Source: Actinokineospora pegani (GTDB taxonomy: Bacteria > Actinomycetota > Actinomycetes > Mycobacteriales > Pseudonocardiaceae). From it: 64,000 nucleotides of DNA. The stretch spans positions 62,001 to 126,000 of the forward strand of contig NZ_WHOL01000116.1 in the NCBI RefSeq assembly GCF_009745975.1, given 5' to 3'. The notes under the pieces are model-generated. The model was not told where the DNA came from and made no database searches. It worked only from the letters and a program-made list of their open reading frames with translations. Of the stretch, positions 1-64,000 are shown piece after piece; positions within the stretch are counted from its first letter, which is position 1, and the number at the start of each line of letters is the position of its first letter. The position numbers and the translations under genes were made by a program.

Positions 1-1964
1 GTGACCGTCTCCTCGAGGTTGCCGCCGGAGCCGGTGTACTTGCCGGTGTTGACGTCGATGACGGTCATCGCCTCGGTGCGGTCGATCACCAGGTAGCCGC
101 CCGAGGGCAGCCAGACCTTGCGGTCGAGGGCCTTGAGTAGCTGCTCGTCCACGCGGTGCTCGGCGAACACGTCCTTGGGTCCGATGTGCTTGCGCACCCT
201 CTCCTGCAGTTCGGGGGCCACGTGCCGGACGTAGGCGTCGATCGTCTCGACCGCCGTGCCGCCCTGCACGACCAGTGAGGTGAAGTCCTCGGTGAACAGG
301 TCGCGCACGACCTTGACCAGCAGGTCGGGCTCCTCGTAGAGCAGCGCGGGGGCGCTGGAGCGCTTGGTGCCGTTGAGGCCCTCGGACTTCTCCCTGATGA
401 CCTGCCACTGCGCCTGCAGCCTGCGCACGTCGCGGGCGAGCTCCTCCTCGCTGATGCCCTCCGAGGCGGTGCGGATGATCACACCGGCGTCCTCGGGCAC
501 GATCCGCTTGAGGACGTCCTTGAGCCTGCGCCGCTCGTTCTCCGGCAGCTTGCGGGAGATGCCGGTCGCGCCGCCGCCGGGCACGTAGACCAGGAAGCGG
601 CCGGGCAGCGAGATCTGGGTGGTCAGCCGGGCGCCCTTGTGCCCGACCGGGTCCTTGGTGACCTGCACCAGGACGCTGTCGCCGGTGGACAGGGCCTGCT
701 CGATCTTGCGGGCCTTGCCGTCGAGGCCCGCGGCGTCCCAGTCGACCTCACCCGCGTAGAGCACTGCGTTGCGGCCGCGGCCGATGTCGACAAACGCGGC
801 CTCCATGCTGGGCAGCACGTTCTGCACGCGGCCGAGGAAGACGTTGCCGACCAGCGAGCCGGAGCCCGCGGAGGTCACGAAGTGCTCGACGAGCACGCCG
901 TCCTCGAGCACGCCGATCTGGGTGCGGTCGGTGTGCTCGCGCACCACCATGGCGCGGTCAACGGCCTCGCGGCGGGCCAGGAACTCGGCCTCGGACAGGA
1001 TCGGCGCGCGGCGGCGGCCCGCCTCGCGGCCGTCGCGGCGGCGCTGGCGCTTGGCCTCGAGCCGGGTCGAGCCGCGCACGCTGCGCACCTCGTCGCGGGC
1101 GTCCTTGTCCCGGTTGTCCCGGGACTCCCGCTCGCGGGGCTCCTTCTCCGGCTTGTCCTCCCGCGCCTCGCGGACGTGGACGACGGTGTTGGGCGGGTCG
1201 TCGGTGGACGCGTCGTCCCCGTCGTCCCCGCCCTTGCGCCGGCGGCGGCGACGCCTGCGGCGGCTGCCACTGGACTCGTCGGAGTCGTCGTCGGAGTCGT
1301 CGGACTCCCGGGTGGGCTCGGGCTCGGCCGCGGCGTCCTCGGGCTCGTCGACCTTGTCCTCGGCCTGGTCCAGGTCGTCGGCGGCGCCCTTGCCGCGGCC
1401 GCGGCCGCGGCGGCCACGGCGGCGGCGACGGCCACTGGCGCTGTCGTCGTCGTCATCGTCGTGCGGGACGTCGACCTCGGCCTCGGCGGGCTCGACCGGC
1501 TCAGGCTCGGGTTCGGGCTCGGGGCGGCGCGCGGGCTTGGACTGCACGGCCTCGGGCTGCAGGAACAGCGGGGACGCGGAGGCGAACACCGGGGTCGGCG
1601 GGATGCGCCGGGCGGGCTCGGGGGTCAGTGCCTCCTCGGCCACCGCGGCGTCGACCACCTCGGACTCGACGTGGTTGACGTCGGCGGGCCGGTCGCCCTC
1701 CCACGGCGCGTCGCCGGTCAGCGACCCGGCCACGCGCAGCGCGGTCTCTCTCGGCACGCTGGACTGCGCGCCGCGCACCGTCTCACCCAGGTCGGCGAGA
1801 GCGGCGATGACCTCTTTGCTGCTGACCGACAGCAGCTTGGCCAGCGCGTGCACCCGCACCTTGGCGGGCAGATCGGCCAGGGCGGCGGTCACGGCCGCCC
1901 CTGCCTCGTTGGGTGCGGTCGTGTCCCCGCCGGTCTTCCCGGCAGGGCTGGACTTATCCGACAT
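1..1964 (-). CDS. rne: Ribonuclease E/G, 3' end cut by window edge
   Basis: This is the 5' part of an RNase E/G gene, the endoribonuclease for rRNA and mRNA processing; about 654 codons are visible and the gene runs off position 1. The ATG is at 1964. The first roughly 330 residues are low complexity: an alternating Pro-Glu tract, an Asp run, Arg/Gly-rich blocks near residues 178-191 and a second Arg run. An S1-like RNA-binding region follows (about 350-460) with TQIGVLEDGVLVEHF. The visible part ends just after the catalytic DVNTGKYTG motif near residue 637. The long charged N-terminal extension is typical of actinobacterial RNase E. The family call is certain; C-terminal features cannot be judged. 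Confidence 0.95.
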   Translation of the reverse strand, partial: MSDKSSPAGKTGGDTTAPNEAGAAVTAALADLPAKVRVHALAKLLSVSSKEVIAALADLGETVRGAQSSVPRETALRVAGSLTGDAPWEGDRPADVNHVESEVVDAAVAEEALTPEPARRIPPTPVFASASPLFLQPEAVQSKPARRPEPEPEPEPVEPAEAEVDVPHDDDDDDSASGRRRRRGRRGRGRGKGAADDLDQAEDKVDEPEDAAAEPEPTRESDDSDDDSDESSGSRRRRRRRRRKGGDDGDDASTDDPPNTVVHVREAREDKPEKEPRERESRDNRDKDARDEVRSVRGSTRLEAKRQRRRDGREAGRRRAPILSEAEFLARREAVDRAMVVREHTDRTQIGVLEDGVLVEHFVTSAGSGSLVGNVFLGRVQNVLPSMEAAFVDIGRGRNAVLYAGEVDWDAAGLDGKARKIEQALSTGDSVLVQVTKDPVGHKGARLTTQISLPGRFLVYVPGGGATGISRKLPENERRRLKDVLKRIVPEDAGVIIRTASEGISEEELARDVRRLQAQWQVIREKSEGLNGTKRSSAPALLYEEPDLLVKVVRDLFTEDFTSLVVQGGTAVETIDAYVRHVAPELQERVRKHIGPKDVFAEHRVDEQLLKALDRKVWLPSGGYLVIDRTEAMTVIDVNTGKYTGSGGNLEETV

Positions 1965-2145
1965 GCAGCTCCTCCACCCCCGGGCGCGTCATCGGACGCG
2001 GCCACTCGGGGGCCTCGTTTTCAGTCCGCCGCGTAGCGACGGCAATCCTCGCCTCGTACCACCCCGACCTGCCGGACGTCGGGTCCGGTGGCCTGCGGGC
2101 GGCAGGTCTTTCGACAACGGGTCGAGGCGCTCCCGTCTCCCAGGT

Positions 2146-2901
2146 CTAGCCGATCGCCGCCGCCCGGTCTTGGGCGAGCGGGTCGGTCAGACCACCGTCG
2201 TCGTCAAGCCGTCCCTGGGCCATCCGGGTCGCCTTCGCGGGCACCGGCGGTTCCAGGGCGGCGACGACACGGAGCGCACTCAGCACGTCGTCGGGTCGCA
2301 CGGCCGGTGTTGTCTGCCGGACGACCGCCACCAGTATCCCACACACCGAGCCCGTGTCGGACATGTCGATGCCCACAGCGTCCGGCGAGTTGTCGTCGAG
2401 GTCGACGGACGAGAGCGTCTCGGCCCGGATAATCGCAGGTCGGGCGTCAATAGTCCGCCGCCCGGACTTTGTCATCCGCTCGACCTCGACACGCTCGGCC
2501 GCCAGCAGCGCGGACACCGCGGCGGCCAGTTCCCCCGGCGGGACGCCGGGCAGCACGATCCGCCACCGGCTGCCCTCGCACCGCTCGGCGAGCCCGCCGG
2601 GACCGGCCTCGACGGCCTCGACCACGTCCAGGCCCGGGGCCAGCGCCGCGTCGAGCACCTGGGCCAGGCGGGCGGGGTCCAGCCGCCGCACGACCTGCAG
2701 CTCGACGTACTCGGCCTCGCTGGCCACCCCGGTGGGCGCCGCGCCGACCCAGGAGATCTTCGGGTGCGGGTTGAACCCCTGCGAGTAGGCCATCGGCACC
2801 CCGGCCCGGCGCAGCGCGCGCTCGAAGGCGCGGGCGACGTCGCGGTGGGAGGTGAAGCGGAGCCTGCCCCGCTTGGCGTAGCGCAGGCGCAACTTCTGCA
2901 C
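2146..2901 (-). CDS. DUF2344 / TIGR03936-type radical-SAM-associated protein
   Basis: A protein of about 251 residues opening with KLRLRYAKRGRLRFTSHRD and continuing YSQGFNPHPKISW, the hallmark of the DUF2344 (TIGR03936) family. Its function is not established. It normally sits beside, or is fused to, the TIGR03960 radical SAM protein, which here lies about 4 kb away at 6970-8940. The GTG at 2901 has no ribosome-binding site. An in-frame CTG at 2940, directly behind AAGGAG (2946-2951), could be the true start and would add 13 residues (see findings). The next gene on the strand is rne. Confidence 0.85.
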   Translation of the reverse strand: MQKLRLRYAKRGRLRFTSHRDVARAFERALRRAGVPMAYSQGFNPHPKISWVGAAPTGVASEAEYVELQVVRRLDPARLAQVLDAALAPGLDVVEAVEAGPGGLAERCEGSRWRIVLPGVPPGELAAAVSALLAAERVEVERMTKSGRRTIDARPAIIRAETLSSVDLDDNSPDAVGIDMSDTGSVCGILVAVVRQTTPAVRPDDVLSALRVVAALEPPVPAKATRMAQGRLDDDGGLTDPLAQDRAAAIG

Positions 2902-3123
2902 CGGCGCCGCCGACGGGTTGGGCTGATCCTGGCGGCTCAGGACTACTCCTTACGGTGGTGCGGGCTCTGCTCCGGTGGTGAGCAGGGCTGCCTGGTGGCA
3001 CCGTACCGGCAGGCCCAATTCAACCCGCGAGCTTGTTTCCACACCCCGGTGGTGATTACCGTCCGCAGGCGAGCCCGACCGCCCGGCCGAGAGGGACCGG
3101 GCGGACCAGCACTGGAGGTCGCC

Positions 3124-4539
3124 GTGCCCCTGCCCCGCCGCGCCACGGCGGTCGCGGCCGGTGTCACCCTCGCCGCCGCCACCCTGCTCACCCCGGCGCC
3201 CGCCACCGCGTTCCCACTCCCCGACGGCGCCGTGACCTGCCGCGACGACGGGAAACCCGTCCGCCACCTGGTGCTGTTCGACCCCGGGACCACCGAGCAG
3301 GAAGCCCGACTGGAGACGACGCTGGCCTGCGGGACCACGCTGGTCTACCACCCCTCGATCGCGGTGGCGGTGGTCACCTCCGAAGACGACCGGTTCGTGA
3401 ACCGCCTGGGCAGCGACCGGGCGTTCAGCGCCTCCGCGGCCGTGGGCAGGCTCGCGGACCGGGAGCCGCTGCCGACCGGCGGGGGCGTCGTCCCCGCCGT
3501 CGACCGGCGCGGCGAGCAGTGGAACCTGGACATGGTCGGCGCCGCCCCCGAGGCGTCCGACGGCGCGGGTGTGCTGGTCGGCGTGCTCGACTCCGGGGTC
3601 GACGCCCGCCACCCCGACCTGGCCGCGGCGGTGGACCCGGCGGCCTCGGCGGGCTGCCTGACCGGGGTGGCCGACCCCGCCCCCGAGGCGTGGGCGCCGA
3701 GCACCTCCGCGCACGGCACGCAGGTCGCCGGGCTGATCGCGGCGGCGGCTGACGGCCGGGGCGTGACCGGCGTGGCGCCGGGGGTGCGGCTGGCCTCGGT
3801 CCGCGTGGTCGACGACCGGGGGATGGTGCTGCCCGAGGCGGTGGTGTGCGGGCTGCTGTGGGCCGCCGACCACGGGGTCCGGGTGGCCAACAACAGCTAC
3901 TTCGTCGACCCGTGGCAGCTCACCTGCGACCGGGGCGCCGAGCACGTGGTGTTCGAGGCGGTGCGCCGCGCGGTCGAGCACGCGACCGGCGCCGGGGTGC
4001 TGACCGTGGCGGCGGCGTCCAACGGCGGCATCGACCTGGCCGCGCCCAGCGGCGAGGCCGCGGACCCGACCGGGGGCAGGCGCGCGCTGGGCTCGGGCTG
4101 CGAGGTGCTGCCCGCCGGGCTGCGCGGGGTGCTGTCGGTGACCGCCGTGGGCCAGGACCGGCTCAAGGCGGGCTACAGCTCCTACGGCTTGGGCGTGGTC
4201 GACGTGACCGCGCCGGGCGGCGAGCAGCGGCCCGGCGGCAGCGGGTGCGTGCTGTCCACCGTGCCCGGCGGCTACGGGTCCGCCTGCGGCACGTCGATGG
4301 CGGCCCCGCACGCGGCCGGGGTGGCGGCGCTGATGGCCGCCCGGCACCCGAAGGCCACACCGCTGGAGCTGACCCGGCTGATCACCCGGTCGGCGGACCC
4401 GGTGCCCTGCCCCGCCGACTACGACCTCGACGGGTCCGGCGCGCAGGACGCCTACTGCTCGGGGTACGCGCGGTACAACAGCTTCCACGGCCACGGGCTG
4501 GTGAACGCCCGCGCGGCCGACCCCACGAGTCCGCGGTAG
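3124..4539 (+). CDS. Secreted subtilisin-like serine protease (S8)
   Basis: A 471-residue S8-family peptidase. GTG at 3124 follows GGAGG (3114-3118) by 5 nt and begins a clear signal peptide: PRR, a hydrophobic Ala/Val/Leu stretch, then a TPAPATA-type cleavage region around residue 29. The catalytic triad is visible as D156 in VLDSGVD, H197 in SAHGTQVAG and S391 in GTSMAAPHAAG. No C-terminal membrane helix is seen, so it is probably released outside the cell rather than anchored like mycosins. No ESX genes are nearby. It lies in the segment separating the DUF2344 gene from its radical SAM partner. Substrate unknown. Confidence 0.93.
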   Translation: MPLPRRATAVAAGVTLAAATLLTPAPATAFPLPDGAVTCRDDGKPVRHLVLFDPGTTEQEARLETTLACGTTLVYHPSIAVAVVTSEDDRFVNRLGSDRAFSASAAVGRLADREPLPTGGGVVPAVDRRGEQWNLDMVGAAPEASDGAGVLVGVLDSGVDARHPDLAAAVDPAASAGCLTGVADPAPEAWAPSTSAHGTQVAGLIAAAADGRGVTGVAPGVRLASVRVVDDRGMVLPEAVVCGLLWAADHGVRVANNSYFVDPWQLTCDRGAEHVVFEAVRRAVEHATGAGVLTVAAASNGGIDLAAPSGEAADPTGGRRALGSGCEVLPAGLRGVLSVTAVGQDRLKAGYSSYGLGVVDVTAPGGEQRPGGSGCVLSTVPGGYGSACGTSMAAPHAAGVAALMAARHPKATPLELTRLITRSADPVPCPADYDLDGSGAQDAYCSGYARYNSFHGHGLVNARAADPTSPR

Positions 4540-4541
4540 CG

Positions 4542-5843
4542 CTAGGCCGTCCCGCGCCACAGGGCCCTGGTCGCCCCGGTGACCGCGAGGACCCCGCCGA
4601 GGGCCGCCACCGCGACCACGAGCTGCCCGAGGTCCGGCATGAACACCAGGATGTGCCGCAGCTCCAGGTCGAACGACGCCGGGAGCCACCACCCGCCCCC
4701 CAACGCGGCCACCACGCCCACGGGCACGGTGACGAGGGCGGCCCGCCGCCGCTTGACCGTCCACACCAGACCTGCCAGCAGCAGCGCCGCGATCCCGGCC
4801 AACGCGGCCAGGTACCACGGCGTCGGGTCGCCCGGCACCGGTTCCGGCTCGCCGCCCAGCACGACGCGCAGGGCGTTGAAGGCGGTGGTGTTCATGGCCT
4901 CGTCGAGGAAGGGGGCGTACATGTTCTGCTGGACGGCGATCGCCCAGCCCTTGTCCGGGGCCGCGATCACGATGGAGTGGTAGCCGCTCACCGCGCCCGC
5001 GTGCCACACGACCCGGGTGCCGTCCAGGTCGCCGACCCGCCAGCCGAGCCCGTAGCCGCCGCCTTCCCGCAACTCCGCGATGGTCTCCTGGCGGAGGTAG
5101 CCGCCGTCGCCCAGCAGCGGGACCGCGAGGTGGGCGAGGTCCACGGCGCTGCCGCCGAGGTAGCCGTAGGGCAGGCCGGAGGTGTCGAACACGCGGTCGG
5201 CGGGCCGGGTCTGGCCGAAGTACCGCTCGTGGCCCGGTGGCATCGGGTCCGGGCCGGCGATCCCGTCGGCCATGGCGAGCGGGGTGAAGACCTCGTCGCG
5301 CACCACGTCCGAGAACGAGTTCCCGGTCACCGCCTCGATGACCGCGCCCGCGATCACCGCGTTGGCGGGCGAGTACTGGTGCCGCTGGCCCGGCTCGGCC
5401 GCGGGGGTGACCTCGGCGAGGCCCTCGACCCAGCGGCGGATCGCGCCCGGGGCGTTGTCCTGGATGTCCGAGCGGGCGTAGCCGTCGGCGCCGGAGATGC
5501 CGCTGGTCTGCTGGAGCAGGTGGCGGACGGTGACCTGCTGGGTGTGCTCGGCGAGCCGGAACCACGGCACGTGCCGCACCACGGGGTCGTCGAGCCCGAC
5601 CCGGCCCGCCTCGACCAGCCGCAGCACGGCGAACGCGGTGATCGACTTCGACACCGACCCGAAGCCGCCGGGCGTGCGCGGGGTCATCGGCTCGCCGTCG
5701 CCGTCGACGCCCCACGCCCCCTCTTCGACCACCTGATCACCCTGGACCAGCGCGTACGACAGGCCAGGGGCCCGCTGGTCGTCCCGCAGGACGGCCTCCG
5801 GGGAGGCGAGAGCGAGCAGTCCGGCCAGCAGCACAGCAACCAT
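4542..5843 (-). CDS. Beta-lactamase-family serine hydrolase with C-terminal membrane helices
   Basis: A 433-residue class-C beta-lactamase/esterase-like protein. S63-x-x-K66 (SVSK) is the expected nucleophile/base pair and YSPAN fits the second catalytic motif. An N-terminal hydrophobic signal or anchor (VAVLLAGLLALA) and about three hydrophobic segments after residue 335 indicate a membrane protein with an extracytoplasmic catalytic domain. It is transcribed divergently from the tetR gene at 5901, and the 57-bp gap holds an AT-rich inverted repeat likely to be the repressor's operator, so control by that TetR protein is inferred. Natural substrate unknown; it could be a peptidase or esterase rather than a resistance enzyme. 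Confidence 0.88.
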   Translation of the reverse strand: MVAVLLAGLLALASPEAVLRDDQRAPGLSYALVQGDQVVEEGAWGVDGDGEPMTPRTPGGFGSVSKSITAFAVLRLVEAGRVGLDDPVVRHVPWFRLAEHTQQVTVRHLLQQTSGISGADGYARSDIQDNAPGAIRRWVEGLAEVTPAAEPGQRHQYSPANAVIAGAVIEAVTGNSFSDVVRDEVFTPLAMADGIAGPDPMPPGHERYFGQTRPADRVFDTSGLPYGYLGGSAVDLAHLAVPLLGDGGYLRQETIAELREGGGYGLGWRVGDLDGTRVVWHAGAVSGYHSIVIAAPDKGWAIAVQQNMYAPFLDEAMNTTAFNALRVVLGGEPEPVPGDPTPWYLAALAGIAALLLAGLVWTVKRRRAALVTVPVGVVAALGGGWWLPASFDLELRHILVFMPDLGQLVVAVAALGGVLAVTGATRALWRGTA

Positions 5844-5849
5844 ATGACT

Positions 5850-5876
5850 ATATTGCTTTCAATACGGCCATATTGT
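5850..5876. promoter_or_regulatory. Probable TetR operator between divergent genes
   Basis: Three alternating half-sites lie in the divergent intergenic region: TATTG (5851-5855), CAATA (5860-5864) and TATTG (5871-5875). They form two overlapping inverted repeats, TATTG-cttt-CAATA and CAATA-cggcca-TATTG. The AT-rich composition stands out in this GC-rich sequence. The site lies a few bases upstream of the serine-hydrolase ATG and 25 bp before the tetR ATG, where bound repressor could block both promoters. Confidence 0.7.
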
Positions 5877-5900
5877 CAATGCGGGTGGTTAGGGTGCGGC

Positions 5901-6530
5901 ATGGCCACGGAGGAGTACCACGAGCTGCGGCGCGGGCAGGTCGCCGAGGCGGTGACGAGGTTGATCGCCGTCCACGGCTTCGACGGCGTGACGGTCGCCA
6001 AGACGGCGGTCGAGGCGGGCGTGTCGGTCGGCATGGTGCAGCACTACTTCTCGACCAAGGACGACATGGTGCGGTACGCCTACACGCGGGTCACCGAGCG
6101 GACCGTGGCCAGGATGGAGCGCCGCGCGACCGAGCTGGACCGGCGGCACCACAGCAGCATCCGCCACGCCCTGACCGAGGGCCTGGCCGAACGCCTCCCC
6201 CTCGACGACGCCCGCCGCACCGAGTGGCGGGTGTCCTTCGCCTTCGCCGCGCGGGCCGTCGACCACCCCGCCCTGGCCACCGTCCGCACCAGCACGGAGT
6301 CGGCCATCCGGTCCCGCCTGGCGGAGGCCATCCACAACGGCAAGGAGTGCGGCGAGGTCCCCGACGGCGCCGACGCCGACGCGCAGGCGGCGGGGCTGCT
6401 GGCCCTGGTCGACGGCCTGGGCCTGCACACCTACCTGGACCCATCGATGACCCGGCTGGCACTGTCCGAGTTGGACAGAGCACTGTCCGCGGTCTTCCCG
6501 GGGACCTGCCGCGAGAACAGGCCGCGCTAA
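5901..6530 (+). CDS. TetR-family transcriptional regulator
   Basis: A 209-residue regulator with an N-terminal TetR helix-turn-helix (about residues 10-55): VTVAKTAVEAGVSVGMVQHYFSTKDD. The C-terminal ligand domain is divergent, as usual. ATG at 5901 is the first start able to give a complete HTH. The gene is divergent from the serine hydrolase and converges on the GNAT gene, with which it shares its stop region (TAA 6528-6530 overlaps the opposing TAG). It probably represses the hydrolase and itself. Ligand unknown. Confidence 0.92.
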   Translation: MATEEYHELRRGQVAEAVTRLIAVHGFDGVTVAKTAVEAGVSVGMVQHYFSTKDDMVRYAYTRVTERTVARMERRATELDRRHHSSIRHALTEGLAERLPLDDARRTEWRVSFAFAARAVDHPALATVRTSTESAIRSRLAEAIHNGKECGEVPDGADADAQAAGLLALVDGLGLHTYLDPSMTRLALSELDRALSAVFPGTCRENRPR

Positions 6531-6973
6531 CCGCGCAGCAGCAGCGACTCCCCCGCCGCGGTGAAACCATGCCTGCCGTAGAAGGGGATCGAGCGCGCCG
6601 TGGGGCTCAAGACCACCCGGGCGTACTCGCGCCCATCGGCCAGTGACAACGCGGCGGAGAGCATGCGCGCCCCCACGCCTCTGTCCCGGTGCGACCGTTC
6701 GATGTAGACGTTGGCGATGTACCCCCAACGGCTCAGCGGTCTGCCGGGCCGGGGCATCCGGGTGAACTCGAGCATGTTCATCGACCCGACGGGCCGCTCG
6801 CCGTCGAACGCCAGCCAGAAGGCGCGCTGGTGCTCCTCGGCGGCGAACCAGCGCGCGAACGCGTCGGCGAACCCGGGGTCGTCGGGCGCCGCGCCGTGGT
6901 CCTCCTCGGTCCAGGCGCGGCGCATCGACGCGAGCGCGGCGACGTCCTGGCGGGTCGCCCGGCGGACGGTCAC
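6527..6973 (-). CDS. GNAT-family N-acetyltransferase
   Basis: A 148-residue single-domain acetyltransferase. VRRATRQDVAAL opens the GNAT fold, YIANVYIERSHRDRGVGARML is the acetyl-CoA-binding motif A, and the C-terminal IPFYGRHGF is typical. GTG at 6973 overlaps the TGA of the upstream radical SAM gene by 4 nt (GTGA), so translational coupling is likely and the two probably share a transcript. Substrate cannot be told from sequence. Confidence 0.88.
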   Translation of the reverse strand: MTVRRATRQDVAALASMRRAWTEEDHGAAPDDPGFADAFARWFAAEEHQRAFWLAFDGERPVGSMNMLEFTRMPRPGRPLSRWGYIANVYIERSHRDRGVGARMLSAALSLADGREYARVVLSPTARSIPFYGRHGFTAAGESLLLRG

Positions 6974-8940
6974 GGCGAGGACAGCGACGGGTTCCTGACC
7001 GGGGAGCCGACGCCGACCGGGCTGATCGGCAGCAGCTTGCGGTTGGTGGGGCCGATCTCGATGTCGGTGCCCATCGCCGGGCACACCCCGCAGTCGAAGC
7101 ACGGGGTCCAGCGGCAGTCGTCCTGCTCGCGGCCGTCGAGGGCGTCCTGCCAGTCGTCCCAGAGCCACTCCTTCTCCAGGCCGGAGTCGAGGTGGTCCCA
7201 GGGCAGGACCTCGTCCTCGGTGCGCTCGCGGGTCGTGTACCAGTCCAGCGAGACGCCCTGGGGCTCCAGCTCGGTCTTGGCCGAGTCGACCCAGCGGTCG
7301 TAGGAGAAGTGCTCGCTCCAGCCGTCGAACCGGCCGCCCTCGCGCCACACGCGCTCGATGACCCGGCCGACGCGGCGGTCGCCACGGGAGAGCAAACCCT
7401 CGATCAGGGAGGGCTTGCCGTCGTGGTAGCGCATGCCGATGTTGCGGCCCAGGCTGCGGTCGGAGTCGGAGTTGACCGCGGCCCGCAGCTTGCGCAGCCG
7501 GTCGTCGACGGTGTCGGGGTCGGTCTGCGCGGCCCACTGGAACGGGGTGTGCGGCTTGGGCACGAACCCGCCGATGGAGATCGTGGCGCGGATGTCGCGG
7601 CGGCCGCTGGCCTCGCGGCCCGCGCGGATGACGTTCTTGGCCATCTCGGCGATCTGCAGCACGTCGTCGTCGGTCTCGGTGGGCAGCCCGCACATGAAGT
7701 ACAGCTTCACCTGCCGCCAGCCGTTGGCGTACGCGGCGGAGACGGTGCGGACGAGGTCCTCCTCCGACACCATCTTGTTGATGACCTTGCGGATGCGCTC
7801 GCTGCCGCCCTCGGGGGCGAAGGTCAGCCCGGAGCGGCGGCCGTTGCGGGACAGCTCGTTGGCCAGGTCGATGTTGAACGCGTCGACCCGGGTGCTCGGC
7901 AGCGACAGGCCGGTGTTGGTGCCCTCGTAGCGGTCGGCGAGCTGCTTGGTGATCTCGCCGATCTCGGAGTGGTCGGCGCTGGAGAGCGAGAGCAGGCCGA
8001 CCTCCTCGAAGCCGGAGTTCTCCAGGCCGGTCTGGATCATCGCGCCGATGCCGTCGATGGACCGCTCGCGCACCGGGCGGGTGATCATGCCCGCCTGGCA
8101 GAACCGGCAGCCCCGGGTGCAGCCCCGGAAGATCTCCACGCTCATCCGCTCGTGCACCGACTCGGCCAGCGGCACCAGCGGCTGCTTGGGGTACGGCCAG
8201 GCGTCGAGGTCCATCGTGGTGCGCTTGGCGACGGTCTCGGGCACCCGGTCGCGGTTGGGCGCGTAGGAGGCGATGTGGCCGTCCTCGCGGTAGACCACGT
8301 CGTAGAAGCGCGGGATGTAGACGCCGCCGGTCTCGGCCATGCGGGTCAGCAGCTCGTCGCGGCCGCCGGGCCGGCCCTCGGCCTTCCAGGCGCGGATGAT
8401 GTCGGTGATCTCGCCGACGGCCTCCTCGCCGTCGCCGAGCACGGCCGCGTCGATGAAGTCGGCGATCGGCTCGGGGTTGAACGCCGCGTGCCCGCCGGAC
8501 AGGATCACCGGGTGGTCCTCGGTGCGGTCCTCGGCCAGCAGCGGGATCTTCGCCAGGTCCAGGGCGGTGAGCAGGTTGGTGTAGCCCAGCTCGGTGGAGA
8601 AGCTGACGCCGAGGATGTCGAACGCGCCGAGCGGGCGGTGCCCGTCGACGGTGAACTGCGGGACGTCGTGCTCCCGCATCAGCGCCTCCAGGTCCGGCCA
8701 CACCGCGTAGGTGCGCTCGGCCAGGACGTCGGGCATCTCGTTGAGCACCTCGTAGAGGATCATGACGCCCTGGTTGGGCAACCCGACCTCGTAGGCGTCC
8801 GGGTACATCAGCGCCCACCGCACGGCGGCGCTGTCCCAGTCCTTGACGGTGGCGTTCAACTCGCCGCCGACGTACTGGACCGGCTTGGAGACCCGGGGCA
8901 GCAGGGGCTCAAGCTGTGGGAAAACGGACTCGACACTCAC
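6970..8940 (-). CDS. TIGR03960-type B12-binding/radical SAM protein
   Basis: A 656-residue radical SAM protein. CTRGCRFC near residues 273-280 supplies the CxxxCxxC site for the 4Fe-4S cluster; ahead of it lies a B12-binding-like region ([31 protein letters not shown]). A Cys pair near the C-terminus (CFDCGVCP) may hold another metal. GTG at 8940 begins [14 protein letters not shown]. The family usually sits directly upstream of the DUF2344 protein and near rne; here the pair is split by about 4 kb. Biochemical role not established; tRNA or rRNA modification has been suggested by context but is not shown here. Confidence 0.9.
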
Positions 8941-8989
8941 CGCCCCCAGGGTAGACGGTGTTGCTGGCGACGAACCGGAGGGCAAGGCG

Positions 8990-9709
8990 ATGAGCGACTC
9001 GAGGACCCCGGACTGGCCGGGCTTCGTCAACACCCGGGACCTGGGCGGCATGCCCCTGACCGGCGGCGGGACCACGGCGCACGGCGTGTTCACCCGGTCG
9101 GCCGACCCCGCTGGGGGTGACTGGGACGCCGCTCGGGCGGCGGGGGTGCGCACGGTGGTGGACCTGCGGTCGTCGGCCGAGCGCGGGCTGGCGATCCCGG
9201 GGGTGGCGGTCGTCCACGTCGACCTCGACGACACCGACGACGTGGGGTTCTGGACGGAGCTGCGCACCTCCGGCGCCTTCGGGACACCGCTGTACTACCG
9301 CCCGTTCCTCGCGGCGAAGGCGGCGAAGGTCGCCGAGGTCTTCTCGGCCCTCGCCGCGGCCGAGCAGGGCGTGGTGTTCCACTGCGCCCTCGGCCGCGAC
9401 CGGACGGGGCTGGTGGCGCTGTTGCTGCTGTCGCTGGCGGGCGTGCCCGCCGAGGTCATCGCCGACGACTACGAACTCTCGACGGCGGCCTTGAGCCCGT
9501 TCTTCGCGTCCCAGGGCCGCGACGACCACGGCCCGTTCATCGCGAACCTGCTCGCGGAGAGAGGCACGACGGTCCGCCAGGCGGTCCTGGACGTGCTGCG
9601 CGACCTCGACGTCGCGAGATACCTGACTGACGCGGGGGTGGCCGTCTCGGACGTCGAGAAGCTGCGGACGTCGCTCAGGACAACAGGAGCTTCCCCAGAC
9701 GGCGGGTAG
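8990..9709 (+). CDS. Tyrosine/dual-specificity protein phosphatase-like protein
   Basis: A 239-residue protein of the bacterial Tyr/Ser phosphatase family (DSPc/Y_phosphatase3). It starts at ATG 8990 after CGGAGGG. NTRDLGG and TVVDLRS are typical N-terminal motifs; the P-loop [10 protein letters not shown] supplies the catalytic Cys and Arg. It is cytoplasmic, with no signal or membrane segment. Its last 35 bp overlap the 3' end of the opposing ABC permease gene. Substrate unknown; relatives act on phosphotyrosine and phosphoinositides. Confidence 0.88.
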
Positions 9710-10505
9710 CGACCACGACGCCGATGGCCGCCATGACCAGGAAGTAGGCGAGGTGGCCCGCCAGCGCCAGGTCGGGGGTGCCGAGCGTGAGGGTGCGCAT
9801 GATCTCGATGGCGTGGTAGAGCGGGAAGCACTGGACCACGACCTGGAGGGCGGCCGGGTAGACCGCCAGCGGGAAGAACGTCGTGGAGAACAGGAACATC
9901 GGCAGCAGGGCCAACTGGACCAGCTCGAAGTCCTGCCAGGAGCGCATGAAGGTCGTGCAGGCCATGCCGACCGCGGCGAAGGCCAGCGAGACGAGCACGG
10001 CGGCGGGCAGCGCCAACAGCGCCCAGGGCGTGCTGATCAGGCCGATGCCGAGCATGACCGCCAGGAACGCCGCCGCGTAGCCCGCGCCGCGGATCAGGGC
10101 CCAGGAGATCTCGCCGATGGCCACGTCCAGCGGGCCGAGCGGCGTGGCGAGGACCGCGTCGTAGACCTTGGCGTACTTGAACTTGAAGAAGATGTTGAAG
10201 GTGGAGTCGTAGACCGCGCCGTTCATGGCCGAGGCGGCCAGCAGGGCGGGGGCGACGAAGGCGACGTAGGCGATCGGCTCGCCGGTGGGGCCGACGACCT
10301 CGCCGACCAGCCTGCCGAAGCCGTAGCCGAGGCCGAACAGGTAGAACACCGGCTCGAAGAAGCCCGAGAGCAGGGTCAGCCAGGCACGCCGGTTGACCAG
10401 CAGGGAGCGCTCGACGAGCATCCTGGCCCGGCCCGCGTACATGCCCGTGGGCAGCACGCGCAGCAGCAGGCCCTGGGACGGGGCGCGGGTGGTCGGGGCG
10501 GCCAT
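9675..10505 (-). CDS. ABC-2 type transporter permease (second permease)
   Basis: A 276-residue integral membrane protein with about six hydrophobic segments and the ABC-2 signature around [28 protein letters not shown] at 10505 overlaps the TGA of the preceding permease by 1 nt, the third member of a tightly coupled operon (ATPase 11311-12273, permease 10505-11311, this gene). The organisation resembles DrrABC-like or NodIJ-like exporters. Cargo unknown. Confidence 0.92.
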
Positions 10506-11311
10506 CAGACCTCCAGCCTGCGGACGAAGGCGCGGCGGGCGAGGTGGGCGCCCAGGGCGAGCAGGGCGCACAGGTAGGCGATGTGCCCGAGGGCGGCCAG
10601 CGGGTCCAGGGAGCCGATGGTGACGCCCCGGCACAGCTCCGTGCCGTGCCACAGCGGCGAGACCCAGATGAGCGGGCGCACCAGCGCGGGGAGCTGCTCG
10701 ACCGGGAAGAACGTCCCGGAGAACATCATCATCGGCATCATGATGAACCGGAACAGCACGTTGAACTGCTGCCCCTCGCTCTCCAATGTCGCCGCGTAGG
10801 CCATGACCGGGGCGCACACGGCCATGCCGGTGAGCACCGCGAACAGGATCGCCAGCAGGATCATCGGCGAGGTCAGCGCGCCGAGCGCGGCCGCGACGGC
10901 GACGAACGCCACGGCGCTGACCAGCAGCCGCAGCGCCAGCCAGGCCAGTTGGCCGCTGAGGACCTGGGCCGCGCCGACCGGCGTGGAGATCATCGCCCAG
11001 TAGACCCGCTGCCACTTGAAGCCGGAGAGCACCGGGTAGGTCGACTCGAACATGGCGGTCTGCATCAGCGTCGCGGCGAGCAGCGCCGGGGCCAGGTACT
11101 GCACGTAGGGCAGGCCGAGGGTGGCCGGGCCCGCCTCGACCTGGGAGCCGAAGCCCACGCCGAGCGCGACGAGGAACAGGGCAGGCTCGAGCACGGTGGA
11201 GATCACCGAGGAGCGCCAGTTGCGCTTGTACCAGGTCCACAGCCCCTCGACGACGAGCATCGTGGAGCGGACCGGGCCGGGCACCAGGACCGACGACGTG
11301 GGGCTGCCCAT
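10505..11311 (-). CDS. ABC-2 type transporter permease (first permease)
   Basis: A 268-residue membrane protein with about six hydrophobic segments. The ABC-2 motif QQFNVLFRFIMMPMMMFSGTFFP parallels the FSTTFFP region of the neighbouring permease, suggesting the two form a heterodimeric channel. ATG at 11311 overlaps the ATPase stop by 1 nt (ATGA), so the three genes are almost certainly cotranscribed. Confidence 0.92.
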   Translation of the reverse strand: MGSPTSSVLVPGPVRSTMLVVEGLWTWYKRNWRSSVISTVLEPALFLVALGVGFGSQVEAGPATLGLPYVQYLAPALLAATLMQTAMFESTYPVLSGFKWQRVYWAMISTPVGAAQVLSGQLAWLALRLLVSAVAFVAVAAALGALTSPMILLAILFAVLTGMAVCAPVMAYAATLESEGQQFNVLFRFIMMPMMMFSGTFFPVEQLPALVRPLIWVSPLWHGTELCRGVTIGSLDPLAALGHIAYLCALLALGAHLARRAFVRRLEV

Positions 11312-12273
11312 CAGTCGACCAGGGTGCGGCCGGTGAGGTGGAGGAAGACGTCCTCCAGCGTGGAGCGGCGCACCAGGCTCGACACCGGGACGACGCCGCG
11401 GTTGTGCGCGGCCTTGAGCGCGGACTCGCCGTCCGCGGTGTAGAGCAGCAGCCGGTCGGGCAGGACCTCGACCCGGTCGGCGAGGTCGGCGACCTTGGGC
11501 TCCACCTCGCCCTGGGCGTCGGGGGCGAACCGCAGCTCGAGCACCTCGCGGGTGCAGTGGCGCGAGATCAGCTCGCCGGGGCTGCCCTCGGCGGCGATCC
11601 GGCCGCCGTCCATCACCACCAGCCGGTCGCAGAGCTGCTCGGCCTCGTCCATGTAGTGGGTGGTGATGATGAGCGTGGTGCCCTGCTGCTTGAGCCGGAA
11701 CAGCCGGTCCCAGAGCAGGTGGCGGGCCTGCGGGTCCAGGCCGGTGGTGGGCTCGTCGAGCAGCAGCAGCTCGGGGTCGTTGATCAGCGAGCGGGCGATG
11801 GTCAGCCGCCGCTTCATGCCGCCGGAGAGCGGCTCGACCGGGTCGTCGGCGCGCTCGGCGAGCTGGGCGAAGTCCATCAGCTCGGTGGCCCTGGCCCGCA
11901 CGTGCGCCTTGGACAGGCCGAAGTAGCGGCCGTAGACCTGCAGGTTCTGCCGCACGGTCAGCTCGTTGTCGAGGGTGTCCTGCTGCGGCACCACGCCGAG
12001 CCGGGCCCGGATGCGCGGCCCGTCGCGGCCGGGGTCCATGCCCAGCACCGCCAGGTCGCCGCCGGTGCGCGGCGAGACGCACGCGATCATCCGCATCGTC
12101 GAGGACTTGCCCGCCCCGTTGGGCCCGAGGAACCCGAACGCCTCCCCCGGCCGCACGTCGAGGTCGACGCCCCGGACCGCCTCGAAGTCGCCGAACCGCT
12201 TGCTCAGTCCCCGCGCCAGCACGAGCGCGCCATCGCCACCCACGCCGGGCACACTAACCGGTGGGTACGACAA
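11311..12273 (-). CDS. ABC transporter ATP-binding protein (DrrA/NodI-like)
   Basis: A nucleotide-binding subunit of up to 320 residues. Walker A is FLGPNGAGKSST, the signature LSGGMKRRLTIA and Walker B LLLLDEPTTGLD, followed by the H-loop TTHYMDEAEQL. The C-terminal 90-residue extension with LRRVxLEDVFLHLTGR-type sequence is typical of drug- and polyketide-export ATPases. The start is uncertain: TTG at 12273 gives the longest frame, and in-frame GTGs at 12252 and 12243 are alternatives; none has a good ribosome-binding site. Leader gene of the exporter operon. Confidence 0.92.
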   Translation of the reverse strand: MSYPPVSVPGVGGDGALVLARGLSKRFGDFEAVRGVDLDVRPGEAFGFLGPNGAGKSSTMRMIACVSPRTGGDLAVLGMDPGRDGPRIRARLGVVPQQDTLDNELTVRQNLQVYGRYFGLSKAHVRARATELMDFAQLAERADDPVEPLSGGMKRRLTIARSLINDPELLLLDEPTTGLDPQARHLLWDRLFRLKQQGTTLIITTHYMDEAEQLCDRLVVMDGGRIAAEGSPGELISRHCTREVLELRFAPDAQGEVEPKVADLADRVEVLPDRLLLYTADGESALKAAHNRGVVPVSSLVRRSTLEDVFLHLTGRTLVD

Positions 12274-12352
12274 TCCCGGAACGGATTCGCCCCGGGTCGG
12301 CGCGCACCGCAGGACTCCGACCGGATCAGACCGGCCCGCGCGAGGACGGGGA

Positions 12353-12382
12353 ACGGCCCGGGACCTCGCGGTCCCGGGCCGT
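12353..12382 (-). terminator. Intrinsic terminator downstream of ndk
   Basis: A perfect 13-bp stem, ACGGCCCGGGACC (12353-12365) against GGTCCCGGGCCGT (12370-12382), with a TCGC loop, 18 nt past the ndk stop. It separates ndk from the ABC exporter operon. No T-run is present, as is common in actinobacteria. Confidence 0.8.
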
Positions 12383-12399
12383 CCGACCCACGCCCCCGC

Positions 12400-12810
12400 T
12401 CAGAGCGCGGGGAACCAGATCTTGATCTCGCGCTCGGCCGACTCCGGGGCGTCCGAGCCGTGCACCAGGTTGTACTGCACCTCGAGGCCGAAGTCGCCGC
12501 GGATGGTTCCCGGGGTGGCCTTCTCCACCGGGTGGGTGCCGCCCGCGAGCTGGCGGAAGGCGGCGATGGCGTTCTCGCCCTCGACGACCATGGCGACGAC
12601 CGGGCCGGAGGTGATGAACTCCAGCAGCGACTCGAAGAACGGCTTGCCGTCGTGCTCGGCGTAGTGCTGCTCGGCGACAGCGCGCTCGACGGTCTTGAGC
12701 TCGAGGGCGGCCAGGGTCAGGCCCTTGCGCTCGATGCGGGAGATGACCTCGCCGACCAGGCCGCGGTTCACACCGTCGGGCTTGACCAGGACCAGGGTGC
12801 GCTCACTCAC
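12400..12810 (-). CDS. ndk: Nucleoside diphosphate kinase
   Basis: A 136-residue NDP kinase transferring phosphate from ATP to NDPs. It opens [16 protein letters not shown]; the active-site histidine is in [13 protein letters not shown], whose SD(A/S)PESA context is diagnostic. GTG at 12810, with AAGGAG 11 nt upstream. The length is standard. A strong terminator follows. In mycobacteria ndk lies next to the DUF4233 gene and folC; here a clpP gene is interposed. Confidence 0.98.
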
Positions 12811-12924
12811 GGCTTCCGAACTCCTTCGTGGGGACTGCTACGACCTGCGGGAGCGTATCCGGAGAGGGAGCCACGTCACTCTGGCGGGTGCCCCCGCGCC
12901 GCCGCGCGCGCCCCCGACCGGGGA

Positions 12925-12965
12925 GTCCACTGTGGGCCAGTCCGCCACCACTGATCACAGTGGAC
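12925..12965. repeat. 10-bp inverted repeat between ndk and clpP
   Basis: GTCCACTGTG (12925-12934) and CACAGTGGAC (12956-12965) are perfect inverted arms around a 21-nt spacer. The spacer contains a second CCACTGATCA-type near-palindrome. It lies between the clpP terminator and the ndk start. It could be an operator or a stem-loop in the ndk leader; sequence alone cannot separate these. Confidence 0.45.
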
Positions 12966-12996
12966 ACTCGACTCCGCCGCCCCGGGAACGGCGAAC

Positions 12997-13038
12997 GGCC
13001 CCGGCCCGCACCGAACGCGTCGGGAGCGGGCCGGGGCC
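12997..13038 (-). terminator. Terminator hairpin downstream of clpP1-type gene
   Basis: A 13-bp perfect stem, GGCCCCGGCCCGC (12997-13009) with GCGGGCCGGGGCC (13026-13038) and a 16-nt loop, starts 16 nt after the clpP stop codon at 13054. It would end the clpP transcript before ndk. Confidence 0.75.
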
Positions 13039-13053
13039 GGTGACCTGGTTGTA

Positions 13054-13674
13054 CTAGGAGATCTCGCTCTCGTGCGACAGCACGCGGTCGATGATGCCGT
13101 ACTCCTTGGCCTCCTCGGGCGTGAACCAGCGGTCGCGCTCGCCGTCGGCCAGGATGGTCTCGATCGTCTGGCCGGTGCGCTCGGCGGTGATCGCGGCGAT
13201 CTCGCGCTTCCACTTGCCGAACAGGTCGGCCTGGATCACGATGTCCGACGCGGTGCCGCTGATGCCGGACGACGGCTGGTGCATCATCACGCGGGTGTGC
13301 GGCAGGGCGTAGCGCTTGCCGTGCGCGCCCGCGCACAGCAGGAACTGCCCCATCGACGCGGCCATGCCCATCGCCACGGTCACGATGTCGGGCTTGACGA
13401 GCTGCATCGTGTCGTAGATGGCGAAGCCCGCGGTCACGGAGCCGCCGGGGGAGTTGATGTAGAAGGTGATGTCCTCAGTCGAATTCTCCGCGGCCAGCAG
13501 CAGCAGCTGGCCGATGATCCGGTTCGCCACCTCGTCGTTGACCTCGGAACCGAGCACCACGATGCGTGCTTGGAGCAGCCGCTCCTGCACCGAGTCACTG
13601 AGCGCGAAGCCGGACGTGCCGTTGTGCCGCATCTGCATCGCGTCCAGCCGGGGGCCGTGGTCACTCTGGAACAT
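13054..13674 (-). CDS. clpP: ATP-dependent Clp protease proteolytic subunit, ClpP1-type
   Basis: A 206-residue serine peptidase of the Clp family. S108 in GMAASMGQ, H132 in MMHQPSSG and D181 in GERDRWF form the triad; YINSPGGSV is the strand-binding loop. It resembles mycobacterial ClpP1 (LGSEVNDEVANRI, DRWFTPEEAKEYG) more than ClpP2. ATG at 13674 is used; an internal ATG at residue 13 is possible. Unlike the usual tig-clpP1-clpP2-clpX order, it stands alone here, 14 kb from clpP2. A ClgR-like site lies 131 bp upstream. It probably pairs with the ClpP2 encoded at 27734, unless another clpP1 lies elsewhere. Confidence 0.95.
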   Translation of the reverse strand: MFQSDHGPRLDAMQMRHNGTSGFALSDSVQERLLQARIVVLGSEVNDEVANRIIGQLLLLAAENSTEDITFYINSPGGSVTAGFAIYDTMQLVKPDIVTVAMGMAASMGQFLLCAGAHGKRYALPHTRVMMHQPSSGISGTASDIVIQADLFGKWKREIAAITAERTGQTIETILADGERDRWFTPEEAKEYGIIDRVLSHESEIS

Positions 13675-13804
13675 TCTGTCCGCTCTCTTTCACTGTGCGG
13701 GTCATACCAACCCACAGGCGGCATGAGCACTATCGGTAACCATCAGTCTGCCTTGGGCCATCGTAACCAAGGTCAGGAGTGGCCCGCACGCGATCCCCGC
13801 GCCT

Positions 13805-13821
13805 GTTCGCAGCCAGCGTAC
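13805..13821 (-). promoter_or_regulatory. Possible ClgR box upstream of clpP1-type gene
   Basis: GTTCGC-AGCCA-GCGTAC (13805-13821) is an imperfect dyad matching the GTTCGC-N5-GCGAAC-like pattern recalled for ClgR, the activator of clp genes in corynebacteria, mycobacteria and streptomycetes. It lies about 131 bp before the clpP ATG. One arm deviates at two bases. Support is by pattern and position only. Confidence 0.4.
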
Positions 13822-13954
13822 GGGCGGCAACGGCTCCCCAGCTCGCACCGCGCCCGCCCGCGCGCGAACGGCCATCCTCACCGGACACGACGGGGTCGCG
13901 CGCCACCCACCGGCACGGCGCCGCCGCTCACACACCGTGACAGCGACCGGGGAA

Positions 13955-14365
13955 TCAGCGGGGCAGCAGGACCACCTGCGTCTGGGTCGTCTGGGCGACC
14001 CGCCCGCCCTGGGCGTCGAACAGGTCGGTCTGCACCACGATGGTCGTGCGGCCCACGTGCAGCGGCCGCGCCACCGCCTCGACGTGACCGGCGCGCACGG
14101 AGCCGAACAGGTTGGTCTTGGTCTCCAGGGTCGAGGTGCCCGTCGCCCCGTCGGGGAGGTTGAGGAACGCCGAGACCGCGCCCGCGCTGTCGGCGAGGGT
14201 GATCAGCGCGCCACCGTGCAGGGCCCCGCCGAGCGTGCACCGCTCGGGGGCCCAGTCCAGACGGGCGCGGACCTCCTCGGCGGTGGCGGAGGTGATCGCC
14301 ACCCCGCTGGCCACCGCGAAGGGCATGGACTGGGTGAGCTGGTCCGGCGTCATGGGCGCGGACAC
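13955..14365 (-). CDS. PaaI-type hotdog-fold thioesterase
   Basis: A 136-residue acyl-CoA thioesterase-like protein. The PaaI/YbgC-type motif GGALHGGALITLADSAGA carries the catalytic region, followed by ETKTNLFGSVRAGHVEA. GTG at 14365 overlaps the TAG of the preceding DUF4233 gene by 1 nt (TAGTG); an ATG at 14353 would shorten it by four residues. It ends the folC-DUF4233-thioesterase operon. The acyl substrate is not predictable. Confidence 0.85.
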   Translation of the reverse strand: MSAPMTPDQLTQSMPFAVASGVAITSATAEEVRARLDWAPERCTLGGALHGGALITLADSAGAVSAFLNLPDGATGTSTLETKTNLFGSVRAGHVEAVARPLHVGRTTIVVQTDLFDAQGGRVAQTTQTQVVLLPR

Positions 14366-14757
14366 TACTGCTGCTCGGGTTCGCGCTGGCTGCTCAACCT
14401 GCCCTCGGCCATGCGCTTGCGCACGTCCTCGCGGGCCCAGAACATCCAGCCCCAGGCGCACGCGAACAAGACGCCGACGGCGCCGAGGGCGGGCAGGAAC
14501 ACGAAGCAGGCCAGCAGCGCGACGTGCAGCGCGGCCACCCACCAGGTGATCCACCCGCGCTTGACCAGCCCGCAGCTCATCACCAGCGCGAGGGCGATGG
14601 CCCCGGTGAACCAGCCCTGCGCCGCGGTGATCGAGTCGTCCTTGTCGACGACGAGCAGGGCCAGCAGCACGACGATGGCCTCGATGACGAACATCGCCGA
14701 CATCACACCGCGGAAGCCCTTCATCGGGTCGACCGGGGGCGCTGGCTGCTCGCTCAC
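14365..14757 (-). CDS. DUF4233 membrane protein
   Basis: A 130-residue protein with four hydrophobic segments beginning at about residues 20, 47, 68 and 90, and a charged C-terminal tail (EDVRKRMAEGRL). It begins KGFRGVMSAMFVIEAIVVLLALLVV, as in DUF4233 proteins found next to folC in many actinobacteria (Rv2446c position). GTG at 14757 overlaps the folC stop by 4 nt. Function unknown. Confidence 0.85.
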   Translation of the reverse strand: MSEQPAPPVDPMKGFRGVMSAMFVIEAIVVLLALLVVDKDDSITAAQGWFTGAIALALVMSCGLVKRGWITWWVAALHVALLACFVFLPALGAVGVLFACAWGWMFWAREDVRKRMAEGRLSSQREPEQQ

Positions 14758-16139
14758 GCGGGCTCCTTCCCGAACAGGGCCCGGACCTCGCCCGCGGTGA
14801 CCACGGACCCGGTGGCGACGACCCCGGCGCCGGAGAGCGGCTCGGACGGGTCGTCGGAGGTCTCGGCCAGGGCGACGGCGGCCTCGATGGCCTCGATCAG
14901 GCGGGGGGCGGTGGTGACCCGCTCGTCGCCGAACAGCTCGACGGCGATCTCGGCGAGGCGGTCGGGGTCCATCGCGCGCGGCGAGGAGTTGGCGGTGACG
15001 ACGATGTCGCTCAGGACCGGTTCGAGCGGGGCGAGGATGCCCGCGGCGTCCTTGTCCGACAGCACCGACACCACGCCGACGAGCTTGCGGAAGCCGAACT
15101 CGTCGTCGAGGGCGGCGGCCAGCGCGGTGGCGCCCTGGGGGTTGTGCGCGGCGTCGACGAACACGCTCGGCGCGGTGCGCACCCGCTCCAGCCTGCCCGG
15201 CACGACCGCCGAGGCGAAGCCCTCCCGGATGGCGTCGACGTCGAGCTGCTTCTGCGCGCCCGCGCCCAGGAACGCCTCGACGGCGGCCAGCGCCAGCGCC
15301 GCGTTCTTGGCCTGGTGCTCGCCGTGCAGCGGCAGGAACACCTCGTCGTACACCCCGCCCAGCCCCTGCAGCCGCAGCACCTGCCCGCCGACGGCCACGT
15401 CGCGCCGCAGCACGCCGAACTCCAGGCCCTGCCTGGCCACCGTGGCGTCGACCTCGGCGGCCCGCTCCAGCAACACCGCGGCGACCTCGGCGTCCTGCTC
15501 GGCCAGCAGCGCGATCGAGCCCGGCTTGATGATCCCGGCCTTCTCCCCCGCGATGGCCGCCACGTCGGGGCCCAGCAGCTCCTGGTGGTCCAGGCCGATG
15601 GGGGTGATCACGGCGACGCGCGGGTCCGCGGCGCTGGTGGCGTCCCAGGTGCCGCCCATGCCGGTCTCGACCACGGCCACGTCGACCGGGGTGTCGGCGA
15701 ACGCGGCGAACGCCATGGCGGTGAGCACCTCGAACTTGCTCAGCCGGACCCCCTCGCCGCCTGCGCCGTCGTCGTCCGCCGCGTTGTCGACCATCGCCAG
15801 GTAGGGCTCGACGTCGCGGTAGACCTCGACGTAGCGGGCCGGGTCGATCGGGGCGTTGTCCAGGCTGATCCGCTCGGTGACGAGCTGCAGGTGCGGGCTG
15901 GTGAACCGGCCGGTGCGCACGCCCAGCGCGGTGAGCAGGGCGTCGACGAGGCGGGTGACCGAGGTCTTGCCGTTGGTGCCTGCGACCTGGATGACCGGGT
16001 AGGCCAGTTGCGGGTCGGCGAGGACGTCGAGCAGCGCCCGGACGCGGTCGAGGGTCGGATCGATCCGGGTCTCCGACCACCGGGAGTCCAGTTCGGACTC
16101 GACCTGGCGGAGATCGGCCAGCGCCCCTGGGTCAACCAC
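14754..16139 (-). CDS. folC: Folylpolyglutamate/dihydrofolate synthase
   Basis: A 461-residue Mur-ligase-fold enzyme adding glutamate to (dihydro)folates. The P-loop is AGTNGKTSVTR near residue 53; FTSPHL, VVETGMGGTWDATS, KAGIIKPG and DAAHNPQGA are family motifs. GTG at 16139 starts the gene. The length matches actinobacterial FolC. It is normally preceded by valS; here the upstream neighbour is a divergent membrane-protein gene, so the operon now starts with folC. Confidence 0.97.
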   Translation of the reverse strand: MVDPGALADLRQVESELDSRWSETRIDPTLDRVRALLDVLADPQLAYPVIQVAGTNGKTSVTRLVDALLTALGVRTGRFTSPHLQLVTERISLDNAPIDPARYVEVYRDVEPYLAMVDNAADDDGAGGEGVRLSKFEVLTAMAFAAFADTPVDVAVVETGMGGTWDATSAADPRVAVITPIGLDHQELLGPDVAAIAGEKAGIIKPGSIALLAEQDAEVAAVLLERAAEVDATVARQGLEFGVLRRDVAVGGQVLRLQGLGGVYDEVFLPLHGEHQAKNAALALAAVEAFLGAGAQKQLDVDAIREGFASAVVPGRLERVRTAPSVFVDAAHNPQGATALAAALDDEFGFRKLVGVVSVLSDKDAAGILAPLEPVLSDIVVTANSSPRAMDPDRLAEIAVELFGDERVTTAPRLIEAIEAAVALAETSDDPSEPLSGAGVVATGSVVTAGEVRALFGKEPA

Positions 16140-16344
16140 GGCGGCTCGCCTCCCTGGCTCGGGGCATGGGGGTCAGGCGCACCGCACGAGTCTACGAACA
16201 CCCGACCGCCGGTCACGCGCGGGTGACCGCCCGCCGGTCCGTGTGTGCCGTTCAGCGCTCCCGGGCCCCGACTGCTAACGCCCGCGCCGCCCACATCGAT
16301 GTCGTGGTCACCAGGCGGTGGGCGACTCGGGTGGTGGGAGACCT

Positions 16345-17238
16345 GTGGATCGACAGGGCGCGGTGGGGATGTGGGCGGTGCGACGGCTGCTCGTCGTCGG
16401 CATGGGCGTCGGCATGGGCGTCGCCGTCGTGTTGTCGGCACTGGTGCTGCTGGCCGGGATGGGCGTGTTCCGCGGCGGCGGGGCGCCGGTCGTCCCCGAG
16501 TCCGCCGTCGGGCTCGCCCCGCCCACGCTGCCCACCGCCGCCCGCACCACCCCCTTCGACCGCACGCCCGCCTCGGGCTGGGCCGAGGGCGCCGCCGGGA
16601 TCGTCGCCCCCGCCGCGGCGGCGGTGGGCGAGTTCAGCGCGATCCAGGTCTCGGCCGCCACGAGCCTGGTCCGCGACGCCCTGGTCGCCAGCCGCATCGA
16701 CCCGGCGCTGGTCACCGGGCACGACCCGGCCGGCTACCTGCGCCTGCTGGCCCCCGACGCCGCCGCGCAGCTTCGCCCGCTGTTCGGCACCGGCCGCGAA
16801 CCCGAGGCCCAGGCGCTGGTCAGCATGGTCGACACCGCCAGCCCGCTGCTGCCGGTGGAGCCCAGGGTCACCGGGAGCATGCGGGTGGAGCCGGGCGGCC
16901 CCGGCGAGCTCGTCGTGCACACCAACTACCTGTTCGCCTACGCCTTCGACAGCCCGCCGGCGGTGGCGCCCGCCCCGATGGACTCGGTCGTGCTCGTGCG
17001 CGCCGACGTGGACTACATCCTGCGCGTGGGCGCGGAGTGGGCCCCCAGCAGCCAGGGCCTCTGGTACGGCGACGTGGGCGGGTACGGCTACGCCATCGCC
17101 TGCCAGGCCTACCGGCGCGGCTTCCTCGCCCCGGCCCACCTGGACCAGTCCGACCCGCTCAGCGACCCGCCGCACACCGACCCCGGCGCCTACTTCGACC
17201 CCAGCACCCCCCTGCCCGACAAGACCGCCTGCCGCTGA
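16345..17238 (+). CDS. Membrane-anchored hypothetical protein
   Basis: A 297-residue protein that I do not recognise. GTG at 16345 is chosen because GGGAG (16336-16340) lies 4 nt ahead; an ATG at 16369 is possible. A single N-terminal hydrophobic segment (LLVVGMGVGMGVAVVLSALVLL, split here by no charged residue) anchors a mostly extracytoplasmic domain. That domain has proline/alanine-rich linkers and a conserved-looking core with YILRVGAEW and GLWYGDVGGYGYAIACQAY. Two Cys in the C-terminal part could form a disulfide. It is followed by a copy of the 88-nt hairpin element. Confidence 0.75.
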   Translation: MDRQGAVGMWAVRRLLVVGMGVGMGVAVVLSALVLLAGMGVFRGGGAPVVPESAVGLAPPTLPTAARTTPFDRTPASGWAEGAAGIVAPAAAAVGEFSAIQVSAATSLVRDALVASRIDPALVTGHDPAGYLRLLAPDAAAQLRPLFGTGREPEAQALVSMVDTASPLLPVEPRVTGSMRVEPGGPGELVVHTNYLFAYAFDSPPAVAPAPMDSVVLVRADVDYILRVGAEWAPSSQGLWYGDVGGYGYAIACQAYRRGFLAPAHLDQSDPLSDPPHTDPGAYFDPSTPLPDKTACR

Positions 17239-17275
17239 GCCGACAGGCTCACCCCGCAGCCCCCCGCGCCACCAG

Positions 17276-17363
17276 CAAGATCATCCGGCGCTGGGGACCC
17301 CCGGTTTCCACGTTACCGAGGGGGACCGACAGGACCGGGGCGTCGAGGCGGGTTGTCCACAGG
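17276..17363 (+). repeat. 88-nt dispersed hairpin element, copy A
   Basis: This segment aligns without gaps to 47408-47495. Shared blocks include CAAGATCATC, CTGGGGACCCCC, GGGGGACCGAC and GAGGCGGG-TGT-CACAGG. The central ACCCCCGG ... CCGAGGGGG arms can pair, and the other copy keeps pairing with different bases. It begins 38 nt after the stop of the preceding gene. Confidence 0.7.
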
Positions 17364-17435
17364 CGCCCACCCGGCCGGACCGGTCCTGTGGACAGCCGGT
17401 GGCGCGATGCCGGGGGTAGGGGCGACCATGGGCGC

Positions 17436-19739
<2,304 letters not shown>

Positions 19740-19897
19740 ACGGCGTCACCGCCCGCGCGGGCGAGCCGGGCCCGGTCCGCGGGCACACAGCTCGCACTGG
19801 ACACGACTGTGATCCACAACTCAGACGCCCGCGGGCATCGTGGGCGGCTGAGCGGCGTTGAAGCGAAGACAGCACCACCGGCCCCCAGGAGCATCCG

Positions 19898-20164
19898 ATG
19901 TCGTCCGCGCCCACCCAGTTGACCATGTACTCGACGAGCTGGTGCCCGTTCTGCGTCCGGCTCAAGGCCGGGCTGAAGGCGGAGGGCATCTCGTTCGTGG
20001 AGGTCGACATCGACGAGAACCCGGACGCGATCCCGTTCGTGGAGAGCGTCAACGGCGGCAACCGGACCGTGCCGACGCTGCACTACCCCAGCGGCGCGAC
20101 CCAGACCAACCCGTCGGTCGCCCAGGTCAAGCAGGCCTTGGCCGGTACGGGCGTCGTGGACTGA
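19898..20164 (+). CDS. Mycoredoxin/glutaredoxin-like protein
   Basis: An 88-residue thioredoxin-fold protein with C16-P-F-C19 (TSWCPFC), the TVPTL cis-proline motif and a C-terminal helix. It resembles actinobacterial mycoredoxin-1, which reduces mycothiol mixed disulfides. ATG at 19898 follows AGGAG. A terminator follows directly. The two-cysteine active site is intact, unlike that of the Rv2466c-like protein at 37945. Confidence 0.9.
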   Translation: MSSAPTQLTMYSTSWCPFCVRLKAGLKAEGISFVEVDIDENPDAIPFVESVNGGNRTVPTLHYPSGATQTNPSVAQVKQALAGTGVVD

Positions 20165-20193
20165 CCCGTCTCGACAGCCCACTGACGCAGACG

Positions 20194-20216
20194 AGCCCCG
20201 GTGTCCAGCCGGGGCT
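20194..20216. terminator. Terminator after mycoredoxin gene
   Basis: Stem AGCCCCGG (20194-20201) and CCGGGGCT (20209-20216), 7-nt loop, followed by a pyrimidine TCTCTCTC run. It lies between convergent genes and can serve both strands. Confidence 0.75.
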
Positions 20217-20235
20217 TCTCTCTCACCTGTGCGAC

Positions 20236-20436
20236 CTACCCATCGATCTCCACAGGCTGCTCGAACAGCACACCGAACGACCAGGACGAACCGTCCTCCA
20301 CCCGGTGACCGGTGCACTTGAAGCCCTTGGTCCGCCGTGTGATCGTGGCCAGCTCGATGCGCTCGATCGCGATGTCGGTGTGCAGGTGGACGATGTCGCC
20401 GACGCGAAGGCGCTCGGCGGGGACAACTCGGATCAC
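20236..20436 (-). CDS. Small conserved-looking hypothetical protein
   Basis: A 66-residue protein starting GTG at 20436 with RVVPAERLRVGDIVHLHTD and ending FEQPVEID. The RLRVGD pattern suggests a small beta-barrel such as those that open intein-like or SH3-type folds, but I do not recognise the family. No signal or membrane segment. Third positions are GC-rich, supporting coding. Confidence 0.6.
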   Translation of the reverse strand: MIRVVPAERLRVGDIVHLHTDIAIERIELATITRRTKGFKCTGHRVEDGSSWSFGVLFEQPVEIDG

Positions 20437-20466
20437 CCCGCCATTGTCCCTGGCCGAGCGGAGGCG

Positions 20467-20763
20467 TCAGGGCGCGCGGTGACCGCGGAACATCAGCCAC
20501 AGCAGCCACGCCTGCAACAGCGCGGCGGCCACCAGCGCCGCGCTGCCCACGATCCCGTCCACCGCGGCGGGCAGCTCCGGCAGCAGCAGGATGACCAGCG
20601 ACGAGGGCAGCGTCACCGCGAACGCCAGCACCGGCGCGAACGACGCGTCCGGGCCGTCGTGCAGGGCCAGGGTCAGCGCGACACCGATGAACACCGCCGT
20701 CACCACCACGAGGTAGACCAGCGCGATCCGGCGGGCGCCGCGGCGGTTGCTCCAGGTCGTCAC
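20467..20763 (-). CDS. Small three-helix membrane protein
   Basis: A 98-residue protein with three hydrophobic segments (about residues 13-33, 43-60 and 66-90) and a short basic N-terminus. GTG at 20763 overlaps the TGA of the FAD oxidoreductase gene by 4 nt, so it is translationally coupled to it. Function unknown. Confidence 0.7.
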   Translation of the reverse strand: MTTWSNRRGARRIALVYLVVVTAVFIGVALTLALHDGPDASFAPVLAFAVTLPSSLVILLLPELPAAVDGIVGSAALVAAALLQAWLLWLMFRGHRAP

Positions 20764-22292
20764 ACGGCCCCCAGCACCGACATGGCGGCGTTGTGGCCGC
20801 CGATCCCGCTGACCCCGCCGCCGCGCCGGGCCCCCGCCCCGCACACCCGCAGCGCCGCCGCGTCGGTCTCCACACCCCAGCCCTCGCCGAACGGCCAGGC
20901 CAGGTCGCCGTGGAAGATGTTGCCGCCGGGCATGGCCAGCTCCGCCTCCAGGTCCAGCGGGGTCCTGGCCTCCACGCACAGCTCACCGCCAGGCGCGCGG
21001 GCGACGCAGTCCTCGATCGGGTCGAGCAGGTGCCGATTCAGACCGGTGAGGTAGCGGCGCACGAGCGTGTCCCTCGTCGCGGCGTTGTCCTCGGCGAACA
21101 ACGCGGTGGGCAGGTGCAGGCCGAACAGGGTCAGCGTGTGCGCGCCGGACGCCGCCAGCGCGGGGTCCAGGATGGACGGATCGGTGAGCGTGTGGCAGTA
21201 CATCTCGCCCGGCGGCCGCTCGGGCAGCGCGCCGGAAGCCGTCTCCCGGTAGGCGCCCTCCAGGTCCGTGTGGGACTCGTCGAGGTGGAGGGTCCCGGCG
21301 AAAGCCTGCCGCGGGTCGATGCCCGACCGCAGCCGGGGAAGCCGCGACAGCAGCACATTGACCTTCAACTGCGCCCCCACCGGGGCCGTGGAATCCTTGC
21401 CCCGCAAGCGGTCGAGCACCGCGGGCGCCACACCGGACAGCACGTGCCCGGCCGCCGCGACCTGGTCGCCGTCCGCGGTCCGGAAGGTCACCTCGCCGCC
21501 CCGGTCGTCCACGTCGACCCGGGTGACCTCGACGCCGGTGCGGATGCTCGCGCCCGCCTCCCGCGCGACCCGCGACAACTCGGCGGTGACCGCCCCCATC
21601 CCGCCCGCGGGCACCCGCCACTCCCCCGTCCCGTTGCCGACGAGGTGGTAGAGGAAGCAGCGGTTGGCCAGCAGGTCCGGCGAGGCCAGCGAGGTGTGCG
21701 TGCCGATCAGCCCGTCGGTGGCCACGATCCCGCGCACCACGTCGTCGGCGAACGCCTCCTCGACGGTCTGCCCCAGCGGCTGCTCGAACACCTGCCGCCA
21801 CACCCGCTCGCCCGCCCCGGCCACGACCCGCTCGCGCAGCGCGCCCCGGCTCGGCAGCGGCCCCAGCATGGTCGGCGCCACCGCCCGCGCCAGCCGCGCC
21901 ATGCCGTCGTAGAACTCGCCCCAGCGCGCGAACTCGGCGCCCGACCCGGTCAGCGCCCGGAACGACGCCTCGGTCGCGGGCCCCGGGTCGCGCTCGACGA
22001 GCAGCCCGGTGTCCACGCCGTCGCGGCGCACCGGCGTGTAGGAGGAGACCGGCCGCGACCGCAAGTCCAACCGCAGCCCCAGGTCGGCGGCGATCCGGTC
22101 CGGCAGCAGGCTGACCAGGTAGGAGTAGCGCGAGAGTCGCACCCCCGGGAACGGGCTGGCGCTGACCGCGGCCCCGCCCACGTGCCCGAGGCGTTCCAGC
22201 ACCAGCACCGACCGGCCTGCCCTGGCCAGGTACGCCGCCGCCACCAGCGCGTTGTGCCCGCCGCCGACCACCACCGCGTCATACCGGTCCAC
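20760..22292 (-). CDS. FAD-dependent oxidoreductase, phytoene-desaturase/PYROXD2-like
   Basis: A 510-residue flavoprotein. The Rossmann dinucleotide motif VVVGGGHNALVAAAYLARAG opens the protein; VLERLGHVGGAAVS and the C-terminal GGNIFHGDL and SGIGGHNAAMSVL are typical of the CrtI-like PYROXD2 group. No carotenoid genes are nearby, so a desaturase role in pigment synthesis is not supported. GTG at 22292. It is divergent from fdhD across an 80-bp gap that contains a fragment of the CTAGGCCGTGTT element. Confidence 0.87.
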   Translation of the reverse strand: MDRYDAVVVGGGHNALVAAAYLARAGRSVLVLERLGHVGGAAVSASPFPGVRLSRYSYLVSLLPDRIAADLGLRLDLRSRPVSSYTPVRRDGVDTGLLVERDPGPATEASFRALTGSGAEFARWGEFYDGMARLARAVAPTMLGPLPSRGALRERVVAGAGERVWRQVFEQPLGQTVEEAFADDVVRGIVATDGLIGTHTSLASPDLLANRCFLYHLVGNGTGEWRVPAGGMGAVTAELSRVAREAGASIRTGVEVTRVDVDDRGGEVTFRTADGDQVAAAGHVLSGVAPAVLDRLRGKDSTAPVGAQLKVNVLLSRLPRLRSGIDPRQAFAGTLHLDESHTDLEGAYRETASGALPERPPGEMYCHTLTDPSILDPALAASGAHTLTLFGLHLPTALFAEDNAATRDTLVRRYLTGLNRHLLDPIEDCVARAPGGELCVEARTPLDLEAELAMPGGNIFHGDLAWPFGEGWGVETDAAALRVCGAGARRGGGVSGIGGHNAAMSVLGAV

Positions 22293-22302
22293 CCGGACAA
22301 CC

Positions 22303-22349
22303 CTAGGCCGTGTTCCGGGAGTCCGTTCGGTGAGAATCGTGATCGGTGT
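22303..22349. repeat. Single-end copy of CTAGGCCGTGTT element
   Basis: These 47 bases match the left part of the element at 57974-58057 with one gap: both begin CTAGG(C/T)CGTGTTC, then GAGTC/AAGTC and TGAGA(A/G)TCGTG. No matching right end is seen before the fdhD start. It occupies most of the divergent promoter region. Confidence 0.65.
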
Positions 22350-22372
22350 CCGATGCGGCTTACGCTGGGTCC

Positions 22373-23194
22373 ATGGGACGGGTGACAGTGCGCAGGCCGG
22401 TGGTCCGGGTCGTGGGCGGGGAGGCCCGCGAACGGCTGGACACGCTGGTGGCCGAGGAGCCGCTGGAGATCAGGGTCGGCGGGCGGGCACTGGCTGTGAC
22501 CATGCGCACTCCCGGGCACGACGTGGAGCTGGCGCACGGGTTCCTGCTGACCGAGGGCGTCATCGGCGACCGGGCCGACATCGCGATCGCCCGCTACTGC
22601 GACGGCGTCGACGACGAGGGCCGCAACACCTACAACGTGCTCGACATCGCCCTCGCCGAGGGCGTCGCCCCGCCCGCGGTCGGCGTGGAGCGCAACTTCT
22701 ACACCACTTCGTCCTGCGGGGTCTGCGGCAAGGCAGCCCTGGACGCGGTCCGGCTCAAGACCCGCTTCTCCCCCGCGGGCGACGACGTCCGGGTCAGCCC
22801 GGCGCTGCTGTCGTCGCTGCCGGACGTGCTCCGGGCGCGGCAGAAGGTCTTCGACGGCACCGGCGGCCTGCACGCGGCCGGGCTGTTCACCGCGGCGGGC
22901 GAGCCGCTCGTGGTCCGCGAGGACGTGGGCAGGCACAACGCCGTGGACAAGGTGCTGGGCAAGGCGCTGCAGGACGGGCTGGTGCCGCTGGGCGGGACGG
23001 TGCTGCTGGTGTCCGGGCGGGCGTCGTTCGAGCTGGTGCAGAAGGCGGCGATGGCCGGGGTGCCGGTGTTGGCCGCTGTCTCGGCGCCGTCGTCGCTGGC
23101 CGCCGAGCTGGCCGCCGAGCAGGGCATGACGCTGGTGGGGTTCCTGCGCGGCGACGCGATGAACGTCTACACGGGCGCGGAGCGGGTCGCGTGA
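22373..23194 (+). CDS. fdhD: Formate dehydrogenase accessory sulfurtransferase FdhD
   Basis: A 273-residue FdhD protein, which passes sulfur from a cysteine desulfurase to the molybdenum cofactor of formate-dehydrogenase-like enzymes. C115 and C118 lie in [10 protein letters not shown]; further motifs are [31 protein letters not shown] and [15 protein letters not shown] at 22373. The likely client is the FdhF/YdeP protein at 17436. Its stop overlaps the CoA-transferase start by 4 nt. Confidence 0.96.
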
Positions 23195-24366
23195 GGCCGT
23201 TGGAGGGGGTGCTGGTCGTCAGCCTGGAGCAGGCGGTGGCCGTGCCGTACGCGTCGCGGCTGCTCGCCGACCTGGGCGCCCGGGTGATCAAGGTGGAGCG
23301 GCCGGGCGGCGGGGACTTCGCCCGCCAGTACGACGCGGCGGCCGGGGAGGTGTCGAGCTACTTCGCCTGGACCAACGTCGGCAAGGAGTCGGTGGTCCTC
23401 GACCTCAAGGCGCCCGAGGGGGCGCGGGTCGTCGCCGAGCTGGTCGAGCGGGCCGACGTCGTGCTGTGCAACCTGTCGCCGGGGGCGCTGCGGCGGCTCG
23501 GGCTCGACGCGGACACGCTGCGCGCCCGGCACCCGTCGCTGGTCGTCGCCGAGCTGTCCTCGTACGGGGAGGGCGGCCCGTACAGCGACCGCAAGGCGTT
23601 CGACGCGCTCATCCAGTCCGAGGCCGGGCTGGTCGCGCTGACCGGCGACGGGGACGCGGTGGCCCGCGCCGGGATCTCGGTGGCCGACATCGCGGGCGGG
23701 GTCCAGTTGCAGGCGGCGGTCCTGGCCGCACTGGTCCGCCGGGGCCGCACCGGGGAGGGCGCGACGCTGCGGCTGACGCTGATGGAGGCGCTGGCCGAGT
23801 GGATGCACCAGCCCGCCCTGTACGCGCACGGCACCGGCCGCGAGCCGCGCAGGCACGGGGCACACCACCCGACGATCGCGCCGTACGGGCCGTTCCCGTG
23901 CGCGGACGGGGCGGTGCACCTGGCGGTGCAGAACGACGGGCAGTGGCGGCGGTTGTGCTCGGCGGTGCTGGGGCGGCCCGAGCTGGCCGACGAGCCGGGG
24001 TTCCGCACCGTCGCCGAGCGGGTGGCCAACCGGGACGAGCTGCACGCGCGGTTGGGCGAGTCGTTCGGCGTGCTGAGCGCTGACGGCCTGCTCGCCGCGC
24101 TCGACGCCGCCGACGTCCCCGCCGCCCGCACCCGGGGCATCGGCGAGCTGACCTCGCACCCGCAGTTGACGGCCCGCGACCGGTGGACGGAGGTCGCGGT
24201 CCCGGGCGGGACCGCGCCGATGCTGCGCCCGCCGGTCGACGCCTCGACCTGGGACTGGGCGGCGGCCGCGGTCCCCGCACTCGGCGAGCACACCGACGCC
24301 GTGCTGGCCTGGCTGGGCTACACCCCCGACCAGCTTGCCGATCTTCGAGCACGCTCGGTGATCTAG
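23191..24366 (+). CDS. CaiB/BaiF family (class III) CoA-transferase
   Basis: A 391-residue family III CoA transferase. [26 protein letters not shown] and [14 protein letters not shown] are the N-terminal CoA-binding motifs, and [13 protein letters not shown] contains the Asp expected to carry the acyl-CoA intermediate. GTG at 23191 is coupled to fdhD by GTGA. Substrates cannot be predicted; relatives exchange CoA between carboxylic acids, including oxalate/formate. An oxalyl-CoA route would explain the fdhD link but is speculation. Confidence 0.9.
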
Positions 24367-24510
24367 TCCGACGATTTTGCTCCAGTTGCGCTTGTTGTTC
24401 ACCACACCGCACACTCTGCGTGACCTGAACCGAGAAACATTCCGAGCATCTCCCGCGATGAGTGGTCGAGGACGGCGGGGCCGTCTCGGTCGGGGAGCAC
24501 GGAGGGCGCC

Positions 24511-25401
24511 ATGGGTGGCGTGGAGACCAGTCGTGGACGACTGCTGAGCAGGCGTTCCGCGCTGATCGCGGGGGCCGCGGGACTGGCCACCGCGGGTATC
24601 GGCGTCGGCGCAGCCAGCGGTGCCCTCGACCAGCTCATCGACGCCTCGGGGGCCGACGAGCCGCAGATCCGCCACGAGCGGATCCGCTCCGCCGCGCGTG
24701 GGCGCGAAGTCGACATGGTGACGATCCTGCCCAGCCGACTGCCCGCCAGGAACCTCCCCGTCTGCCTCTTCCTGCACGGCCTGCGCGGCAGCGCCCGGCG
24801 CGCCTTCCCCAGCGGCCTCGCCACCCGCCTGGCCAACGGCGTCGCGAGCGGCAGCCTGCCCCCCTTCGCCTTCGTCGCCCTCGACGGCGGCAACAACTAC
24901 TGGCACGAGAACCACATCGGCGACAACCCCATGGCCATGCTCCTCGACGAGGTCCCCCGCTGGCTCCGCGCCCGCGGCCTCGCCGACGCCACCGGCACCC
25001 CCTTCGCCTGCGCGGGCGTCTCCATGGGCGGCTTCGGCGCCCTCCTCTACGCCCGCTACCGCCAAGAGCGCGCCCAACCCACCAGGGCCGCGGCCGCCAT
25101 CTCCCCCGGCCTCCTGATGTCCTGGCGAGAGATGTCCACCCGCCGAGCCTTCAAGAACAGCGCCGAGTGGGCCGCCCTGGACCCCCTCCGCAACACCGAC
25201 AAAATAGACAAAACCCCCACCGGCATCTGGTGCGGCACCGAAGACCACTTCATCGCAGGCACCCGCAAGTTCATCCGCCTGGCCACCCCCGAAGTCGCCC
25301 ACACAGCCCCCGGCGGCCACGGCGACAGCTTCTACCGAAAAGTCGTCCCCGGCGTCCTCACCTTCCTCGGCAAGCACGCCCCACGCGCCCCCCAGCCCTG
25401 A
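24511..25401 (+). CDS. Tat-type exported alpha/beta hydrolase (esterase family)
   Basis: A 296-residue protein of the esterase D/antigen 85-like group. The N-terminus has LLSRRSALIAGAAGLA, a twin-arginine-like signal followed by a hydrophobic stretch. The nucleophile lies in AGVSMGGFGALLYA; D and H candidates are in GTEDHF and GGHGDSFY. ATG at 24511. Probably exported folded; substrate unknown. Towards its 3' end the codon pattern has an unusually high C content. Confidence 0.85.
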   Translation: MGGVETSRGRLLSRRSALIAGAAGLATAGIGVGAASGALDQLIDASGADEPQIRHERIRSAARGREVDMVTILPSRLPARNLPVCLFLHGLRGSARRAFPSGLATRLANGVASGSLPPFAFVALDGGNNYWHENHIGDNPMAMLLDEVPRWLRARGLADATGTPFACAGVSMGGFGALLYARYRQERAQPTRAAAAISPGLLMSWREMSTRRAFKNSAEWAALDPLRNTDKIDKTPTGIWCGTEDHFIAGTRKFIRLATPEVAHTAPGGHGDSFYRKVVPGVLTFLGKHAPRAPQP

Positions 25402-25550
25402 CGGCCCCCGATTCCCCCGAGCGCCGTCTCACACCCCGAAACAATCACGCAGCGCTCCCCTGCGGGGCCACGAATCGTCGCTGGGCGGTCGCATCGCCGG
25501 TTGAGACGCGGAGTGCCCGCCGCCCGCGCCCCGCTGGGCCGGATTGCTCC

Positions 25551-25624
25551 GGGGGCGGATTGCCCAGGGGGCGCATTGCCCCGGGGGCGCATTGCCCCGG
25601 GGGCGCATTGCCCCGGGGGCGCCC
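25551..25624. repeat. 16-bp tandem repeat array
   Basis: Four tandem 16-bp units of GGGGGCGCATTGCCCC (first unit at 25551 with two changes, then 25567, 25583, 25599) plus a partial fifth. Each unit has GGGGC/GCCCC ends that can pair, so the array can fold as serial hairpins. Confidence 0.85.
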
Positions 25625-26145
25625 ACATCGTCCCCGGGCGGCCCTAGGGGCATCACGCGGGCAAAGAGGCGGGCAAAGTTCACGCCCCCTGCCCAACAGG
25701 AGCGGGCTCGCTCAGGACGCGGGCTTGGCCGGGAGCCGCGCAAGCGCGCCGGAGCGAGCGGGCCACGACCAGATCCCGCACGGGCTCGCTTTCGGCGAGT
25801 CCCTACCCGGGCGTGCGCAGGTGCACGGGGGTGCACGGGTGCGCCGGGCGTGCTCGGGTGGCGCGGGCGCGTGCAGCTTCTCTGCGGGCCAGCAGGTGAG
25901 TCTCGCGGGCTCTCGCGTGTTCGCGTGGGCGGGAGGCGTCGGGGGGTCGGGGTGGGCGGCTGGGTGGCGGTGGGACGTGTCTGAGGGGTGGTTGAGGTAG
26001 GTGGGATCGGAGGGGCGGGTGTGCGGGGCGCACCAGTCACCTGCCAGGTGCCTCGCGCGCCGTTTTCCGATTCAAGGCTAACGGCGGGGTCTGACAGAAA
26101 GCCCGGCGTGTCGGGGGGTGTGGACAACTTTCACCCGGGAAAGTG

Positions 26146-26180
26146 GAGGGCCCGGGAGCAGTGGCTGCTTCCGGGCCCTC
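26146..26180 (-). terminator. Terminator downstream of clpX
   Basis: GAGGGCCCGG (26146-26155) pairs with CCGGGCCCTC (26171-26180), and the inner AGCAG/CTGCT extends the stem to 16 bp (one G-U pair) with a TGG loop. It lies 20 nt past the clpX stop codon. Confidence 0.85.
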
Positions 26181-26200
26181 GACTTGTGCACGTGCGTCTT

Positions 26201-27493
26201 CTAGGCCGACTTCTCGCGGCGTTCGCGGCGGGAGGGTTGGCGGGAGACGATCGTGGGGTTCACGTTCTCGCGGACGGTCTGTTCGGTGATGACGACCTTG
26301 GCCACGTCGGTTCGGCTGGGGATGTCGTACATGACCGACTGGAGGACTTCCTCCATGATGGCGCGCAGGCCTCGGGCACCGGTGCCGCGCAGGATGGCCT
26401 GGTCGGCTACCGCTTCGAGGGCGGTGTCGGTGAACTCGAGTTCGACGCCGTCCATCTCGAAGAGCTTCTGGTACTGCTTGACCAGGGCGTTGCGCGGTTC
26501 GCAGAGGATCTGGACGAGGGATTCCTTGTCCAGGTTGCGGACGCTGGCCAGGACCGGGAGGCGGCCGATGAACTCGGGGATGAGGCCGAACTTGATCAGG
26601 TCCTCGGGCATCGTGTCGCCGAAGAAGTCGGCGTTGTCGATCTCGGCCTTGCCACGGATCTCGGCGCCGAAGCCGAGGCCGCGCTTGCCGACGCGGTCCT
26701 GGATGATCTTCTCCAGGCCCGCGAAGGCGCCCGCCACGATGAACAGGACGTTCGTCGTGTCGATCTGGATGAACTCCTGGTGCGGGTGCTTGCGGCCGCC
26801 CTGCGGGGGCACCGAGGCGGTGGTGCCCTCGAGGATCTTGAGCAGGGCCTGCTGGACGCCCTCGCCGGAGACGTCGCGGGTGATCGACGGGTTCTCGCTC
26901 TTGCGGGCGATCTTGTCGACCTCGTCGATGTAGATGATGCCCGTCTCGGCGCGCTTGACGTCGTAGTCGGCGGCTTGGATGAGCTTGAGCAGGATGTTCT
27001 CGACGTCCTCGCCGACGTAGCCCGCCTCGGTCAGCGCGGTGGCGTCGGCGATGGCGAAGGGCACGTTGAGCAGCTTGGCCAGGGTCTGCGCCAGGTAGGT
27101 CTTGCCGCAGCCGGTGGGGCCGAGCATCAGGATGTTCGACTTGGCGAGCTCGACGGTCTCCTCGCGGGAGTCGCGGCCCTCCGGTCGCGCCCGGTCGCCT
27201 GCCTGGATGCGCTTGTAGTGGTTGTACACCGCGACCGCCAGGGACCGCTTCGCGTCGCCCTGGCCGATGACGTACTGGTCGAGGAACTCGTGGATCTCGA
27301 GGGGCTTGGGCAGCTCGTCGAGCTTGACGTCGCCCGCCTCGGCCAACTCCTCCTCGATGATCTCGTTGCAGAGATCGATGCACTCGTCACAGATGTACAC
27401 GCCGGGGCCGGCGATGAGCTTCTTCACCTGCTTCTGGCTCTTCCCGCAGAACGAGCACTTGAGCAGGTCTCCGCCGTCACCGATACGCGCCAT
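26201..27493 (-). CDS. clpX: ATP-dependent Clp protease ATPase ClpX
   Basis: A 430-residue AAA+ unfoldase. The N-terminal zinc-binding domain has CSFCGKSQ and CDECIDLC; Walker A is GPTGCGKT, Walker [11 protein letters not shown], and sensor/pore motifs include GYVGEDVEN and [22 protein letters not shown] at 27493 is chosen over the longer frame to 27559 because it gives the conserved [16 protein letters not shown] start. It delivers substrates to ClpP. Downstream of clpP2 with a 240-bp gap, so it may have its own promoter as well. Confidence 0.98.
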
Positions 27494-27733
27494 GACCGCT
27501 GACCTCTGTCCCCTCCGGCGCTGTGGGTGCGCCTGGCTGTGTGTCGTCCGTCGAGACATGCCCTGGGTGGGCCGTTCACCTCGACGGTACCCGCCGACCC
27601 CTGGTCTGCGGGAGAACCTGCGGACCCGGCGCGGCCGGGTCCGAGCTGAACCAGTCCACCACGGTAACCCGAAAGCGGGTCCCGTGGGTGGAGGATTCCT
27701 ACCCGGTCCGGTCGCGCGCGGGTCGCGCTCGGC

Positions 27734-28366
27734 CTAGTTCTGGCTCGACAGCTTGCGGTAGGGCAGCACCTCGTCGATGATGCCGTACTCCTTGGCCTCC
27801 GCGGCGGTGAGGATCTTGTCCCGCTCGGTGTCCTGGCGGACTTGCTCCACGGACCTGCCGGTGTGCTGGGCCAGGGTGGTGTCGAGCTGGGTGCGGATGC
27901 GCTGGATCTCCGCGGCCTGGATCTCCAGGTCGGAGACCTGCCCGTAGACGCCCTCGGTGGAGGGCTGGTGGATGAGCACGCGGGCGTTGGGCAGGGCGAA
28001 GCGCTTGCCCTTGGTGCCCGCCGACAGCAGCACCGCCGCCGCCGAGGCGGCCTGGCCGAGGCAGAAGGTGGCCACGTCGGGGCGCACGTACTGCATGGTG
28101 TCGTAGATGGCCATCAGCGAGGTGAACGAGCCACCGGGGGAGTTGATGTACATCGTGATGTCGCGGTCGGGGTCGGCCGACTCCAGGTAGATCAGCTGCG
28201 CCATGACGTCGTTGGCGGAGGCGTCGTCGATCTGCACGCCGACGAAGATGACGCGCTCCTCGAACAGCTTGTTGTACGGGTTCGACTCCTTGACCCCGTA
28301 GCTGGTGCGCTCCACGAACGACGGCAGCACGTACCGGGACTGGGGGATGTGGAGGTGGTCACTCAC
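27734..28366 (-). CDS. clpP2: ATP-dependent Clp protease proteolytic subunit, ClpP2-type
   Basis: A 210-residue Clp peptidase with S108 ([10 protein letters not shown]), H133 (LIHQPS) and D183 (TERDKILTA). The N-terminus [15 protein letters not shown] and [21 protein letters not shown] match actinobacterial ClpP2. GTG at 28366 follows AGGAG by 8 nt. It sits between tig and clpX, but the clpP1 gene normally present between tig and clpP2 is missing; the ClpP1-type gene is at 13054. Confidence 0.96.
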
Positions 28367-28533
28367 TGGGTTACTCCTGGTTCTCGTGCGTCCGGCGAGC
28401 GGGGTCAGCGGAGGGCGGTGCCGGGGTGCGGGACCCGGGTGCTGGCGGGGTCGGCCATCCGGTGGTGCTGGGACACGTCAGCCTGCCTCCTGGGTGGATC
28501 TTCACGACCTCGTCCGGTCCTCACCGAGGTTAA

Positions 28534-28575
28534 CGAAAGTGGGCGGCGTCGACGTCCCGACACCGCCCACTTTCG
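28534..28575 (-). terminator. Terminator downstream of tig
   Basis: CGAAAGTGGGCGG (28534-28546) and CCGCCCACTTTCG (28563-28575) are perfect 13-bp arms. Inside, GTCG/CGAC extends the hairpin after a mismatch. It lies 35 nt after the tig stop and separates tig from clpP2. Confidence 0.88.
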
Positions 28576-28609
28576 CTAAGAGCGTTCACCCCGCGCGTCG
28601 CGCAGGTTG

Positions 28610-29986
28610 TTACTTGACGGGCTCCGGCTCCGCGGCGGTCTCGGACTGCTCGGCGGGGGCGTCCTCGACCGGGCCGAACAGCTCGGCGAGGTCGACGGTG
28701 GCGCCGGAGGCGTCGGTCACGGTGGCCTCGCGGACGACGGCGGCCAGGGCCTTGCCGCGGCGCACGTCGGCGAAGATGGCGCCGAGCTGGCCGGACTGCT
28801 GGGCGCGCTGGACGTACTCGTCGGGGCTGACGCCGAAGCGCTGGGCCTGGTAGACGATGCGCTCGGTCAGCTCCTGGTCGTTGACCTGGACCTGCTCGGC
28901 CTCGGCGAGGGCGTCGAGGATGAGCTGGGTGCGCACGGACTTCTCCGACTCGGCGCGCACCTCGTCGTCGAACTGCTCGCGGGTCTTGTCCTGGGTGGCG
29001 AGGAACTCGTCGAGCTTGGCCTCGTCGTGGTCGAACGGGTGCACCGCGTCGTGCTGGCGGTTGTCGATCTCGCCCTGGAGGACCTTCTCCGGGATCGGCA
29101 CCTCGACGGTCTCGAGCAGCGCGTCGAGGATCTTGTCGCGGGCCTGGACGCCCTGCTGCATCCGCTTCACCCGGGTGAGCCGCTCGCGCAGGTCGGCGCG
29201 CAGCTCCTCGACGGTGTCGAACTCGCTGGCGAGCTGGGCGAACTCGTCGTCGGCCTCGGGCAGCTCGCGGGTCTTGACCGTCTGCACGGTCACCGACACC
29301 TCGGCGTCCTGGCCTGCGAACTCGCCGGCGACCAGGGTCGTGGTGAAGGTCTTGGTCTCGCCCGCGGCCGCGCCGATGAGCGCCTCGTCGATGCCCTCGA
29401 TCAGCTCGCCGGAGCCGACCTCGTAGGACAGGCCCGAGGTCTTGGCCTCGGGGACGTCCTGGCCGCCGACGGTGGCGGAGAGGTCGACGGAGACGAAGTC
29501 GCCGTTCTCGACCGGGCGCTCGACGCCGGTCAGGGTGCCGAAGCGGGCGCGCAGCTCGTCGAGCTGCTCGTCGACCTCGGAGTCGGGGAGCTCGAGGTCG
29601 TCGACGGTGACGGAGAACTCGCCGTAGGCCGGGATGGTGATGTCGGGGCGCACGTCGACCTCGGCGGTGAACGCCAGGTGGTCGCCGTCCTCGAGCTTGG
29701 TCACCTCGATCTCGGGCTGACCGAGGACCTTGACCTCACCGGCGGTCACGGCCTCCATGTACTTGGCCGGGATCGCCTCGTTGACGACCTCGTCGAGGAT
29801 CGGCGCGCGGCCGATCCGGGACTCGATGACGCGCGCGGGGGCCTTGCCGGGGCGGAAGCCGGGGATGCGGACCTGGCCCGCCAGTTTGCGGTAGGCGCGG
29901 TCGAAGTTCGGCTTGAGCTCGTCGAACGGAACCTCGACGTTGATCCGTACCCGCGTCGGGCTCAGCTGCTCGACCGTGCTCTTCAA
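28610..29986 (-). CDS. tig: Trigger factor
   Basis: A 458-residue ribosome-associated chaperone and prolyl isomerase. The ribosome-binding signature is near the N-terminus (GFRPGKAPARVIESRIGR), the FKBP-like PPIase domain follows (about 150-240: NGDFVSVDLSA, GSGELIEGIDEAL) and the C-terminal helical domain completes it. The acidic Ala/Glu-rich tail is common in actinobacteria. ATG at 29986 with GAGGAG upstream. Monocistronic, because a strong terminator follows. Confidence 0.98.
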   Translation of the reverse strand: MKSTVEQLSPTRVRINVEVPFDELKPNFDRAYRKLAGQVRIPGFRPGKAPARVIESRIGRAPILDEVVNEAIPAKYMEAVTAGEVKVLGQPEIEVTKLEDGDHLAFTAEVDVRPDITIPAYGEFSVTVDDLELPDSEVDEQLDELRARFGTLTGVERPVENGDFVSVDLSATVGGQDVPEAKTSGLSYEVGSGELIEGIDEALIGAAAGETKTFTTTLVAGEFAGQDAEVSVTVQTVKTRELPEADDEFAQLASEFDTVEELRADLRERLTRVKRMQQGVQARDKILDALLETVEVPIPEKVLQGEIDNRQHDAVHPFDHDEAKLDEFLATQDKTREQFDDEVRAESEKSVRTQLILDALAEAEQVQVNDQELTERIVYQAQRFGVSPDEYVQRAQQSGQLGAIFADVRRGKALAAVVREATVTDASGATVDLAELFGPVEDAPAEQSETAAEPEPVK

Positions 29987-30091
29987 CGTGATCTCCTCGT
30001 GCGGCTGACTGGGGTTACCGGCCGAGGCGGCCGGGATCAGCCCCCGAGTCTAGGCGAGCACGCGCTGGTCGAGACCCGGGGGTGCACCTGA

Positions 30092-30120
30092 CGACGGCCC
30101 GCCACCTGGGCGGGCCGTCG
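30092..30120 (-). terminator. Terminator downstream of tRNA-Gly
   Basis: Perfect 12-bp stem CGACGGCCCGCC (30092-30103) with GGCGGGCCGTCG (30109-30120), ACCTG loop, 15 nt past the tRNA-Gly 3' end. Confidence 0.8.
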
Positions 30121-30134
30121 GATGGAGCCGGGGT

Positions 30135-30208
30135 TGGAGCGGGCGACGGGAATCGAACCCGCGTAGCTAGTTTGGAAGACTAGGGCTCTACCATTGAGCT
30201 ACGCCCGC
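30135..30208 (-). tRNA. tRNA-Gly (anticodon TCC)
   Basis: A 74-nt cloverleaf with CCA encoded. The acceptor arms GCGGGCG/CGCCCGC pair, the D arm contains TAGCTCAATGGTAGAG, the anticodon loop is CTTCCAA (TCC, reading GGA) and the T arm has GGTTCGATTCC. It is divergent from the tRNA-Pro gene 67 bp away. Confidence 0.97.
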
Positions 30209-30275
30209 GTGCGGCGGCTTGCGGGCCGCTGCGGAGACAGATTAGCGCGTGCGGCTAGGGTTGCTGTGCAGACCC

Positions 30276-30349
30276 CGGGCTGTGGCGCAGCTTGGTAGCG
30301 CATCCGCTTTGGGAGCGGAGGGTCGCAGGTTCAAATCCTGTCAGCCCGA
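30276..30349 (+). tRNA. tRNA-Pro (anticodon TGG)
   Basis: A 74-nt tRNA: acceptor CGGGCTG/CAGCCCG, D-arm GGCGCAGCTTGGTAGCGC, anticodon loop TTTGGGA (TGG, reading CCA) and T-arm AGGTTCAAATCCT. CCA is not encoded (CCG follows). Confidence 0.97.
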
Positions 30350-30352
30350 CCG

Positions 30353-30382
30353 AAGGGGCATCCACGCTGGTGGGTGCCCCTT
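30353..30382 (+). terminator. Terminator downstream of tRNA-Pro
   Basis: AAGGGGCATCCAC (30353-30365) pairs with GTGGGTGCCCCTT (30370-30382), one G-U pair, loop GCTG, then TT. It begins 4 nt after the tRNA. Confidence 0.85.
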
Positions 30383-30816
30383 TCCGCATTCCGGTCCCCC
30401 GCGTCGGCGCTACCGCGAGCGAAGCCCCTCCACCTCACCCATCGCGAGCAGGGCGGGCCGGGCGCGGGCCGCGGCTGCCGACGGCGATGGCCACGCCGAC
30501 GCCTTCGCGGCGCGCATCCGCGCTGAGGGGTGCACATGCGCGGAACCCCAATCTGGTCGAGTGCTTCGACCGGGCCTTCGCGGGGACCGGCATCCGCTGA
30601 TGTCGGGCGCGGGGGTCAGCGTGGAGGAGCGGGGTCAGCCCCGTCCGCTTGGCGGGTTGTTCGCTTGGTTCGCCGGGGAATCCCGTGTCGGCGGGCAAGT
30701 CCCGGCCGTCGCGGACGAGGTGGCCCCGGCCGATGCGCCGGGGCCGACCGGGGATGTCTCGGAGAGTTCACGCGTGGTTGAGGTTGGGGTTCGCGCCAGC
30801 GGGTATTCCTGCGCCC
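30383..30816. other. Gene-free stretch between tRNA-Pro and Nudix-like gene
   Basis: No supported gene. Frames across this stretch lack ribosome-binding sites and resemble no family I know; some start inside the tRNA. Apart from the tRNA-Pro terminator just before it, I see no structure. Confidence 0.5.
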
Positions 30817-31146
30817 ATGACGATGATCGGGAGTGGGCTCGTCGCGACTGTGATGGTCGTTGACGGGGCCGGGTCGGTGTTGGTGGTCGCTCGAGACGGG
30901 GTGCTGGAGTTGCCCTCGGGGGTGGTTCGGCTCGGGGAGACCGTGGTGGAGGCAGCCGCTCGGGTGGTGGCTGAGCAGACCGGGGTCGTTGTCGGGGACG
31001 TGGGGGTGGTGGGGCTCGACGGGGAGGGCGAGTTCTCCGTGCTGTTGCGGGCCGCACCGCGCGGTGGCGAGGTGACCGGCGGTCGGTGGGTTGCGGTGGG
31101 CGAGGCCGGGGTGCGGGAACGGGTGCAGCACTGGGTCTCCGACTGA
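30817..31146 (+). CDS. Nudix-fold-like protein with degenerate Nudix box
   Basis: A 109-residue protein with the Nudix layout: strands (VATVMVVDGAGSVLVVARDG), then LPSGVVRLGETVVEAAARVVAEQTGV where the Nudix box G-x5-E-x7-RE-x2-EE-x-G should lie. The first Gly and Glu are kept, but RE has become RV and EE has become EQ. Metal binding and hydrolysis are therefore doubtful. ATG at 30817, with ATG 30823 possible; no clear ribosome-binding site. It could be a binding protein or a decaying gene. Confidence 0.65.
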   Translation: MTMIGSGLVATVMVVDGAGSVLVVARDGVLELPSGVVRLGETVVEAAARVVAEQTGVVVGDVGVVGLDGEGEFSVLLRAAPRGGEVTGGRWVAVGEAGVRERVQHWVSD

Positions 31147-31203
31147 CCTCACCGCAGTGCGTGGCGGGCCGTCGGGAGGGGGTTCCCGGCGGCCCGCCGC
31201 GCG

Positions 31204-31728
31204 CTACGGGGTGGCTGGGCGGCGGGCGTACTCGAGTTCGAGGACGGGGCGGCCGTCGCCGAAGTCGCGTTCGCGGATGAGGCCGGTCTCGGTGAAGCCC
31301 TCGCGGGCGTAGAAGCGGCGGGCGCGGTTGGCTCCGGCCATGGCCCACAGGCGCACGCGGCGGTAGTCGGCGACGGTGTCGGCCACGCCGTCGAGGAGGG
31401 CTCGGGCGACGCCGGTGCCCCAGGTGGTGGGGTGGGCGTAGAAGGCGCGGAGTTCGGCGTCGGCTGGGTTGTCGGGGTGGGGGCCGCTCCAGGCGAAGGC
31501 GACGACGTCGCGGTCGCGCTGGGCGACGAGGATGGTGTCGCCCGCCTGCGCCGGATCGTTGAGGTTGGCGTCCCAGCGGACGCGGCGGGCGTCGACGAAG
31601 CGGGTGAGCCAGTCGGGCTCGAACAGGTCTCGGTAGGCCTGGCGCCACGCCTCGGCGTGGACCTCGCCCACGGCGGCGGCGTCCTCGGCGGTGGCCTCGC
31701 GGACCAGCACCGGCGACACCAGCCTCAC
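31204..31728 (-). CDS. GNAT-family N-acetyltransferase
   Basis: A 174-residue acetyltransferase with VREATAEDAAAVGEVHAEAWRQAYRDL at the start, a motif-A region HPTTWGTGVARALLDGV and a C-terminal ANRARRFYAREGFTETG. GTG at 31728 lies 8 nt after GGAGA. Acceptor unknown. It is divergent from the membrane-protein gene at 31892. Confidence 0.87.
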   Translation of the reverse strand: MRLVSPVLVREATAEDAAAVGEVHAEAWRQAYRDLFEPDWLTRFVDARRVRWDANLNDPAQAGDTILVAQRDRDVVAFAWSGPHPDNPADAELRAFYAHPTTWGTGVARALLDGVADTVADYRRVRLWAMAGANRARRFYAREGFTETGLIRERDFGDGRPVLELEYARRPATP

Positions 31729-31891
31729 CAGGCGTTCTCCCGTGCAAGATGCAACATGCGCGAAGACTAGCGGCGGGATACCGTCGGATGCCGGGATCCG
31801 TCCGCGCAGGTCCACATTCGGCCAGTGCCGGGAACCCTGGGGGCACTGCGGCGTTGTCCGTGTAAGAGGTTTCCGGAACAGGGAGGGACCG

Positions 31892-32644
31892 ATGGGCCCG
31901 GTCTTGCTCGTGGTGGTCATCCTGGCCGTGGTGGTCGCCGGTGTGCTCGTGGTGCGCAACAGCAACGCGGGCAAACAACGGCGGCTCGACGACGCCAAGG
32001 CGGAGGCGCGCCGCTGGGTCGAGCGCCTCGGCGGCCAGGTGATGAACCTGACCGGCACCGACGAGGCGTCCCGGCAGGCGATCGCCGACGCGGCCGAGCG
32101 CTACACCGCCGCGGGCTCGCAGATGGAGCAGGCGCAGACCGTCGAGCAGTGCAAGCTGGTGACCAAGACGGCGATGGAGGGCCTGTACTACGTGCGGGCC
32201 GCGCGCACGGCGATGGGCCTGGACCCGGGGCCGGAGCTGCCGGCCGACCCGGAGCAGCAGGCGGCGGGCAAGGTCACCCAGGTCCGCGAGGTGACCGTCG
32301 AGGGGCACGAGTACCAGGCCTCCCCCGCACCGGGGAACCGCACGCCGCACTACTACCCGGGCGGGCGCGTGGCAGGCCGTCCGGTGCCGCAGGGCTGGTA
32401 CAGCGAGCCGTGGTGGAAGCCCGCGCTGGTGGCGGGCGCATGGGGTGTCGGGTCGGTGCTGCTGTTCAGCGCGATGTTCTCGGGCATGGCGGGCATCCCG
32501 GACGCGGGCGCGTGGCAGGACGGGTACGACGCGGGCCAGGCCGACGCCGCGGGTGACGGCGGCGGGGACGTCGGCGACTCCGGGGGCGACTGGGGTGGCG
32601 GCGACATGGGCGGTGGCGACATGGGCGGCGGTTTCGACTTCTGA
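31892..32644 (+). CDS. Two-segment membrane protein with Gly/Asp-rich tail
   Basis: A 250-residue protein. An N-terminal hydrophobic helix (LLVVVILAVVVAGVLVV) is followed by a charged helical region with two Cys-poor segments (EARRWVERLGGQVMNLTG, MEQAQTVEQCKLVTKTAMEGLYYVRAAR), a proline-rich linker, a second hydrophobic segment (about residues 178-198) and a tail of DMGGGDMGGGFDF type. The architecture resembles DUF1542-annotated actinobacterial proteins, but I cannot give a function. ATG at 31892 after GGGAGGG. Confidence 0.75.
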   Translation: MGPVLLVVVILAVVVAGVLVVRNSNAGKQRRLDDAKAEARRWVERLGGQVMNLTGTDEASRQAIADAAERYTAAGSQMEQAQTVEQCKLVTKTAMEGLYYVRAARTAMGLDPGPELPADPEQQAAGKVTQVREVTVEGHEYQASPAPGNRTPHYYPGGRVAGRPVPQGWYSEPWWKPALVAGAWGVGSVLLFSAMFSGMAGIPDAGAWQDGYDAGQADAAGDGGGDVGDSGGDWGGGDMGGGDMGGGFDF

Positions 32645-33051
32645 TCATTGATCACCGAAGCCGAAGGGTGGTTTCTGCCCGGTTGCGGGCGAGCGGGTGG
32701 CGCCCTTGGTGCGGCGGCGACCGGTCTGGCATCACCGCGCACGTCCCACCACAGACCAGGATGCCAACGCGGGCAGAACGCTTCCGACCAGCGGTTCGGA
32801 GTTGTCCACAGGCAAGATCCACTTCGGTGTACCGATGGAGTTAAGCCGGTAGAATGGGACTCGGGACGCCCCCAGTGGTGTGGCGGGGTTTGGTGTGGCG
32901 GGGTTTGGTGTCGCGCGGTTTGGTGTCGCGCGGTTTGGTGTGGCGGGGTTTGGTGTCGCGCGGTTTGGTGTCGCGCGGTTTGGTGTCGCGCGGCGTGGGC
33001 GTGATTGGTTTGTGGGACTGAGGGCCCTGTCGTGGGCGGGTGCTGAGCCGG
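32645..33051. other. Intergenic stretch carrying a minisatellite
   Basis: No gene supported. The first 230 bp show nothing recognisable. The remainder is the 15-bp array described separately; frames through it on both strands are repeat artefacts (AGFGV/ARFGV on plus, TPNRA/TPNPA on minus). Confidence 0.6.
32876..32993. repeat. 15-bp tandem repeat (minisatellite)
   Basis: Seven complete 15-bp units beginning TTTGGTG at 32889 and every 15 bases to 32979, plus a partial unit in front. Two unit types alternate irregularly: TTTGGTGTGGCGGGG and TTTGGTGTCGCGCGG. It lies 58 bp beyond the nei2 stop codon. Confidence 0.9.
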
Positions 33052-33861
33052 CTACTCGGGTTGGCAGGTGGGGCACCAGTAGTTGTTGCGGGCGGCCAGG
33101 ACCTCGGTGCGGACCTCGGTTCCGCAGACCAGGCAGGGCATGCCGGTGCGGCGGTAGACGTAGACCTCGCCGCCGTGGCGGTCCTTGCGGGGGGTGCGGC
33201 CCATCGCCTGGGGGAGGTGTTCGTCGCGGACGGTGTCGATGCGGTTGCGGCGGACGCCGATGCGCATGAGGGTGACCAGGTCGGACCAGATGTCGTTCCA
33301 GAGGGTGCGGTCGACCTTGTTGCCGGGGAGCTTGGGGTGCACGCCGTGGCGGAAGAGGACCTCGGCGCGGTAGACGTTGCCGACGCCCGCGAGGACGGTT
33401 TGGTCCATCAGGAGCACCGCGAGGGGGGTGCGCGACCTCGACACCCGGGCCCAGGCTCGTTCGGGGTCGGCGTCGCGGCGCAGCGGGTCGGGGCCCAGGC
33501 GGGTGCGCAGGGCCTTGACCTCGGCGTCGGTGATGACCTCGCACCGGGTGGGGCCGCGCAGGTCGGCCCAGTGGGTGGGGCCGACCACGCGCATGCGGAC
33601 CTGGCCCACCGGCGGGGTCTCGGGCAGTTCCACGTCGCTGAACGAGCCGTAGAGGCCCAAGTGGACGTGGACGACCAGGTCGGTGTCGTAGACGTGCAGC
33701 AGGTGCTTGCCGTGGGCCTCGGCCCGGCGCAGCACGTGTCCGTCCACGAGGGACGCCCCGGCGGCGAACCGGCCCTGCGGGCTGCTCACCTCGACCGGGT
33801 GCCCGGCGTAGCGCTTGTGGTGCAGCCGGGCCAGGCGGTGCAGGGTGTGGCCCTCGGGCAT
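33052..33861 (-). CDS. nei2: Fpg/Nei-family DNA glycosylase (Nei2-type)
   Basis: A 269-residue DNA glycosylase/AP lyase for oxidised bases. PEGHTLHRLA supplies the catalytic Pro2-Glu3, the H2TH region contains DQTVLAGVGNVYRAEVLF, and the zinc finger is CLVCGTEV ... NNYWCPTCQ. ATG at 33861 overlaps the rpiB stop by 1 nt, so the two are translationally coupled, as at Rv2464c-Rv2465c. Confidence 0.95.
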   Translation of the reverse strand: MPEGHTLHRLARLHHKRYAGHPVEVSSPQGRFAAGASLVDGHVLRRAEAHGKHLLHVYDTDLVVHVHLGLYGSFSDVELPETPPVGQVRMRVVGPTHWADLRGPTRCEVITDAEVKALRTRLGPDPLRRDADPERAWARVSRSRTPLAVLLMDQTVLAGVGNVYRAEVLFRHGVHPKLPGNKVDRTLWNDIWSDLVTLMRIGVRRNRIDTVRDEHLPQAMGRTPRKDRHGGEVYVYRRTGMPCLVCGTEVRTEVLAARNNYWCPTCQPE

Positions 33862-34331
33862 CAGGCAGGCAGCGGGGGCGGGGTGCCGGTGCGCTCGTAG
33901 TCCGAGAGCTGGTCGATGCGGCGCTGGTGGCGGTCGACCCCGGAGAACGGGGTGGCCAGGAACGCCTCGACGATGGCGGTGGCCTCGTCGGCGGTGTGCA
34001 TGCGGGCGCCGACCCCGACGACCTGGGCGTTGTTGTGCTGGCGGGACAGTTGCGCGGTCTCGGTGCTCCACGCCAGCGCGGCGCGGCAGCCCTCGACCTT
34101 GTTGGCGGCGATCTGCTCGCCGTTGCCGGAGCCGCCGAGCACGACGCCCAGGCTGCCCTCATCGGCCACGACCCGGCGCGCGGTCTCCACGCAGAACGGC
34201 GGGTAGTCGTCGAGTTCGTCGTAGGCGTGCGGGCCGACGTCGACGACGTCGTGCCCGGCCGCGCTCAGGTGGCTGACGAGGTGGGCCTTGAGTTCGAAGC
34301 CCGCGTGGTCTGATCCGAGGTAGACGCGCAC
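33861..34331 (-). CDS. rpiB: Ribose-5-phosphate isomerase B
   Basis: A 156-residue RpiB/LacA-type isomerase interconverting ribose 5-phosphate and ribulose 5-phosphate. VRVYLGSDHAGFELKAHL, GGSGNGEQIAANKV and RQHNNAQVVGVGAR are family motifs. GTG at 34331. First gene of the rpiB-nei2 pair. Confidence 0.96.
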   Translation of the reverse strand: MRVYLGSDHAGFELKAHLVSHLSAAGHDVVDVGPHAYDELDDYPPFCVETARRVVADEGSLGVVLGGSGNGEQIAANKVEGCRAALAWSTETAQLSRQHNNAQVVGVGARMHTADEATAIVEAFLATPFSGVDRHQRRIDQLSDYERTGTPPPLPA

Positions 34332-34535
34332 GGCGGCGAGTCTGCCACCTGCCCGGGCGGGGCCGGTGCGAGGGTCGGGTGTGGACGTCGCCGGGGTGGG
34401 CGGTGGCGGGGGTGGGCGTCGACATCCCGCTGGCACCGCCCGCCTCCGCGCCCGGCCGTCGACCTGCTCGCGCGTGCGAGCAGGTGGCTTCCGGACCCGG
34501 TGCCGGGCGGGCCGGTGGTGGTGTAGACCGGTCCG

Positions 34536-35198
34536 GTGACGTGGATTCCGCTGGCCGACGGCGTGTTCGCCCGCAGGCACGCCGACCTGGACCTGACGCT
34601 GGGCCTGGTCGTGGGCACCGAGCGGTGCCTGGTCGTCGACACCGGGCCCGACGCGGGGTTCGGCGCGGAGTTCGCCGCCGCCGTCCGCGCGGTCACGGCG
34701 CTGCCCTGCGCCGCGGTGATCACCCACGCGCACTGGGACCACTACCTGGGCACGTCGGCGTTCGACCTCGACCACCTGTGGGCGCACCCCGCCGCCGTCG
34801 CCGAGATCGCGCACGGCACCGGGGCCCAGATCGACGGGTGGGTGGCCCACGACCCCGGTCGGGAGGACCGCCTGCGCCGCTCCCCCGTCGTGGTCCCCGA
34901 CGCGGCGTATCCCGCGCGGGTGGACCTGGGCGGTCGGTCGGTGGAGATCACCCACCTCGGCCCGGCGCACACACCCGGGGACCTCGTCGTCCGGGTCGGG
35001 GACGTGCTGTTCGCGGGCGACCTGGTCGAGCAGGGCGGGCCGCCCCAGGTCGGTCCCGACGCCGACCGGGGGTCCTGGGTCGAGGTCCTCGGCAGGCTCG
35101 GCGACCCGCGCGTGGTCGTCCCCGGCCACGGCGACCCGGTCGACCTCGCCTTCGTCCGCGCCCAGCGCCAGGGTCTCGCCAGGGGTGACCACGGATGA
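34536..35198 (+). CDS. Metallo-beta-lactamase-fold hydrolase
   Basis: A 220-residue MBL protein. ITHAHWDHYLGT is the metal-binding HxHxDH motif; further ligands come from GPAHTPGDLVV, FAGDLVEQG and VVPGHGDPV. GTG at 34536. A small stand-alone hydrolase; substrate unknown. It ends 31 bp before the secreted esterase gene. Confidence 0.92.
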   Translation: MTWIPLADGVFARRHADLDLTLGLVVGTERCLVVDTGPDAGFGAEFAAAVRAVTALPCAAVITHAHWDHYLGTSAFDLDHLWAHPAAVAEIAHGTGAQIDGWVAHDPGREDRLRRSPVVVPDAAYPARVDLGGRSVEITHLGPAHTPGDLVVRVGDVLFAGDLVEQGGPPQVGPDADRGSWVEVLGRLGDPRVVVPGHGDPVDLAFVRAQRQGLARGDHG

Positions 35199-35229
35199 CA
35201 CGCACCCGGGGCGCTGCCAGTGTCGAGGT

Positions 35230-36321
35230 ATGCGAACAACGAGGAAGTGGGCGGCGGCGCTGGCCGCCGCCGTCCTGACCCCGGTGGTGGCCGTCCCCGC
35301 GCAGGCCGCGGCCCGGCTCGCGCTCCCGCACCCGACCGGGCACTCGGCGGTCGGGCGGCACACCCACCAGTTGGTCGACCTGAGCCGGACCGACCCGTGG
35401 GTGCCCGAGTCGGGCCCCCGGCGGCTGATGGTCACCCTCTTCTACCCGGCTGTCCCCGGCTCTGGCCGTCCGGCGGCCTACCTCGCCCAGGACGAGGCGA
35501 AGGCCGTGGTGGACAACGCGGGCATCGGCGACGCGCTGCCGGGGCCCGAGCTGGCCGCGACCCGCGTGTGGTCGCGGGAGAACGCGCTGCCGCTGCCGGG
35601 CAGGCGCCCGCTGGTCCTGCTCTCCCCCGGCTTCGGCGCGCCCCGGCAGACGCTGACCGGGCTGGCCGAGGACCTGGCCTCGAACGGCTACGTCGTCGCC
35701 GCCGTCGACCACGCCTACGAGTCGCTGGCGACCCGTTTCGCCGAGGGCGTGCTGCCCTGCGCGGCCTGCGACCTGATCGACCAGGTCGGTCCGGTGCGGG
35801 TCGGCGACAACCGGGGCGTCGACCTGGGGTTCGTCCTCGACCGCCTGCGGCACCTGCCGTGGGTGGACCGCACGCGCGTCGCGGCGGTCGGGCACTCGAT
35901 GGGCGGGCTGGCCTCGGCGACGGTCATGCGGCTGGACCCGAGGGTGCGGGCGGGGGTGAACCTGGACGGGCCCGTGCTGCCCGCGGAGGGGGTCGGCGAC
36001 CGGCCGTACCTGCTGTTCGGCACCGAGAGCGCGCACTCCCCCGGCTCGGTGGCCGACCCGAGCTGGGACGCGGCCTGGCCCGAGCTGACCGGCTGGAAGC
36101 GCTGGCTGACCGCGGCGGGCGCCGACCACTTCTCCTTCACCGACCTGAACCTGCTGACCCAGCAAGGTGGCCTGTTCCCGGAGATGCCGCTCACCGGGGC
36201 CCGGTCGCTGGAGCTGACCCGCGCCTACACCCGGGCGTTCCTCGACCAGCACCTGCGCGGCGGGCCGCCGGGCGTCTTCGACGGCCCCACGGCGGACAAC
36301 CCGGAGATCGCCTTCCACTGA
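35230..36321 (+). CDS. Secreted alpha/beta hydrolase, PAF-acetylhydrolase-like
   Basis: A 363-residue esterase or lipase with a signal peptide (MRTTRKW, hydrophobic core, PVVAVPAQA cleavage site). The nucleophile is in AVGHSMGG, and the PAF-acetylhydrolase-like features LVLLSPGFGAPRQTL, VDHAYESLA and GADHFSFTD are present. ATG at 35230; GAGG lies immediately upstream, closer than usual. Converges on the aldehyde dehydrogenase gene, with a shared palindromic terminator. Substrate unknown. Confidence 0.88.
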   Translation: MRTTRKWAAALAAAVLTPVVAVPAQAAARLALPHPTGHSAVGRHTHQLVDLSRTDPWVPESGPRRLMVTLFYPAVPGSGRPAAYLAQDEAKAVVDNAGIGDALPGPELAATRVWSRENALPLPGRRPLVLLSPGFGAPRQTLTGLAEDLASNGYVVAAVDHAYESLATRFAEGVLPCAACDLIDQVGPVRVGDNRGVDLGFVLDRLRHLPWVDRTRVAAVGHSMGGLASATVMRLDPRVRAGVNLDGPVLPAEGVGDRPYLLFGTESAHSPGSVADPSWDAAWPELTGWKRWLTAAGADHFSFTDLNLLTQQGGLFPEMPLTGARSLELTRAYTRAFLDQHLRGGPPGVFDGPTADNPEIAFH

Positions 36322-36327
36322 AGGCCG

Positions 36328-36357
36328 GGCAGGGCAGGGCCCGGGCCCTGCCCTGCC
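36328..36357. terminator. Bidirectional terminator between convergent genes
   Basis: A perfect 30-bp palindrome of adjoining 15-bp arms, GGCAGGGCAGGGCCC (36328-36342) and GGGCCCTGCCCTGCC (36343-36357). With a 4-nt loop it folds as a 13-bp stem. It lies 6 nt after one stop and 7 nt before the other. Confidence 0.85.
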
Positions 36358-36364
36358 GGGCGGC

Positions 36365-37795
36365 TCAGCGCTGGATGGACTTGATCTCGGAGAACTCCTC
36401 CAGACCGAACTTGCCCAGCTCGCGGCCGTTGCCGGACTGGCGGTAGCCGCCGAAGGGGGCGCCGGGGTTGAACGAGCCGCCGTTGATGTCGACCTGGCCG
36501 GTGCGCAGGCGCTTGGCGACGCGTAGGGCGCGGTCGGTGTCCTCGGAGAACACCGCGCCCGCCAGGCCGTAGATGGTGGAGTTGGCGATCTCGACGGCCT
36601 CGTCCTCGTCGGCGGCGGGCAGGATCGCCAGCACCGGGCCGAAGATCTCCTCCTGGGCGATCTTCATGTCGGAGCGCACCCCGGCGAAGATGGTCGGCGG
36701 GACGTAGGCGCCGGTCGTGGGCAGGCCGTCGGTCGTGCCGCCGAAGGCCACGGTCGCGCCGCCGTCCCTGCCGTCCTGGATGTAGCCCAGGACGCGGTCG
36801 CGCTGGGCGGCCGAGGACATCGGGCCGATCCGGGTGGTCTCGGCGGCCGGGTCGCCGACGGAGTACTTCGCGGCGTTGGCCGCGGCCAGCTCCACGACCT
36901 GGTCGTGCAGTGCGGCGGGGACGACCCAGCGGGTCCACGCGGTGCAGGTCTGGCCGCCGTTGATGAACGTGTTGCCCAGGCCGACCTTGACCGCCTTCTC
37001 CAGGTTGGCGTCGTCGAGGATGACGTTGGCCGACTTGCCGCCCAGTTCCAGGGCGACGCGCTTGACCGTGCCCGCGGCGTTGGCGGAGACGAGCTTGCCC
37101 GCGTTGGTGGAGCCGGTGAACGAGACCATGTCGATGTCGGCGTGCCCGGAGATGGCGTCACCGACGACCTGCCCGGTGCCGTGCACCAGGTTGACCACCC
37201 CGGCGGGCACGCCCGCCTCGGCGAGCACCTCCAGCAGCAGGTTGGCGTTGAGCGGGGCGACCTCGCTGGGCTTGAGCACGACGGTGTTCCCCGCGATGAG
37301 CGCGGGGGCCACCTTCGCGACGATCTGGTGCAGCGGGTAGTTCCACGGCGTGATCGCGCCGACCACGCCGATCGGCTCGCGCACGACCAGCGAGTTGCCG
37401 ATCTCCTCGGCGAACTCGTAGCCGCCGTCGAGCACCAGCCGCGCCACCGCGGCCGAGGTCGCGGCGGGCAGGGCGGCCTGCACCTTCGTCGAGAACGACA
37501 GCGGCGAGCCCATCTCGGCGGTGATGGTGGCGGCGATCTCGTCCCGGCGGGCCTTGATGCCCTCGGACACCTTGAGCACCAGTTCGGCGCGCTCGCGCGG
37601 GGACCGGTCCGACCACGCGCCGAACGCCGCCCTGGCCGCGGTGACCGCGGCGTCGACGTCGGCGGCGGTGCCGGCCGGGACGGTGGCGATGACCTCCTCC
37701 GTCGCCGGGTTCACCACGTCGATGCGGTCGGCGGAGCCCTCGACGAGCTCGCCGTCGATGACGTGTCCTGCGCGCGCGGTGACCGGAGCAGCCAT
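36365..37795 (-). CDS. Aldehyde dehydrogenase family protein
   Basis: A 476-residue NAD(P)-dependent aldehyde dehydrogenase. The catalytic Cys is in [14 protein letters not shown] and the general-base Glu in [25 protein letters not shown] and [11 protein letters not shown] bind the cofactor. ATG at 37795 is chosen over a TTG at 37810 because GGAGG is then correctly spaced. Substrate not predictable. It lies alone between terminators. Confidence 0.95.
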
Positions 37796-37944
37796 TGATC
37801 CATCCTCCAAGCAGGCGGGTGTTGTGCTCGCAACCCTGGCACAGGCGGTCGCTCCCGGGCACGCCGTGCTCGGTCACACGCGCCCGGGCGCCCGGCGGCC
37901 GTCGCCGCCGAGCCGGGGACGAGCGGGTGGGTGGGGGAAATGTC

Positions 37945-38556
37945 TCAGTCGAAGTTCAGGTCGCCGGTGCGGGTGCGCTTGAGCTCGAAGAAGTCCGGGT
38001 AGCCCGCGAGCAGCCGGGCCCCGTCGAAGACCTTGACGGCGTCCTCGCCGCGCGGGATCGACGACAGGACCGGGCCGAAGAAGGCGACGCCGTCGATGTG
38101 GATGGTCGGGGTGCCGACGTCGTCGCCGACCGGGTCCATGCCCTCGTGGTGGCTCTTGCGCAGCGCGTCGTCGTGGTCGGTGGAGGTCGCGGCGGCGGCC
38201 AGCTCGGCGGGCAGGCCCGTGGCGGCCAGCGCCTCGGTGATCACCGCGTCGTAGTCCTTGCGGCCCGCGTTGTGGATGCGCGTGCCCAGCTCGGTGTACA
38301 GGTCGCGCAGGACCTCCTCGCCGTGGGCCCGCGCGGCGGCGATGGCCACCCGGACCGGGCCCCACGCCTTGTCCATCAGCAGGCGGTACTCCTCGGGCAG
38401 GTCGCGGCCGTCGTTGAGGACGGCCAGGCTCATCACCCGGAACCGCAGGTCCAGGTCGCGGTGCTGCTCCACCTCGAGGATCCACCGGGAGGTGATCCAG
38501 GCGAACGGGCAGGCGGGGTCGAAGTAGAAGTCGACCTTGGTCCTGGTGGCGGTCAT
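37945..38556 (-). CDS. Rv2466c-family (mycoredoxin-2/DsbA-like) protein with single active-site Cys
   Basis: A 203-residue DsbA-fold protein. [20 protein letters not shown] matches the Rv2466c family, a mycothiol-dependent nitroreductase/mycoredoxin whose site I recall as CPWC. Here it is C16-P-F-A19, so the resolving Cys is missing. The cis-proline loop VGTPTIH and the tail FFELKRTRT are conserved. ATG at 38556 with GGGAG upstream. It is divergent from pepN, the same arrangement as Rv2466c-Rv2467. A one-cysteine mechanism using mycothiol is possible. Confidence 0.92.
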
Positions 38557-38722
38557 GGGCGGTGTCTCCCGTGGGTGGTCTCGGCTGCGACGGGCGGCCG
38601 GGATCGGCCCCCCTCGCGGTGCAACACCCCGGTGCGGCGTTTGCTTCCCGGCCACCCCCTGTCAGCCGGTCGTGATTGGATGCCAGGACCAGTCCGAGAT
38701 CGATGAGTCGCCGAGGTGTTGA

Positions 38723-41287
<2,565 letters not shown>

Positions 41288-41301
41288 TCCCGCGAGGACG
41301 A

Positions 41302-41333
41302 AGAAGGCCCGGACCGTGCGGTCCGGGCCTTCT
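41302..41333. terminator. Terminator downstream of pepN
   Basis: AGAAGGCCCGGACC (41302-41315) pairs perfectly with GGTCCGGGCCTTCT (41320-41333), loop GTGC, 15 nt after the pepN stop. It can also act for the opposing DUF5130 gene. Confidence 0.88.
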
Positions 41334-41350
41334 CGTCGTCGTGGGGTAGT

Positions 41351-41848
41351 TCAGGCGCGGGTGTCGGTGCCCGCCTGGTCGGCCAGCATGCGCAGGGCGC
41401 TGACCAGGCCGCCGGTGAGGTCGCCCTCCTTGAAGGAGGCGACCATGCTCATGACCGCGAGGTTGCAGCCCCGGTCGGGCAGCCTGCGGGCGGCCTCCTC
41501 GCCGGTGACGATCTCGACCTTGCGCTGGCCGGGCGACACCGCGATCAGCACCGAGTGGCTGGAGGCGGCGCCGATGCCCGCGTGCAGCTCCTGGGCCCGG
41601 TCGCGCGGGTCCTCGCCGAGGTCTCCCAGGTAGACGCTGAACCCGATGCTGGTCGACCGCGAGGCCAGGGTCAGCGCCTCGTCGAGGCGGGCGAGCTGCA
41701 CCGGCGTGAACGGCAGGCCGGGCTCCGGGGGCGTGTACTCCTTGGCGACCGACAGCCGTCCACTGGCGGTCCTGGCCACCCCGATGCCGTGTTCGAAGTC
41801 CTCGACCACGTGGTCGGGCGTGCTGTGCACGAGCTCACCAGTTGCCAC
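41351..41848 (-). CDS. DUF5130 (TPM-like) protein, possible aa3-oxidase accessory subunit
   Basis: A 165-residue protein with YTPPEPGLPFTPVQLARLDEAL, a TPM-like alpha/beta core (SVYLGDLGEDP, VLIAVSPGQRKVEIVTG) and no membrane segment. GTG at 41848 is chosen because AAGGGAGG is 6 nt ahead; the GTG at 41854 overlaps that site. The upstream small membrane gene overlaps it by 14 nt. From memory, the orthologous pair at the mycobacterial Rv2468c locus supplies accessory subunits of the aa3 oxidase supercomplex; treat that as inference here. Confidence 0.82.
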   Translation of the reverse strand: MATGELVHSTPDHVVEDFEHGIGVARTASGRLSVAKEYTPPEPGLPFTPVQLARLDEALTLASRSTSIGFSVYLGDLGEDPRDRAQELHAGIGAASSHSVLIAVSPGQRKVEIVTGEEAARRLPDRGCNLAVMSMVASFKEGDLTGGLVSALRMLADQAGTDTRA

Positions 41849-42095
41849 GGGCACCTCCCTTGGCGGTGCGCACGGGGGCGCTGTCCGGGTCGACGGGGCG
41901 CGCCGCCGGGTGGTCGGCGCCCAGTCCGGCAGGGTTCGCCGTCCACCACACGGGCGGGTGCTCCCACTCCTGCCCGGGGCGGTAGCGCGGCGACCTGGCG
42001 AACTTCTCGCGCAGCGTCAGCAGGGCGATCACGCCGTAGATGGCCAGCGGGATCACCGCGAGAACGAGAATGGTCTCGACGATCGTCACGGCCAT
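41835..42095 (-). CDS. Small single-pass membrane protein
   Basis: An 86-residue protein with one N-terminal helix (VETILVLAVIPLAIYGVIALLTL) followed by a basic, Trp/Pro-rich cytoplasmic-type tail (EKFARSPRYRPGQEWEHPPVWW). ATG at 42095. It overlaps the DUF5130 start by 14 nt, so the two are cotranslated and probably act together. It may correspond to the small oxidase-associated subunit encoded beside DUF5130 in mycobacteria. Confidence 0.78.
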   Translation of the reverse strand: MAVTIVETILVLAVIPLAIYGVIALLTLREKFARSPRYRPGQEWEHPPVWWTANPAGLGADHPAARPVDPDSAPVRTAKGGARGNW

Positions 42096-42425
42096 TACGG
42101 TAACGGACGAGGTGGGAGCCGGTGCGGCGAGACCCACCGCACCGCCCCGCGCTGACCGCCGCGCGCACGCCGATCCGGCTGTCGTCGCACCGCGTGACCG
42201 TTGGTGCTCTCCTGGTAAGCCTGCTCGGCCGAGTGAACGCCACCGGGGTGGCTCTTTGAGCGTATCGGCAAGGGGCGAACGGCCCCATCTGCCACAACGC
42301 GCCCCCATCGGCCGCTGGGACGTCTTGTCGGTGGCTCGTACGGGTCCTAGCTTTTCACCTGTACGGCCCTTGCGAAACCGCCATTCGCCATTCCGAGCCG
42401 CGTTCTCAGCCCAGGAGGCCACTCC
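42096..42425. other. 330-bp leader region of the hexapeptide-repeat gene
   Basis: No gene supported. It lies between two divergent genes and must hold their promoters. A candidate promoter for the plus-strand gene is listed separately. No long inverted repeat was seen. Confidence 0.5.
42325..42353 (+). promoter_or_regulatory. Candidate promoter of hexapeptide-repeat gene
   Basis: TTGTCG (42325-42330) and TAGCTT (42348-42353) are separated by 17 bp, matching -35/-10 spacing with 4/6 and 3/6 consensus bases. The ribosome-binding site AGGAGG at 42413-42418 and ATG at 42426 follow. This is a pattern match only. Confidence 0.3.
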
Positions 42426-43406
42426 ATGTACACCTTCCCTCCCCTCAGCCCGGTTGTCACTATCACCCGTTCGGGTGACGCGATGCGTTTGAGTGGTCTT
42501 CCGCTGGCAGGCCGCGCCTCGGTGCGGCCGACCGGACTGGCACTCGCGGAGCGGGGCGCGGTGGGCACCCGCGTGACGAGCGGCACCCGGGTCACGGCCG
42601 GCACCCCGGGGACCCGCGTGACCCTGGGCACAGACGCCACCATGGGCACGCGAGTCACCCGAGGCACCCGGGTCACCAGCGGCACCCGCGTCACCATGAA
42701 CGCCGACACCATGGGCACCCGCGTCACTCGCGGCACCCGCGTCACCATGGACACCGACACCATGGGCACCCGCGTCACTCGCGGCACGCGGGTCACTCGC
42801 GGCACCTGGGTGACCATGGGCGCCGACGCCATGGGCACCCGGGTCACCCGGGGTACGCGCGTCACCTGCGGGACTCGCGTCACGATGGGCACCCGAGTCA
42901 CCCGAGGCACCCGCGTCACCTCGGGAACCCGAGTCACCATGGGCACGCGGGTCACCGCCCTCGGCTTCCGCCTGACCATGGGCACCCGAGTCACCCGAGG
43001 CACCCGCGTCACCTGCGGGACTCGCGTCACGATGGGCACCCGAGTCACCCGAGGCACCCGCGTCACCTCGGGAACCCGAGTCACCATGGGCACGCGGGTC
43101 ACCGCCCTCGGCTTCCGCCTGACCATGGGCACCCGGGTCACCCGAGGCACCCGCGTCACCATGGGTACGCGAGTCACCATGGGCACTCGGGTCACTCGTG
43201 GAACCCGGGTCACCAGCGGCACTCGCGTCACCTGCGGAACCCGTGTCACGCGTGGCACCAGGGTCACCGCGCGCACCCCAGGCACCCGGGTCACCTCCTG
43301 CGGGACCCGCGTCACCAGGGGCACCCGCGTCACGCGCGACACCCGGGTGACCGGAGCCGCGCGCGGGACCAGGGTCACCCAGGGCACGCGCGTCACGCTG
43401 GTCTGA
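42426..43406 (+). CDS. GTRVT-hexapeptide repeat protein, undescribed family
   Basis: A 326-residue protein that I do not recognise. After a 46-residue N-terminus (MYTFPPLSPVVTITRSGDA), nearly everything is Gly-Thr-Arg-Val-Thr-x: 37 exact GTRVT copies plus variants (GTWVT, DTRVT, LGFRLT, NADTM). The x positions often run Met, Arg, Ser/Cys, giving an 18-residue super-repeat. ATG at 42426 lies 7 nt after AGGAGG (42413-42418). Base differences between units fall mainly at third codon positions. No signal, membrane segment or catalytic motif; extremely Arg-rich with no Lys in the array. A hexapeptide with Val and Thr at fixed spacing could form a left-handed beta-helix with three hexapeptides per turn, an inference. 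The opposite strand also has an open repeat frame but lacks a ribosome-binding site. Confidence 0.75.
   Translation: MYTFPPLSPVVTITRSGDAMRLSGLPLAGRASVRPTGLALAERGAVGTRVTSGTRVTAGTPGTRVTLGTDATMGTRVTRGTRVTSGTRVTMNADTMGTRVTRGTRVTMDTDTMGTRVTRGTRVTRGTWVTMGADAMGTRVTRGTRVTCGTRVTMGTRVTRGTRVTSGTRVTMGTRVTALGFRLTMGTRVTRGTRVTCGTRVTMGTRVTRGTRVTSGTRVTMGTRVTALGFRLTMGTRVTRGTRVTMGTRVTMGTRVTRGTRVTSGTRVTCGTRVTRGTRVTARTPGTRVTSCGTRVTRGTRVTRDTRVTGAARGTRVTQGTRVTLV
42564..43403 (+). repeat. 18-bp coding tandem repeat array
   Basis: About 45 units of an 18-bp repeat, consensus GGCACCCGCGTCACCnnn, occupy residues 47-326 of the repeat protein. The unit 42864-43010 (147 bp, eight hexapeptide units, one of them 7 residues) is repeated at 43011-43157 with a single base difference seen, marking a recent tandem duplication. 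Confidence 0.95.
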
Positions 43407-43492
43407 TGGGCACGATCCCGGGGGTGGCAGCATCCCCACCCAGGTCCACCACAGCCGTCCCGATCAGCAGCGGCAACCCGAGTGCGCACCGC

Positions 43493-44164
43493 TCAGGCCG
43501 CCTCACCCAGGTACGGCAGCCACAACGGGTCCGCGTCGACGACGCCCGCGAGCAGCCGCCAGTGCGGGCCGCGCGGGGCCGTGGGCACGACGCGCAGGCG
43601 CCAGCCGAGGTCGGTGAGGAGTTTGTCGGCCTTGCGGTGGTTGCACCTGGCGCAGCAGGCGACGCAGTTCTGCCACGTGTGCTGGCCGCCGCGGGAGCGG
43701 GGGATCACGTGGTCTATCGTCTCGGCTCGACCACCGCAGTAGGCGCAGCGGTAGCGGTCGCGGTGCATCAGCCCGGCCCTGGTCAGCGGCACCCGGCCCC
43801 GGTAGGGGACGCGGACGTAGCTGCTGAGCCGGATGACCGAGGGCACCTGCACGCTCGCTGTCGCCGAGTGCACGACCATCCCGGTCGGGTCACCGTGGAC
43901 GACCTCGGCCTTGCCGCAGACCACGAGCACGACCGCGCGCCGCAGCGGCAGCGCGGTGAGCGGCTCGAAGGTGGTGTTGAGCAGCAGGACCCGGCGCCTG
44001 CCCCAGGTCGGGGGGTGCGTGGGCAGGGGGACGGGCGCGGCGAGAACAGGCGCGCCGCGCGCCAGGGCGAGCTCGCGCTCGGGGTGCCCGCCCGTGGGCA
44101 GGCACAGCGTCGGCCGCGGCAGCCCTGGGGGCGCGCCACGGCGGGTCGGTTGTCGTTCTGGCAC
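43493..44164 (-). CDS. HNH endonuclease family protein
   Basis: A 223-residue protein with a C-terminal HNH nuclease domain: CAYCGGRAETIDHVIPRSRG, then NCVACCARCNHRKAD, giving the two Cys pairs and the H-N-H residues. The N-terminal part (VLLLNTTFEPLTALPLRRAVVLV) matches stand-alone actinobacterial HNH proteins at the Rv2469c position. GTG at 44164 is chosen for GGAGG about 6 nt ahead; longer frames lack one. Target unknown; no restriction or phage genes adjoin. Confidence 0.92.
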   Translation of the reverse strand: MPERQPTRRGAPPGLPRPTLCLPTGGHPERELALARGAPVLAAPVPLPTHPPTWGRRRVLLLNTTFEPLTALPLRRAVVLVVCGKAEVVHGDPTGMVVHSATASVQVPSVIRLSSYVRVPYRGRVPLTRAGLMHRDRYRCAYCGGRAETIDHVIPRSRGGQHTWQNCVACCARCNHRKADKLLTDLGWRLRVVPTAPRGPHWRLLAGVVDADPLWLPYLGEAA

Positions 44165-44311
44165 TCGACCACCTCCACCAGTGCTGTCTAAGTCGACCAC
44201 ACATGGGGCTGTTCGCGCACGTGTGTTCTCCCACGCGTCGCCATCCGCACCCCGTACGGCCCACTTGACCGACTTCGACGCCACCCGCGGTCGTCGCTAT
44301 CGTCGGCCCCG

Positions 44312-45289
44312 ATGAACGCGACAGCCCTGACCCAGTTCCTGGTCGAGCAACCCAACTGCGCCACCGAGGAAGGCACCTGGTGCGCCCGGCTCTGGCGGCT
44401 CACCAGCAACGAGTGGCTGGCCAGCCAAGCGGGCTGGCTCGTGGCCAAACCGCTCAAGATCCTGCTGATCGTCGTGATCGCCCTCGCCATCCGCTTCCTG
44501 ACCCGCAGGCTCATCGACCGGCTCACCAACGGTGACGGCAAGACCCCCGCGCTGCTCAAGCCGCTCCGGGAGCGCACGCCCGGCCTGGGCAACCTAGTCT
44601 CCGAGCGGCGCGCCCAGCGGGCCAAGACGATCGGGTCGGTCCTCAAGTCAGTCGTGACGTTCATGGTCTACGGCCTGGCGTTCGTGCTGGTCCTGGGTGA
44701 GCTGGGGGTCAACCTCGGGCCGATCATCGCCTCGGCCGGGGTCGTCGGCGTCGCGCTCGGCTTCGGCGCGCAGAACCTGGTCAAGGACTTCCTGTCCGGG
44801 ATCTTCATGATGCTCGAGGACCAGTACGGGGTCGGCGACGTCGTCGACGTCGGCGAGGCCAGCGGCACGATCGAGGCGGTCGGCCTGCGGGTGACCACGC
44901 TGCGCGACATCAACGGGACCGTCTGGTACGTGCGCAACGGCGAGATCCTGCGCGTGGGCAACTCCAGCCAGGGGTTCGCCGTCGCCCTGGTCGACCTGCC
45001 GGTGGGCTACAGCGCCGACGTCGCACAGGTCACCGAGATCCTCAAGCGGGTCGGGCACGAGACCGTCGCCGAGGAGCCGGTGGCCAGCGACGTCATCGCC
45101 GAGCCGGAGGTGCTGGGCGTGGAGAAGGTCACGCCGGAGAGCATCACCATCCGGATGACGGTCAAGGTGCGTCCGGGCAGGCAGTGGGCCGTGCAGCGGG
45201 CGCTGCGGGCGCGGGCGATGAGCGAGTTGGAGGCCGCGGGCATCGCCCCGCCGATGGGCAGGCTGTTCCCCGCCGCCCCGCCCGCGTGA
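44312..45289 (+). CDS. MscS-type mechanosensitive channel
   Basis: A 325-residue small-conductance mechanosensitive channel. The N-terminal helix lies at about residues 45-65 and a second at about 110-132. The pore helix GPIIASAGVVGVALGFGAQNLVKDFLSGIFM and the beta-domain YGVGDVVDVGEASGTIEAVGLR are diagnostic. ATG at 44312. It releases solutes on hypo-osmotic shock. Upstream of glbO by 21 bp, probably cotranscribed. Confidence 0.95.
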   Translation: MNATALTQFLVEQPNCATEEGTWCARLWRLTSNEWLASQAGWLVAKPLKILLIVVIALAIRFLTRRLIDRLTNGDGKTPALLKPLRERTPGLGNLVSERRAQRAKTIGSVLKSVVTFMVYGLAFVLVLGELGVNLGPIIASAGVVGVALGFGAQNLVKDFLSGIFMMLEDQYGVGDVVDVGEASGTIEAVGLRVTTLRDINGTVWYVRNGEILRVGNSSQGFAVALVDLPVGYSADVAQVTEILKRVGHETVAEEPVASDVIAEPEVLGVEKVTPESITIRMTVKVRPGRQWAVQRALRARAMSELEAAGIAPPMGRLFPAAPPA

Positions 45290-45310
45290 CCGATGGGTGA
45301 GTATTGAGCC

Positions 45311-45694
45311 GTGGGCACACCCGAGACGTTCTACGACGCGGTCGGCGGCGAAGCGACCTTCACCCGGATCGTGGGCCGGTTCTACGAGGAGGTCGCCAAG
45401 GACGAGGTCCTGCGGCCGATGTACCCGGAGGAGGACCTCGGCCCGGCCGAGGACCGCCTGCGGCTGTTCCTCATGCAGTACTGGGGCGGTCCGCACACCT
45501 ACTCCGACCAGCGCGGGCACCCCCGGCTGCGGATGCGGCACAACCCGTTCACCATCGGCCCGATCGAGCGCGACGCCTGGCTGCGCTGCATGCGGATCGC
45601 CGTGGACGAGCAGGGTCTGCCGGAGCCGCTGCGGGCCCAGCTCTGGCGGTACCTGGAGATGGCCGCGAACAGCATGATGAACAGCTGGGTCTAG
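45311..45694 (+). CDS. glbO: Truncated haemoglobin, group II (trHbO)
   Basis: A 127-residue globin. [22 protein letters not shown] opens the fold, the proximal His lies in RLRMRHNPF, and [13 protein letters not shown] and the later Trp are group II features. GTG at 45311. It binds haem and oxygen and has been linked to respiration in mycobacteria, fitting the nearby oxidase-associated genes. Its TAG stop (45692-45694) lies inside the CTAGGCCGTG end of a dispersed element. Confidence 0.95.
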
Positions 45695-45722
45695 GCCGTG
45701 CTGTGAATGCCCGTGTTCGCGG
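45691..45722. repeat. Single-end copy of CTAGGCCGTGTT element at glbO stop
   Basis: These bases match the reverse complement of the right end of the element at 58057 (about 28 of 31 positions), from CTAGGCCGTG through CCGTGTTCGCG. The first bases include the glbO stop codon. No second inverted end is found before the next gene. Confidence 0.65.
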
Positions 45723-45785
45723 AAAGTGCGCGGCGTCTGCGGAATCCCGGGTGCGGGCGGCCCGGGACTGGCAGGATGGCTCACC

Positions 45786-47375
45786 GTGGGAACCGCGCAC
45801 GACGAGCCGTCCGGTGCAGCCGCAGCGCCGCCGTGGTGGCGCGACGCGGTGTTCTACCAGGTCTACGTCCGCTCCTTCGCCGATTCCGACGGCGACGGGG
45901 TGGGCGACCTCGAGGGCATCCGGTCCCGGCTGGGCTACCTGGAGCTGCTCGGGGTCGACGCGCTCTGGCTGACCCCGTTCTTCACCTCCCCGATGGCCGA
46001 CCACGGCTACGACGTGGCCGACCCGCGCGACGTCGACCCGCTGTTCGGCGACCTGGCCGCGTTCGACCGGCTGGTGGCCGAGGCGCACGAGCACGGCATC
46101 CGGGTCACCATCGACCTGGTGCCCAACCACACCAGCGACCAGCACCCGTGGTTCGCCGCGGCGCTGCGCGGCGGCCCGGAGCGGGCCCGCTACCACTTCC
46201 GCCCCGGCCGCGGCGCAGGCGGTGAGCTGCCGCCGAACAACTGGACCAGCGTGTTCGGCGGCCCGGCGTGGACGCGCTCGCCGGACGGCGAGTGGTACCT
46301 GCACCTGTTCGCCCCGCAGCAGCCGGACCTGAACTGGGACAACTCCGACGTGCGCGCCGACCTGGTGCAGACGCTGCGGTTCTGGCTGGACCGGGGTGTG
46401 GACGGCTTCCGCATCGATGTCGCGCACGGCATGGCCAAGGCCCCGGGCCTGCCCGACCTGGACCCGGCGGTGGTGCCGGTGCTGACCGGCGCGCACGCCC
46501 ACCCAGCGGAGGACCCCCGGTTCGACAACGACGACGTGCACGACATCCACCGGATGATCCGGCAGGTGGTCGACCGCTACGCCGACACCGTCACCGTCGG
46601 CGAGATCTGGGTGCAGACCGACGAGCGCTTCGCCCGCTACGTGCGCCCGGACGAGCTGCACCTGGGCTTCAACTTCAAGCTCGCGCTGACGGCCTTCGAC
46701 GCCGACTCGGTGCGCCGCACCATCGAGAATTCCCTGACCGCCGTGGCCGCTTCCGGCGTCCCGCCCACCTGGACGCTGTCCAACCACGACGTGGAGCGGC
46801 ACGTGACCCGCTACGGCGGCGGGGAGACCGGCACCCGCCGGGCGCGGGCGATGGCGCTGGTCCAACTGGCCCTGCCCGGCGTGGTGTTCCTCTACAACGG
46901 CGAGGAGCTGGGCCTGCCCAACGTCGACCTGCCGGACTGGGCGCTGCAGGACCCGATCCACGAGCGCACCGGCGGCCGGGAGCGCGGCCGCGACGGCTGC
47001 CGGGTCCCGATGCCCTGGGAGGGCGCGGGCCCCACCTTCGGGTTCTCCACCGGGGACCGGTCGTGGCTGCCGATGCCCGCGGGCTGGGCGTCGTTCACCG
47101 TGGAGTCGCAGTTGGAGGACCCGGGTTCAGTGCTGTCGCTGTACCGGCACGCCCTGGAGGTCCGCAAGACGGTCGAGGCCTTCGACGGCGCGGAGCTGGA
47201 GTGGTACGGCGCTCCCCCGGGCTGCTTCGCCTTCCGCCGCAAGGGCGGCGGCCTGATCTGCGCCCTGAACACCTCGGACGCCCCGGTACCGCTCCCGCCC
47301 GGCGAGGTCCTGCTGGCCAGCGGCCCGGTCACCAGCACCGAACTCCCCCCGGAAACCGCCGTCTGGCTCGTCTGA
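45786..47375 (+). CDS. aglA: GH13 alpha-glucosidase/alpha-amylase family enzyme
   Basis: A 529-residue GH13 enzyme. WWRDAVFYQVYVRSFADSDGDGVGDLEGI, DLVPNHTS, the nucleophile region GFRIDVAHG, the acid/base in VGEIWV and the third Asp in LSNHDVERH are present; the calcium/substrate loop and a C-terminal beta domain follow. GTG at 45786. It likely cleaves alpha-1,4- or alpha-1,6-linked short glucans or maltose-like sugars (Rv2471 position). Cytoplasmic. Followed 33 bp later by the 88-nt hairpin element. Confidence 0.93.
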   Translation: MGTAHDEPSGAAAAPPWWRDAVFYQVYVRSFADSDGDGVGDLEGIRSRLGYLELLGVDALWLTPFFTSPMADHGYDVADPRDVDPLFGDLAAFDRLVAEAHEHGIRVTIDLVPNHTSDQHPWFAAALRGGPERARYHFRPGRGAGGELPPNNWTSVFGGPAWTRSPDGEWYLHLFAPQQPDLNWDNSDVRADLVQTLRFWLDRGVDGFRIDVAHGMAKAPGLPDLDPAVVPVLTGAHAHPAEDPRFDNDDVHDIHRMIRQVVDRYADTVTVGEIWVQTDERFARYVRPDELHLGFNFKLALTAFDADSVRRTIENSLTAVAASGVPPTWTLSNHDVERHVTRYGGGETGTRRARAMALVQLALPGVVFLYNGEELGLPNVDLPDWALQDPIHERTGGRERGRDGCRVPMPWEGAGPTFGFSTGDRSWLPMPAGWASFTVESQLEDPGSVLSLYRHALEVRKTVEAFDGAELEWYGAPPGCFAFRRKGGGLICALNTSDAPVPLPPGEVLLASGPVTSTELPPETAVWLV

Positions 47376-47407
47376 ACCCGCCTTCCGGAACGCGGCCACA
47401 GACCTAC

Positions 47408-47495
47408 CAAGATCATCTCGGCCTGGGGACCCCCGATGTCAGCGCTACGCCGGGGGACCGACGGTTTCAGGTGGGCGAGGCGGGGTGTGCACAGG
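47408..47495 (+). repeat. 88-nt dispersed hairpin element, copy B
   Basis: Gap-free partner of 17276-17363. CAAGATCATC, CTGGGGACCCCC, GGGGGACCGAC and GAGGCGGG-TGT-CACAGG are shared. The stem ACCCCCG/CGGGGG is kept although the loop differs. It starts 33 nt after the alpha-glucosidase stop, in the same orientation as copy A relative to its upstream gene. Confidence 0.7.
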
Positions 47496-47513
47496 GGCTG
47501 GGTTGTCCACAGG

Positions 47514-47753
47514 TCAGCCGGACTCGCCGGTGAAGGTGGTGGCGATCGCGAGGAGGAACAGGGCCGGGCCCGCGACGTTGGCGGTCTGGGCGGCGACCTC
47601 GCGGGCGCGCTGGAAGCGGGCCGGTTCGGGGTCGGGGACCGCGGGGCCGGGGTCGCCGGGTGGGCGGTCGCGGCGCCAGGCGAGGTCGGCTGGGGTGGTG
47701 GGGGCGGTCTCGCGCAGGAAGTCGGCCGTGGGGTCCTGTCCTGGGCTGGTCAT
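47514..47753 (-). CDS. Small single-pass membrane protein
   Basis: A 79-residue protein: acidic/proline-rich N-terminal half (TSPGQDPTADFLRETAPTTP) and one C-terminal hydrophobic helix (NVAGPALFLLAIATTF). ATG at 47753. I do not recognise it; the tail-anchored layout and GC-rich third positions support a real gene. Confidence 0.6.
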   Translation of the reverse strand: MTSPGQDPTADFLRETAPTTPADLAWRRDRPPGDPGPAVPDPEPARFQRAREVAAQTANVAGPALFLLAIATTFTGESG

Positions 47754-47794
47754 ACCTGTCTGACGGTTGGGGAGGCGGGATGATTCCCGATCCG

Positions 47795-48427
47795 TCACAC
47801 GAGCAAAGGCAGCAGGGCGTGGCGGCGGCGGACCACGGCGCCGTAGCGGGCGTCGAGGCGCATCCAGGAGTCGGTGGCGGTGACCTTGATCGTCTCGTCC
47901 TCGTCGTCGGCCAGGAAGCCCATGCCGGACAGGGCGAACAGGCAGCGCAGCGGGACCTTGACGGTCATGCCCTCACCGGTCACGGTGAGCACGGTCTGGT
48001 CCAGCAGGGACGCGGGCGGGTTGCCGGTGGGGCCGACGTTGTCCTTGGCCAGGGCGATGCCCTTGTCGGCGAGGTCGGAGACCATCTTGGCGGGGAGCTG
48101 GTCGACCCGCTGCCAGTGCTTGGTGGGGGGCAGCGCCGAGAGCCACAGCATGTCCTGCGGGTGGCCGGGGTCGAGCCGGTCGCCGCGGACCACGGCCAGC
48201 GCCGCCAGCAGCTCGTTGCCCGACACGGTCAGGTCACCCGGGGTCAGGTCGGCGCGCGCGGTGCGGGTGGCGAGCACGTCGAACGGGGTGGACACCCACG
48301 CGTCGACCAGGCCGCCCTCGCGGGCGCGCAGCCGCACGACGGCCTGCTGGTCGAGCCGCACCGCCCGGGCGACGAACGCCCCGAGGTCGTTGCGCTCCCC
48401 GGGCTCGGCGAAAACCAGCTCAGGCAC
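47795..48427 (-). CDS. Conserved actinobacterial hypothetical protein (Rv2474c position)
   Basis: A 210-residue soluble protein of unknown function: AVRLDQQAVVRLR, WVSTPFDVLATRTA, and MLWLSALPPTKHWQRVDQLPAKMV. GTG at 48427 lies inside the 3' end of the thioesterase gene (8-nt overlap), so the two are coupled. No motif I know; no signal or membrane segment. Confidence 0.75.
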   Translation of the reverse strand: MPELVFAEPGERNDLGAFVARAVRLDQQAVVRLRAREGGLVDAWVSTPFDVLATRTARADLTPGDLTVSGNELLAALAVVRGDRLDPGHPQDMLWLSALPPTKHWQRVDQLPAKMVSDLADKGIALAKDNVGPTGNPPASLLDQTVLTVTGEGMTVKVPLRCLFALSGMGFLADDEDETIKVTATDSWMRLDARYGAVVRRRHALLPLLV

Positions 48428-48857
48428 TCCTGCTCCCCACGCCGCCGTGCCAGGTGGCCAGGAAGTCCCGCTCCACCTCGGTGATCCGCCTCGGGTGCTG
48501 CGTGCTGAAGTCGTAGGGGACCATCGTCGTCGACGCGATCACCGCCACCGGGTCGGACTCGGCCTGCCCGGTGCGGATCTTGTAGTCGAGCACGAAGTAC
48601 GCCGCGCGGATCTCCCGCACGGTGATCTCCACCCGCAGTGCCGCGCCGTGCGCGAACAGCGGCAGCTTGTAGTCCACCGACAGCTTCGCCACGATCAGGC
48701 CCTTGGCCAGGTCCTCGGTGCCGTGCAGCGCCGCCTCGGCGAACAGCATCTCGACCCGCGCCTCCTCGAGCAGCGTGACCGTCCTGGCGTGGTTGACGTG
48801 CCCGTAGAGGTCCATGTCCGACCACCTCGGCCGCACCTGCGCGACGAACACACCCAC
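48420..48857 (-). CDS. Hotdog-fold acyl-CoA thioesterase (4HBT type)
   Basis: A 145-residue thioesterase. RWSDMDLYGHVNHARTVTLLEEAR carries the catalytic Asp region of 4-hydroxybenzoyl-CoA-type enzymes. GTG at 48857 follows GGGAGGGG by 4 nt. It corresponds to the Rv2475c position next to NAD-GDH. Acyl substrate unknown. Confidence 0.88.
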   Translation of the reverse strand: MGVFVAQVRPRWSDMDLYGHVNHARTVTLLEEARVEMLFAEAALHGTEDLAKGLIVAKLSVDYKLPLFAHGAALRVEITVREIRAAYFVLDYKIRTGQAESDPVAVIASTTMVPYDFSTQHPRRITEVERDFLATWHGGVGSRSA

Positions 48858-48924
48858 CGCACCCCTCCCATCACCAGTACCGGGGAACCCTATCGCTGCC
48901 CGGCGCGGGCGCCGGGGCCGGGAG

Positions 48925-51900
48925 CTACCGGACCATGCCCCGCAACTGGCGGGTGGCGACGGACAGGACGGCGAGGTCGAGCTTGCCGGAGGCGTGGATC
49001 TCCTCCAGCGCCTGCCTGGCGCGGGTGAGGCGGGAGGAGTTGCCCTTCTCCCACGCGGCGATCTTGGCGTCGGCGTCCTCGCCGGGTTCGGACTGGCGGA
49101 GCACGTCGAGGGTGATGTCGCGCAGCGAGCCGTAGATGTCGTCGCGCAACGCCAAGCGGGCCAGGGCGTGCCAGCGGTTGCCGCGCTCCAGTGCGCTGAT
49201 CGAGGTCAGCAGGGTGTCGACGCCCAGGTGGTCGGACAGCGCGTAGTACAGCGCGGCGGTCTCCGGGGCGCGCGTGCTCGGGTCGACCCCGCCGTCGCGC
49301 TCGCCCAGCTCGGCGACCTCGGTGATGTCGAGCAGGCCGTAGGCGTCGAGCAGCGTGGAGATCCGGCTGGCCAGGTCCTCCGGCACACCGGCGGCGACCA
49401 TGTTCGCCGCGTCCGCGGCGGACTCGACCCTGGCCGAGCCGCGCAGCAGGTCCGGGACCAGGTCGGTCAGCTCGCGCACCGAGTCCTGGAAGCGGGTGAT
49501 CTCCGCGCCGACGGCCAGCGGCTGCGGCCGGTTGGACAGCAGCCAGCGGGCGGCCCGGTCCAGCAGCCGCCTGCTCTCGAGCACCATCGAGTCGGCGACC
49601 TCGGTGGGCACGGCGTTGTCCAGCGCGTCGATGCCGCGCCAGATCGCGGGCAGGTCGAAGATCCGGGTCACCGCCGCGAACGCGCGGACCGCGTCGGTCG
49701 CCGAGGCGTTGAGCTCCTCGGCCAGCCGGAACGCGTAGGTGATGCCCGCGCCGTCGACGACCTCGTTCACCAGCAGGGTCGTGGTGATCTGCCGGTGCAG
49801 GGCGTGCGCGGTGATGGCCTGCCCGTACCGCTCGCGCAGCCGGACCGGGAAGTAGTCGGGCAGCCTGCGGGCGAACACGTCCTGGTCGGGCAGCTCGGAG
49901 GCGAGCACCTGCTCCTTGAGCGAGAGCTTGACGTGGGCGAGCAGGGTGGCCAGCTCCGGCGAGGTCAGGCCCTCCCCGGCCTTGTCCATCGCCCGGAACC
50001 GCTCCCGGGTGGGCAGTGCCTCGAGCTTGCGGTCCAGGCCGGCGTCGCGCTCCAGGGCGTCGACGAGGCGGGCGTGCACGGGAAGCATGGCGGCGGCGTG
50101 CGCGCGGCTGACGCCGAGGACGGCGTTCTGCCGGTAGTTGTCGGCCAGGACCAGCTCGCCGACCTCGTCGGTCATCGCCGCGAGCAGCTCGTCGCGCTGC
50201 TCGCGGCCCAGCGCGCCGTCGCGCACCAGGTGGTCGAGCATGATCTTGATGTTGACCTCGTGGTCGGAGCAGTCCACGCCCGCGGAGTTGTCCAGCGCGT
50301 CGGTGTTGACCTTGCCGCCGCGGCGGGCGAACTCGATCCGGCCGAGTTGGGTCAGGCCCAGGTTGCCGCCCTCGCCGATCACCCGCACGCGCAGCGCGGA
50401 GCCGTCGACGCGCAGCGCGTCGTTGGCCTTGTCGCCGACGTCGGCGTGCGACTCGGTGCTGGCCTTGACGTAAGTGCCGATACCGCCGTTCCACAGCAGG
50501 TCGACCGGGGCGAGCAGGATCGCCTTCATCAGCTCCTGCGGGGACAGCTTCCCGGTGTCCGCGGGCAGGCCCAGCGCCTGCGCGACCTGGGTGCTGACCG
50601 GGATCGACTTGAGCGTCCGGGGCCAGACGCCGCCGCCCTCGCTGATCAGCGACCGGTCGTAGTCGTCCCAGGAGGAGCGCGGCAGCTCGAACAGCCGCTT
50701 GCGCTCGGCGAACGCCTCGACCGTGGTGGGCCGCGGGTCGAGGAAGATGTGCCGGTGGTCGAAGGCGGCCACCAGGGCGATGTGCCCGGAGAGCAGCATC
50801 CCGTTGCCGAACACGTCGCCGGACATGTCGCCGACGCCGACCACGGTGAACCGCTCGGCCTGGGTGTCGAGGTCCAGCTCGCGGAAGTTGCGCTTGACCG
50901 ACTCCCACGCGCCCCTGGCGGTGATGCCCATGGCCTTGTGGTCGTAGCCGACGGACCCGCCGGAGGCGAACGCGTCGCCCAGCCAGAAGCCGTAGTCGGC
51001 GGCGACCTCGTTGGCGATGTCGGAGAAGGTGGCGGTGCCCTTGTCGGCGGCCACGACCAGGTAGGTGTCGTCGGGGTCGTGGCGGACCACGCCGGGGGCC
51101 GGGATGGTCTCGCCCTGGCGCAGGTTGTCGGTCAGGTCGAGCAGGCCGGAGATGAACATGCGGTAGCAGGCGATGCCCTCGGCCAGCGCCGCCTCGCGGT
51201 CCAAGCCGGGGTCGCCGACGGGGGCGGGCGGGCGCTTGACGACGAACCCGCCCTTGGCGCCGACGGGCACGATCACCGCGTTCTTCACCGCCTGCGCCTT
51301 GACCAGGCCCAGCACCTCGGTGCGGAAGTCCTCGCGGCGGTCGGACCAGCGCAGGCCGCCGCGCGCGACCTCACCGAAGCGCAGGTGCACGCCCTCGACC
51401 CGGGGCGAGCAGACGAAGATCTCGAACCGCGGCCGGGGCTGCGGCAGCTCCGGGATGGCCCTGGGCTCCAGCTTGACCGCCAGGTACGGGCGCGGTCCGC
51501 CGTCGGCGTCGCGGACGAAGTAGTTGGTGCGCAGGGTGGCCTGGATGACGGTGAGCAGGCTGCGCAGGATGCGGTCGGCGTCGAGGCTGGTGACCTCGTC
51601 GATCAGCTCGGTGATCTCGGCGGCCTGCGCGCTCGTCTGCCCGACGCGGGTCTCGGCGGACAGGGCCGGGTCGAAGCTGGTCTCGAACAGCCGCACCAGC
51701 GCGGAGGCCACGGGGTGGTGGGCGAGGACGGCGTCCTCGATGTACTCCTGGGAGTACGGGATGCCCGCTTGGCGCAGGTAGCGGGAGTAGGCGCGCAGCA
51801 CGGCGGCCTGCCGCCAGGTCAGCCCGGCGGTGAGGACGAGGGCGTTGAACCGGTCGGCCTCGGCGTCGCCGCGCCAGACCGCCGCGAACGCCTCCTGGAA

Positions 51901-53916
51901 GTCCTGGCGCAGCGAGTCCATCTTGTCCGCGCCGCGGGCCTCGAGCACGGCCGGGTCGATGCGCAGGCCGAAGTCGTAGATCCACCAGCGGCCGTGGTCC
52001 TCGGCGCGCAGCTCGTAGGGCCGCTCGTCGACGACGGTGACGCCCATGCGCTGCAGCATGGGCAGCACGTGCGACAGGGTGACCCCGCCGCCGGACAGGT
52101 AGAGCTTGAACCGCCGCTCCCCCGGCTCGGCGTTCTCCGGGACGTAGAACGACATCCGCAGGTCCGATTCGGACCGCAGCTCCTGCAGCGCGCGCAGGTC
52201 GGCCAGCGCCACGTCGGCGGTGAAGTCCTCCTTGTACGCCTCGGGGAACACCCCCGCGAAGCGCTGCCCCTGCCCGGCCGCGGACTCCGAGCCCGCCGCG
52301 GACCCGTTGTCGGCGCGGCTGCGCCGCTCGGCGATCAGCGCCTCGACCATCCGGTCGTCCCAGCCGCGGGTGGCCTCGGTCAGCCGCTCCTGCAGCCGGG
52401 TCACGTCCGGCTCGACGGTGGCACCGAGTTCGGTGTGGACGATGAAGTACACCTGCGCGAGCGGGCCCTCGCCGACCCGGGTGCTGAAGTCGACCTTGAC
52501 CCCGCCCAGCTCCGCGGCGAGCACGCCCTGCATGGCGATGCGGGAGGTCGTGTTGTAGCGGTCGCGGGGCAGGAAGACCAGGCAGGAGTAGAAGCGCCCG
52601 TAGTCGTCGCGGCGCAGGAACAGCCGCAGCCTGCGCCGGTCGGCGAGGGCGATGACGCCCGTCGTCGTGGCGTAGAGCGACTCGGCGGAGGTGGAGAACA
52701 GCTCGGCGCGCGGCCAGTTCTGGATGACCTCGAGCATGCGCTGGCCGGAGTAGGACTGCATGGGGAACCCGGCCCGGTGGATGACCTGGCGCACCCGCCG
52801 CTGCACGACCGGGATGTCCAGGACGTCCTCGTGCAGGGCGGTCGTGGTGAACACGCCGAGGAACCGGTGCTCGCCGGTGACCGCGCCGTCGGCGTCGAAG
52901 GTCTTCACGCCGACGTGGTACGGGTAGGCGGCACGGTGCACTGTGGACGGTGCGCTGGCCTCGGTGAGCACCAGCAGGTTCGGCGCGAGCGCGTGCGCGA
53001 CGGCGTCGGGGCCCGCGGTCAGGCCGCGCGCGGCCAGGCTGTCCTTGCGCAGCACGCCGAGGCCGCTGGCGAGCACGGCGCGCAGGGCGGGCTCGGTGCC
53101 CGGCTCGGCGCCGGGCTCGGGGCGGACCAGCTCGTTGTTGCGGTAGCCGAGGAAGGTGAAGTGGTCGTCGGCCAGCCAGCGCAGCAGCGCCGCGCCGTCG
53201 AGGACCTGCTCGGGGTCGACCCCGACGGGCGGGTCGGCCTCGAGCTGGTCGGCCAGCGACCGCGCGGTCGCGGCCATCTTCGCGGAGTCCTCGACGACCT
53301 CGCGCACGTCGTTGAGAACCGACAGCAGGCCGTTCTCCACCTCGCGCGCCCTGGCGCCGTCGGTGATGAGGTCGACCAGCTCGATCAGCATCCAGCTCTC
53401 GGGGAACGCGTCGTCCGGGGGCTCGATCGGGTCGGCGGTGGGCAGGACCTCGAGCAGGCCGCCGGTGACGTCGCGGCGGACGACGACGATCGGGTGCACC
53501 ACGCGCTGGACCTGGGCCCCGCCGCGGCCGAGCTCGGCGGCGATGGACTCGACCAGGTAGGGCATGTCGTCGATGACCAGTTGCACGACCGTGCCGGTGG
53601 AGTTCCACCCGTCCACGGCGGTGGTCGGGTTGAGCAGGCGCACCGACGGCCGCCCCTGGGCCCGGTGCTCCGCGAGCCCGGCGTGCGCGCGGACCGCCCC
53701 CACCAGGTCGACCGGGTCGGCGCCGACGACGTCCTCGGGCGGGATGTAGCGGTAGTAGAGGCGGATGAGGTCGGCGATGTCGGGCGCCTGGGCGGCGGCC
53801 AATTCGATGAGCTCGTCCCTGCTCTGCTCCGGGCTGGCGCTGACCGGCCGCCCCGCCTCGCCCACGCCGTCGGCGTTGACGGTGGTGTCGCGGGACGCGG
53901 GTCCAGTCGAGGTCAT
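48925..53916 (-). CDS. gdh: NAD-specific glutamate dehydrogenase, large (about 180 kDa) type
   Basis: A 1663-residue GDH of the L-180 class, converting glutamate to 2-oxoglutarate and ammonia with NAD. An ACT-like regulatory N-terminal half (about 1-700) precedes the catalytic core: VRLRFGEVARGGLRWSDR, VPVGAKGGFVVKR with the catalytic Lys region, and VGVGDMSGDVFGNGML. A helical C-terminal region follows. ATG at 53916 is chosen; longer in-frame extensions lack support. Length fits Rv2476c-like enzymes. The long open frame on the opposite strand is its shadow. Confidence 0.96.
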   Translation of the reverse strand: MTSTGPASRDTTVNADGVGEAGRPVSASPEQSRDELIELAAAQAPDIADLIRLYYRYIPPEDVVGADPVDLVGAVRAHAGLAEHRAQGRPSVRLLNPTTAVDGWNSTGTVVQLVIDDMPYLVESIAAELGRGGAQVQRVVHPIVVVRRDVTGGLLEVLPTADPIEPPDDAFPESWMLIELVDLITDGARAREVENGLLSVLNDVREVVEDSAKMAATARSLADQLEADPPVGVDPEQVLDGAALLRWLADDHFTFLGYRNNELVRPEPGAEPGTEPALRAVLASGLGVLRKDSLAARGLTAGPDAVAHALAPNLLVLTEASAPSTVHRAAYPYHVGVKTFDADGAVTGEHRFLGVFTTTALHEDVLDIPVVQRRVRQVIHRAGFPMQSYSGQRMLEVIQNWPRAELFSTSAESLYATTTGVIALADRRRLRLFLRRDDYGRFYSCLVFLPRDRYNTTSRIAMQGVLAAELGGVKVDFSTRVGEGPLAQVYFIVHTELGATVEPDVTRLQERLTEATRGWDDRMVEALIAERRSRADNGSAAGSESAAGQGQRFAGVFPEAYKEDFTADVALADLRALQELRSESDLRMSFYVPENAEPGERRFKLYLSGGGVTLSHVLPMLQRMGVTVVDERPYELRAEDHGRWWIYDFGLRIDPAVLEARGADKMDSLRQDFQEAFAAVWRGDAEADRFNALVLTAGLTWRQAAVLRAYSRYLRQAGIPYSQEYIEDAVLAHHPVASALVRLFETSFDPALSAETRVGQTSAQAAEITELIDEVTSLDADRILRSLLTVIQATLRTNYFVRDADGGPRPYLAVKLEPRAIPELPQPRPRFEIFVCSPRVEGVHLRFGEVARGGLRWSDRREDFRTEVLGLVKAQAVKNAVIVPVGAKGGFVVKRPPAPVGDPGLDREAALAEGIACYRMFISGLLDLTDNLRQGETIPAPGVVRHDPDDTYLVVAADKGTATFSDIANEVAADYGFWLGDAFASGGSVGYDHKAMGITARGAWESVKRNFRELDLDTQAERFTVVGVGDMSGDVFGNGMLLSGHIALVAAFDHRHIFLDPRPTTVEAFAERKRLFELPRSSWDDYDRSLISEGGGVWPRTLKSIPVSTQVAQALGLPADTGKLSPQELMKAILLAPVDLLWNGGIGTYVKASTESHADVGDKANDALRVDGSALRVRVIGEGGNLGLTQLGRIEFARRGGKVNTDALDNSAGVDCSDHEVNIKIMLDHLVRDGALGREQRDELLAAMTDEVGELVLADNYRQNAVLGVSRAHAAAMLPVHARLVDALERDAGLDRKLEALPTRERFRAMDKAGEGLTSPELATLLAHVKLSLKEQVLASELPDQDVFARRLPDYFPVRLRERYGQAITAHALHRQITTTLLVNEVVDGAGITYAFRLAEELNASATDAVRAFAAVTRIFDLPAIWRGIDALDNAVPTEVADSMVLESRRLLDRAARWLLSNRPQPLAVGAEITRFQDSVRELTDLVPDLLRGSARVESAADAANMVAAGVPEDLASRISTLLDAYGLLDITEVAELGERDGGVDPSTRAPETAALYYALSDHLGVDTLLTSISALERGNRWHALARLALRDDIYGSLRDITLDVLRQSEPGEDADAKIAAWEKGNSSRLTRARQALEEIHASGKLDLAVLSVATRQLRGMVR

Positions 53917-54126
53917 GGTGTTATCGGCTCCACTGTCGGTGCGGCACCACTCTGTGCCGCACGAGGTCGCGCGGGTGCACGGCGATCCTACGCCGCGTTC
54001 CGCCGGTGATTCTTCTGGTTCACGGGATGGAAAGGCAGCATTAGGTCGTGAAACACCCGGTTGACAGGTGATCCGGCAAACCGGCCGCGGTCCGTCGCGC
54101 ACATCCAGGTCACAGCCACTGCTCGG

Positions 54127-57100
54127 TCATCCGCTGTCGAAGTCCACGGGCGCCCACTCCGATGATCGGTGTCGACCCCGGATACCACGCGACGGGGTCG
54201 GCAAACCCGAGCGGCCCAGCGCGGGCCCGTCCGCCCCGGCGGCGTGCGCCGACCCGCCGCCCCCGGCGCGGCGCCTGCGGCCCCCGGTCCCGGCGATGTC
54301 GTCGGCGGTCCGGGCGTCGCCCGCCCAGTCCCCCGTGCCGGGCTCACCGTGGGCCGGGGCCGCGGGGTCGACCTTGGTGGCCTCGTAGGCCTCCATCGCC
54401 TCCGCGAGCAGGTCGGCCAGCCCGCTCGACGCGGTCCGCTCCCGGCGCCCCTCCCGGCCCCGCCTCGGCGACAGGTCCGGCGGCCGCACCTGTGGCGCGA
54501 CCTCGTCGGTGCCGGGCCGGGTCAGGCCGCGCAGCCGCGCGGAGAAGTCCACGGACCGCCGGTCGACCAGCGACGCCACGTTGTCGGGGATCGACGACGC
54601 GGTGGTGGGTGGGTCCGCTGGGGTGTTCGGGCCCTCGGGGTCCACCGGCTCGTCGCTGCCCGGCGGCGGGGGGACCTCGGGGGGCGCGGGCTGGTCGGGT
54701 CCGGCTGGCGGGATGTCGTCCGGTTCGGGGACCACGGGCACGGACGCGGCGGGCAGCGGTGCGTCGGTCTCGGTGGGCGACAACGCCTCGGAGACGGACA
54801 ACGGCGCGAACACCTCGGACACGGCCAGCGTCGGCACGGCAGGCTCAGGCGGCGCGGTGGGAGCCGCCGCGTCGGGCTGGGTGGGGGTGTTCAGCGCGGG
54901 CGCGACCAACTCCGCGCCCAAACCGGTCCCCGCGTTGTCCGGGTCCGCGGTCTTCTCGGCACGGCGGCGGCCACCGCCCTCGGCGGTGAGGCCGAAGCGG
55001 TCCAGGACCGCCTGCGCGGAGCCCGGCACGTCATCGCCTTCCGGCGTTCCGGGGGCGGGTCCGCTGCCCCCGGCGGCGGGCTCCTGCTCCGGCGCGGGGA
55101 CCGGCGGGGTCTCGGGCCCGTCGTCGAAGTTCAGGCCGAAGCGGCTGAGCACGGCCTTGGCCGCGGTGACCTCGGCGGCCTTGGCCCGTGCGACGGCGTC
55201 CTGGTCGGTCGCCGACGGCTCCGGGGTCGGCAGCTCGGCGGCCTTGGTCCGCGCGCGGGCCTCGTGGTCGATCGCCGACCGTTCGAGGGCCGGGGGCTCG
55301 GCGGCGTCCACCCTGCGCAGCACGGTGTGGACGTCGATCGGTCCGGTCGGCACCTGCGCGGCGCGCGGCCCGACGAGGCCGTCCTGCCCGCGCCGCCGGA
55401 CACCGGTGGTGTCGGCGCGCTTGGCCGCTCCGTCGTTCTTGCCGGTGACCTGCTGGACCCGGCGCCGCAGCTCGGCGGTGTCGAAGCGGCGCAGCACCGA
55501 GTGCGCGTCCACCGACTCCGACGCCGCGGCGGACCGGCGGCGCAACCGGTCGGTGTCGCTGGTCGACGGGTCGGACCGCCGCCCACCCGGTTCCGGCCGG
55601 TGGCCAGTGGGCTGACCGGTGGTGTCGGCACGCCTGCCGCCGGTCTCCGGTCTGCGCCGCAGACCGCCGGTGTCGGCTCGGGTCCCGTGGCGGGGATCGA
55701 CGTCGAACCGGCGCAGGATCGCCTTGGCGTCGGTGGTGTCGGCCCCGCCGCCGTGGCGGGCCCGGCCCGTGTCCTGCTCCGCCGCCACGACCGGCTCTTC
55801 GTCCTGGTGCCCGCTCAGCTCGGTCGGGTCCTCCCCGCCGAAGGGCAGGTCCTCGGCCCGGCGCCGCCCGCCACCCGCGGGTCTCGCCGTGACCCCGGAC
55901 CGCGACAGCACCTCCGCGACATCCGACCCGACCCCGGTGTCGGCGGCAGGCGCACTGCCCGGGGCGGTCAACTCGGTGGGCGTGGGCCGCCGGATCTCCT
56001 GGCTGGCCCGCCGCGACGCCCGCCGCCCCAGCGTCCCCGGCGGCGGGATCCGGTGTGCCGACTCGGGGCCCGCGACCGGTGGCGCGGCCTCGGGCGCAGC
56101 GTCGACCGGCCGTGCGGCGTCGGTGTCGGGCTTGGTCCGCCGGACCGCGTCAGCCCGGCGGGGAGCCGCCGTCAGCGGCATCTCCACCAGCGCGGTCAAC
56201 GCGTCCCGCGCCTCGATGAGCAGGGCGTCAACGCCCTCGCTCGGTCCGGCCGTGGTCCCCGGCTTGGTGGCGACCCCGGTGCTGATGTCGACGCGCCGGG
56301 CCGGGTCCGGCAGCCAGTCGCCGTCGCCCGCCGAGCGGATGGACGACGCCAGCCGCTCGGCGTCCTCCTGCGAGGTGTTGGGCAGCAGCACGGCGAACTC
56401 GCCCTGGTCCGACCGGATCAACTCCGCGTCGTCGGGCGCCAGCCCCCGCACATGGGTCGCCAACGCGTTCAGCAGGGCGTCGGCCCCCAGCGGCAACGAG
56501 TCGCCCACCGGGTCCGCCGGGTCGACCACCCCGCGCGGAGTGACCCGCACCAGCGCGACGGCGTAGTCCGACTCCGGCTCGCCCGAGCCAGCCGGATCGT
56601 GGGCGGCGTCGACCGTGGTGCTCTGGTCGGCTCCCCCCCGCTCGGGCCCGACCTGGCCGAGCTCGGGCTCGTCCGCGTCCAGCGGCCCCGCGGCGGCTGC
56701 CTGGACCTGGACGGCGACGGCCGGGTCCACCCCCGCCTGCCCCGTGCCGGTCGCGCTCCGGTCCCGCTTGGCCTGGCCCGCGGCTGGCCCGCGCCTGGTC
56801 CGGTCCGGGGCGGTCCGCTGGTGGCCTGCCTGGTCCGGCCCGGCCACCGCCGACCGCAACAGCTCGGCCGCCCGCGCCGGGTCGGTGACCGCGCCACCCA
56901 ACTCGGCGACCAGCAGCTCACGCGCTCGCTCGGCGGCGGCGAGCCGCCGGTACTCGGCGGCCCGCGCCGAGCGCAGCGCGTGCAGGGCGGCCGCGGGGTT
57001 CTCGGCCTCTTCCTCGGCGTGCGCGAGGAGCGTCCACGCGTCGCAGAGAAGGCTGTCGAGCTGGTGGCGCTCGGCTGTGCGCACCACGTCGACCAGCATG

Positions 57101-57948
57101 AACCGGCCGGACCCCGCGCGACCGGAGGGCAGCAGGACCCGGGTGGCGACGAGCAGCCGCAGCCTGCCCAGCGACAGCGCGGCCGCGGCCCGCACCGGCT
57201 CGGCCAGCAGCGGGCTCGCGACCACCGCGGCCTCGTCCGGGGTGCCCTGGTCGAGCAGCGCCGAGACCAGTTCCAGGGTCAGCCGGGCGTGGGCCCGCCC
57301 GCCCTCGACCCGCCTGTCCCCCAGCCTGCTCAGCAGACCGAGGCCCCCGCGCGCGGATTCCTCCGCGGTCTCGGGGTCGCCGTGGCGGCGGTGGTACGCG
57401 GCGGCGGTCGCGGCGAGCAGGGCCCGTTCGAGCTTGCGCCCGTCCTGGCTCAGCTCCGCGTCCGCGGCCAGTAACCGGTCGGCCTCGGCGAGCGCGTCCT
57501 CGAGGTCGTCGCGGCCGCCGACGTGGGTCGTGCAGGAGGCCAGTTGCCCGAGCGCGAGCGCCCGGGTGGCCTGCCGCGCGCCCCCCTCCTCCAGCACCGG
57601 CCGCAACAGCTCGGCGCCGATCAGCGGCTGTCCGAGCGCGCGGGCGGCCCCGGCGAGCGCGGTGCGCAGGGCCGCGGCCCGTTCCACAGCGCCCGCGGCG
57701 GTGGCCTCGCGGAGCGCGGCCAGCCCCGGCTCGACCGCCTCGGCGGCCCGGCCGAGCCGGACCAGCGAGCTGCCGAGCAGCGCGTTCGCCCTGGACGTGG
57801 TCGGCGGGTCGGCCTGACCCGCCAACGAGCGCGCGGCGAACTGGACCGCCAGTTCCGGCGCGCTCCACCGCAGCGCCTCGGCCACGTCCACGAGTGCCGC
57901 GCACTCGTCCGCGCCGACCGCCCCGGTTCCGGTGTCCCAGGCCGCCAC
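54127..57948 (-). CDS. Large TPR-like protein with degenerate GGDEF domain and repeated C-terminal motifs
   Basis: A protein of about 1273 residues (GTG at 57948; a longer start at 58035 would lie inside the inserted element). Residues 1-370 are Ala-rich helical repeats of TPR type (AAEAVEPGLAALREATAAGAVERAAAL). Around 480-610 is a GGDEF-like fold in which the signature is SDQGEF (ELIRSDQGEFAVLLPN), so cyclase activity is unlikely. The rest is long, disordered-looking and proline-rich, carrying at least six copies of an A-x-x-V-L-x-R-F-type motif (AKAILRRFDVD, AHSVLRRFDTA, VHTVLRRVDAA, AKAVLSRFGLN, AQAVLDRFGLT) alternating with RADTTG/RRR segments. Function unknown. Confidence 0.8.
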   Translation of the reverse strand: MAAWDTGTGAVGADECAALVDVAEALRWSAPELAVQFAARSLAGQADPPTTSRANALLGSSLVRLGRAAEAVEPGLAALREATAAGAVERAAALRTALAGAARALGQPLIGAELLRPVLEEGGARQATRALALGQLASCTTHVGGRDDLEDALAEADRLLAADAELSQDGRKLERALLAATAAAYHRRHGDPETAEESARGGLGLLSRLGDRRVEGGRAHARLTLELVSALLDQGTPDEAAVVASPLLAEPVRAAAALSLGRLRLLVATRVLLPSGRAGSGRFMLVDVVRTAERHQLDSLLCDAWTLLAHAEEEAENPAAALHALRSARAAEYRRLAAAERARELLVAELGGAVTDPARAAELLRSAVAGPDQAGHQRTAPDRTRRGPAAGQAKRDRSATGTGQAGVDPAVAVQVQAAAAGPLDADEPELGQVGPERGGADQSTTVDAAHDPAGSGEPESDYAVALVRVTPRGVVDPADPVGDSLPLGADALLNALATHVRGLAPDDAELIRSDQGEFAVLLPNTSQEDAERLASSIRSAGDGDWLPDPARRVDISTGVATKPGTTAGPSEGVDALLIEARDALTALVEMPLTAAPRRADAVRRTKPDTDAARPVDAAPEAAPPVAGPESAHRIPPPGTLGRRASRRASQEIRRPTPTELTAPGSAPAADTGVGSDVAEVLSRSGVTARPAGGGRRRAEDLPFGGEDPTELSGHQDEEPVVAAEQDTGRARHGGGADTTDAKAILRRFDVDPRHGTRADTGGLRRRPETGGRRADTTGQPTGHRPEPGGRRSDPSTSDTDRLRRRSAAASESVDAHSVLRRFDTAELRRRVQQVTGKNDGAAKRADTTGVRRRGQDGLVGPRAAQVPTGPIDVHTVLRRVDAAEPPALERSAIDHEARARTKAAELPTPEPSATDQDAVARAKAAEVTAAKAVLSRFGLNFDDGPETPPVPAPEQEPAAGGSGPAPGTPEGDDVPGSAQAVLDRFGLTAEGGGRRRAEKTADPDNAGTGLGAELVAPALNTPTQPDAAAPTAPPEPAVPTLAVSEVFAPLSVSEALSPTETDAPLPAASVPVVPEPDDIPPAGPDQPAPPEVPPPPGSDEPVDPEGPNTPADPPTTASSIPDNVASLVDRRSVDFSARLRGLTRPGTDEVAPQVRPPDLSPRRGREGRRERTASSGLADLLAEAMEAYEATKVDPAAPAHGEPGTGDWAGDARTADDIAGTGGRRRRAGGGGSAHAAGADGPALGRSGLPTPSRGIRGRHRSSEWAPVDFDSG

Positions 57949-57973
57949 GTCGCCCCGATCCCCTGCCTCGTCG

Positions 57974-58057
57974 CTAGGTCGTGTTCTGGAAGTCTCGCTC
58001 GATGAGAGTCGTGCTCGGCGTGGTGTCGCGAACACGGACCTTCACAACACGGCCTAG
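57974..58057. repeat. 84-bp element with CTAGG-CGTGTT terminal inverted repeats
   Basis: Ends CTAGGTCGTGTT (57974-57985) and AACACGGCCTAG (58046-58057) are inverted with one mismatch, and the similarity runs on to about 17 of 21 bases. The right end contains the ettA stop codon. Size and ends suggest a MITE-like or palindromic intergenic element; relatives are at 22303 and 45691. Confidence 0.75.
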
Positions 58058-59730
58058 TCGCGGGTGAGCTTGCGGTGGGTCACCCGGTGCGGCCTGGCCG
58101 CCTCGGCGCCCAGCCGCTCGATCTTGTTCTTCTCGTAGCCCTCGAAGTTGCCCTCGAACCAGAACCACTTCGACGGGTTCTCGTCGGTGCCCTCCCACGC
58201 CAGGATGTGGGTGCAGGTCCGGTCGAGGAACCACCGGTCGTGGGAGATGACCACGGCGCAGCCGGGGAACTGCTCGAGCGCGTTCTCCAGCGACCCCAGG
58301 GTCTCGACGTCGAGGTCGTTGGTCGGCTCGTCGAGCAGGACCAGGTTGCCGCCCTGCTTGAGCGTGAGCGCCAGGTTGAGCCGGTTGCGCTCGCCGCCGG
58401 ACAGCACGCCCGCGGGCTTCTGCTGGTCCGGGCCCTTGAAGCCGAAGGCGCTGACGTAGGCGCGCGAGGGCATCTCGACCTGGCCGACCTTGATGTGGTC
58501 GAGGCCGTCGGAGACGATCTCGAACACGGTCTTCTTCGAGTCGATGTTGGCCCGGTTCTGGTCGACGTAGCTCAGCAGCACCGTCTCGCCCACCTTGACC
58601 ACGCCCTCGTCCGGCTCCTCGAGGCCGACGATGGTCTTGAACAAGGTGGTCTTGCCGACGCCGTTGGGGCCGATGACGCCGATGATGCCGTTGCGGGGCA
58701 GCGTGAACGACAGCCCGTCGATGAGCACCCGGTCGCCGAAGCCCTTCTTGAGCTTCTCGACGTCGACCACGACGCTGCCCAGCCGCGGGCCCGGCGGAAT
58801 CTGGATCTCCTCGAAGTCGAGCTTGCGGAACTTGTCCGCCTCGGCCGCCATCTCCTCGTAGCGCTCCAGGCGGGAGCGGGACTTGGTCTGGCGGGCCTTG
58901 GCGTTCGACCGCACCCAGGCCAGCTCGTCCTTGAGCCGCCGCTGCAGCTTCTGGTCCTTCTTGCCCTGGACGGCCAGGCGCTCGGCCTTCTTCTCCAGGT
59001 AGGTGGAGTAGTTGCCCTCGTAGGCGTGGGTCCGGCCGCGGTCGATCTCCAGGATCCACTCGGCCAGGTTGTCCAGGAAGTACCGGTCGTGTGTGACGGC
59101 GAGGACAGCGCCCGCGTACGCGGCGAGGTGCTGCTCCAACCAGAGCACGCTCTCGGCGTCCAAGTGGTTGGTGGGCTCGTCGAGCAGCAGCAGGTCGGGC
59201 TTGCTCAACAGCAGCTTGCACAGCGCCACGCGGCGGCGCTCACCACCGGAGAGGAGCTTGACATCGGCGTCCGGCGGCGGGCAGCGCAGGGCGTCCATCG
59301 CCTGCTCGAGCTGGGACTCGAGGTCCCAGGCGTCGGCGTGGTCGAGTTCCTCCTGGAGCCTGCCCATCTCCTCCATGAGCTCGTCGGAGTAGTCGGTCGC
59401 CATCAGCTCGGCGATCTCGTTGAACCGGTCGAGCTTGACCTGGGTCTCCCCGAACGCCTCCTGGACGTTGCCCAGGACGTCCTTCTCCTCGTTCAGCGGC
59501 GGCTCCTGCTGCAGGATGCCCACCGTGTAGCCGGGGGTCAGGAAGGCCTCGCCGTTGTTCGGCGTGTCCAACCCCGCCATGATCTTGAGGACGCTCGACT
59601 TGCCCGCGCCGTTGGGGCCCACGACACCGATCTTGGCACCCGGGTAGAAGGAGATGTAGACGTCATCCAGGATGACCTTGTCCCCGTGCGCCTTGCGCAC
59701 CTTCTTCATGGTGTAGATGAACTCGGCCAT
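58054..59730 (-). CDS. ettA: Energy-dependent translational throttle protein EttA (ABC-F)
   Basis: A 558-residue soluble ABC-F ATPase with two nucleotide-binding domains: Walker A GPNGAGKSS and GPNGVGKTT, signatures LSGGERRRVAL and LSGGERNRLNL, Walker B LLLLDEPTNHLD and LVLLDEPTNDLD. The linker between them is charged (RLKDELAWVRSNAKARQTKSR). It acts at the ribosomal E site to gate elongation by energy state. ATG at 59730. The C-terminus HRKLTRD is normal although the stop codon TAG is provided by the adjoining repeat element. Confidence 0.97.
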   Translation of the reverse strand: MAEFIYTMKKVRKAHGDKVILDDVYISFYPGAKIGVVGPNGAGKSSVLKIMAGLDTPNNGEAFLTPGYTVGILQQEPPLNEEKDVLGNVQEAFGETQVKLDRFNEIAELMATDYSDELMEEMGRLQEELDHADAWDLESQLEQAMDALRCPPPDADVKLLSGGERRRVALCKLLLSKPDLLLLDEPTNHLDAESVLWLEQHLAAYAGAVLAVTHDRYFLDNLAEWILEIDRGRTHAYEGNYSTYLEKKAERLAVQGKKDQKLQRRLKDELAWVRSNAKARQTKSRSRLERYEEMAAEADKFRKLDFEEIQIPPGPRLGSVVVDVEKLKKGFGDRVLIDGLSFTLPRNGIIGVIGPNGVGKTTLFKTIVGLEEPDEGVVKVGETVLLSYVDQNRANIDSKKTVFEIVSDGLDHIKVGQVEMPSRAYVSAFGFKGPDQQKPAGVLSGGERNRLNLALTLKQGGNLVLLDEPTNDLDVETLGSLENALEQFPGCAVVISHDRWFLDRTCTHILAWEGTDENPSKWFWFEGNFEGYEKNKIERLGAEAARPHRVTHRKLTRD

Positions 59731-59824
59731 GACCGCGATCGTAGAGTGGCGGGTCGGGCGGTGTGAGCGCGACCGGGGGCAAACGGGCCCGCCGAAGCCC
59801 GTCAGCCGCCCCCGCGTCCGCTGC

Positions 59825-60082
59825 TCAGTGGTCGCGCAGGGCGCTGACCAGTTCTTCCTTGCGCATCGTCGACCGGCCCTCGATCCCTATTTCCGCGGCG
59901 CGCTTGCGCAAGTCGTCCACGGTCCAGTCCTCATACGAGCCCGAGTGCCCGCCCTTGGCCGCGACCTTCCCGCGTCCGCGGTTGGCGGAGGCGTTGGCGA
60001 TGCGGGCGGCCTTCTCCTTGGACGCACCGTCGTCGCGGAGCGCTTCGTAGGTCCGCTCGTCCTTGATGCTGGGGTTGGGCAC
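59825..60082 (-). CDS. Small Rho-N/SAP-like DNA- or RNA-binding-type protein
   Basis: An 85-residue basic protein: SIKDERTYEALRDDGASKEKAARIANA, a Gly/Lys/Arg-rich middle and a C-terminal DWTVDDLRKRAAEIGIEGRS plus RKEELVSALR, a helix-extended loop-helix of the Rho N-terminal/SAP type. GTG at 60082 follows GGAGG by 7 nt. Such small proteins are common in actinobacteria; function not established. Confidence 0.85.
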   Translation of the reverse strand: MPNPSIKDERTYEALRDDGASKEKAARIANASANRGRGKVAAKGGHSGSYEDWTVDDLRKRAAEIGIEGRSTMRKEELVSALRDH

Positions 60083-60145
60083 AGCACACCTCCTTGGCTC
60101 GGGTACGCCTCGGGTGCCCGTGCCGGGACCAGGCCAAACACCACG

Positions 60146-60547
60146 TCACGCCGCCGTCAGGAGGGGGGCGCCCGCCGGGTCGCCGTCCGGCTGCCCCGCC
60201 CGCTCCTCGGCGGAGCGGAAGCGCAGGTTTCGGCCGATGGACTCGGCCCGCACCTCCAGGCGTTGGCGCTTGTGCCCCTCGTGCTCGTACTCCCGGTGGC
60301 GGAGCCTGCCGTGCACGATCACCGGGTCGTCGCGGCGCAGCGCGGCGGCCACGCTGTCGCCGAGCCGGTCCCAGCACTCGACGTCGAGGTACATGGGGTC
60401 GACGTCGACCCAGGTCGCGGTGTCGCGGTCGTAGCGGCGGTCCTTGGTCACCATGCGGAAGCGGGTGAGGCGGGAGTCGGCCTCGTAGCGCCGGTGGGTC
60501 AGCTCGCCCACGATCCAGCCGGTCAGGGTCACCATCGTCTCGTGCAT
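60146..60547 (-). CDS. ssb: Single-stranded DNA-binding protein (OB fold)
   Basis: A 133-residue SSB-like protein. VTLTGWIVGELTHRRYEADSRLTRFRM starts the OB fold and WVDVDPMYLDVECWDRLGDSVAAALRRDD is typical. ATG at 60547. It lacks the acidic DDxPF tail used to recruit partners, so it is probably a paralogue (Rv2478c position) rather than the main replicative SSB. Confidence 0.9.
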   Translation of the reverse strand: MHETMVTLTGWIVGELTHRRYEADSRLTRFRMVTKDRRYDRDTATWVDVDPMYLDVECWDRLGDSVAAALRRDDPVIVHGRLRHREYEHEGHKRQRLEVRAESIGRNLRFRSAEERAGQPDGDPAGAPLLTAA

Positions 60548-60658
60548 CGTTCGCTCCGTCTCGTCGTTCCGGTGCTGGTAGGACCAACGGTGCCGGTCGC
60601 CGCGACGGCGATCCAGGGGGAGCTCGGATCTGTGGATGGTTCCGGGAGCTGTGGACAA

Positions 60659-62686
60659 CTAGCGCTTGTCGCGCGCCATTTGTCGGAGCATGGCGTTATA
60701 AGCGTCCAGCTCGTCGGAGTCGCCCTCGTCGACCCGCCGGTCGGAGCGCTTGGCGTCCCGGGCGTCGGCCCGCGACCACTGCACGAGCAGGGCGATGAGG
60801 ACCAGCAGCAGCGGGATCTCGCCGGAGGCCCAGGCGATGCCGCCGCCGAGGCGCTGGTCGGCCAGCAGGTCGGTGGTCCACGGCAGCCCGAGGGAGCGGT
60901 AGAACTGCTGGCCGATGATCGAGTCCATGCCCATGAGGATCACGCCGAAGAAGGCGTGGAAGGGCATGGAGGCGAACACCAGCCCGAGCCTGCCCAGGTG
61001 CGGCAGCCGGTTCGGGGCCGGGTCGACACCGATCACCGGCCAGTAGAAGACGTACCCGACCAGCAGGAAGTGCGCGTTCATCAGCAGGTGCGCCCAGTGC
61101 TGCTCCAGCGCGGAGTCGAACAGGCCGGACAGGTAGAGGCCGTAGAACGAGCCGACGAACAGCACCAGGGCCACGAACGGGTTGGTCAGCAGCCGCGAGA
61201 CCGGCGAGTGCACGGCGGCCAGCAGCCACTCGCGCGGCCCGGGCGGGTTGTCGCGGCCCGCGACCGGCAGCGCGCGCAGCGCCAGCGTCACCGGGGCGCC
61301 CAGGACCAGCAGGACCGGGGCCAGCATCGACAGCATCATGTGCGTTTCCATGTGCACGCTGAACATGGCGGGCGAGTACCGGCCGAACCCGGACGAGGTG
61401 GCGACCAGGATGACCAGGCAGCCCGCCATCCAGGCGACGGTCCTGCCCACCGGCCAGGTGATGCCCTTGGCCCGCAGCTTGAGCAGCCCGCGCAGGTAGA
61501 GGACCGCCATGACCAGGGCGGCCGTGCCGAAGACCAGGTCGAACCGCCAGTCGAACAGCAGCCGCGGCAGCGACGGCGGGGCATCGATGGCGTAGCCCAG
61601 TTGCAGCTCCGTGCGCCCCGGCTGGGCGATCGCGCCCTCCGGGGGCGGGGTGCGGGCCAGGGCGCTGGCCACGCCGATCGTGACCAGCATGACCAGCACC
61701 TCGACGCCCGCCAGCCGCAGCAGCGCCCCGCGCGTCCCCTGCTCGACGACGGCGCGGACCCCGCGCTCGCGCTGGAGGTACCCGAAGACGCCGAGGACGA
61801 CCAGCAGACCGGTCTTGGCGACGACGAGCAGGCCGTAGCTGGAGCTGAACAGGTCGGCGACCGGCAGCCTGACCAGGGCGTTCACCACGCCGGACGCGGC
61901 CATGACCACCCAGCAGACCAGGGCGAGCTTGGAGAACCGCGCCGCCGCGAGGCCCAGGTGCTCGGCGCGCCGCCTGCCGTGGGCGAGCAGGGCGATGAGC
62001 CCGCCGACCCACAGGGCCGCCGCGACCAGGTGGAACAGCAGGCTGTTGGTGGCCATGTCGTGCGAGCCGCCGCTCGACGAGTGCCCGGTGACAGCGACCG
62101 GCACGATGCCCACCAGCGCGACGGCGAAGAGCACCACCGTCCACCCCCAGGTCAGCACGAACCGCGCCGCCACCGCGACGACCAGCGCCAGGGCCGCGGT
62201 GACCACCCACGCCTTGGCCTGCTCCAACGTCCCGACGAGGGTGAACAGCACGTCCGCCCGCAGCACCCCGAGCACATCACGCCCCACCGCGTCGGCCGCG
62301 GTCAGCGGAACGGACGCCAACGCCCCGAAGAACCACACGACGGCCCCCCACCCCGCCATCCGCAGCGCCGCGTACCCCCCGACGTCCACCGTGCCGGAGC
62401 GCTGCGGCGGCACGAGGAACGCCGCGAAGAGCAGCCCACCCACCGCCACCACGCTGCCGACCTCGGTCATCACCCGAACGAGGGTCAACGCGTACTCGGT
62501 CGAGGGCGCGGGCGCGGGCAGTCCCGGGACCCCCACCGAAGCCCCACCCGAAAGCGTGACCACCACGACGGCCAGCACCGCCGCCAACATCCCCCCGACC
62601 AGCACCAGACCCGCGACCCCAGCCCCACCCCGCCGCGGTCGCGCGTGCACATCCTCAACAGCCACGAAACCGAGCCTAACCGCCAT
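60659..62686 (-). CDS. CopD-CtaG type fusion: copper/cytochrome oxidase assembly membrane protein
   Basis: A 675-residue protein with some 14-16 hydrophobic segments. The N-terminal half is CopD-like (TGHSSSGGSHDMATNSLLFHLVAAALWVGGL, with His residues for copper). The C-terminal half is CtaG/DUF1404-like (FSVHMETHMMLSMLAPVLLVLGAP, NAHFLLVGYVFYWPVIG). ATG at 62686. Probably delivers copper for cytochrome oxidase assembly. Soluble tail: EGDSDELDAYNAMLRQMARDKR, with no cofactor motif. Confidence 0.88.
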   Translation of the reverse strand: MAVRLGFVAVEDVHARPRRGGAGVAGLVLVGGMLAAVLAVVVVTLSGGASVGVPGLPAPAPSTEYALTLVRVMTEVGSVVAVGGLLFAAFLVPPQRSGTVDVGGYAALRMAGWGAVVWFFGALASVPLTAADAVGRDVLGVLRADVLFTLVGTLEQAKAWVVTAALALVVAVAARFVLTWGWTVVLFAVALVGIVPVAVTGHSSSGGSHDMATNSLLFHLVAAALWVGGLIALLAHGRRRAEHLGLAAARFSKLALVCWVVMAASGVVNALVRLPVADLFSSSYGLLVVAKTGLLVVLGVFGYLQRERGVRAVVEQGTRGALLRLAGVEVLVMLVTIGVASALARTPPPEGAIAQPGRTELQLGYAIDAPPSLPRLLFDWRFDLVFGTAALVMAVLYLRGLLKLRAKGITWPVGRTVAWMAGCLVILVATSSGFGRYSPAMFSVHMETHMMLSMLAPVLLVLGAPVTLALRALPVAGRDNPPGPREWLLAAVHSPVSRLLTNPFVALVLFVGSFYGLYLSGLFDSALEQHWAHLLMNAHFLLVGYVFYWPVIGVDPAPNRLPHLGRLGLVFASMPFHAFFGVILMGMDSIIGQQFYRSLGLPWTTDLLADQRLGGGIAWASGEIPLLLVLIALLVQWSRADARDAKRSDRRVDEGDSDELDAYNAMLRQMARDKR

Positions 62687-62821
62687 ACCACCCCCCGCCC
62701 CCACCCCCGCTAGCTGCTGCGACCCCCACCACTCCCGTCACCCACCCGAAACATCTGGGACGGTTCCGGCGATCAGAACAGGAGGGACGGACTACTGTGC
62801 TCCCTCGGCAGTCCGCCTCCC

Positions 62822-62897
62822 GCCCCTGTAGCTCAGCGGATAGAGCAGGAGCCTTCTAAGCTCTTGGCCGCAGGTTCGAGTCCTGCCAGGGGCACCA
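62822..62897 (+). tRNA. tRNA-Arg (anticodon TCT)
   Basis: A 76-nt tRNA with CCA encoded. Acceptor GCCCCTG/CAGGGGC, D arm AGCTCAGCGGATAGAGC, anticodon loop CTTCTAA (TCT, reading AGA) and T arm AGGTTCGAGTCCT. Confidence 0.97.
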
Positions 62898-63288
62898 AAG
62901 CCTGCTTGTGCGAACCCTCGGCCAAGGTCGGGTCTCGAGGTCAGGGCACAGCGCTCCCGGCCGCGTCGTCAGGTGCACCCGGGGAGTTCCGCGTTGACCT
63001 GGGCTTCGTCCAAGACGAGTGGGAGACCGTTGCCGGGCGCTCGATCCGCGACTGGCGAAGTGACCAACTCGCTGTCCAGGGGAAGCTAAGCGGGTTCAGT
63101 GGATCGTTGGCCCAGATGAAAGCCGAGGCCTCGGCCGTCCACCGCGGGGACCACGACAAGGGCGGGCCGTCGGGTGCTCTACCACGCTTGCGGCTGAGGT
63201 TGATCCGGTCATAAGTGACAAAGCAGGCGGACCACCCGATAGGCTGGCCTGGCCAAGATCGACTACGAATGTGGAGGGGAAGTCACCA
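62898..63288. other. Region after tRNA-Arg without a supported gene
   Basis: About 390 bp with lower GC than its surroundings and no supported gene. A plus-strand frame to 63214 starts inside the tRNA, has no ribosome-binding site and resembles nothing I know (contains WETVAGRSIRDW). tRNA 3' ends are common integration sites, but no duplicated tRNA end was seen here. The promoter of the following small gene should lie at the right end. Confidence 0.5.
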
Positions 63289-63513
63289 GTGGCTGTTTCC
63301 GTGGACCTGGCCAAGCAGTTGGACAAGGCGTACGAGGAGCTGAGCGTGTCGGAGGTCCTTGACGCGCCGGTCGCCGCGTTGGCGGGGGTCAGCGAGGGCG
63401 ATGCGGAGAAGTTGGCGGCTGCCTTCGGGATCAAGACCGTGCGGGACCTGGGGACCAACAAGTACTTCAAGGTGGCCGCGGCCCTGGTGGACGTGGACCA
63501 GGCCGCCAAGTAG
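63289..63513 (+). CDS. Small helix-hairpin-helix-like protein
   Basis: A 74-residue acidic protein: VDLAKQLDKAYEELSVSEVLDAPVAALAGVSEGDAEKLAAAFGIKTVRDLGTNKYF in outline, an HhH-like or DUF4332-like fold (LAGVSEGDAEKLAAAFGI). GTG at 63289 lies about 7 nt after AGGGGAAG; GTG at 63271 would add six residues. Nucleic-acid binding is possible but not shown. A strong terminator follows. Confidence 0.78.
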   Translation: MAVSVDLAKQLDKAYEELSVSEVLDAPVAALAGVSEGDAEKLAAAFGIKTVRDLGTNKYFKVAAALVDVDQAAK

Positions 63514-63533
63514 CCCCTGGGCACTGCTGTACG

Positions 63534-63573
63534 GGCGGGGTGCGGGCGTGGAGTCCGCACCCCGCCGCTTTTT
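63534..63573 (+). terminator. Intrinsic terminator with T-run
   Basis: GGCGGGGTGCGG (63534-63545) pairs perfectly with CCGCACCCCGCC (63555-63566), 9-nt loop, followed by TTTTT (63569-63573), 21 nt after the stop of the small HhH-like gene. Confidence 0.9.
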
Positions 63574-63665
63574 CCCGACACCGGCCTGAGCTGCGTCGAC
63601 CGGCACGCTGTGGTCTCATCGGGCCCGAGGGGCATCTGTGACCTCCGGGAGGGTGTGCGGTCGGC

Positions 63666-64000
63666 GTGGAGCGGTTGTACTTGGTCCTGGCTGTGACCGG
63701 TCTCGCGGGGGCGGTGCTCGCGCTGGTCAGCCGGTCCATCCGGCGGATGCCGCTCAGTGAGCCGTTGATCGCCTTGGGGTTGGGGGTGGGCCTGGGGCCG
63801 GAGTTGTTGGGACTGCTGGAGATCGGGCCCGACTTGCGTGACCCGCTTCTGCTCGAGGGCGCGCGGGTGTTGTTGGCGGGCTCGGTGATGGCGGCCGCGC
63901 TGCGGTTCCCGGTGGCGGGGCTGGCTTCGCTGGTTCGCCCGCTGGTGTTGCTCCTGGTCGTGGTCATGCCGTTGGCGGCGCTGGCGTCCGGGGCGGCGGC
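63666..64000 (+). CDS. Membrane transporter, N-terminal part (cation:proton antiporter-like), cut by window edge
   Basis: About 111 codons of a hydrophobic protein starting GTG at 63666, 12 nt after GGGAGGG. Helices follow one another: LVLAVTGLAGAVLALVS, PLIALGLGVGLGPELLGLL, ARVLLAGSVMAAALRFPV and LVLLLVVVMPLAALASG. The pattern, with LGLGVGLGPELLGL after a short cytoplasmic loop, fits the CPA-type sodium/proton antiporter family. The family call is tentative because most of the gene lies outside. Confidence 0.6.
   Translation, partial: MERLYLVLAVTGLAGAVLALVSRSIRRMPLSEPLIALGLGVGLGPELLGLLEIGPDLRDPLLLEGARVLLAGSVMAAALRFPVAGLASLVRPLVLLLVVVMPLAALASGAA

Follow-up and report, generated by a model that had tools for sequence, protein, structure and literature searches.

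The left-handed parallel beta-helix (Hexapep, PF00132; LpxD, DapD and CcmN) is among the described systems closest to the repeat family presented here, in that members built of GTRVT units share its hexad period and attract scores from its profiles; unlike these proteins, the array family does not keep its period, carries no catalytic domain and has a core centred on Arg. Octad arrays of SVRIT units score with DUF2345, the Pfam family of the VgrG/TssI needle, but the likeness is one of period only, the array being a 170-residue protein without VgrG domains in another genomic setting. The C-termini lead to the ssrA tag and to natural ClpXP substrates with an Ala-Ala end. ClpX recognises a C-terminal ALAA in E. 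coli (PMC3985003), the final Ala-Ala being the decisive element and YALAA being enough on GFP in that species (PMC7652416), and the tail peptide of SspB (XB, RGGRPALRVVK) docks on the ClpX N-domain (PMC3983244). Array C-termini such as SQAEFALAA, CQSDYALAA and AQQDFALAA look like the tags of the genomes that encode them; unlike the tag, the array tail is gene-encoded, sits on a repeat protein and is absent in many genera, that of the window included. The LRVV of the SspB peptide, in a protein likewise coupled with ssrA recognition, can be set beside TRVT, VRIT, VRIS and IRVN of the arrays, a likeness that spans about four residues and was judged by eye.

The array gene is one member of a large and so far undescribed family. 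The window protein passes no cut-off in Pfam or NCBIfam (33.1 versus 325 bits for the NCBIfam collagen-like adhesins, Scl), PADLOC gave no match for three members, and the PHROGs matches were weak (best E 8.4e-7) and fell on families of unknown function. A search of the open-access literature by repeat letters and host found no paper on the repeat family. The first-pass annotation, which knew of no described family with a GTRVT repeat, is thus borne out by the profile databases and the open-access literature.

The array gene and its locus

The window, i.e., the whole stretch of 64,000 nucleotides analysed, stems from Actinokineospora (Pseudonocardiaceae); the named relatives recovered by DNA search are A. 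terrae, A. diospyrosa, A. globicatena and A. sp. NBRC 105648. The features of the locus are as follows:

41835..42095, minus strand: gene of a small predicted membrane protein (MAVTIVETILV...), divergent, a conserved neighbour that 113 of 119 loci have on their left, in minus orientation
42325..42330, plus strand: putative -35 hexamer TTGTCG, read from the sequence; in relatives, a CTTGT block aligns ahead of the element
42348..42353, plus strand: putative -10 hexamer TAGCTT, 17-nt spacer from the -35 hexamer, read from the sequence; TAnnnT at equal spacing in the relatives compared
42353..42374, plus strand: 22-nt conserved element TTTCACCTGTACGGCCCTTGCG, one exact copy in its own genome, the next best with 3 mismatches
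42413..42418, plus strand: ribosome-binding site AGGAGG, 7 nt before the ATG of the array gene
42426..43406, plus strand: array protein gene, 326 aa, stop TGA
42426..42473, plus strand: N-terminal 16 residues, with a family consensus, position-locked across genera, of roughly MYTxxTPAQxxxxTRS
42564..43397, plus strand: GTRVT unit array from first to last unit, read from the translation
42829..43214, plus strand: 147-bp segmental duplications within the array, 2.6 copies, 92% matches
43398..43406, plus strand: C-terminus Leu-Val and stop, without ssrA-like tail in the window species, read from the translation
43493..44284, minus strand: HNH endonuclease gene, convergent, a conserved neighbour that 118 of 119 loci have on their right, in minus orientation

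The window protein comprises 37 exact GTRVT copies plus one GTWVT. The initial count of 37 on a 6-residue period behind an AGGAGG 7 nt from the ATG is hereby confirmed, although the unit-to-unit spacing is 6 residues in 28 of 38 cases, the remainder including 9, 11 and 13. All 38 GT[RW]VT matches of a six-frame check fall in a single frame, and the open frame over the array is kept in relatives at the loci compared, so that the GTRVT pattern exceeds chance. The annotation had also described a sixth residue that cycles with an 18-residue super-period; the cycling is indeed visible, but mainly mid-array, within the 147-bp duplications, and since this part of the array is built of such duplications, the super-period is at least partly their effect.

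The array gene is certainly protein-coding, as evident from its AGGAGG start, a pN/pS of 0.26 and saturated synonymous change inside the arrays. The start codon of 24 loci is an ATG preceded by a purine-rich Shine-Dalgarno sequence, in most cases AGGAGG. Across 21 ortholog pairs, some of which have one member in common, the plus frame gave pN/pS values of 0.06–0.57 (overall 0.26), while frames +1, +2, -0 and -2 mostly exceeded 1. Unit-versus-unit comparison within 13 arrays yielded a pS of 0.42–0.63 and a pN of 0–0.028, the latter lowered by the choice of units through the core pattern. Each unit is thus maintained by selection at the protein level. A DNA-level element or non-coding RNA is rejected on account of the codon-level constraint, and Rfam had no match in window positions 42000-43600. 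The caution that codon variation by itself does not choose the strand proved justified, in that the minus frame with the same third positions also has a low pN/pS (0.08–0.72). In 20 of the 21 pairs, however, the plus frame is the lower of the two, and together with the upstream element, the N-terminus and the ribosome-binding site, which had already been held to favour plus, this leads us to reject a minus-strand gene. The overlapping minus ORF scored 30.3 bits against a collagen profile (cut-off 27.2), a match that goes back to the same repeats.

Upstream of the GTRVT genes, the 22-nt element has the consensus TTTCACCTGTACGG(G/C)(C/T)CTTGCG, with near 2 bits per position across the block in 21 genera. 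Its distance to the start codon is 49–53 nt in 114 of 119 loci (51 in 69). The leader between element and ATG shows almost no sequence conservation, and RNAalifold detected no consensus structure in the 5’ leaders of 21 genera (-0.3 kcal/mol). In three loci of genus g8 (L153, L154, L155), this leader measures only 31 nt. The region of about 42325-42374 sits at the presumed transcription start; the hexamer pair, by eye, is what we take to be a sigma-70 promoter, and the first half of the element, TTTCACC, resembles a PHO-box half-site. A generic sigma-70 scan did not report the TTGTCG -35 candidate.

The gene was found in 16 of 16 Actinokineospora genomes searched, with open frames in relatives, which is the opposite of an array present in one strain and frameshifted in close relatives, the case that would have told against the annotation. 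The ortholog at the pepN–HNH interval for which it had proposed to look is present as well: the order pepN, DUF5130 gene, membrane gene, array, HNH and mscS is the same in most long loci compared, and the sole locus without an HNH gene on the right (L104) is truncated where its contig stops. With one member as protein query, 171 of 390 family genomes matched at E 1e-6, some of these matches being repeat-driven; G321, for instance, has no array at the HNH locus. A search with the 22-nt element (up to 2 mismatches) matched 257 of 390 family genomes, chance matches included, and 7 of 30 such genomes read were chance (L145, L146, L151, L157, L158, L163, L164). The element search brought in relatives whose different repeat unit had hidden them from the protein search, and the HNH gene as anchor added further genera. 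In total, the array was found in 37 of 46 Pseudonocardiaceae genera (35 curated plus g57 and g63), with g14, g46 and g67 left out at the HNH locus; g3, g4, g5, g47, g64 and g68 (1 to 3 genomes each) have no array there, nor do the 6 genomes examined from other families of the order. Into the curated set entered 125 loci, from which four of g57 (element diverged) dropped out without automatic call and two (L080, L196) were mis-called, leaving 119; apart from L245 and L246, the dropped loci were checked by eye and contain arrays.

Beyond the family, L094 as query matched 72 of 298 genomes of the order, 37 in the same family and 35 outside; 20 loci from 18 of the latter had no array and no element (at most one core; element with at least 5 mismatches). 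Across the phylum, 12 of 396 genomes matched, its own included, and 15 loci of the 11 others again had no array and no element (at most one core; at least 4 mismatches). When 198 genomes of the phylum were searched for the element, 25 had a match, and of 15 loci read, one was the window’s own and 14 were not members. The arrays are a genuine protein family of Pseudonocardiaceae, occupying a single locus and inherited vertically. A mobile origin was rejected in the absence of any tblastn match (query L094) among 72,556 plasmid and 50,697 phage records, a weak null result given that BLAST masks low complexity.

Core motif, spacing and C-terminal tails

The core of the units follows the pattern [G/S]-[T/V/I]-R-[V/I]-[T/S/H/N/E] and occurs as GTRVT, GTRIT, GVRVT, GVRIS, SVRIT, GIRVN, GVRIH and GVRIE. 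Weighted by genus (n = 35), position 1 is Gly in 29.9 and Ser in 5.0, position 2 Val in 18.1 and Thr in 16.0, position 3 Arg in 34.9, and position 4 Ile in 18.0 and Val in 17.0, the residues at positions 2 and 4 being almost always beta-branched; position 5 is Thr, Ser, His, Asn or Glu. The core is near-uniform inside one genome and likewise inside a genus (GTRVT 590/595 and 462/464, SVRIT 95/96, GVRIE 19/19), as counted with a pattern that admits related pentads only. Judged from these sequences, the units are homogenised within genomes and differ between genera, the signature of concerted evolution.

The spacing of the units is far less constant. The commonest value is 6 in 16 of 35 genera, 8 in 10, 9 in 5, and 7, 10, 11 or 18 in one each, and spacings of 6, 8, 9, 10 and 11 are mixed, both inside single proteins and between them. 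Members carry 2–60 unit copies, some just 2–4. One (L196, G402) is a 31-residue protein with just four GVRIN units and a diverged upstream element. Net charge ranges from -10 to +80; of 119 members, 109 have a positive and 10 (4 of 35 genera) a negative value. It is thus the motif that is conserved and not its period, with the Arg of each unit as the only conserved positive feature. In the N-terminal leader, the consensus residue by genus (n = 35) is T14 in 19, Q9 in 17, T3 in 16, P7 and S16 in 15 each, and R15 in 12.

Tails of the type [FYL]xLA[AG] were found in 37 of 118 proteins (L104, which runs off its contig, is not counted) from 9 of 35 genera, 32 of the 37 with Asp or Glu directly before F/Y/L; LA[AG] ends 45 (13 genera) and A[AG] 63 (21 genera), numbers that are not independent as the genomes are related. 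As background, 0 of 32 mechanically called ORFs of the window end in LA[AG] and 1 of 32 in A[AG]. In 20 relatives, the tag encoded by the tmRNA ends without exception in [FY][A/D/S]LAA. Of these genomes, many of which were chosen for their tails, 13 pair such a tag with an array tail of the [FYL]xLA[AG] type; in G030, for example, the tag SQREFALAA stands beside the array tail CKNDFALAA. The putative degron cannot be universal in the family, since 42 of 118 tails, the VTLV of the window included, belong to no Ala-ended class.

Fold and function

The annotation had proposed a left-handed beta-helix of 18 residues per turn with a surface suited to binding a polyanion or ice, and had suggested structure prediction as a check. 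AlphaFold with five sequences gave mean pLDDT values of 47 and 38 and pTM values of 0.40 and 0.35; for the window protein it placed strands of 2–3 residues about every 6 residues, at low confidence. A hexad member (L018) scored with CcmN at E 2.1e-10, and hexad members also score with LpxD, NeuD and DapD; L165 reached 31 bits with Pfam Hexapep (cut-off 27), as the sole one above it among 12 members scanned against Pfam, and the octad member L153 reached 61.2 bits with DUF2345 (cut-off 30.7). The cut-offs of unrelated families (DUF6799, DUF3540, ChapFlgA) are, however, passed by members as well, so that the profile scores partly reflect periodicity, and a sequence search of solved structures gave no convincing match. 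These scores, together with the predicted strands and the beta-branched positions 2 and 4, would be in line with a folded beta-solenoid or triangular beta-prism serving as a rigid rod or scaffold, where each unit forms a single strand, its positions 2 and 4 pointing inwards and its Arg outwards, and the linkers make the corner loops. The low pLDDT and pTM, the mixing of spacings within and between proteins, the members of 2–4 units and the matches to unrelated profiles count against this architecture, which we consider less likely than not. A regular hexad over at least three coils is seen locally in the window protein but not family-wide. The beta-prism thus remains a serious rival, and some form of beta-helix is conceivable; a single fixed 18-residue geometry, given spacings of 6 to 18 and members of 2–4 units, is not supported across the family.

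Our own preference, which is tentative and draws on the cores and tails, is for a multivalent motif array with a short lifetime, removed by ClpXP. The protein would be a cytosolic array of identical short motifs prone to form beta-strands, with free linkers and a position-locked leader of about 16 residues. An ssrA-like tail would deliver it to ClpXP, resulting in constant synthesis and quick destruction, while the array may act as a multivalent sponge that occupies a putative partner via the Arg-centred motif. Its dose would then be set by the load of ClpXP, and the protein would build up when ClpXP is busy with the products of stalled ribosomes; genera without an ssrA-like tail might use weaker -AA ends or another route. 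What counts against a flexible array of this kind are the beta-helix profile scores, some above a Pfam cut-off, which favour a fold. The likeness of the core to LRVV of the SspB tail peptide and the ssrA-like tails raise the further thought that ClpX itself is the partner. The family would then be a self-destroying ClpXP regulator whose units dock on the ClpX N-domain and whose tail mimics the ssrA tag; one chain might occupy several N-domains and the protease pore, acting as a proteolysis-load sensor or decoy, and the motif would co-evolve with the ClpX of each genus. We regard this specific version as distinctly improbable.

Bacillus Phr pentapeptides are comparable in size to the units, and units that are uniform inside a genome and different between genera behind a position-locked leader are what might be expected of a multi-copy peptide precursor, from which proteolysis would free many copies of a genus-specific short peptide that serves as a signal or is a modified product, the leader providing for recognition. 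The units are not separated by any constant cleavage site, the neighbouring genes compared include none for export or maturation, and no signal peptide is apparent by eye; we consider such a precursor unlikely. Much the same holds for an Arg-rich binder of nucleic acids or of polyanions, the latter put forward in the annotation: charges of up to +80 and a positive sign in the great majority of members speak for it, but the members with a net negative charge have the same Arg core, so that a basic surface is not conserved, and neither polyanion nor ice binding is supported family-wide; it is an improbable function for the family. The 147-bp duplications and the copy number of 2–60 testify to easy growth and loss, and 6 of 46 genera are without an array at the locus, as a selfish or slippage-made tandem repeat without function would predict. 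That idea is largely refuted by strong protein-level constraint alongside saturated silent sites and by the conservation of element, ribosome-binding site, leader and spacing to the element, and we give it hardly any credence.

Apart from these readings, the locus represents a conserved single-locus gene in a family rich in antibiotic producers, whose sole conserved protein feature is an Arg-centred pentapeptide that is homogenised within genomes and switched from genus to genus. With 2–60 copies and eight core versions, it offers a natural array series for the study of bacterial multivalent motifs and of concerted evolution in a putative binding motif. If the ssrA-like tails are functional, the cell would encode a mimic of its own destruction tag.

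Other tandem repeats

Different tandem arrays were encountered along the way. A genome of the same family carries one of the SGSGVISGCGVASG type (L027, G021:C101, about 1501-2382), recovered as a weak match, and a genome outside the family (G521, L293) has a (STGIRA)n array without the upstream element. The window itself harbours a 15-bp tandem repeat, TGGTGTCGCGCGGTT, at 32876-32993 (7.9 copies), reading (VAGFG/VARFG)n in the plus and (NRATP)n in the minus frame, and a 16-bp G+C-rich unit, ATTGCCCCGGGGGCGC, in five copies at 25543-25622.
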